A stretch of DNA of 34,484 nucleotides, taken from assembly GCA_031279635.1 (NCBI GenBank), contig JAITIC010000101.1:1-34484 (forward strand). The letters run 5' to 3'. The notes beneath the pieces were generated by a model, which was given only the letters and a program-made list of their open reading frames with translations, did no database searches and was not told where the DNA came from. This stretch comes from Treponema sp. Lineage in GTDB: Bacteria > Spirochaetota > Spirochaetia > Treponematales > Breznakiellaceae. Shown here in pieces: positions 1 to 34,484 of this stretch; position 1 is the first letter of the stretch; every line of letters begins with the position of its first letter. The position numbers and the translations under genes are program-made.

Positions 1-268
1 GGACGGCGGCGGACTGCCTTGTAACAGCCACATGAAGTTGATGTTCTGTCTGCACGCTTTGGCCAGGGCGCGGCTGGAATAGATGTGCTCCATGGCGCCG
101 TACAGGACGATGCTGAGCAATACCACAATATCGCAGGGCGGCCGCCCGTCCTTCTTTTTCTCCGCCCGCCGGTCCGGCTGGGTATCCTCCCCTTCCGCTT
201 CGATCAATTTCCCGGCGCCGCGCTTCGCCGCTTCGCGTTCCCGGTCGGCCTCTTCTTTTACAGCCCCT
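1..268 (-). pseudogene. IS1182-like transposase fragment (N-terminal part), cut by the window edge and bounded by a repeat
   Basis: Reverse-strand reading gives ...KKKDGRPPCDIVVLLSIVLYGAMEHIYSSRALAKACRQNINFMWLLQGSPPP, the GRPPYDP...LY..M..IYSSRK...AC..NINFMWL signature of IS1182/DUF772 transposases. The open frame runs directly into the repeat at 269. Confidence 0.75.
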
Positions 269-450
269 ATCTTAAGCGTTGCATTAGTTCGATCGGAGGC
301 TCGTTCGATAGGAAGTTTATTATACCCTCCCCCGCGCAAGCGGGTTCTTGGGTTTAGTACCAAAATTTTGTAAACGCTGCATCATTTGAGCCGGAGCAAG
401 CTTGGCAAGCGCAGCTTGCCTTGGGGTATTAAACCAGACTTTCGAATAAA
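269..450 (+). repeat. Mosaic intergenic repeat, copy A
   Basis: tatcttaagcgttgcattagttcgat...aggaagtttattata...ccaaaattttgtaaacg...ggtattaaaccagactttcgaataaa. Near-identical blocks occur at 14331-14546 (inverted), 19464-19670 and 26339-26500 (inverted). Confidence 0.9.
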
Positions 451-472
451 CTTCCTTCTTCTTTTCTGGAAC

Positions 473-1468
473 TTACGAACCAATCCTATACGTGAATTTT
501 GCAGTGGCAACGGGACGTATATCTGTCCGTGTATCTTCACGTTCCACGGTAATGCCGCGCACAAGGAGATGGTTTGACAGCGGCGCCATAGAATTAGCCT
601 GAATGACAAAAGGCTGGTCATAGGCGCCAACCAGTATCATTTCCCCGCCGTAGGGCTTGGTCATCCTGAATCGCGTATTATCGGGAATTTGTCATGTCTC
701 TCCAGCCTTGATAAAATTGTTGTCACGCGGCGAAACGGGGTAAATTACCTGCGCGTTGCCATTTACATCAATATGCGTAACTTTGAACCAAGCGCCTTTT
801 TCAGAATAGATACGCAATGTCATATAATCGCCCTCGTGGTAATCGCCTGAGTTTTTGTCGGTCTGCACGGTAAGTCGCCACGGGTTGCCTTGCCCTGAGT
901 AAAGGGCGTTGGCCATACTTACGCCGGCTTTGCCGCCGGACGGTTTTTCCAGCAGCGCGGCAAAACGCCGGTCGGGAACCACCACCGCCGACCGAATACT
1001 GGTAACCGCCCGCTCCACATCGGTCGCGTGGACGACAAGCCGGTATTCCCCGCCAAGCCGTGTGATAGCGCCGTATACCAGCGTCTGCGGCCCAAACGGC
1101 TTCCCGATAGACTGCGCCGACTCGTCGCTTATCCTGCCGGAAACCTGATACGCCATTTCCTTCTCGATAAGCTCAAGATTTTGCCGGTCAACCAGCACAA
1201 AAGCCCGGCTGTCCTCAAAATGAACCCAGAGTTCCTCAAAACTATAATCGGAGAGCAAAGCGGCCTCCGACTAAATGTTGAGAAGCGCTATTTTGGTGTT
1301 TAGAGGCAGATTCTCCACATAATACGCCGCAATGTCTGCTAAAGCCTCGTCAAGCGAGAGGCCGTCTTGGGCATAGGCCGGCGCCCCGTCCTTTGCCGGC
1401 ATTTGAGACATACAGGAAGCCAAGAGGAATAAGGCACAGATACCAAAAAGACGGTATTTGTTCATCAT
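473..1468 (-). pseudogene. DUF4384 / LpoB-like lipoprotein interrupted by two in-frame stops
   Basis: ORFs 1271..1468, 692..1258 and 473..664 are all in one frame, separated only by TAG (1271-1273) and TGA (692-694). The concatenated product is MMNKYRLFGICALFLLASCMSQ...LDEALADIAAYYVENLPLNTKIALLNI*SEAALLSDYSFEELWVHFED...NNFIKAGET*QIPDNTRFRMTKPYGGEMILVGAYDQPF... Lipobox LLASC. Confidence 0.85.
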
Positions 1469-1578
1469 ATATCCTTACAAAACATTATACGATTTTCTCT
1501 CAAAATTACAATATCCACAGCCCTTTCGGTAACATTTCCAGCTTGCCGACAGAAAAAACAGCCGCAGGGATAGTTGCC

Positions 1579-2802
1579 CTAAACCTTCGGCCCCTCCACC
1601 TCCTTTCCGGACCAGGGTTCCATCACCTCATCCATATCCTTCACAATGGCAGTATCTATCACCCCTTTTTCCGCCATGCTGTTAAGGATGGTCATTGCTT
1701 CGGCGTGACTGCGGCGGGGATGGTAGGGGCGCTCCTCGCTCACCGCCTGGTAAATGTCTATGCAGGCCATAAGGCGAGAGTTAAAATCAAGGTCCGCGGC
1801 GGTCTTGCCCAGAGGATAACCGCTGCCGTCAAGTTTTTCGTGGTGGTTCGATGCCCATTCGGTAATCGGGCCGAGCCCCTTCTCGGCGCTTAACAAAGCC
1901 CTGGTCTGCACAACGTGACTCTGTATAATTTTGAATTCCTCGTCGTTGAGCTTTCCCGGTTTTTCCAGCACCTCGGAGGGAACGGCAAGTTTCCCGATAT
2001 CGTGCAGGGCCGCGGCAAGGTAGAGCTGAATCTTCTGCGTTAAGTCATAGCCGTAGTGCCCGGCCATTATCCAGATACGGTTGGCGATTTGCTGGGTGTG
2101 CATCCGGGTAAACGATGACTTATAGTCGATGATGTGGGCGATAAATTCGCCGATAGAAACGAGGGCCGGATCTTCCATGGCCATGTTCCAGGCCGGGAGC
2201 GAACGGTTGACGGTTTCAACAATCCGCTCATCCTTCAGGGATTCCAGCAGTTCTTCGTTCAGTACCGCCAGCAGCGCGTTCCCGGCCCGGCCGGTAAAGC
2301 GGCGGTGAATGTCATCGGCAATGTCCTGCCGGAGCGCCGGCAATCCCTGCGGCGTAATCCGCTGCAAGTGCAGGTTCGCGTCGAACATGTCCGCTGTGGC
2401 GATAAGCTCCGCCCCCAGGGGGTAGCGCCCCTCAGGCAGCAAAAAAGGCCCCTGACCATCGGCCCGCTCATGGTGGTACCGGATAAAACCGGCGATATTC
2501 CCCTTAAAAGGCAGCCTCTCCGCGTTCTGTTGGCCTATTTCGCAGTGCGTCCCCAGGTAGACGGCGTCTTCCTCCCGCCCCCGCTGTAGCAGGGTAAACT
2601 CGGTCAGGGCGTTATCGTGCAACAGGGCGCAGCATACGAGGTCGGAAAGCTCGTCCTCCCCCATACCCAGACGCTGGCCCATTGCGGCGCAGAGTACCGC
2701 AACCCGTTTTCCGTGGTTGGTGTTCACCCCGATATATGCAATTTCCACCATATCCAGGGCCTGGGCAAGCACCCGGATCAGCGCGTCCATTTGTATGATC
2801 AT
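1579..2802 (-). CDS. Tandem HD/HD-GYP domain protein, probable c-di-GMP phosphodiesterase
   Basis: C-terminal HDIGKLAVPSEVLEKPGKLNDEE...SHVVQTRALL...NHHEKLDGSGYP; degenerate N-terminal HD (HGKRVA...LLHDNA...YHHERADGQGP). Start placed at MIIQMDALI (2802) rather than ORF start 2946. Confidence 0.85.
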   Translation of the reverse strand: MIIQMDALIRVLAQALDMVEIAYIGVNTNHGKRVAVLCAAMGQRLGMGEDELSDLVCCALLHDNALTEFTLLQRGREEDAVYLGTHCEIGQQNAERLPFKGNIAGFIRYHHERADGQGPFLLPEGRYPLGAELIATADMFDANLHLQRITPQGLPALRQDIADDIHRRFTGRAGNALLAVLNEELLESLKDERIVETVNRSLPAWNMAMEDPALVSIGEFIAHIIDYKSSFTRMHTQQIANRIWIMAGHYGYDLTQKIQLYLAAALHDIGKLAVPSEVLEKPGKLNDEEFKIIQSHVVQTRALLSAEKGLGPITEWASNHHEKLDGSGYPLGKTAADLDFNSRLMACIDIYQAVSEERPYHPRRSHAEAMTILNSMAEKGVIDTAIVKDMDEVMEPWSGKEVEGPKV

Positions 2803-2984
2803 ACTATCAGTATAGTACAGGTACCCGGTGATCTGCCATTGCGCGATTGAGGACGAATGATTATGCCCCGGGGTAAGCGCGCTTTTAGCGGTTCCGCCCG
2901 CACATCCCTGATGCAGTACCCTGCCCGCTCTTGAACACGGCCGCATTGTAAGCCCGAATGTTCGTGTGGTCCGCGGTTAAAACA

Positions 2985-4313
2985 TTATATCCTATCCCAC
3001 AACTTCTGCGCGTGTTCCCGCGATTTTGCCATCAGCGCTTCCTCGTCGATGTTTACAAGTACGCGATCCTTCATGACGATTCTGCCGTTGATAATCGTGG
3101 TATCCACGTGACGGCCTGAAACGCCGAAAAGAATGTGGCTGTTAATGGTATTCGCGTTAAGCGGAGTCGGCCCCCTGTAATCGACGATGATGATATCCGC
3201 GTAATGGCCGTTCGCGAGAACGCCCACCTTCCCCTTGATAAAACGTTCCATGATTTTTTTGTTGTTATCAAAAAGCATTGCGGGCGGCTCCGCCCAGGCA
3301 GCCGAGGGAATGGCCTTTGCGTGCTTGTGGAGGATTGCCGCGGTCTTGTAGGATTCAAGCACATCGGCTGCATAGCCGTCCGTCCCCATTCCTACGAGCA
3401 CCCCCTTTCTCAGCATGTCCAATACCGGAGAAACACCCACGGCATTTCCCATGTTGGACTGGGGGTTATGCACCACCGCGACTCCGCTTTTTTTAAGCAT
3501 TTCCATTTCTTCTTCCGTTATGTGAATGCAGTGAACCGCGATTGATTTTTCGGAAAGCACGCCGTTTTTATAAAGCCGCTCAATAACCCGTAAACCGTAT
3601 TTGGAAACCGCGTCAATCACATCCTCAATGCCCTCGGCGGCGTGGATATGGAAGCCGACTCCGGCGGCGTCTGCCGCCTCAATACAGCGGTCAAGTGTTC
3701 TTTGGCTGATTGTCATCTGGGCGTGCATGCCGAAAAGGGCGGTGAGCATATCGTCGTTTTGTTCTTTACAGTATTTAGCAAAATCGGCGTTTTCTTTAAT
3801 GCCGGCGGAGATTGTTTTTTCGCCGTCCCGGTCTGATGTCTCGTAACAGCAGTTGCTGCGGATGCCGAAAAGTCTCGCGGCCTCGGCGATTTTGAAAAGA
3901 CTGCCTTCCACGGCAAAAGGACTAGCATGATGATCGATTACCGAAGTAACCCCTGAACGGATTTCATCGATCATGGGGCCGATACAGCTGTAATACACGT
4001 CTTCCAGGGTAAGCTGTTTATCCAGCCGCCACCAAAGCCCCGAAAGCACTTCACCGAAAGTGGTTGCGGGCTTTCCCCCAAGGGAGATACCTCTGGCAAA
4101 AGTGGAATAGTAGTGCATGTGGGTATTGATAAAACCCGGCATCACCAGTTTTCCCTTCGCGTCAATAAATTCGGCGCCGGGATACTTTGCGCGTAACACT
4201 GCGGCTTCCCCGGTTTCCTTAATGAGATTCCCCTCAACGGCTACCGCCCCGTTTTCGATAAAGGGACAGGATGAGTCCCTGGTAACAATATTTCCGTTCC
4301 CGATTATAAACAT
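2985..4313 (-). CDS. ssnA: Putative aminohydrolase SsnA (amidohydrolase superfamily)
   Basis: MFIIGNGNIVTRD..PFIENGAVAVEGNLIKETG...LVMPGFINTHMHYYSTFARG...; downstream of and overlapping ygfK, as in known ygfK-ssnA pairs. Confidence 0.9.
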   Translation of the reverse strand: MFIIGNGNIVTRDSSCPFIENGAVAVEGNLIKETGEAAVLRAKYPGAEFIDAKGKLVMPGFINTHMHYYSTFARGISLGGKPATTFGEVLSGLWWRLDKQLTLEDVYYSCIGPMIDEIRSGVTSVIDHHASPFAVEGSLFKIAEAARLFGIRSNCCYETSDRDGEKTISAGIKENADFAKYCKEQNDDMLTALFGMHAQMTISQRTLDRCIEAADAAGVGFHIHAAEGIEDVIDAVSKYGLRVIERLYKNGVLSEKSIAVHCIHITEEEMEMLKKSGVAVVHNPQSNMGNAVGVSPVLDMLRKGVLVGMGTDGYAADVLESYKTAAILHKHAKAIPSAAWAEPPAMLFDNNKKIMERFIKGKVGVLANGHYADIIIVDYRGPTPLNANTINSHILFGVSGRHVDTTIINGRIVMKDRVLVNIDEEALMAKSREHAQKLWDRI

Positions 4314-7300
4314 GCTTTTCCTCCTAACAAATAGCCGTAGTCCTTCTCAATGGTCTCGATCATGGCGGCCCAGGCTTTTGGGATACTTTTCTCTCCCCTG
4401 CGGCAGCTTAACACTGATTTATCCTCCAGTCTGAGCTTATACGTGTCCGCGCCGGTTTTAAGAAAACCGGCGTTCTCACTGTCCGCGAAATCTTCCTCGC
4501 CGCTGAAAACAGTGAACTTGTCCCTGTAGGGCTTTCCCGCGTGGGGGCAAAAGGTCGCGCAGTTTCCGCATTCGTTGCAGATCCGGTCAATGTGCACGAT
4601 TTGACGGCTTTCCCCGGACGCGCCGTCCGCAGGCAGTTTTACCGCCGCGTTGGCCCGGTTCGGGCAAACGTCGGTGCAGACCTCGCAGAGGGTATTGCAG
4701 GAAAGGCAGCGGTATCCATCGGTATTGTTTTTCTTTGCTTCAAGGATAATTCCTTTTTTGAAAATCAGGTCCGCACAATCAACAGGAGCGGAATCCGTAA
4801 AAGCAGCGGAAAAATCCGCTTCCAGGCCGAGTTTCTGCAGAATGTCCGCGGCCGCGGTCTTGCCGTCAGCGATGGCCTTGACCACCGTAGCGGGACCGGC
4901 CTTGCAGTCCCCCGCGATATACACGCCGGAAACGGAGCTTTCACCGGAGGGGGCGAGAACCGGCAGGCCCTTGGCGTTAAGCGCCAGCCCGTTACGCGCA
5001 AACGCCCCGGTATCGACCCTCGCGCCCACCGCGCCAATCACCGTGTCAAAACGCAATTCCTGTTTTTTACCGGCGCTTTCAATGCCCCTCCTGCCCGAAG
5101 AATCGTAAGCGCCGAGGCGCATTACCTCGCAGCCAAGAACACCGCCGGCCCATGCTTCGGGGGCCAAAAGTTCTTTAATTTCGATTCCGTCCGCCAGCGC
5201 CAGTTCCTGTTCTTCGCGCTGGGAAGGCATGAATTCTCTTGTCCGGCGGTAGACGATGGTCACCGATTCGACTCCCCTGTTCCGCTTCGCCGCCCTGGCA
5301 CAGTCCATTGCCACGTCGCCGCCGCCTATGACGGCGACTCTTTTTCCCAGCGAAAGGCCGTATTGGGATTTTTTTGATTCTTCCAGAAAGCGCAGGGCGT
5401 CAATAATGTTTTCATTGCCCTGTTTTACCGGAGGGGCGCCTTCTTTCCAGGCGCCAGCGGCTATGACGATATACTCGTGTTTTTTCTTCAATTCGGCAAT
5501 CGAATACGCTTCCTGCACGTTGAAGCGGAATTCCACGCCGCTTTTTTCCGCCATGCGGAAGTCGCGTGAAATCGCCTCGTCAGAGATTCTGAAAGAGGGG
5601 ATCACATATCGCACAATGCCGAAAGGTTTTTCCCGCTTTTCGTAGACCGTCACCGCCACGCCGTTTCTCCGCAAAAACACCGCCGCGGCAATGCCTGCCG
5701 GGCCCGCGCCTATTACCCCAACGGATTTAGCGGTTTTAAGTTCCGTTACGCGCAAAGAATCGGTAAACGCTTCCTGCCCCTTGTCGGCGGCAATGAGCTT
5801 GGCCTGCCGTATCCCCAGCGGATCCTCATAATCAAGCCTCGTGCATTTGTGCTGGCACTGGTGATCGCAGATCGTCCCGGTAATGGAGGGCGCGGTATTA
5901 TCCCTGGCGATTATTTTGAAAGCCCCGGCATAATTCTCTGCCGCCACGGCCGCAAGATAATCGGGAATACGCTGGTGAATGGGACAGCCGCCTTCCATGC
6001 AGGGCGCTTTTGCGCAGTCAAAAAGGGGCAGGACGCTCGTCGTTTTTCTCAAACCGGCCTGACGGTACTCCTTGCGGAAACGGTTCTGCGCGGGAATAGA
6101 TTCGGATAGGGCTTTCAGCGCGTCCACATTGATAAGGGCCGCGCCCGCGGACGGCGCTTTGCCAGGCGTTTTTTCAGCAAGTTCCGCAAGCTGGGTGAGG
6201 CGCTCGTAACCTCCGGGTTTCAGTATCGTGGTAGCCACTGTTACCGGCCTGATGCCTGTCTCAAGAATATTTTCAAGGTTAAAAAAATCGGCGCCGCCGG
6301 AATAGGATATGGGAAGCGCGCCCTTGAAAGCCTCAGATATTTTTTTTGCAACATTGATAGAAAGGGGGAACAGGGAACGGCCTGACATATACATTTCATT
6401 CCCCGGTAATTCATTTCTTTTTATTTCCACCGGAAAGGTATTGGTCAATTTTACCCCGAAGCTGAGTTTCCGTTCCTTTGCCAGAGCCATAAGGCGGGTG
6501 AACATATCCACCGCGTCATTAAATTGCAGATCATTTTTGAAATGATGATCGTCAAAGGAAATGTACCCATAACCGATTTCATCCAGAATCCCGCGGGCGG
6601 TTTCGTAACCCAGCAGGGTGGGATTGCACTTAACATAAGTGTGCATTCTTTTTTTGGTGATCAAATATCCGGCTATTTTTTCAATCTCTTCTCTGGGACA
6701 GCCGTGCAGAGTCGAAAGGGTGATGCTTGATGAAACCTCCGGGGAAATTGACTCAAGGTCTTTTTTGCCGAAGCGTTCAAAAGAACCGATGTTATCCGCA
6801 ATAAACCGGTAACAGCGTTTCCATATTTCGGTGTTTGCGGCGTTCTTCATCCCCTCAATATAAGAATCGATCTTTTCCGATTTGATTCCGTCAAGGCTGT
6901 AACCGACGCTCATATTGAAAATAAGGCCGCCCGTATCGGCGATATTCAATTCTTTCGCAAAAATGTGACAGAGAAACCACGCCTTAATATATTCTTCCTG
7001 CGCCCCGGCAACGGTCAACTCGGTTGACCATTCCACATTGTAGCCTTCGTCCACGGTGTTAATGCAGGGCCTTGCAACGGCCTTTCGCAGTTCTTCCCCG
7101 TCCATGGTCTGCACGGTTTTCAGTTCCATAAAACGCGCACCGGCCAGGTATGCCGCGAGAATATTCTGGGCAAGCTGGGAATTGGGGCCGGCGGCAGGAC
7201 CCAGGGGAGAACTTATCCGCGTTCCGAATAACTCCGTCTGGCCCTGCCCTTCTCCGGGACGGTAAAATTTTTCTTTTCGGATGCCGAAAATCGAACCGTG

Positions 7301-7369
7301 ATTTTTGTATTCTCCCTGTACCCAGCCTATCAATTCCTGAAACGGAATCGGCCTCATTATTTCACTCAT
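4304..7369 (-). CDS. ygfK: YgfK-type putative selenate reductase subunit: DHOD-like N-terminus, GltD-like flavin/NAD(P) oxidoreductase, C-terminal 4Fe-4S clusters
   Basis: 1021 aa; MRPIPFQELIGWVQGEYKNHGSIFGI...; GVIGAGPAGIAAAVFLRRNGVAVTVYEKREKPFGIVRY; CLSCNTLCEVCTDVCPNRA and CNECGNCATFCPHAGKPY. Confidence 0.92.
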   Translation of the reverse strand: MSEIMRPIPFQELIGWVQGEYKNHGSIFGIRKEKFYRPGEGQGQTELFGTRISSPLGPAAGPNSQLAQNILAAYLAGARFMELKTVQTMDGEELRKAVARPCINTVDEGYNVEWSTELTVAGAQEEYIKAWFLCHIFAKELNIADTGGLIFNMSVGYSLDGIKSEKIDSYIEGMKNAANTEIWKRCYRFIADNIGSFERFGKKDLESISPEVSSSITLSTLHGCPREEIEKIAGYLITKKRMHTYVKCNPTLLGYETARGILDEIGYGYISFDDHHFKNDLQFNDAVDMFTRLMALAKERKLSFGVKLTNTFPVEIKRNELPGNEMYMSGRSLFPLSINVAKKISEAFKGALPISYSGGADFFNLENILETGIRPVTVATTILKPGGYERLTQLAELAEKTPGKAPSAGAALINVDALKALSESIPAQNRFRKEYRQAGLRKTTSVLPLFDCAKAPCMEGGCPIHQRIPDYLAAVAAENYAGAFKIIARDNTAPSITGTICDHQCQHKCTRLDYEDPLGIRQAKLIAADKGQEAFTDSLRVTELKTAKSVGVIGAGPAGIAAAVFLRRNGVAVTVYEKREKPFGIVRYVIPSFRISDEAISRDFRMAEKSGVEFRFNVQEAYSIAELKKKHEYIVIAAGAWKEGAPPVKQGNENIIDALRFLEESKKSQYGLSLGKRVAVIGGGDVAMDCARAAKRNRGVESVTIVYRRTREFMPSQREEQELALADGIEIKELLAPEAWAGGVLGCEVMRLGAYDSSGRRGIESAGKKQELRFDTVIGAVGARVDTGAFARNGLALNAKGLPVLAPSGESSVSGVYIAGDCKAGPATVVKAIADGKTAAADILQKLGLEADFSAAFTDSAPVDCADLIFKKGIILEAKKNNTDGYRCLSCNTLCEVCTDVCPNRANAAVKLPADGASGESRQIVHIDRICNECGNCATFCPHAGKPYRDKFTVFSGEEDFADSENAGFLKTGADTYKLRLEDKSVLSCRRGEKSIPKAWAAMIETIEKDYGYLLGGKACL

Positions 7370-7393
7370 GACTCTCCCTCTCTTAAAAGTAAT

Positions 7394-7449
7394 GGCCGCA
7401 CTTTCAAAATCCGCTGGTCCGGCAGGACCATGATTCTGAAAGTGCCGCC
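7394..7449 (-). promoter_or_regulatory. Nested stem-loop between the permease gene and ygfK
   Basis: ggccgcactttca (7394-7406) pairs with tgaaagtgccgcc (7437-7449), 12 of 13 bp; inner perfect stem tggtcc(7415-7420)-ggca-ggacca(7425-7430). Confidence 0.7.
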
Positions 7450-7457
7450 TTATAAAA

Positions 7458-8870
7458 TTAATTCTTCACCTTTTCAGTAACCCTTTTCTTCTCCTCACGA
7501 ATAATAATGTTGAGGATAATCGCCGTGATTGCCGCGGGGACTATGCCGGAACCGCCGAAGATGAGGCTGACGACGCCGGGCAGATACCGGAGCGCGGCGC
7601 TGTTGGCGCCCAGGCCGTAGCCCAGACCGAGCGAAACGGAAATGATGGTAATGGTGCGGGTCGTTATCGGTTCTTTGGTGATGAGCTGGATACCGCTCAC
7701 CGCTATCGAGGCGAACATCATTACCGCCGCGCCGCCAAGAACACTTTGCGGCATGATGGAGATGATGGCGGCAAGTTTGGGCAAAAGCCCGCAGAGCACG
7801 AGGAAAACGCCGCCGAGCGAGATGGAAAAACGGTTAACGACTTTTGTCATAGAGATAAGGCCGACATTCTGCGAAAAAGACGTATTGGGCAGAACGCCGA
7901 AAAGCGACGCGAGGAACGAACCCGTGCCGTCCGCGATAACACCGCCGGAAAGCTCTTTGTTGGTGGCGTTACGGCCAAGGCCGCCGATGGCGACGCCGGA
8001 AATATCACCTACTGTTTCAACGGCGGTAACGATAAACATGATGCCGATGGGAATGATCGCCCGCGTATCAAAAACCAGTTTGACCGGGAAAAGCTTCGGC
8101 ACGGCAAACCATGAAGCTGCCGTGACTTTGTCCCACTGGAGAACCCAGCCCTTGATGAACTGCGCGCCCTCAAACTCGGCGATGGTCGGAAGAATGAGCG
8201 CCATGATTCCGCAGACGATATAACCGATGATAATGCCGAACAGTATGGATGCCGAGCTGAAAATCCCCCTGCCTTTATGTTTGAACAGCAGTATCGCGAT
8301 CAGCACGATGAGGCCGACCAAGAGGTTTTCAGGGGAACCGTAATCTTTGGCCACGCTGCCGCCGCCGAACGAGCCGATGCCGACGCTAATCAGCGAAAGC
8401 CCGATTGAAAGCACCACCACTCCGGTGACCACCGGGGGGAAGAACTTCCGCAGGGGCTTCAGGCAAAATCCGAGCGCCACCTCAAAGAGACCGCCGACAA
8501 AACCTGCCCCCAAAATCGCGCCGTAACCGATTATGCCGCCGCCCATAACGCCCGCCACGCTCCGGCACACGCCTATGAAGCCTGAGCTTATACCCATAAC
8601 GATGGGCAGCCGCGCGCCAATCGGCCCGATGGTAAAAATCTGCACCAGGGTCATAATACCGGCAATCAGCATGGCGTGCTGCAAAAGCGTTATTTGCAGC
8701 GCGCTTCCCGACGCTATGCCACAGGCCGCGGTGATGAGCAGTATGGGAGTCAGGTTTCCTGCAAACATTGCAAAAACATGCTGCATTCCCAGCGGGATAG
8801 CCTGCCTGAGGGGCAGCCGCCCTTCAAGGCTTGTGGGACTGCCCATGACGGGCGTTTTTTTCTCTGACAT
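7458..8870 (-). CDS. NCS2-family nucleobase (xanthine/uric acid/uracil) permease
   Basis: 470 aa multi-TM; GMQHVFAMFAGNLTPILLITAACG...; ETVGDISGVAIGGLGRNATNKELSGGVIADGTGSFLASLFGVLPNTSFSQNVGLISMTKVVNR is characteristic of NCS2. Confidence 0.92.
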   Translation of the reverse strand: MSEKKTPVMGSPTSLEGRLPLRQAIPLGMQHVFAMFAGNLTPILLITAACGIASGSALQITLLQHAMLIAGIMTLVQIFTIGPIGARLPIVMGISSGFIGVCRSVAGVMGGGIIGYGAILGAGFVGGLFEVALGFCLKPLRKFFPPVVTGVVVLSIGLSLISVGIGSFGGGSVAKDYGSPENLLVGLIVLIAILLFKHKGRGIFSSASILFGIIIGYIVCGIMALILPTIAEFEGAQFIKGWVLQWDKVTAASWFAVPKLFPVKLVFDTRAIIPIGIMFIVTAVETVGDISGVAIGGLGRNATNKELSGGVIADGTGSFLASLFGVLPNTSFSQNVGLISMTKVVNRFSISLGGVFLVLCGLLPKLAAIISIMPQSVLGGAAVMMFASIAVSGIQLITKEPITTRTITIISVSLGLGYGLGANSAALRYLPGVVSLIFGGSGIVPAAITAIILNIIIREEKKRVTEKVKN

Positions 8871-8892
8871 AGATATTCTCTCCTCTTGTTGT

Positions 8893-8924
8893 AAAAAAAT
8901 TAACAGCGAAAAACGCCGCTGTTA
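8893..8924 (-). terminator. Intrinsic terminator/attenuator between the carbamate kinase gene and permease gene
   Basis: Minus-strand RNA: TAACAGCG-gcgttttt-CGCTGTTA followed by A-T7. Perfect 8-bp stem that includes the carbamate kinase stop codon. Confidence 0.75.
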
Positions 8925-9884
8925 TGGGACAATAACCGTGCCCGTCTTGCCTTCAATACCGTCCCGCGCTTTTTGCAGCAGGGTGATCAATGCTGTCCTT
9001 TGGACAGCTTCTGTCCGCGAAGCGCCCGCCTGCGAAGCCGCTTTCACAAAAGAAACCGCCGCCTGGACCTTGGGAAGCATCGAGCCTTTGGCGAACTGGT
9101 TTTCCGCGATGCAGCGCTCCGCGTCCGAAACGGACAGAGAGTCAAGCCACTTTTGATCGGGTTTACCGAAATTGATCGCCACTTTCTCAACAGCGGTAAG
9201 GATGATCAGCATGTCCGCGCCGATCAGTTCCGCGAGTTTGGCGGCGGAAAAATCTTTGTCGATTACCGCGCTTTTCCCCCGGTACTGGCCGTTTTCCATC
9301 GCCACGGGAATGCCGCCACCCCCTGCCGCCACGGGGATATATCCCGCGGCAAGCATGGCCTTGACGATATCGGCCTCGACGATGTTCACCGGTTTGGGAG
9401 AGGCCGCCACCTGCCGCCAGCCCCGGCCCGCGTCCTCCATCACGGGAATACCCTTCGCGCGAAGAACCTGCGCTTCGGCCTCGTTCATAAAACCGCCGAT
9501 GGGCTTGCTGGGGTTGAGGAACGCGGGGTCCGCGGGATCAACCTCAACCTGGGTGATGATAGTCGCCACCGGCGTGGAGATGTGCCGGGCGTCCAATTCT
9601 TTGCGAATGGTGTTCTGCAGATCGTAGCCGATGTAACCCTGGCTTAACGCCACGCACACACTCATGGGCAGAATGGGGAAATGGGGATCCGCTTTGGCCG
9701 CGGTTTCAAAGGCCGTCTCAATCATCCCCACCTGCGGCCCGTTGCCGTGCACGATCACGATCTCGTGCCCCGCCTCCACCAGGTCCACAATCGCCTTCGC
9801 AGTTCCCTGGGCGGCTTCCATCTGCTCTTTCAGGTTTTCACCCAGGGCGTTTCCGCCCAGGGCAATGACGATACGCTTTTTCAT
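8922..9884 (-). CDS. arcC: Carbamate kinase (ArcC/YqeA family)
   Basis: MKKRIVIALGGNALG...HGNGPQVGMIETAFETA...; VEDAGRGWRQVAASPKPVNIVE; AAGGGGIPV; VIDKDFSAAKLAELIGADMLIILTAVEKV. Confidence 0.95.
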   Translation of the reverse strand: MKKRIVIALGGNALGENLKEQMEAAQGTAKAIVDLVEAGHEIVIVHGNGPQVGMIETAFETAAKADPHFPILPMSVCVALSQGYIGYDLQNTIRKELDARHISTPVATIITQVEVDPADPAFLNPSKPIGGFMNEAEAQVLRAKGIPVMEDAGRGWRQVAASPKPVNIVEADIVKAMLAAGYIPVAAGGGGIPVAMENGQYRGKSAVIDKDFSAAKLAELIGADMLIILTAVEKVAINFGKPDQKWLDSLSVSDAERCIAENQFAKGSMLPKVQAAVSFVKAASQAGASRTEAVQRTALITLLQKARDGIEGKTGTVIVP

Positions 9885-9899
9885 ATACGCGCCCGCGTC

Positions 9900-11093
9900 C
9901 TAAGAAAAGCAGCGGAGAATGTTTCGGGAAACCAGATGGCTTAAGGTCTCCTGGGGACACTTGAACTTTGAAAGGAAGATCATCGCCGCGATAATGTACG
10001 GCTTGTGGCTGGCCTGCCTGTACAGGGGAACCCGGTAGCGGTCAAACACCGACGCGGCAACTTCTCCTTCTTTGCAGCTAACGCCGGTAATATCCGCAGG
10101 CAGGCAGTGAAGGTACAGGCCTTTTCCGTCACGGCTTGACTTCATCAATGCTTCCGTACATTCCCAATCCTTGTGCTGGGCATTCTGCGCGAGCAGATCT
10201 TTTTCCAGGGCCTTGATGCCGTCAAAATCACCGGCGCCGTAAAGGTCGGTCCGTTTTTCCATGGCGGCGAAAGGCGCCCAGCTTTTCGGGTATACAATGT
10301 CCGCGTTCTTAAAAGCCTCGGCCATGGAATTGGACTTGATGAATTTGCCGCCGCTTGCCGCCGCGTTACGCGAAGCGACTTCTTCAACTTCGGGCATCAC
10401 TTCGTAGCCTTTGGGATGAGCCAGATGAACCTCCATGCCGAAGCGGGTCATAAGACCGATAACGCCCTGGGGCACCGAAAGGGGTTTGCCGTAGGAAGGC
10501 GAATAAGCCCATGTCATGGCGACTTTTTTCCCCTTCAGTTTATCCACGCCGCCGAAGTAGTGGATAATGTGATTCATGTCCGCCATGATCTGGGTGGGAT
10601 GATCGATGTCGCACTGAAGGTTCACCAGCGTGGGGCACTGCTCCAGATTGCCGTCAATGTGGCCTTCCCTCACCGCGCGGGCGACTTCCCGCATATAGGT
10701 GTTTCCTTTACCGATGTACATGTCATCCCGAATGCCGATTACATCCGCCATAAAAGAAATCATGTTGGCGGTTTCGCGTACCGTCTCGCCGTGGGCGATT
10801 TGGGATTTCCCCTCGTCAAGGTCCTGCACCTCAAGGCCCAGCAGATTACAGGCCGAGGCAAAACTGAAACGGGTCCTCGTCGAGTTGTCCCTGAACAGGG
10901 AAATGCCCAGGCCGCTGTCGAAAACCCTCGTGGAGATATTGTTCTCCCGCAGCCAGCGCAGGGCGTCCGCAACGGTAAAAGTTGCCACAATTTCATCGAA
11001 TGATTTTTCCCAGGTAAGGAAAAAATCCCCGCCGAACATATCTTTGAAATTGAGTTGATCCAGTTTGGACATGTACTGATTGATGTAAGCCAT
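9900..11093 (-). CDS. ygeW: Knotted carbamoyltransferase YgeW
   Basis: 397 aa; SLFRDNSTRTRFSFASACNLLGLEVQDLDEGKSQIAHGETVRETANMISFMADVIGIRDDMYIGKGNTYMREV; genomic context ygeX-ygeY-ygeW. Confidence 0.93.
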   Translation of the reverse strand: MAYINQYMSKLDQLNFKDMFGGDFFLTWEKSFDEIVATFTVADALRWLRENNISTRVFDSGLGISLFRDNSTRTRFSFASACNLLGLEVQDLDEGKSQIAHGETVRETANMISFMADVIGIRDDMYIGKGNTYMREVARAVREGHIDGNLEQCPTLVNLQCDIDHPTQIMADMNHIIHYFGGVDKLKGKKVAMTWAYSPSYGKPLSVPQGVIGLMTRFGMEVHLAHPKGYEVMPEVEEVASRNAAASGGKFIKSNSMAEAFKNADIVYPKSWAPFAAMEKRTDLYGAGDFDGIKALEKDLLAQNAQHKDWECTEALMKSSRDGKGLYLHCLPADITGVSCKEGEVAASVFDRYRVPLYRQASHKPYIIAAMIFLSKFKCPQETLSHLVSRNILRCFS

Positions 11094-11268
11094 TTATAAC
11101 TCCTTGTTGAGCCTTTGCCATAAATTCCGGAAAGGTCTCTTAGATTTATTTGAGGGGAAAAGCCTCCCCCGGCCGGTAAACGCACGACGTCAAGCCGTGC
11201 GGATAAACAAAGATTGCAAAAAAACCCGCGAGCGCAACAGGCTGCCGGTGACCGCCACCGGATAGCCG

Positions 11269-12579
11269 TTATTTTTTCGCGGCCTTTTTTACCGCCGGTT
11301 TTTTGGCGGCGCTTTTTGGGGCCGCCGTCTTCTTTGCGCCCGCCGCTTTTGCCGGGGCCTTTACCGCTTCTTTCTCCAGTTCCCCGCCGGTGTAGATAGA
11401 GGGCAGGGCGGCGTAGACTGCGGCGCAACGGACCAGATCCGCCTTCCATGTCTTTTCGTTGGGCGCGTGGGCCTGCGCTTCCTTGCCGGGGCCAAAGCCG
11501 ATACAGGGAATATTGTTCCGGCCCATAATCGAAACGCCGTTAGTCGAAAATGTCCATTTGTCAACTTTGGGCTTGCCGAACATTCCCTCGTAGGCTTTCA
11601 CCATGGCCCTTGTGGGCTTGGCGTCTTCGGGAATTACCCAAGTGGGGAAGTAGCAGTCTATCGGGTACAGCACGCCGGTGTAGCTGGGCCGGTCGTATTT
11701 GTACATGCTGACTTTGGCCTTGTATTTTTTCACCGTGGGGAGGGCGGCGATTTCTTTGAGCGCGCTCCGGTAGGTTTCCCCCCAGGTGAGACGCCGGTCA
11801 ATGGAAATGGCGCACATATCCGCGACGGCGCAGCGGCTCGGTGAACTGAAATAAATCTGCGAAACCGCGAGACTACCCTTGCCCAGGAAGGGATCGTTTT
11901 TCAGCTTTTTGTTCAGGGCCTTCACCTCCGCGAGAATCTCGCCCATTTTGTAAATGGCGTTATCCCCCCGCTCGGGCGCGGAACCGTGACACGAAATACC
12001 CTTCACCTCTACCCGTATCTCCATGCGGCCCCGCTGGCCGCGGTAGATATTGCCGTCGGTAGGTTCGGTAATAACCACAAATTCGGGCCTGATTTTTTCT
12101 TCCTTGATGATGTATTCCCAGCACAGGCCGTCGCAGTCTTCTTCCTGCACCGTGCCCGTTACCATTACGCGGTATTTTTCGTTCAGGAGGCCCAGTTCCT
12201 TCATGATCTTCGCGCCATAAACCGCCGCTACCGGCCCGCCCAGTTGATCCGAAGTGCCGCGGCCGCCGATTTCCTTCTCGGTTTCAAAGCCCTCGTAAGG
12301 ATCGAACTTCCAGTTGTCCCGGTTGCCAACGCCGACGGTATCGATGTGGCCGTCAAAGGCAATGAGGGTCTTGCCCGTTCCCATGTAACCAATGACGTTG
12401 CCCATCTTGTCGATACCGGCCTCGTCAAAACCGGCTTTCTTCATCTCTTCCACAATGCGGGCGGCGGTTTCTTTTTCGCCGCAGCTCTCGCCGGGAAGCC
12501 GCACCAGATCCCGAAGGAACCTGGTCATGTCCGCCTTGTATCCTTCGGCGGCCCGTTTAATCGCTGCAAAATCTAACAT
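11269..12579 (-). CDS. ygeY: YgeY-type M20-family peptidase/hydrolase with a Lys/Ala/Pro-rich C-terminal tail
   Basis: [29 protein letters not shown]...; [28 protein letters not shown]; tail [35 protein letters not shown]. Confidence 0.93.
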
Positions 12580-12589
12580 CGTTATCTCC

Positions 12590-13774
12590 TTACATATTCC
12601 CGCTGGGAAATTCCCCGTCCCAGACTACGTCACGAAATTTTTCAGGATCGGTGTTTCCTTCGGTACTGAAAAGCAATACCACTGAGTCGGCGTTTATTCC
12701 CAGGGCTTCGCGGAAGTCCCTGTACTCCGCGTCTCGGAGCAGGGTAAAGAGCAGCCCCGCGGTAACCGCGCCGGATTCCCCGGAGATCACCTTGTTGTCG
12801 CCCTTGAGGGGAACGGCCAGCACGCGCATACCGCGGGAGGCAACCCAGTCGGGGGCGGAGACAAAAAAGTCCGCGCAATTTTTTAATATTTCCCAGGAAA
12901 TGGTATTGCCCTCGCCGCAGGCAAGGCCGGCCATGATCGTGGTCAAGTTCCCTTTAACAGCGACAAGTTTTCCGGCCAGGTTGGAAATATACAGGCAGTC
13001 CGCGGCGGACGCTTCCGTCACCACAACCTTCGGCGGATTATCGGGGAAAATGTTGGCAAAATAACCGGCCACCGAGCCGGCCAGAGAGCCGACCCCGGCC
13101 TGCACAAAAATATGAGTCGGCCGTTCAAACCCCGCTTCCTTAAGCTGCCTGGCCGCCTCGAATGACATGGAACCGTAGCCCTGCATGATCCAGCCGGGGA
13201 TCTCCTCGTAGCCTTCCCACGCGGTGTCCTGCACCATAACCCCGTGAGGGTCACGGGATGCCTTTTGGTTCGCCAGCCGCACCGCATCGTCATAGTTCAG
13301 ATCGGTAATACCGGCGTCGGCCCCTTCCGCGAGAATGTTTTGCAGGCGGGTCTGTGAAGAACCCTTGGGCATCAGCACCACCGATTTTTGCCGCAGCTTG
13401 TTGGCCGCCCATGCCACGCCTCTGCCGTGGTTGCCGTCGGTGGCGGTGTAAAAAGTGATGTCGCCTAACTTTTGCTTGGTCTCGTCTGAAACCAGCGTGT
13501 TGTAATCGAGTCCGGAAATGTCTTTCCCAAGCTGCCGGGCAATGTATTTGCCGATGGCATAAGAGCCGCCCAGCACCTTGAAGGCGTTAAGATCAAAACG
13601 GAAAGATTCGTCTTTAACAAAGATTCCTTTAATGCCGAAGTAGGCGGCAAGGCGGGATAAATTCACCAGGGGCGTTTCACCGTATTGCGGAAAACTCCGG
13701 TGAAAGCGGCAGGCCTTCTCCATTTCGGCGGCGCTCATAAGGGAGAGGCTTTTGGAGCAATCCGTTTTGGGCAT
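12590..13774 (-). CDS. dpaL: Diaminopropionate ammonia-lyase (YgeX), PLP enzyme
   Basis: [22 protein letters not shown] (PLP-lysine region); [54 protein letters not shown]. Confidence 0.95.
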
Positions 13775-13830
13775 TTCGTTACGCGCCCATTTTATCAGAT
13801 TTCTGATTTTCGTCCTCCTTGGTTCCGCCG

Positions 13831-14205
13831 CTACCCAATTTCCGCTATAGCTTCAATTTCCACCAGCACACTTTTGGGAAGCTGCCTGACCGCCACCGTC
13901 GAACGGGCGGGCTTGCCGGTAAAATGCTTCGCGTAAACTTCGTTAAAAGCGGTGAAATCGCCCATGTCCGCCAGAAAACAGGTGGTTTTCACCACTTTTG
14001 CCAGGGATGAACCGGCCGCTTCCAGAACCGCCTTCAGGTTTTTGATAACCTGCTCGGTCTGTTCGGCAACGCCGGTTCCCGTAACCTCCCCGGTTCCCGG
14101 CAAAAGCGGAATTTGACCGGAGCTAAACACCAGATTTCCCGATATAAAAGCCTGGGAATAAGGCCCGATGGCCGCCGGAGCGGCGCTGGTTTGTACAACT
14201 TTCAT
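13831..14205 (-). CDS. RidA/YjgF/TdcF-family reactive enamine deaminase
   Basis: [43 protein letters not shown]...; [34 protein letters not shown] upstream. Confidence 0.95.
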
Positions 14206-14227
14206 GGTTTCTCCTTAACTTTATTTC

Positions 14228-14256
14228 ATTAAACCACTAAACTTTTTTTTAGTCAA
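14228..14256 (-). promoter_or_regulatory. Candidate sigma70-type promoter of the ridA-ygeXYW-ygfK-ssnA operon
   Basis: Minus strand: TTGACT (14256-14251), 17-nt A-rich spacer, TTTAAT (14233-14228), 23 bp upstream of the ridA ATG. Confidence 0.6.
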
Positions 14257-14330
14257 GTAAAAAAACTCAAAATTTTGAAAATTCAAGAACAGTCTGCTTT
14301 TTTATTGTTCTTTTGAAAGGCATCGGCGTG

Positions 14331-14546
14331 TTTATTCGAAAGTCTGGTTTAATACCAGGGCAAGCGCAGCTTGCCAGGCATGCTGCGCTTGCCGCGGTTC
14401 AAACAACATACTACGTACAAAAATTTAGTATTAAACCAAGAACCCGCTTACGCGGGGGAGGGTATAATAAACTTCCTATCGAACGAGCCTCTGATCGAAC
14501 TAATGCAACGTTTAAGATACCTCGGAGCTTGCTCCTCGGAGGCTCA
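14331..14546 (-). repeat. Mosaic intergenic repeat, copy B
   Basis: tttattcgaaagtctggtttaatacc...ataataaacttcctatcgaacgagcctctgatcgaactaatgcaacgttta...ggaggctca; inverted relative to copies A and C. Confidence 0.9.
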
Positions 14547-14719
14547 TCGCCACAGCGATCATCGCTGACATGATAGAGCTGATCCGGTTTAAGAACGCCA
14601 GGGCATTTACCGGTTACCTGCGTTCCGCGCCGAAGGCGGTCAATTCGAATACATCGAGGAGTGTACGGGAAACGAACAAAAAGGGGAGGAAGCTGAGCGC
14701 AATGCGCGCTCTTGAATAA
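14544..14719 (+). pseudogene. IS110-family transposase C-terminal remnant
   Basis: Frame reads LIATAIIADMIELIRFKNARAFTGYLRSAPKAVNSNTSRSVRETNKKGRKLSAMRALE*, resembling the IS110 transposase_20 region. Left side abuts repeat copy B. Confidence 0.6.
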
Positions 14720-14793
14720 AGATAAAGAAGATATTTATACTTGCGTAAAACAGGATGGTAAACAGAGTGGTTACTACAAAAAAAGCAATAAGT

Positions 14794-16593
14794 ATGCGCA
14801 CAAAAATTCTCCTTTCCTGTATCAGTTGTACGCTGCTTGCGCTGGTGGTGCAGACTGCGTTATTTCAACAGTCTTCGTCGCGCATTATTCTTGATCAGGC
14901 ACAGGAAATAAGCCGGAGCACCTTAAATAACTTACAGGAAGATCTCTATGATTTTAATAAAGCCATCGAAAACAGTCTGATAAAAATTTATAATCAAAAC
15001 AAGTTTATTCGGGATATTTCTTTGGGAAATACCTATGAAGAATTGAAGGCTATCCACAGTCAGATTTCCTATGATCTGGTGCATAGCGCGTTTTCCCCCG
15101 CTCAAAATTTGACCTCCCTTTATGTGTATACTCCGGCGCATGAACTCATCAGTGTATATCACCATGCGCAGACGCCTATTTATTCTTACCCGGATGATAT
15201 TTTTGACGGAAAACACGATTACAATTCTGATATAGTCCGGCGATATATTGCGTCAAATGAGCGCATCATGCTGGTTTCGAGTTATTACAATAATAACAGG
15301 GAAACGAATTTAATACGGTACGTACTTAAAATATACCGGAACAATTCTGTCTGCGCCGGATATTTGGTCTGCGATGTGGATACCAAACCTTTTGTGCAGC
15401 TTATGAAAAAATACCGGTATTCAAATCAACAGGTTATCTGGTTACAGCCAAGCGGTGACCGGGTAGCGTTATTTCTCGGCGATTTAACGGAGGAAAAACC
15501 GCGAAAAGCTAATTTGGAAGAACGGCAAAAGGAGTATGAGCGAATTTCCGCTTCGATTGCAGGGCAGACATGGGCAGGCGGTGAAATATCGTTTGGGAAA
15601 GAATACGTGCTGTTTCGTTCACAGGAATACAAATACGATTTTAACGCTTATTCCCTGATGCACAAGGCTGTATTAGAAATGGGACAGGCAGTACTCATGC
15701 GGAACGCTGTCTTTGTGCTTTTTTTTACGTTGGGATGGTTCTCCCTTCTGTTTTTGGTAATTTCAAATGGTTTAACAAAACCATTGCGCTATATGGTTCA
15801 AACCATGAACAGAATACGGCATGGAGAAACCCATCTGCGCCTGAAACCAATGACAAAAAATGAAATCGGCGTGTTGGGACAGGAATTCAACGACATGCTT
15901 GATGAAATCGAGCAACTTATAAAGGAGCAGTATGAGACAAAATTGCTGGTCAATGACGCACGTTATAAAGCTTTGCAAGCCCAGGTAAATCCCCACTTCC
16001 TCTATAATACCCTGGATACTATGGGCGGAATAGCCGCCTCGCAGAATTGCCCTATCGTTGTAACATTATGCAAGGCCTTGTCCAATATTTTTCGTTATAA
16101 TTTAAACATGGAAGACAGTTTTGCCACGCTGGAAGATGAGATATTGCATATTAAAAGCTATATGTACGTCATGAATGTTCGCATGAACGGCAGTATACGC
16201 CTTGGCTACCGAATTGACAGCGCATTATTTCACATAAAGATACCACGCTTGTCAATACAGCCCCTTGTGGAAAACGCGATCCAGCACGGCCTTAAAAACA
16301 CACGGCATGAAAAGGAAATACAGATAGGGGCGGAACGGAAAAAACAAATGCTCTTGATCTGGGTCTGGGACAACGGGGTTGGAATGGATGCCGATGCCAT
16401 GAACCGGCGTTTGCATATCTTGGACCGTGATGTGCTGCAAAGGGGCAGTTCTATCGGTATTGATAATATCAATGCAAGGATACGCCTGTTGTATGGAGGG
16501 AATTATGGCGTACTCGTAGAAAGCGCCATAGGTGAGGGCAGCCGGGTCTCTATTTGTATTCCTATCGATGAGGGGACGCCGGAAAATGACTGA
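14794..16593 (+). CDS. YesM-like sensor histidine kinase (sensor domain, HAMP, His_kinase, HATPase_c)
   Basis: N-terminal TM; NGLTKPLRYMVQTMNRIRHGE...; YKALQAQVNPHFLYNTLDTMGGIA; IPRLSIQPLVENAIQHGLKN; WVWDNGVGM. Start at MRTKILLSC. Confidence 0.92.
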   Translation: MRTKILLSCISCTLLALVVQTALFQQSSSRIILDQAQEISRSTLNNLQEDLYDFNKAIENSLIKIYNQNKFIRDISLGNTYEELKAIHSQISYDLVHSAFSPAQNLTSLYVYTPAHELISVYHHAQTPIYSYPDDIFDGKHDYNSDIVRRYIASNERIMLVSSYYNNNRETNLIRYVLKIYRNNSVCAGYLVCDVDTKPFVQLMKKYRYSNQQVIWLQPSGDRVALFLGDLTEEKPRKANLEERQKEYERISASIAGQTWAGGEISFGKEYVLFRSQEYKYDFNAYSLMHKAVLEMGQAVLMRNAVFVLFFTLGWFSLLFLVISNGLTKPLRYMVQTMNRIRHGETHLRLKPMTKNEIGVLGQEFNDMLDEIEQLIKEQYETKLLVNDARYKALQAQVNPHFLYNTLDTMGGIAASQNCPIVVTLCKALSNIFRYNLNMEDSFATLEDEILHIKSYMYVMNVRMNGSIRLGYRIDSALFHIKIPRLSIQPLVENAIQHGLKNTRHEKEIQIGAERKKQMLLIWVWDNGVGMDADAMNRRLHILDRDVLQRGSSIGIDNINARIRLLYGGNYGVLVESAIGEGSRVSICIPIDEGTPEND

Positions 16594-18208
16594 CCTGTTC
16601 CGTATACTTGTAGCGGATGATGAATACTGGATACGGCAAAACCTGAAAGGGATATTGAATTGGGAAGCACATTCCTTTGTATTTCTTGAGTCTGCGGAAG
16701 ACGGCGAGCAGGCTTTGGAAAAAATTCGTTCCCAGCATCCCGACATAGTTATTACCGATGTGAATATGCCTTTTATTACAGGAATCGAGCTAATAAAAAT
16801 TGGCTGCACAGAAAATCCTTCCATTGTTTTTATCGCGCTCAGCGGTTACAGCGATTATGAATATGTAAGGCCCGCGTTAGTTGCCGGGGCTATTGACTAT
16901 CTCCTAAAGCCTGTATCAAAAGGGGATTTATTGACGGTATTGAATAAAGCGGTAGAACATATCCTAAGAGTCCGTCTCCAAAACCAGAAACAGCGGGAAA
17001 TAAAGGAAAAGCTGCGAATCGCGACGGGGACAGCTATTGATTATGAATTAAGCCAGCTTATTCACCAAACCGGTGATTCGGAATTACAGAAACAGATACA
17101 GGGACGGCTGGCGGAATATGAACTGGATTTTGCCGGTTTTACCATGATCGCGTTCCATACCGTTGCGCTGGCCAGGATTCTTCGAAACCGGGAAGATACC
17201 ACGTCAGACAAGCTGATTTTGGAGATTAAAGAACAGATAACAATATCGGCGGAAGGCAGCAAATACCTCGTTTTCCACTATACCTTTAAAACGAATGAAT
17301 TTTTTCTGGTTACGGACATGAACCGGTCAAAACTTGGGAGTATATGCAAACGGCTGGCCCAAATACTGCGTGAAATAACCGGATTTCCGGTAACGGTGCT
17401 TGTAAGCCGGCATTATGTCGCTTTTTCTGACCTGCGGAATGCTTATAATGAAACAAAAGCGGCCCTGCTTTCACAGCCCTATTGTACGCAAAATACGGTT
17501 CTCTATTCCGGCGATACCGGCAACCGAAGTTTCCTAAGGCGCATAAGCGCGGAGCAGGAAAAAGAGCTGCAATTTTCGATATCGAGCGGCAACCGATCCC
17601 TTTTTCAGCATATTTTATCTGAACAAACAGGCTTGTTTCAATGTGTGGAACAAAATTGGACTTATGCCGAAGTGAGGCAGACAATTGACAGCATATCCTG
17701 GCTGTTACGTAGCGTTGATTCTATTGACAGTACACAATTGCTTGTTTTGGATAATCTTGCCGAACTTCTGCTCGCCGCTGTTGACGGATTTGACGTTGAA
17801 GAAATGCGCGGCATTATAGAACAGATGACAGATGAGGTGTTTGGGGATGTTCCTGCAAAAAAACAGAGCGAAGGTATGCGTCAAACCGTGATCAACGTAA
17901 AAGAATATATCGATAAGAACTATTCTGAGGATCTCTGGTTGACCGGCCTTTCGCGGAAATTTAATGCCGAAAGCTCTTATCTTTCCAAAACTTTTAAGAA
18001 CATTGTCGGTGAAAATCTGATGTTCTACATCGCGAAGATGAGAGTTGAAAAGGCAAAAATACTTTTACACAAGAATGAACTTAGCATCACCGATATTGCG
18101 CTACTGGTCGGATACGGAGACTATTCCTATTTCAGCCGGGTTTTCCGAAAGATAACCGGGTTAAGCCCTCGGGAATACAGGGAGAAAAAAGCTTATGAAG
18201 AAACTTAA
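16586..18208 (+). CDS. YesN/AraC-type response regulator
   Basis: MTDLFRILVADDEYWIRQNLKGILNW...PDIVITDVNMPFITGIELI...; C-terminal HTH: KEYIDKNYSEDLWLTGLSRKFNAESSYLSKTFKNIVGENLMFYIAKMRVEKAKILL...GYGDYSYFSRVFRKITGLSPREYR. Overlaps kinase gene by 8 nt. Confidence 0.95.
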   Translation: MTDLFRILVADDEYWIRQNLKGILNWEAHSFVFLESAEDGEQALEKIRSQHPDIVITDVNMPFITGIELIKIGCTENPSIVFIALSGYSDYEYVRPALVAGAIDYLLKPVSKGDLLTVLNKAVEHILRVRLQNQKQREIKEKLRIATGTAIDYELSQLIHQTGDSELQKQIQGRLAEYELDFAGFTMIAFHTVALARILRNREDTTSDKLILEIKEQITISAEGSKYLVFHYTFKTNEFFLVTDMNRSKLGSICKRLAQILREITGFPVTVLVSRHYVAFSDLRNAYNETKAALLSQPYCTQNTVLYSGDTGNRSFLRRISAEQEKELQFSISSGNRSLFQHILSEQTGLFQCVEQNWTYAEVRQTIDSISWLLRSVDSIDSTQLLVLDNLAELLLAAVDGFDVEEMRGIIEQMTDEVFGDVPAKKQSEGMRQTVINVKEYIDKNYSEDLWLTGLSRKFNAESSYLSKTFKNIVGENLMFYIAKMRVEKAKILLHKNELSITDIALLVGYGDYSYFSRVFRKITGLSPREYREKKAYEET

Positions 18209-19466
18209 AAAAACATTGTTTTGTGTTGTTTTGCCGTGTTTGCTTCTGGCGGGATGTTTTCCCGGTTTCCGGCAGGAACAGGAATATCCGCGGAAAACGG
18301 TGTTTACTATTTTGTTCGGACAATCCAATTCCGATCCCGGATTGGAAGATATGTTTACCGAAAAATTAATCAGGGAGTTTCCAAATGTGACTCTGGAATG
18401 GGAAAGTTTTGATTGGGGGGATTATTTTTCTTCCGAGATGCAGGCAAAGATTGCCTCCGGCGAGGTGCCGGACATCATCATCGGCAAGGCGCAGGATGTC
18501 GCCGCTTACCAGCCTTCCGGTTTTTTTGCGCCCTTTAGACCGGAAGAGTATGAGCGGATACAGAAGGATTGGCTTGATAGTGTTACGGTTAATAGTGAAG
18601 TGTACGGCCTTCCGTACAATGCTTTCTATCAGGGAGTACTGTATAATAAAAACATATTCTGGCGGTATGGTCTTGAGGTTCCTGCTACCCTGGAAGATAT
18701 GGATAATGTCATCCGGCGCCTTGAGGAAGTAGGCATTACGCCTTTTGCCGCCCATTTTCGCGAAAACTGGTACGCGGGAAATATAACTATGCAATTCGCT
18801 ATAAACGAGGTGTTTGCCCGAAATCCGGAATGGGGTGAGGAGTTCCGTTCGGGGCTGCGCTCCTTTTCCGAATCCGGGGAATATGCCGCGTGTTTGCGTC
18901 AGGTGGAGACTTTATGGAAACATACCTGGAAGGATGCGGCTGCCGTAAATCAGAGTGAGTGCGCCAAACGATTTGCGAATGAGGAAGCCGCGATGTACCT
19001 GACCGGTACCTGGTCGGTACAGGATTTGTTTTCTATCCGTCCAAATCTTATGATCGGTATATTTCCTTACCCCAATAAAACCGGAGACGCCCGGCTGATT
19101 TTTGAGCCTAATCTGACATTCATGAAAAACACGGAGAGTCCCAATTTAGAATTGGCGGAATTGATGATAGCGTCGATTTACCGTGACACGGAACTAGCCA
19201 GGACAATCTGCGATTTTACCAGAACAACACCGCTCTTAACAGGGGTACAGACCGACAGCTTACAGCGGGTTGAAGAAGATATTAACGCCTACAAAAACGC
19301 GGGGAAGATTGTCGATGCCACCCTGGGTAACCGGCAGCTTGTATGGCGGTTTCAGGCGGCGTGCGCCGCTCAAATCAACGCATGGCTTAGCGGTAAGATT
19401 CCATTTGAAGATGTCCTGCAATTTGCGGACGATAACCGTTTTGAGAGCGGGGCCATGTTCAGATGA
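18195..19466 (+). CDS. Extracellular solute-binding lipoprotein (ABC carbohydrate type), coupled to the two-component system
   Basis: Lipobox LLAGC; VFTILFGQSNSDPGLEDMFTEKLIREFPNVTLEWESFDWGDYFSSEMQAKIASGEVPDIIIGKAQDV... Start overlaps the response-regulator stop by 14 nt. Confidence 0.9.
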   Translation: MKKLKKTLFCVVLPCLLLAGCFPGFRQEQEYPRKTVFTILFGQSNSDPGLEDMFTEKLIREFPNVTLEWESFDWGDYFSSEMQAKIASGEVPDIIIGKAQDVAAYQPSGFFAPFRPEEYERIQKDWLDSVTVNSEVYGLPYNAFYQGVLYNKNIFWRYGLEVPATLEDMDNVIRRLEEVGITPFAAHFRENWYAGNITMQFAINEVFARNPEWGEEFRSGLRSFSESGEYAACLRQVETLWKHTWKDAAAVNQSECAKRFANEEAAMYLTGTWSVQDLFSIRPNLMIGIFPYPNKTGDARLIFEPNLTFMKNTESPNLELAELMIASIYRDTELARTICDFTRTTPLLTGVQTDSLQRVEEDINAYKNAGKIVDATLGNRQLVWRFQAACAAQINAWLSGKIPFEDVLQFADDNRFESGAMFR

Positions 19467-19670
19467 GCCTCCGCGGAGCAAGCTCCGCGGTATCTTAAGT
19501 GTTGCATTAGTTCGATCTGAGGCTCGTTCGATAGGAAGTTTATTATAACGTCTGCTTTAATACCAAAATTTTGTAAACGTTGCGTCATTTGAGCCGGAGC
19601 AGAGCTTGGCAAGCGCAGCATGCCTGGCAAGCTGCGCTTGCCCTGGTATTAAACCAGACTTTCGAATAAA
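19464..19670 (+). repeat. Mosaic intergenic repeat, copy C
   Basis: tgagcctccgcggagcaagctccgcggtatcttaagtgttgcattag...ggtattaaaccagactttcgaataaa. Internal TIR-like ends GTCTGCTTTAATACC (19550-19564) and GGTATTAAACCAGAC (19645-19659). Confidence 0.9.
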
Positions 19671-19798
19671 ACTCAGGGATTCCCTGGAAAATGCCGTTTC
19701 CGGGGATGCCGCACATTTCAAAAAAATCCAGGTAAATTTTCCAAAAATGTCCTATTGCTAAGAATCATTGGGTGATAAGGTTGTAGAAAGTCAAAGAC

Positions 19799-19815
19799 CA
19801 CCGGCATAGCCGGTG
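19799..19815 (+). promoter_or_regulatory. Short hairpin in the leader of the second SBP gene
   Basis: caccggc-ata-gccggtg, perfect 7-bp stem followed by attttat, 37 bp before the ATG. Confidence 0.5.
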
Positions 19816-19851
19816 ATTTTATCAATTCCAATAATCTTACAGGAGGAGAAT

Positions 19852-21129
19852 ATGAGAAAATTGTTAATTGGTTTGTTGATGCTGGTAACCGTTTCCGCGG
19901 TTTTCGCGGGTGGCGGTTCGCAAGGCGGCTCACAGGGAAGATCTCCTGCTGCAACGGAGACCATAACTCTAAGGGTTCTGGCCGGGCAGTCTACAACCGA
20001 CGCCGGTATCGAAAAAATGATCGATGAGGCGCTGGCAAAGAAATACCCGGAAATCAAGCTGGAATGGGAATGTGTCGATTGGGGCAAAGATTTTCAGCCA
20101 AAGATGCAGGTCTATATCCAGTCAGGATTGCCGGATATTATGATTGGAAAGGCGCAGGATATTGCCACCTATGGTTCTCAGGGGCTGCTTGGCGATCTAA
20201 CCGGCAAGCCGTATTTACGGGAAGTTCTGGACGCCGCCATTCCCGGTGTAACACTGAACGGTAAAGTATACGGGGTTACTTACAACGCGCTGTATCAGGG
20301 TGTATATTACAACCGGGCGCTTTTCAAAAAGTACAATGTGAAGATCCCCGATACACAGCAGGAATTACAGGCCGCGATTAATACGTTCAAAGCCAATGGG
20401 ATTGTCCCGTTTGGTACACACATGCTAGATACCTGGAGTATCGGCAATGTAACGATGCAGTTCGCGGTTAATGATGTTTTTGTTAAAACTCCCGATTGGG
20501 GCGATCAGTTCCGCGCCGGGAGAGTCAATTTCTCCGATTCCCCCGAATACCGGAGCTGTTACGAATACAACAAGCTGATATATGACAACACCTGGAAGGA
20601 TCTGACATTCTCAATGGAACAAACCGCCTGTGACGCCAGAATAGTTACCGGCGAAGCCGCCATGAAGGTCTCCGGTTCCTGGTCCATACAGAATTTCCTG
20701 GATATTGACCCGGACTTTGATTTTGGTATTTTCCCGTTCCCCAACAAAAACGGGAACGCAAAACTGCTGTTCGAACCTAATATCACCTTTATGGCCAGCG
20801 CCAGGAGCGCCCACAGAGACGCTATAGACAAGGTTTTTGAGGTTATAACTTCCGACAAGGAACTTGCCAGAAGAATATACGATTTTACAAAAACCGCGTC
20901 TATGATAAAAGGCGCTACTCCCACGTTTGCCAATCCCAGCCAGTCAGATATAGACAACTACGCAGCCCAAAACCGCATCCAGGATGTTAACCTGGGCAAC
21001 AACCAACTGCAATGGGGCGGGTTTCAGGAAGAAAACGCCAAGGATATTGCCGAATATCTTCAGGGTAAGATCACGCTGGATACCGCTTTGAAAGCGGCTG
21101 ATGCCAGACGGGCAAACAGCAAACCATAA
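19852..21129 (+). CDS. ABC carbohydrate transporter substrate-binding protein
   Basis: MRKLLIGLLMLVTVSAVFAGGGSQ signal peptide; LRVLAGQSTTDAGIEKMIDEALAKKYPEIKLEWECVDWGKDF..., paralogous to 18195..19466. RBS aggaggag. Confidence 0.93.
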   Translation: MRKLLIGLLMLVTVSAVFAGGGSQGGSQGRSPAATETITLRVLAGQSTTDAGIEKMIDEALAKKYPEIKLEWECVDWGKDFQPKMQVYIQSGLPDIMIGKAQDIATYGSQGLLGDLTGKPYLREVLDAAIPGVTLNGKVYGVTYNALYQGVYYNRALFKKYNVKIPDTQQELQAAINTFKANGIVPFGTHMLDTWSIGNVTMQFAVNDVFVKTPDWGDQFRAGRVNFSDSPEYRSCYEYNKLIYDNTWKDLTFSMEQTACDARIVTGEAAMKVSGSWSIQNFLDIDPDFDFGIFPFPNKNGNAKLLFEPNITFMASARSAHRDAIDKVFEVITSDKELARRIYDFTKTASMIKGATPTFANPSQSDIDNYAAQNRIQDVNLGNNQLQWGGFQEENAKDIAEYLQGKITLDTALKAADARRANSKP

Positions 21130-21152
21130 AGTCTTTAACAAAGGAGAAAACA

Positions 21153-21183
21153 AAGGCGGCTTTCCTGACCGGAAAGCCGCCTT
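21153..21183 (+). terminator. Strong hairpin between the SBP and permease genes
   Basis: aaggcggctttcc-tgacc-ggaaagccgcctt: perfect 13-bp stem, 5-nt loop, weak T-tract (actttg). Confidence 0.7.
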
Positions 21184-21204
21184 ACTTTGACCCAAAGGCA
21201 GGCT

Positions 21205-22089
21205 ATGAATAATAAATCCAGGGCGGCGCGCCGGGCGGAATTTCAATATATCTCTCTTGTCCTGCCCGGTATGATTGTATTTACCGTGGGGCTGATTATT
21301 CCAATGTTTTTGGGTTTCAGTTATTCTTTTACCAGTTGGAACGGTATAACGGCGGAAAAGCCTTTTATTGGAATGGGTAATTATTTCCGTATGTTTCGGG
21401 ATAATTACGCAGGTTCCGCATGGTGGTTTACCCTGCGCTTTACCTTCTGGAATACGCTGATCCAAAACACGGCGGCCATTTTATTGGCGTCCGCGCTAGA
21501 CAGCAAAATAAAACTAAAAAAAATCTTCCGCACCGGGTTTTTTATCCCCTGCCTTATCAGCGCCGTAGTTGTCGGCTTTGTGTGGCTGAAAATATACGGC
21601 AATGTTCTGCCCGCCTTAATGGACGCCCTAGGGCTTAACATTAATGTTATGCTCTTTGGCAGCGAGCGCACGGTTCTTACCGGCATGATTATCGCCAACA
21701 ACTGGCAATGGATAGGATACTGGATGCTGATTTATTTGGCCGGCCTCCAGTCCATTCCCGAAAGCCTGTACGAAGCAGCGCGGATAGACGGCGCCAATGG
21801 GTTCCGTCAATTCGTGAATATAACGCTGCCCATGCTGGCGCCGGCCATGACTATATGCATTGTCGGCATTACAACAGGATCATTAAAAGTATACGATTTA
21901 CTGGTTTCGTCCACGGGCGGCGGTCCCGGTCGCGCATCAACGTCTATCATCTACTATATATACAATACCGCAATCGGCGGCCGTCAGTACGGTTACGGCT
22001 CGGCTCTGTCTATTTCTTTGATCTTTGCCCTTTTATTGGTAGCGGTTTTACAAGTGGCGGTTCTTAAAAAAAGAGAGGTGCAGATGTGA
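21205..22089 (+). CDS. CUT1 ABC sugar transporter permease (MalF/UgpA type)
   Basis: Multi-TM; EAARIDGANGFRQFVNITLPMLAPAMTICIVGITTGSLKVYD EAA motif. Confidence 0.93.
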   Translation: MNNKSRAARRAEFQYISLVLPGMIVFTVGLIIPMFLGFSYSFTSWNGITAEKPFIGMGNYFRMFRDNYAGSAWWFTLRFTFWNTLIQNTAAILLASALDSKIKLKKIFRTGFFIPCLISAVVVGFVWLKIYGNVLPALMDALGLNINVMLFGSERTVLTGMIIANNWQWIGYWMLIYLAGLQSIPESLYEAARIDGANGFRQFVNITLPMLAPAMTICIVGITTGSLKVYDLLVSSTGGGPGRASTSIIYYIYNTAIGGRQYGYGSALSISLIFALLLVAVLQVAVLKKREVQM

Positions 22090-22946
22090 AGGGACAAATT
22101 GCGGCATTTGGAAAGAAAAACAAAAATTCCGGCAGTATGTTTCTTGTGCAGATTGGAATATTTCTTGCCTTTTTGTTGTTTATCGCCCCTATATTCATAA
22201 TCTTTAACTACTCTCTCAAAACAAAAAGGGAACTCTATATTGGTAATCCCCTGGCACTGCCTTCGTCCCCCAGCTTTGATAACTATATAAATGCCCTGGA
22301 AAAACTAAATCTGTCCACTACATTTTTTAATACGGTTTTTTATACGGCGGTATCGGCACTGATCTTGGCGCTGGTCTGCGGATCGGCGGCCTGGGTCATT
22401 GCCCGTAACAAAGGTAAATTTTATAAATTCGCTTACTTTTACTTTATTATCGGCATTCTCATACCCGCGCAGGCGCTCTTTCTGCCTATTTACATAGTCG
22501 GTTTCCGTACAGGACTTGTGAATACCCGGTTTGGGGTTATCATCATGTTTGTGGCGTCCAATATTTCTTTTGGTGTTTTTCTGATGACCAGTTTTATGTC
22601 CACTATACCGGTAGAACTGGAGGAAGCGGCCCGAATAGACGGCTGTTCGATTTACCGGAGCTACTTTTCTATTGTACTGCCCCTGCTTGCCCCCGCTATG
22701 GCCACGCTCATCATCATGCAGTCCTTCCAAATCTGGAACGACTATCTTATGCCAAGTTTATTTGTCAGCACCAATAAATTGAAAACCATGACCGTCGCTA
22801 TACAGGCGCTTTTTTCCCAGCAAACCAGTGATTATTCCACCGCCTTTGCCGCCATTGTGCTGTCTGCGTTACCTATTACTATCCTGTTTATCAGTTTGCA
22901 GAAGTACTTCATTAAGGGTATGACTCTGGGTGCTGTAAAGGGATAA
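22086..22946 (+). CDS. CUT1 ABC sugar transporter permease (MalG/UgpE type)
   Basis: EEAARIDGCSIYRSYFSIVLPLLAPAMATLIIMQSFQIWNDYLMPSLF; GTG start overlaps the previous stop. Confidence 0.93.
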   Translation: MKGQIAAFGKKNKNSGSMFLVQIGIFLAFLLFIAPIFIIFNYSLKTKRELYIGNPLALPSSPSFDNYINALEKLNLSTTFFNTVFYTAVSALILALVCGSAAWVIARNKGKFYKFAYFYFIIGILIPAQALFLPIYIVGFRTGLVNTRFGVIIMFVASNISFGVFLMTSFMSTIPVELEEAARIDGCSIYRSYFSIVLPLLAPAMATLIIMQSFQIWNDYLMPSLFVSTNKLKTMTVAIQALFSQQTSDYSTAFAAIVLSALPITILFISLQKYFIKGMTLGAVKG

Positions 22947-22947
22947 A

Positions 22948-25023
22948 ATGAACATACAGCTTTATGAAAACAATCTCTATCTTGATATTAATGTGACGGA
23001 AGATGGGGATGTCCGCCTGTACAATCTTTCTCCATCGCCGTTCGCCGGCTCGGAACAGGGGAGGTTTTTCCGTCTGCTGGAGGTGCAGGGAACGGGGTTT
23101 AACCAGAATGACCATCATGGAAGCAAGCATACAGGGACTCAGCCCGGCAGCTTGTTTCGTTACGCGAATCATACAATCAGTCGCAATCAATACGGTAACA
23201 AGCTGGAATTGAAACAGAAGTGGCGGGGGTTGTTTGCTGTAAGTCATCTGCAATTCTATGATGATATTCCTGTTGTACGCAGTTGGACTGAACTGGAAAA
23301 CTATTCAGAACAGGAAGATTTTCCGCTGGAGTATATCTCGTCATTTGTACTAACCGGGTTGTACCGGGGGAACGGTTCGGCGCGGGATGCCGATGGCATC
23401 TTCCATATTCCGCACAGCACATGGTTTGGAGAAGCCCAGTGGAAAGCCTATACAATTCAGGAAATGGGGTATGATGCGGTACATCCTGATTTTTCGCTGA
23501 AACGAATATCTTTATCAAGTACCGGAAGCTGGCCCTGTAGTGAACATCTGCCTATGGGAGGATACGAAAACAGTGACGGCCGCAGAAGTTTTGTGTGGCA
23601 GATCGAGACCGCCGCTGCGTGGGGCTGGGAAGCATCCGATATTGGCGGGGAACTCTATCTGCAAATCCACGGTCCTTCTTTTCAGGAAAGCGGTTTTTTT
23701 AAGCGGCTCAAGCGGGGTGAACATTTTCAGAGCGTACCCTGCGCAATCGCCTCTGTCAACGGCGGTTTCCAGGAGGGGATTCGGGCGTTGACCAAATACC
23801 GCCGGGTGATACGACGCAAAAACACCGACAACCAAAGCCCGTCAGTGATATTTAACGATTACATGAATTGTCTGATGGGAGATCCGACCACGGAGAAGGA
23901 ACTGCCCCTTATTGACGCCGCAGCGAGTGCGGGCTGCCGGTATTACTGCGTGGACTGCGGATGGTACGATGACGGCCCCTGGTGGGACGGCGTCGGCCAG
24001 TGGCTCCCCGGCAAAGCCCGTTTTCCCAATGGCATTCATGAAGTTTTGGATCGCATCCGCGCCAGGGGTATGATTCCCGGTCTTTGGCTGGAATTGGAAG
24101 TCATGGGTATAGAATGTCCCCTGGTAAAAAATATTCCGAAAGACTGGCTCTTCCAGCGTAACGGCCTGCCCATCATTGATCACAGCCGTTACCAACTGGA
24201 TTTTCGTAATCCGGAAGTGATCGTTTTTGCCAACAATGTTATCGACCGCCTCGTAGGGGAATACGGCGCCGGATATATAAAGATGGACTACAATATTAAT
24301 TCCGGCGCCGGGACGGATCGAAATGCAGACAGCGCCGCCGCAGGGCTGCTTGAGCATACCCGCGCTTACCTTGCCTGGCTGGATACTGTTTTTAAGCGTT
24401 ACCCTGAACTGGTTATCGAAAACTGCGGATCAGGCGGGATGCGTATGGAATATTCCCTGCTTTCGCGCCACAGCATACAATCAGTTAGCGACCAGACCGA
24501 TTATCTGCGAATGGCGGCGATTGCCTGCAACTGTATGACCGCCGTTACGCCTGAACAAGCGGCGATTTGGAGTTATCCCCTGGCAGGCGGGGATGTGGAA
24601 GAAACGGTGTTTAACATGGTAAACGCCATCCTTCTGCGGATACATCAGAGCGGCCATTTGGCTAATCTGAAGGAAGATCGTATGCGGTATGTCAGGGAGG
24701 GAATAGCGTACCATAAGAGCATCTGTACCCGGCTTAAAGAAGGGTTGCCTTTCTGGCCTCTGGGCCTTGCCTCTTTCTCGGATAAATTCCTCTGCGCCGG
24801 TATTGAGTGCGGAACCACGCGCTATCTTGCCCTCTGGTGTACCGGTGAATCCGGCGGAACTTTTGAGCTGCCTATTCCCGCTGTCCCGGGTAAAGAATAC
24901 CGCGTGAAATGTTCCTATCCTGAAGACTTGCCCGTTCCGACAAAATGGGAATTACAAAAATCCATGTTAACGGTTACCATGAAGGGAAAGACCGCCAGAA
25001 TATTGGAAATGACTTTACGGTAA
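22948..25023 (+). CDS. Alpha-galactosidase, GH36 family
   Basis: YYCVDCGWYDDGPWWDGVGQWLPGKARFPNGIHEVLDRIRARGMIPGLWLELEVMG; YIKMDYNINSGAGTD (catalytic Asp region); ENCGSGGMRMEYSLLSRHSIQSVSDQTDY. Confidence 0.93.
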   Translation: MNIQLYENNLYLDINVTEDGDVRLYNLSPSPFAGSEQGRFFRLLEVQGTGFNQNDHHGSKHTGTQPGSLFRYANHTISRNQYGNKLELKQKWRGLFAVSHLQFYDDIPVVRSWTELENYSEQEDFPLEYISSFVLTGLYRGNGSARDADGIFHIPHSTWFGEAQWKAYTIQEMGYDAVHPDFSLKRISLSSTGSWPCSEHLPMGGYENSDGRRSFVWQIETAAAWGWEASDIGGELYLQIHGPSFQESGFFKRLKRGEHFQSVPCAIASVNGGFQEGIRALTKYRRVIRRKNTDNQSPSVIFNDYMNCLMGDPTTEKELPLIDAAASAGCRYYCVDCGWYDDGPWWDGVGQWLPGKARFPNGIHEVLDRIRARGMIPGLWLELEVMGIECPLVKNIPKDWLFQRNGLPIIDHSRYQLDFRNPEVIVFANNVIDRLVGEYGAGYIKMDYNINSGAGTDRNADSAAAGLLEHTRAYLAWLDTVFKRYPELVIENCGSGGMRMEYSLLSRHSIQSVSDQTDYLRMAAIACNCMTAVTPEQAAIWSYPLAGGDVEETVFNMVNAILLRIHQSGHLANLKEDRMRYVREGIAYHKSICTRLKEGLPFWPLGLASFSDKFLCAGIECGTTRYLALWCTGESGGTFELPIPAVPGKEYRVKCSYPEDLPVPTKWELQKSMLTVTMKGKTARILEMTLR

Positions 25024-25102
25024 ACCGCAAAAAAACTGCGCATAACCTGAAAGTAAATGCAACAGCCCTGACCGCGTTTTTTAGCCCACTGTCGCATGCG
25101 GC

Positions 25103-26317
25103 TCAAAGGCCGGCCTTTTCCCTTTTTTCCCCGGGCTTCAGCTTTTTTCGTAACAGAAGCAAAATCCCAATCAAAAGCGCGGTATACAGCAAACTGCTCC
25201 GGTAGCCCCAGGCGGGACCGAAAAAGCGGTTGGTCAGCCCGATGAGGAACTGTACTCCGGCATTGAGCGTGCCGCCTATGGCTATCATGGCGCTGGACAG
25301 TACCGGCGCGTCATCACCGAAGCGGACAATGGCCAGGGCCATTATCGTAGGCCAGAGCAGGGCGACAAAAAATCCCAGTGCCGGAAGCACGTAGATGCCC
25401 CTCGCTCCCAGACAGAAACCGGCAATGAAAATGAGCAGTATAATACACGCGAGGCCGATGAGGGAACGCAAATAGCCGATGCGCTCGACAAAAGCGCCGC
25501 AGGCAAGACGGGAAAGGGTGAAGACTATGAAAAAGGCCGAAAGAAAGGCCGCGCCGTCGGTTGTGGGGTCAAGGCCGTAGACATCCTGAAAATACAGGGC
25601 GCCCCAGTTGGTGCTGCTCATTTCGATAATAACCGCCAGCCCCAGGGTAAGCGCAAAAAACCACACCATGGGAGAACGCAGGGCGTCGAAAAAATTCTTT
25701 CGTCTGACAGGGCCGGTCTTGCCCGTTTCGCTTCCGGCGGAGCGGCTGTGCTTCTCTTCGGGAAATCCGGTAAAAATTCCGGGGATGAACAGCGCCAGCG
25801 CCAGGGGCAGGGAGAGCAGGTAGATGCAGCGCCAGCCGAGGCCCGCGTTATTCGCAAGCAGGCCGGCGGCCTTTGGCCCGATGACAGCGCCGATTCCGTA
25901 AAAGGCGTGGAGCATGCTCATCAATACGGCGGTTTTTGAAGTAAACGTTCGGGACGCCAGGGCGTTTATACCCACCTCAAAAAAGCCGAAACCCGCAAAG
26001 ACCAGAAACAGCGCGGCGGCGACGCTGAAAAAGCCCGGCATAAAAAACACCGAGAAAAGGCCCAGGATGAGCGCGGCAAACCCGAAGAGAAAAGCCGGCT
26101 TTATACCGAAATGTCCCAGAAAAATTCCCGCAACGATGCTGAAACCCACATAGCTTAACGAAAGCATGGACACCATAAAGCCCTGCTGCTCCCATGAAGC
26201 GCCGAACTCCGCCTTGATCAGCGGATAGGAAACCCCCTTGATATTTTCAATCAGCCCGAAGATCAGCATGGTGCCAAACAGTAGAAAAAAAAGCATGATT
26301 CGCTGTAATTTTGTCAC
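25103..26317 (-). CDS. MFS transporter
   Basis: 404 aa, about 12 hydrophobic segments; LIENIKGVSYPLIKAEFGASWEQQGFMVSMLSLSYVGFSIVAGIFLGHFGIKPAFLFG. Confidence 0.85.
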   Translation of the reverse strand: MTKLQRIMLFFLLFGTMLIFGLIENIKGVSYPLIKAEFGASWEQQGFMVSMLSLSYVGFSIVAGIFLGHFGIKPAFLFGFAALILGLFSVFFMPGFFSVAAALFLVFAGFGFFEVGINALASRTFTSKTAVLMSMLHAFYGIGAVIGPKAAGLLANNAGLGWRCIYLLSLPLALALFIPGIFTGFPEEKHSRSAGSETGKTGPVRRKNFFDALRSPMVWFFALTLGLAVIIEMSSTNWGALYFQDVYGLDPTTDGAAFLSAFFIVFTLSRLACGAFVERIGYLRSLIGLACIILLIFIAGFCLGARGIYVLPALGFFVALLWPTIMALAIVRFGDDAPVLSSAMIAIGGTLNAGVQFLIGLTNRFFGPAWGYRSSLLYTALLIGILLLLRKKLKPGEKREKAGL

Positions 26318-26338
26318 ATAACGCTCCGTTTGAGTTGC

Positions 26339-26500
26339 TTCGAAAGTCTGTTTTAATACCCTAAGGCAGGCTGCGTTTGCCAGGCTTGCTCCGGCTCAAA
26401 TGACGCAACGCTTACAAAAATTTGGTATTAAACCAGACGTTATAATAAACTTCCTATCGAACAAGCCTCCGTTCCGGCGCAGCCCAACGCTAAAGATACC
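26339..26500 (-). repeat. Mosaic intergenic repeat, copy D
   Basis: cttcgaaagtctgttttaatacc...ccggctcaaatgacgcaacgcttacaaaaatttggtattaaaccagacgttataataaacttcctatcgaac. TIR-like ends at 26346-26360 and 26424-26438. Confidence 0.85.
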
Positions 26501-26664
26501 GCAGGGCCGAATGCCTCATTTCAAAAAACAACCGAAGGCCCGGATGCCTCATTCAGTATAATCAAGACGCTGTCACTGTACAAGCGATCGAATTGCGCCG
26601 CGTTAAATCTAACCATAGGGGATTCCGCCGTGTGGGCAGCAATTCCGAATTCAAGATAACCACA

Positions 26665-26780
26665 AGCCCACGCTCGCGTGGGCTCTACACGGACAGCCAC
26701 GGACAATTGAGGGAGCAATTTTTCGCCTTACATGCTATCATATCGGTTTTGTCCGTTCTGTCCGTGAATGTCCGTGGTTG
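26665..26780. repeat. Cluster of short TGTCCGT repeats in both orientations plus an AGCCCACGCTCGCGTGGGCT palindrome
   Basis: agcccacgctcgcgtgggct, then acacggacagccacggaca, later tgtccgttctgtccgtgaatgtccgtgg. Confidence 0.75.
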
Positions 26781-27945
26781 AAATCGGAATTCCTGCCGTG
26801 AGGGTTTTCCTGAGCGCGGCCGCTATCCGTATTTTAAGTTCTTCCAGACCAGTTCCGTTTTTGGCCGACAGCGCAGCGCTTCCGGGGAAGCGCTGCAGCA
26901 ATGCCTCTATTGGCGAGACGGCTTCCGTCCCCGCTGCCGGTTCCGCCGCTGAAGGAAGCGCCGTAACGCGGTCGATTTTATTCAGCACGGTGATTATGGG
27001 AATGTCCTCCGCTCCCAGCTCCCGCAGCACCGAGAGGGTTGTCTCAAAACAGCTTTCAATATCCGGCTCCGACGCATCCAGTACGTGGATCAAAAGGTCC
27101 GCGAGGGCGGCCTCTTCCAGCGTTGAGCGGAAAGCCTTGATTAGGGAATGGGGAAGCCGGCGGATAAATCCAACGGTGTCGGTGAGCAGCGCGGCCATGC
27201 CCGGCTCAGGCTCGAAGCGGCGGGTGGCGGCGTCCAGGGTGGCGAAAAGTTTGTCCTCCACCGGAACGTCCGCGCCGCTAAGGGCGTTGAGCAGGCTGGA
27301 CTTGCCCGCGTTGGTATAGCCCACAATGGCGCAGACCGGGAGGCCCTGACGCTCGCGCTGCCGCCGCCGCAGCTGCCGCTGTTTCCGCACTTCCTCAAGT
27401 TCTTTTTCCAGCCGCTGAATCCTCCGCTCAATTTTGCGGCGGTCAGTTTCCAGCCGGGTTTCGCCGCCGCCCCTCGTGCCGTAACGGCCTCCCCGCTGGC
27501 GGGAAAGATCGATGTACTTGTGAGTGAGGCGGGGCAGAAAATACGACAGCTCCGCCAGTTTTACCTGTAGTTCCGCCTCTCTGGTACCGGCCCGCTCCGC
27601 GAAAATGCGGATGATGAGCTCCTGGCGATCCACAACGGGAATTCCCGCAAGCTCCTCCCAGTTCCGCTGCTGGGAAGGGCTGAGGTCCCAGTCAAAAACC
27701 AGGCAGTCCGCTTCCAGTTCAGCGGCCGTTTCCGCCAACTCGGCGGCTTTCCCGCTTCCCATGCCGAATTTCGGCTGACGGTCCCGCACGCGGATCGTTT
27801 CATGTCCGGCAATGGCAAGCCCCAGTGTTTCGGCAAGCCGCCGCAGTTCAGCGCCGGAGGCTTCCTCCACGCCCGCTTTTCCGGCGGCCAGGCTGACCAA
27901 AAAAGCCCGCTTTGCCCGTTCTTCGGTTTCATATAATTTTCCCAT
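26728..27945 (-). CDS. hflX: GTPase HflX
   Basis: KFGMGSGKAAELAE; DWDLSPSQQRNWE; GRYGTRGGGETRLETDRRKIERRI; VGYTNAGKSSLLNALSGADVPVEDKLFATLDAATRR; LTDTVGFIRRLPHSLIKAFRSTLEE. Start placed at MGKLYETEE. Confidence 0.95.
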   Translation of the reverse strand: MGKLYETEERAKRAFLVSLAAGKAGVEEASGAELRRLAETLGLAIAGHETIRVRDRQPKFGMGSGKAAELAETAAELEADCLVFDWDLSPSQQRNWEELAGIPVVDRQELIIRIFAERAGTREAELQVKLAELSYFLPRLTHKYIDLSRQRGGRYGTRGGGETRLETDRRKIERRIQRLEKELEEVRKQRQLRRRQRERQGLPVCAIVGYTNAGKSSLLNALSGADVPVEDKLFATLDAATRRFEPEPGMAALLTDTVGFIRRLPHSLIKAFRSTLEEAALADLLIHVLDASEPDIESCFETTLSVLRELGAEDIPIITVLNKIDRVTALPSAAEPAAGTEAVSPIEALLQRFPGSAALSAKNGTGLEELKIRIAAALRKTLTAGIPISTTDIHGQNGQNRYDSM

Positions 27946-27954
27946 AGGCTCACA

Positions 27955-27983
27955 GTATCGCATAAAACCCGGTTTTGCGATAC
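27955..27983. promoter_or_regulatory. Inverted repeat in the hflX / 27994 divergent intergenic region
   Basis: gtatcgcataaaacc-c-ggttttgcgatac: imperfect dyad with a 2-nt bulge. Confidence 0.5.
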
Positions 27984-27993
27984 ATTATGGTAT

Positions 27994-29361
27994 ATGCGAT
28001 ACGCGGTGACGGCGGCACAAAAAGTAGTCCTAAGCCTTTTGATATCCCTGGTTCTCTTTACCGCCGTCACGGTTTTGGCCTTTACCGGACTGCCCGGTTT
28101 GGATAAAATGCTCTTTGCCTTTCCCACGCCTATGAACATGCTGCTCCTCCTTTCGATTTTTTTCACCATATTTCTCACCGTGTTTTTCTGTTTCAACCTC
28201 CGTCAGGATCCCGTAACGATCATTCTGTACCGCCTGCAGTCGCTGCGCAAATCCCTCATGGAACAGTTCTACGAGCAAAAGGGCGAGATGGACTGGGCGC
28301 GCTGGACCATGGAACTGGAACAGCGGCGCGAAGGCGTCCACGCCGAAATAAAGCGGGGGATCAAATGGGGCGGGGGCCGTTATTCCGAAGCGGATATCGA
28401 TTCTTTTATTGATACCTCATGGGATGAACTGCTGGAACTTATCGGCGCGTGGGGAAAAACCGGGGCCGGCATTGATGAAGAAAAACTGCGGAATATATTG
28501 ACCCGCGTTCTTCAAACCCTGCCCCCGGCGTCTTCAACGGGCGTTCCCGCGGAAACGTCATATTCACCCGAAACCGTGAAGGTGGATGAGACGGCCGAAG
28601 AATTTACCAAAATCGGAAATATCGTGTCCCTTGGAATTGGGGGAATAGAGGAAACCGAAGAAAGCCCGCGGGATGCCGGGAAAACCCGCCGCTTATCACC
28701 AACGGAACACGCCCGGAGCAGCAAGCGTCCGCTTTCCAAACGCGCGGACGAAGGCGGTCCTGAAACGCGGCCCAAAGCGGGCGGTCTGCTCGCCGCGGCA
28801 GCGCAAAAACGGGCCGGGGCAAATTCCGCTGCCGGCGGCAAGGCCTCTCCCGTGAAAGCGCCGGACGTGGAAGACCCTATTGAAATTGCGGAAGAACTGG
28901 AAGAGTTGGAGGAAATAAAAGGAATGAAAGAAATGAAAGAAGAAACGGAAAAACTTAAAGAATTGGCGCAGGCCGAAGAGCTTGAGGAACTGGCGGAAGT
29001 TGAAGAAACCGAAGATGATGATGAACTGGGAGAGCTTGAAGAGCTAAAAGAAAGGCCCAGAACAAAATCCCCTGCCCCGAAAAGCCCCCGGCCTATGGCG
29101 GATGGCATCAAGGGACTGGAAAGCGCGATAGAATTTTCAGATAACGTTTCCGGCGCGAAAGAAGCCGAAAAACCCGTGTTCGCCGAAGTGGAAATTGTTT
29201 CTCCTTTTTCGTCGATGTTTTCATCGCCGGAAACGGAAACCATTCTTCAAGAGAACGGCGTCCCCCGTATCAACAGCGGCGTTCTAAGCCCCGACAAAAA
29301 AACCGAAGCGGGCCTGGACAAGGATTTCAAAAATCTGGTGGATACCGTTGTAAAAAGGTGA
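27994..29361 (+). CDS. Membrane protein with an N-terminal TM hairpin and a long acidic low-complexity region, function unknown
   Basis: Two hydrophobic segments, then EELEELEEIKGMKEMKEETEKLKELAQAEELEELAEVEETEDDDELGELEELKERP. Confidence 0.8.
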   Translation: MRYAVTAAQKVVLSLLISLVLFTAVTVLAFTGLPGLDKMLFAFPTPMNMLLLLSIFFTIFLTVFFCFNLRQDPVTIILYRLQSLRKSLMEQFYEQKGEMDWARWTMELEQRREGVHAEIKRGIKWGGGRYSEADIDSFIDTSWDELLELIGAWGKTGAGIDEEKLRNILTRVLQTLPPASSTGVPAETSYSPETVKVDETAEEFTKIGNIVSLGIGGIEETEESPRDAGKTRRLSPTEHARSSKRPLSKRADEGGPETRPKAGGLLAAAAQKRAGANSAAGGKASPVKAPDVEDPIEIAEELEELEEIKGMKEMKEETEKLKELAQAEELEELAEVEETEDDDELGELEELKERPRTKSPAPKSPRPMADGIKGLESAIEFSDNVSGAKEAEKPVFAEVEIVSPFSSMFSSPETETILQENGVPRINSGVLSPDKKTEAGLDKDFKNLVDTVVKR

Positions 29362-29432
29362 GGCGCTTCATTTTTTGATCAAAGGCTCATTCGAACTGTC
29401 ATTCGAAACTTTACGTTTCGCCGCAAATAGAT

Positions 29433-29438
29433 TATACT
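29433..29438 (+). promoter_or_regulatory. Candidate -10 element (TATACT) directly upstream of the GT2 gene
   Basis: TTTACG-N17-TATACT, with the ATG only 11 nt after the -10. Confidence 0.35.
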
Positions 29439-29448
29439 GATTTTGACA

Positions 29449-30423
29449 ATGAAAGTCAGCATGATTATCCCGGCCCTGAACGAAGAACAGATGCTGCCCC
29501 GTCTCCTGGACAGTATCAAGGCCCAGGATTTTGATGATTACGAGGTGATTGTCGCCGATGCCCATTCAACGGACCGGACGAGGGAAATTGCCGTCGCCGC
29601 AGGCTGCCGGGTGGTAGACGGCGGGCTGCCCGCGGCGGGGCGGAACGCCGGGGCCGCTGCTGCCCGCGGGGATTTTCTCTTTTTCCTTGACGCGGATGTA
29701 GTGCTGCCGCCCGGCTTTATCCGCAACGTGTATGACGAGATGCAGGACCGCTACATTGACCTTGCCACCTGCGAGATACGGCCGCTCTCGGATTATCGCC
29801 TGGACCGGATCATCCACCGGATGATGAATTTGGCGGTGCTTCTCAACCTATGGATTGATCCCAAGGCCTTCGGGTTTTGCATTTTTGTTACAAAACGGCT
29901 GTTTGAGCGGGTCGGCGGCTTTGACGAGACGATTTACGTGGCAGAGGACAACGATTTTGTCAAACGGGCATCGATGTTCAAGACCCTGCGCTACCTCAAT
30001 TCGGCCTATATTATGGTAAGCATACGCCGCTTTGAAAAAGAAGGCCGTTTTGCCTACATGAAGAAGGGGATCAAGCTGAACCTGTACCGGGCCTTTAAGG
30101 GGGAAATCCGCAACGACGAGGTGGTTAAGTACGAGTTTGACGCTTTCAACAAGCCCGAAAGCCCGGAGGATTTGAATTTGCTGGACACTATCGAAAAGCA
30201 CCTCATCAAGGCCGAGGAAAAATCGCGGCGTTTCAGCTGCCGCGTCCAAAAGCAAAATTCCGCCGCTGCCGCCGGGATCAGGCAGTTCCAGCCCAGGATG
30301 GGCGAATACGCCCATCTGGTTAAAGAGCTGGACGAATATCTGGACAGAAGGGAGCAGCGCGAACAGCGGCAGCGGAAACTGCGGGATTTTTTTAGACCCC
30401 GCCGTTCTTCCGCCCAATCCTAG
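29449..30423 (+). CDS. Family 2 glycosyltransferase
   Basis: MKVSMIIPALNEEQMLPRLLDSIKAQDFDDYEVIVADAHSTDRTREIA...FLFFLDADVVLPPGF...FERVGGFDETIYVAEDNDF. Confidence 0.9.
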   Translation: MKVSMIIPALNEEQMLPRLLDSIKAQDFDDYEVIVADAHSTDRTREIAVAAGCRVVDGGLPAAGRNAGAAAARGDFLFFLDADVVLPPGFIRNVYDEMQDRYIDLATCEIRPLSDYRLDRIIHRMMNLAVLLNLWIDPKAFGFCIFVTKRLFERVGGFDETIYVAEDNDFVKRASMFKTLRYLNSAYIMVSIRRFEKEGRFAYMKKGIKLNLYRAFKGEIRNDEVVKYEFDAFNKPESPEDLNLLDTIEKHLIKAEEKSRRFSCRVQKQNSAAAAGIRQFQPRMGEYAHLVKELDEYLDRREQREQRQRKLRDFFRPRRSSAQS

Positions 30424-30655
30424 GAGCCTGTGGGGTTTGTCCCAAAACCGTGCCCCGGCTATGCCGGGAACGTGAGCGCACAGTTGGGACAGGCTCATTA
30501 TGTAGAGTCTGTCCATAATGTAGACACATTATGGACAGACTTCCTTAAAAAACGCATTTTCGCAGCCGTTAGGCGAGAAAATGCAATGTCTGTCCGCAAA
30601 ATAACCGACTTTGTGGACAGACATTATGTAGAATGTTTCGGACAGAACATCAGCA
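30422..30655 (+). repeat. Complex palindromic repeat element with GTCTGTCC/ATTATG motifs
   Basis: Perfect 16-bp arms agtctgtccataatgt (30506-30521)-agac-acattatggacagact (30526-30541), followed by gcattttcgc...gcgagaaaatgc and gtctgtccgcaaa...tttgtggacagac. Nearly the same block recurs at 34372-34484. Confidence 0.85.
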
Positions 30656-31947
30656 TGGAAAAATTAATGTTAACGGAAAATTTTACCGGTTTAGGTGTCC
30701 CTCCTGTCTTTATCGAGAGGCTCCGCAGCCGGGCGATCAGCGCCCCCACGGCGATTCAGCGCCTCGTAATCCCCTCCCTTTCCGCCGGGAAAAGCGTGAT
30801 CTTCCGCTCCGAGACGGGCACGGGCAAAACCTTCGCCTATTTGCTCCCGGTCCTGCGGCCTTTCCTGCCCGGCATTGACGAAGCCTCCGGCGGCAGCGCC
30901 GGGGGTGATAAGGCCGCGGGCCGCCCCCAGTACCGGGGGCCGGAGCTGCTGATCTGCGCCCCGACCTTTGAGCTTTGTTCCCAGATTAAGGGTGAAATTG
31001 ATTTTTTGCTTGCCCCGGGAAAAGACGGTCCCCGTGAAGGACGCGCGGGCGCCGTCAGCACGGCGCTGCTCATCGGGTCGGTGGGCCTCGCCCGGCAGAT
31101 TGACGCTTTGAAAAAAAAGCCCCTTGCAGTGGTGGGCAATCCGGGGCGGCTGCTGGCGCTGGCAAAAATGGGGAAACTCAGGTTTCAGGGGCTGCGCTTT
31201 TTGGTCCTGGATGAAGCGGACCGGATGACCGCCGAAGAAAGCCTTGAGGAAACCCGCGAACTGCTCCGGCTCATTGCGCGCGATGTGCGGGACGGCAGCC
31301 TCTCCGCCGCCTGTTCCGCCACCGTTTCGCTCAAAACCGGGGAGATGCTTTCCCCTCTGTTTGAGGGTGCGGAATTTATTGAAAGTGGTGAGCAGGAAAT
31401 ACTGCGGGAACGGATTGAGCACTGGGCCATTTTCAGCGAGGGGAGGCGGAAAGTCCAAACCCTGCGCTCGCTGCTGGCCGCCGTTAAAGCCAAAAAAGCC
31501 GGTTTCAAGGCGCTGGTTTTCACCGGCAGGAATGACGAGGCGGGAAAAATTGTTTCCCAACTGCAATACCACCACATTCCGGCGGCGGGGCTGTTCGGCA
31601 AGATGGACAAGCGGGACCGGAAAACCGCAGCAGACGCTTTCCGCGCCGGAAAAATCGCCGTACTGGTTTCTTCAGACCTGGCGGCCCGCGGCCTTGATAT
31701 TCCCGGCGTCAGCCACGTCATTGCCCTGGATGTCCCGGCGGACAGGGAAATCTACATCCATCGGGCGGGCCGTACCGGCCGGGCGGGCAGGCGCGGTATA
31801 ATGGTGAGCATCGGTGATGAGGCGGAAATGCGCCGCCTCGCGCTCCTTGAAAAAAAGCTCGGCATCATTGTACGCCCCAGAGAGTTACACCAGGGAAAAG
31901 TATGCCAGAGCGCGCCTTATGACGCAGAAGAATCTACTCCACCTTAG
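30655..31947 (+). CDS. DEAD-box RNA helicase
   Basis: MEKLMLTENFTGLGVPPVFIERLRSRAISAPTAIQRLVIPSLSAGKSVIFRSETGTGKTFAYLLP; LVLDEADRM; SATV; LVSSDLAARGLDIPGVSHVI; HRAGRTGRAGRRG. The upstream extension to 30430 is repeat-derived. Confidence 0.93.
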   Translation: MEKLMLTENFTGLGVPPVFIERLRSRAISAPTAIQRLVIPSLSAGKSVIFRSETGTGKTFAYLLPVLRPFLPGIDEASGGSAGGDKAAGRPQYRGPELLICAPTFELCSQIKGEIDFLLAPGKDGPREGRAGAVSTALLIGSVGLARQIDALKKKPLAVVGNPGRLLALAKMGKLRFQGLRFLVLDEADRMTAEESLEETRELLRLIARDVRDGSLSAACSATVSLKTGEMLSPLFEGAEFIESGEQEILRERIEHWAIFSEGRRKVQTLRSLLAAVKAKKAGFKALVFTGRNDEAGKIVSQLQYHHIPAAGLFGKMDKRDRKTAADAFRAGKIAVLVSSDLAARGLDIPGVSHVIALDVPADREIYIHRAGRTGRAGRRGIMVSIGDEAEMRRLALLEKKLGIIVRPRELHQGKVCQSAPYDAEESTPP

Positions 31948-32250
31948 GGCGCTCGTCTTCTTTCAACTCCAATCGGCTCTCCCCGCGAATTCATGACGGG
32001 CAAAGTTAAATGCAACACGGACCGGCGCACTGCTCCTCGGAGGATCATTTCTGTAATCACCCATATCAGTGTGTTTAGTCCAATCAACCTGTTATGCGGG
32101 CTGCTTTTGTCTGCCCTTAATATCTTTTCGAGTGAAGCCGAATTTTCTTGACTATTTTAGTAAATTTTATATCTTATAATTATAGGATGGTTTTGAACCA
32201 AATCCCAAGCAGCGCTGCCACAAAACAAGACACATAAAGAGGAATTAAGG

Positions 32251-33021
32251 ATGACAAACAGATACACGAAAATTCTTGAGCTTTTAACAAAGCATCAGCG
32301 TGTAAAGGTACGTGTTCTGGCGGAACTGCTGGATGTTTCTCAGGTGACGATCCGGAAAGATTTGGACCAGCTTGAGGAGAAGGGGTTGATCCGTCGTATC
32401 CACGGATATGCGAGCCTCAATGCCGCGGACGATGTGGGCAACCAGATGGCGTTCAACTACGCCATCAAAAAACGGATTGCCAAAGCCGCCGCCGCAACGG
32501 TGGATGACGGCGAGGTGGTGATGATCGAGTCGGGTTCCTGCTGTGCCTTTCTGGCGGAAGAGCTGGCATCGTCCGGAAAAGATGTCACCATTGTTACCAA
32601 TTCGGCCTTTATCGCCGGCTTTATCCGCCATACACGGCACGCCAAAATTATCCTGCTGGGCGGCTATTATCAGCCTGACTCGCAGGTGCTGGTGGGGCCG
32701 ATGACCAGTAAATGCGGCGAGATATTTTTCTCCAACAAGTTTTTTATCGGGGTAGACGGCTTTATGTCCGAGTTCGGATTTACCGGAAAAGACCACATGC
32801 GCGTACAGACGGTGATGGATTTGGCGGAGCGTACACGGCAGGTAATTGTCCTTGCCGATGCGGAGAAGTTCCGGCGCAAGGGCGCGCTTGGCCTGGTGAA
32901 ACTTGACCGGGTTGCCGGCGTGTACACCGACGAGCGAATCCCCGAAGAAGCTGAATCGGCGCTGCTGGATAACAACGTCATGCTGTACAAGGTGCCTGAA
33001 TATGAAGCTGAAAGCGCCTAA
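32251..33021 (+). CDS. DeoR-family transcriptional regulator
   Basis: TKILELLTKHQRVKVRVLAELLDVSQVTIRKDLDQLEEKGLIRRIHGYASL; sugar-phosphate sensor domain GKDVTIVTNS...LLGGYY...FFSNKFFIGVDGF. RBS aagagga. Confidence 0.95.
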   Translation: MTNRYTKILELLTKHQRVKVRVLAELLDVSQVTIRKDLDQLEEKGLIRRIHGYASLNAADDVGNQMAFNYAIKKRIAKAAAATVDDGEVVMIESGSCCAFLAEELASSGKDVTIVTNSAFIAGFIRHTRHAKIILLGGYYQPDSQVLVGPMTSKCGEIFFSNKFFIGVDGFMSEFGFTGKDHMRVQTVMDLAERTRQVIVLADAEKFRRKGALGLVKLDRVAGVYTDERIPEEAESALLDNNVMLYKVPEYEAESA

Positions 33022-33031
33022 TGGTTTATTT

Positions 33032-33973
33032 TTACGGACTGGCCTTCATCCAGGTCAGTTCGTGTTTGTTGTAACAGAGATGAACTACCGTGGAATCGGG
33101 AATGGCGGCAAAGCGTTTGGGCGTTTCAAAGTCCGCGGTCTCTCTATCCGCGCTGCCGCCGTCAACGCCGCCCTGCATTTTAATTGTGCAGACAAAATTC
33201 CGGCAAAGCCCTGAGGCAAGCCACTTTTCAATCCACTTGTAAAGCCGGGGCGGATAGCAGACAACATCACAGAAAAGCCAGTCCAGCGGGCCGATGTCTT
33301 CCGGCTTGAGGGTAAAGGCGTCATGGCGGATATACTCAACGCCGCTCATGGCGGCAATCCGCTCTTCCAGAGGGGCGCGGTCAACGGAGATCACCCTCGC
33401 CCCCAGGCGCGCAAGCGCCCATGTCCAGCCGCCGGGACTTGCCCCCGCGTCAAGACAGCGCTCGCCCGGACCGGGCAGGCGGCACAGGCGGACCAGCGCC
33501 TCCCAAAGTTTCAGATAGGCCCGGCTGGGAGGCGCCAGTTTGTCCTCCTCGAATTCGATGAAGCCGCCGGGAAAGGGGCTTGAGCAGCGGGCCGAGGCGA
33601 TCATCGTGTGGGGATCAAGCAGAGTCCACGCGCCCATGGGCGCTTCGGGAATCGGCCAGGGGAAGGGCCGGGGCCGGACACTGATTGTGGGCAGTTTTGA
33701 CGCGATAAGCCGGCCGCGCCTGAACTGGGTAAAAAGGCAGGCCGCCCAATTGCGCTGGATCTCACGCAGGGCGGACGCCGCTTCGCCAATCGAATCGAAT
33801 TCCAGGCGGAACGGTTCAAGCCAGCAATTCTGATGCCAGAAAACCGGTCCGCCGCCTGAGGTCAAAAAAAGGGAACCCCAGCAGGCCTTCGGGGTTCCCA
33901 ACTCCTTTTTCAGATGATCCTCAAACCCCGGAACAGTCTGGTACACCCGGCCCTGCAGGGTGATACGATTCAT
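33032..33973 (-). CDS. FtsJ/RlmM-like SAM-dependent 2'-O-methyltransferase
   Basis: GERCLDAGASPGGWTWALARLGARVISVDRAPLEERIAAMSGVEYIRHDAFTLKPEDIGPLDWLFCDVVCYPPRLYKWIEKWL...FVCTIKMQGG. Confidence 0.85.
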   Translation of the reverse strand: MNRITLQGRVYQTVPGFEDHLKKELGTPKACWGSLFLTSGGGPVFWHQNCWLEPFRLEFDSIGEAASALREIQRNWAACLFTQFRRGRLIASKLPTISVRPRPFPWPIPEAPMGAWTLLDPHTMIASARCSSPFPGGFIEFEEDKLAPPSRAYLKLWEALVRLCRLPGPGERCLDAGASPGGWTWALARLGARVISVDRAPLEERIAAMSGVEYIRHDAFTLKPEDIGPLDWLFCDVVCYPPRLYKWIEKWLASGLCRNFVCTIKMQGGVDGGSADRETADFETPKRFAAIPDSTVVHLCYNKHELTWMKASP

Positions 33974-34317
33974 GTTTGGGAAGAACGGTACGAAAGATAA
34001 TCAATGTAACGCTGAAACTGTTTGCTGTTCTTCGGGGAAGCCACTACAGCGAAGCCCACCTCTGTGGAATACCCATCCGCCCGAATCCACTTGGACTCCA
34101 CGGAAAGTTCAAAACTGCCGATTTTAGCCGCACTCTCCGGGTCAACGGTAAGTTGATAGAGACAGCCGGGTTTTATGTCGGTATAGGCTGTACATTCCGC
34201 GCAGCATCCGGTGATGCTGAGATCCTTGAGGAGATTGTCCCCCTCCAACACGCCGGGAATTTGCACCCGGGCCAAAGTACGGTATCTCGGATTTTTCCTG
34301 CTCTCCAGCATAGACAT
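33970..34317 (-). CDS. PilZ domain protein (probable c-di-GMP binding)
   Basis: RKNPRYRTLARVQIPG...LLKDLSITGCCAE: RxxxR plus (D/N)xSxxG-type motif. Overlaps the methyltransferase gene by 4 nt. Confidence 0.85.
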   Translation of the reverse strand: MSMLESRKNPRYRTLARVQIPGVLEGDNLLKDLSITGCCAECTAYTDIKPGCLYQLTVDPESAAKIGSFELSVESKWIRADGYSTEVGFAVVASPKNSKQFQRYIDYLSYRSSQT

Positions 34318-34371
34318 ATTGTGTATGAAGACTCTCGATTCGTCAACAGGGGAGCGCCTGCGGCGCTAATT

Positions 34372-34484
34372 AGAGTCTGTCCATAATGTAGACACATTAT
34401 GGACAGACTACCTTAAAACAGGCATTTTGCGCACCGTTTTGGTACAAAACGGGAGCAAATGCAAGGTCTGTCCGCAAAGTAACC
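34372..34484 (+). repeat. Second copy of the palindromic GTCTGTCC element, truncated by the window end
   Basis: agtctgtccataatgt-agac-acattatggacagact (34374-34409), then ccttaaaacaggcatttt...gcaaatgcaaggtctgtccgcaaagtaacc. Confidence 0.85.

Follow-up and report, generated by a model that had tools for sequence, protein, structure and literature searches.

The question raised by this locus is what kind of sequence has been repeated in it. The window, that is, the whole 34,484-nt stretch analysed here, is contig C256 of a 3.1-Mb MAG in 276 contigs (G000). A sequence-only reading had described four copies of a modular repeat in it, near positions 269–450, 14331–14546, 19464–19670 and 26339–26500, as a TIR-bounded MITE or a REP-like element. 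A covariance model showed all four to be genuine (E-values 5.6e-38, 1.2e-24, 1.5e-23 and 1.8e-17; scores from 81.6 to 170 bits), with corrected limits. Copy A (268..446, + strand) is a long form; it carries the hairpin module CCCTCCCCCGCG and has lost about 27 nt at its left (TGAGCC-hp1); the sequence switches abruptly at 267/268, against a remnant of an IS1182-type transposase. This remnant, at the contig edge (1–381, − strand), is an IS1182-family fragment (DUF772) adjoining the truncated left side of the copy. Copy B (14335..14546, − strand) is a complete long form with the CCCTCCCCCGCG module, flanked by GA on the left and TAAACA on the right. Copy C (19464..19666, + strand) is a complete canonical long form, TGAGCC...TTTCGAA, flanked by GA and TAAA, and its bases 1–3 serve as stop codon for the solute-binding-protein gene upstream (18195–19466). 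Copy D (about 26339..26519, − strand) is a decayed long form with decayed ends, its left end being altered to TGAGGCATTC and its right flank, GCAACT, differing from the usual TRAA. A fifth, truncated copy (32030..32047, − strand) consists of the left end TGATCCTCCGAGGAGCAG only, at the usual site CAGAAA^T inside another repeat, designated repeat Q. The arms shared by A and B (CCCTCCCCCGCG.AAGCGGG) and by C and D (ACGTCTG.TTTAATACC) were seen as first described, whereas the catttgagcc stretch of B, taken to be unrelated sequence, carries GTAGTATGTTGTTTGAACCGCGG, a variant also present in L231, L239 and L098.

Alignment of copies (58–112 copies) showed that the element spans TGAGCC...TTTCGAA and that conservation stops sharply at both ends. 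The two ends are not inverted repeats of each other; the inverted repeats of the element are internal, and the GTCTGNTTTAATACC pair forms an internal stem whose 3′ arm adjoins the right end. The inner inverted-repeat unit of 93–110 bp that had been proposed is present in C and D, but as a right-hand hairpin stem and not as a mobile boundary, and TGAGCC falls well outside it. The long form (165–210 bp) runs in order through TGAGCCT-CCGCGGAGCAAGCTCCGCGG (hairpin hp1), TATCTTAAGCGTTGCATTAGTTCGATC, GGAGGCTC, GTTCGATAGGAAGTTTATTATACC, GTCTGGTTTAATACC and a variable part, followed by TGAGCC with the GC hairpin hp2, GGTATTAAACCAGAC and TTTCGAA. Short forms (about 35–90 bp) contain the two ends and one hairpin only, and look like deletions between the two hairpins. 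Recombination by module was borne out, as GC hairpins are exchanged or lost among copies: a CCCTCCCCCGCGCAAGCGGGTTCTTGG hairpin module substitutes for the GTCTGG arm in some copies, including A and B, unrelated hairpins have been swapped in elsewhere (GGGGATGTCCAGG... in L101 and L176; GGGGCTGTCCGAA... in L178, L200 and L242), and an extra conserved hairpin module lies beside hp2 in the relative G032 and in the named MAG L119. The modularity first noticed is explained by this exchange between copies, probably together with deletion between the two hairpins. A further dispersed hairpin repeat (AGTCTGTCCATAATGTAGACACATTATGGACAGACT followed by CCTTAAAA...) was observed in the window at 30503–30606 and 34371–34484; a hairpin related to it is the one swapped into hp1 of L178/L200/L242, and the repeat itself interrupts an element copy in L197.

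Folding and alignment of 41 sequences from multiple species showed two consecutive hairpins in the long form. Stem P1 is formed by the left end and its inverted copy inside the element, around hp1, and stem P2 by the right end and its own inverted copy inside the element, around hp2. In copy C, the P1 left-end arm GAGCCTCC (19465..19472, + strand) pairs with the internal arm TGAGGCTC (19518..19525, + strand; one mismatch to the consensus GGAGGCTC) around hp1 (19473..19488, + strand). The P2 internal arm (19550..19564, + strand) and right-end arm (19645..19659, + strand), which had been read as the left and right TIRs, enclose the variable GC hairpin hp2. In the 41-sequence alignment, 97.8% of stem cells were paired, and the hairpins are conserved by paired changes: both sides had changed at 10 pairs and in 71 cells, compared to 6.1 and 21.3 after shuffling, and none of 500 shuffles reached the observed values. 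The signal was lost when the partner was slid by 1–3 columns. The two sides of P1 change in step across species (GAGCC/GGCTC, GAACC/GGTTC, GAGGC/GCCTC); P2 scarcely varies and is therefore little informative on itself.

The 15-bp arm, with up to 2 mismatches, was found 107 + 105 times (212) genome-wide, compared to 7 + 6 (13) for a reversed control pattern, and 112 right ends were counted in 1.29 Mb of selected contigs. Further copies therefore exist, in a dispersed family of about 150 genome-wide, a number extrapolated from the 1.29 Mb inspected by its share of half-sites (159/212). The copies are intergenic in 64 of 66 cases, in DNA that is about 87% coding by a simple ORF call.

The target of the element is RA^TRAA, with insertion between A and T. 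Among 59 long copies drawn from a range of species, the flanking A at −1, T at +1 and A at +3 were invariant (59/59 each), and a purine was found at −2 in 57 and at +2 in all 59. As RA^TRAA is asymmetric, the orientation of insertion is fixed, and the practical absence of inverted neighbours is to be expected, because the target fixes orientation; head-to-tail junctions (TTTCGAA|TGAGCC) are recurrent. The possibility that the flank is recognised through pairing to an internal TTTATT, which could pair with the right flank, is not favoured: the purine pattern is suggestive, but G024 has TTTTTT at this position while its flank remains TAA. In some cases (L099:10581, L388, L393) the element has inserted precisely into the loop of a hairpin resembling a terminator, but the idea that such loops or terminators are preferred targets was rejected, as no enrichment was found (1/55 vs 1.1% in intergenic RATRA controls).

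The element is mobile. Filled and empty sites were compared in repeat Q, which is found in at least 19 places within 1.29 Mb, several of its copies holding the hairpin element at an identical site. Empty Q reads CAGAAATAAAAAACC (CAGAAA^TAAAAAACC) and filled Q reads CAGAAA-TGAGCC...TTTCGAA-TAAAAAACC, with no duplicated base (a 1-bp T duplication is indistinguishable from none). Repeat Q, about 190 bp long, represents a second family of MITE-like type; its inverted ends are GCAGGNTGATTRGRCTAAA / TTTTAGCCTAATCATCCTGC, and it lies in the window at about 32000–32090 (− strand) and also at L209:14576, L173:3844, L106 and L185. The joined flanks of copies in genome G079 were then searched in four close relatives with complete genomes (G098, G094, G041 and G038). 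A 115-bp G079 copy was missing, at the exact base, from all four (e.g. TTTGAAAAAA^TAAATG), with no base duplicated other than, possibly, a single T; the target-site duplication expected of a MITE was thus looked for at empty sites and not seen. G038 also lacks two more G079 copies (113 and 112 bp) and one 47-bp short copy, and one of the copies missing from G038, L385, is common to G079 and G094. The 47-bp copy, a single polymorphic site, could be either self-moving or a deleted long form. Furthermore, right halves that are almost identical occur at least 10 times, nearly all of them in a single MAG and each with a different flank, implying recent spread.

An exact-pattern scan of the genome collection gave matches only in Treponema or Spirochaetaceae MAGs, and the matching bins, with the host read from their names, appear to be termite-gut samples. 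By DNA similarity, 9 of 60 relatives matched, all of the same genus; with the covariance model, matches were obtained in 36 of the 149 genomes of the order, in 19 of 62 genera, and a phylum-scale search matched 10 of 247 genomes, all again of the same order. Distant members have the plan and the target in common, but not the arm sequence. The single-contig genomes G094 and G079, for example, have A^TCAACAACCCCGACGC..GGGGTATGTTGTT..GGCTTTAATACCC..CGACGC..GCGTCGGGGTATTAAACC..CGCACGAA^TAAA, and elements in complete genomes measure 47–50 bp (some 61–70) in the short form and 113–117 or 134–136 bp in the long form. Genomes G094 (2,843,201 bp) and G062 (4,059,867 bp) are, as a lead only, comparable in size to T. 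denticola ATCC 35405 and T. primitia ZAS-2, respectively. A diverged form of the element appears to be present in genomes resembling that of the oral species Treponema denticola.

Taken together, these results make it probable that the repeat is a non-autonomous element of about 35–210 bp that moves as DNA, widespread in the order of Treponema, ended by hairpins, inserted with no target-site duplication and moved in trans. An enzyme supplied in trans would recognise the hairpins of the two ends, on single-stranded or extruded DNA, and would join or excise the element at the hairpin bases; the element would then enter in one orientation between A and T of RA^TRAA, the target bases not being copied. 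The modularity would be accounted for by exchange of GC hairpins, together with deletions between the two hairpins that give rise to the short forms. We infer that the hairpins are read by the enzyme, which may be of the single-strand (HUH-like) or the site-specific recombinase class; upkeep of the palindromes by template switching or gene conversion could, however, also give compensatory changes with no hairpin-reading enzyme. A bolder version of this reading is put forward tentatively: an order-wide set of mobile DNA hairpins with conservative RA^TRAA insertion, of which the plan alone is conserved, in which both 47-bp one-hairpin units and two-hairpin units of about 115–170 bp may be mobile and the enzyme may be neither a Y1 HUH transposase nor a known linked recombinase.

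It is possible, though doubtful, that a Y1 HUH transposase acting on single-stranded DNA moves the element, which would then derive from IS200/IS605 or a RAYT and count as a PATE or REP. IS200/IS605 elements and PATEs are described as carrying hairpins at both ends, lacking terminal inverted repeats and inserting directionally with no duplication of the target (PMC7290912). The element resembles PATEs in being short and protein-less, with a hairpin at or near each end, no TIRs, no target duplication and directional insertion, and it shares its extragenic location with this group (PMC7290912; PMC3733652). However, its target is fixed on both sides (RA^TRAA), compared to a 4–5-nt motif on the 5′ side only in PATEs, and its ends pair with inverted copies inside. 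With REP/REPIN and their RAYT (TnpA-REP) it shares extragenic hairpins, more than 100 copies, single and compound forms, and asymmetric conserved tails. The REP-like description comes closer as regards the plan, with its extragenic hairpins in short and compound forms. However, the consensus is TGAGCC or TCAACA with no GTAG tag 5′ of the hairpin, no dedicated RAYT was found, compound copies are fixed elements of two hairpins that have ends and a target of their own, and across the order the plan is conserved while the arm sequence is free. Single-strand transposons often show an orientation bias with replication. No significant strand bias was seen in the element, 29 of 69 copies agreeing with local GC skew (p 0.23), although skew is a weak proxy in short MAG contigs.

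Y1 transposases do occur in this genome, as IS200, RAYT and decayed RAYT, but none of the Y1 genes was bounded by element ends, apart from nested RAYT-like units in the relative G029, and Y1_Tnp was not found in the element carriers G038 and G041 (both complete) and G030. As Y1 is missing from several carriers, a REP/RAYT or IS200 origin is not established, and the resident RAYT and IS200 were rejected as partners. An intact-looking RAYT gene of this genome (L244; G000 C206:14300) lies between GGTGACTGACACC repeats, and not between element ends, indicating that it has its own repeat family. In G029, 11 weak Y1 matches proved to be RAYT-like genes without the HUH histidines, 3 of 6 sampled being inside or against element copies, in both orientations. 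ORFs of this kind (about 162 aa) have LSFYIKP for HIHLL and have lost the usual C-terminus (L334 and L336–L340 in G029; L245 at G000 C89:14033). The units have ends of their own (CTATTCTTGACCC/GGGTCAAGTTTAG); in many cases they lie nested within the hairpin element, and they also occur away from it. Because of these ends and their element-free and two-way occurrence, they were rejected as autonomous copies and read as nested passengers; they look like nested units, although enriched in element copies.

The search for a mobilising enzyme was extended beyond Y1 genes. In this genome, right ends with no nearby left end enclosed no transposase. In complete genomes, 40 further regions upstream of right ends, nearly all of about 5 kb, contained no transposase or recombinase and no kb-scale copy. 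No autonomous copy, and no parent IS with the ends of the element, whether of IS200 type or other, was found at these right ends of the fragmented MAG or in these regions of the complete genomes. An ISAzo13-like IS at the end of contig C209 was set aside as a passenger in an element copy, other copies of this IS having no element. The IS, whose truncated ORF resembles by eye an ISAzo13-type transposase, lies at five contig ends and is inserted in one hairpin-element copy (L219:17690–17836; contig ends of C247, C102, C75 and C74). On C89, an orphan right end has a tyrosine recombinase nearby, which was rejected as part of a phage-like region.

Integration of a circular form by a serine, tyrosine or IS110-type site-specific recombinase is unlikely; the junction of such a circle would be TTTCGAA|TGAGCC, which shares an AAT.A core with the target. 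The recurrent head-to-tail junction is the circle junction predicted by such a process and has RATRA in common with the target, inside the long form the circle junction is repeated in inverted orientation, and conservative, duplication-free insertion would fit; however, no linked recombinase was found near the right ends inspected, and nested-hairpin ends are usually not required by site-specific recombinases. Integron attC sites are known from oral treponemes, whereas no integrons were found in termite treponemes (PMC3607928). The element, like attC, consists of imperfect palindromes in Treponema, and the attC of known integrons is recognised as folded DNA; but the element is also in termite treponemes and is dispersed singly, not between cassettes, with crossover at A^T compared to G^TT in the AAC/GTT core triplets of attC. 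This crossover and the dispersed single-copy context rule out an integron cassette or attC.

It is highly improbable that the element is a structured RNA or a transcription signal, such as a terminator or attenuator, that selection maintains and that became repeated only secondarily. The strong GC hairpins near gene ends are in favour of this reading, as are the TGA of the first three bases, which supplies the stop codon of the upstream gene in several copies, and a slight, not decisive, excess in convergent gene pairs (18/47 vs 22% background). Against it, no match was obtained in Rfam at the gathering score, and only a spurious plant-microRNA match below it. Standing stem mismatches comprised 17 G.T and 23 A.C; as G.T is not in excess of A.C, whereas a constraint at the RNA level should favour G.U, the stems are best interpreted as pairing at the level of DNA rather than RNA. 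Presence or absence between close genomes at neutral-looking sites, and near-identical copies with unrelated flanks, also argue against it, so that an RNA or transcription signal as the primary reason for the spread is largely refuted.

That the element is a classical MITE of a DDE insertion sequence, bounded by the 15-bp inverted repeats as TIRs, can be dismissed as next to impossible, for although these repeats are perfect in many copies, conservation runs past them to TGAGCC and TTTCGAA and the empty sites show no target duplication. Correia/NEMIS, RUP and ERIC are bacterial MITEs (reviewed in PMC2229807) and are likewise small, non-autonomous, intergenic and able to fold into hairpins; the element differs in having no TIRs or TSD and two tandem hairpins in place of one long palindrome. 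No named family had been recognised at first, and this stands: Rfam, plasmid and phage searches gave no match to the element, the exact right-end pattern had no match in viral contigs, and searches of open-access literature yielded nothing relevant on such repeats in Treponema. Each tested family fails at least one tested defining feature, indicating that the element is a member of none. In our judgement it would work like hairpin-ended, target-fixed, duplication-free mobile elements such as PATEs or REPs, and it is most likely a new variant among hairpin-type non-autonomous elements, with its enzyme in trans.

If this reading is true, the element would rank with the most abundant mobile sequences in termite-gut treponemes, with related copies in T. 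denticola-like genomes. Its copies would break MAG assemblies, and its insertions, polymorphic among close relatives, would be usable as typing markers. It would also raise the question of which enzyme, acting in trans, can move hairpin elements without a TSD where Y1 transposases are missing, a question that the covarying ends and the defined target make directly testable.
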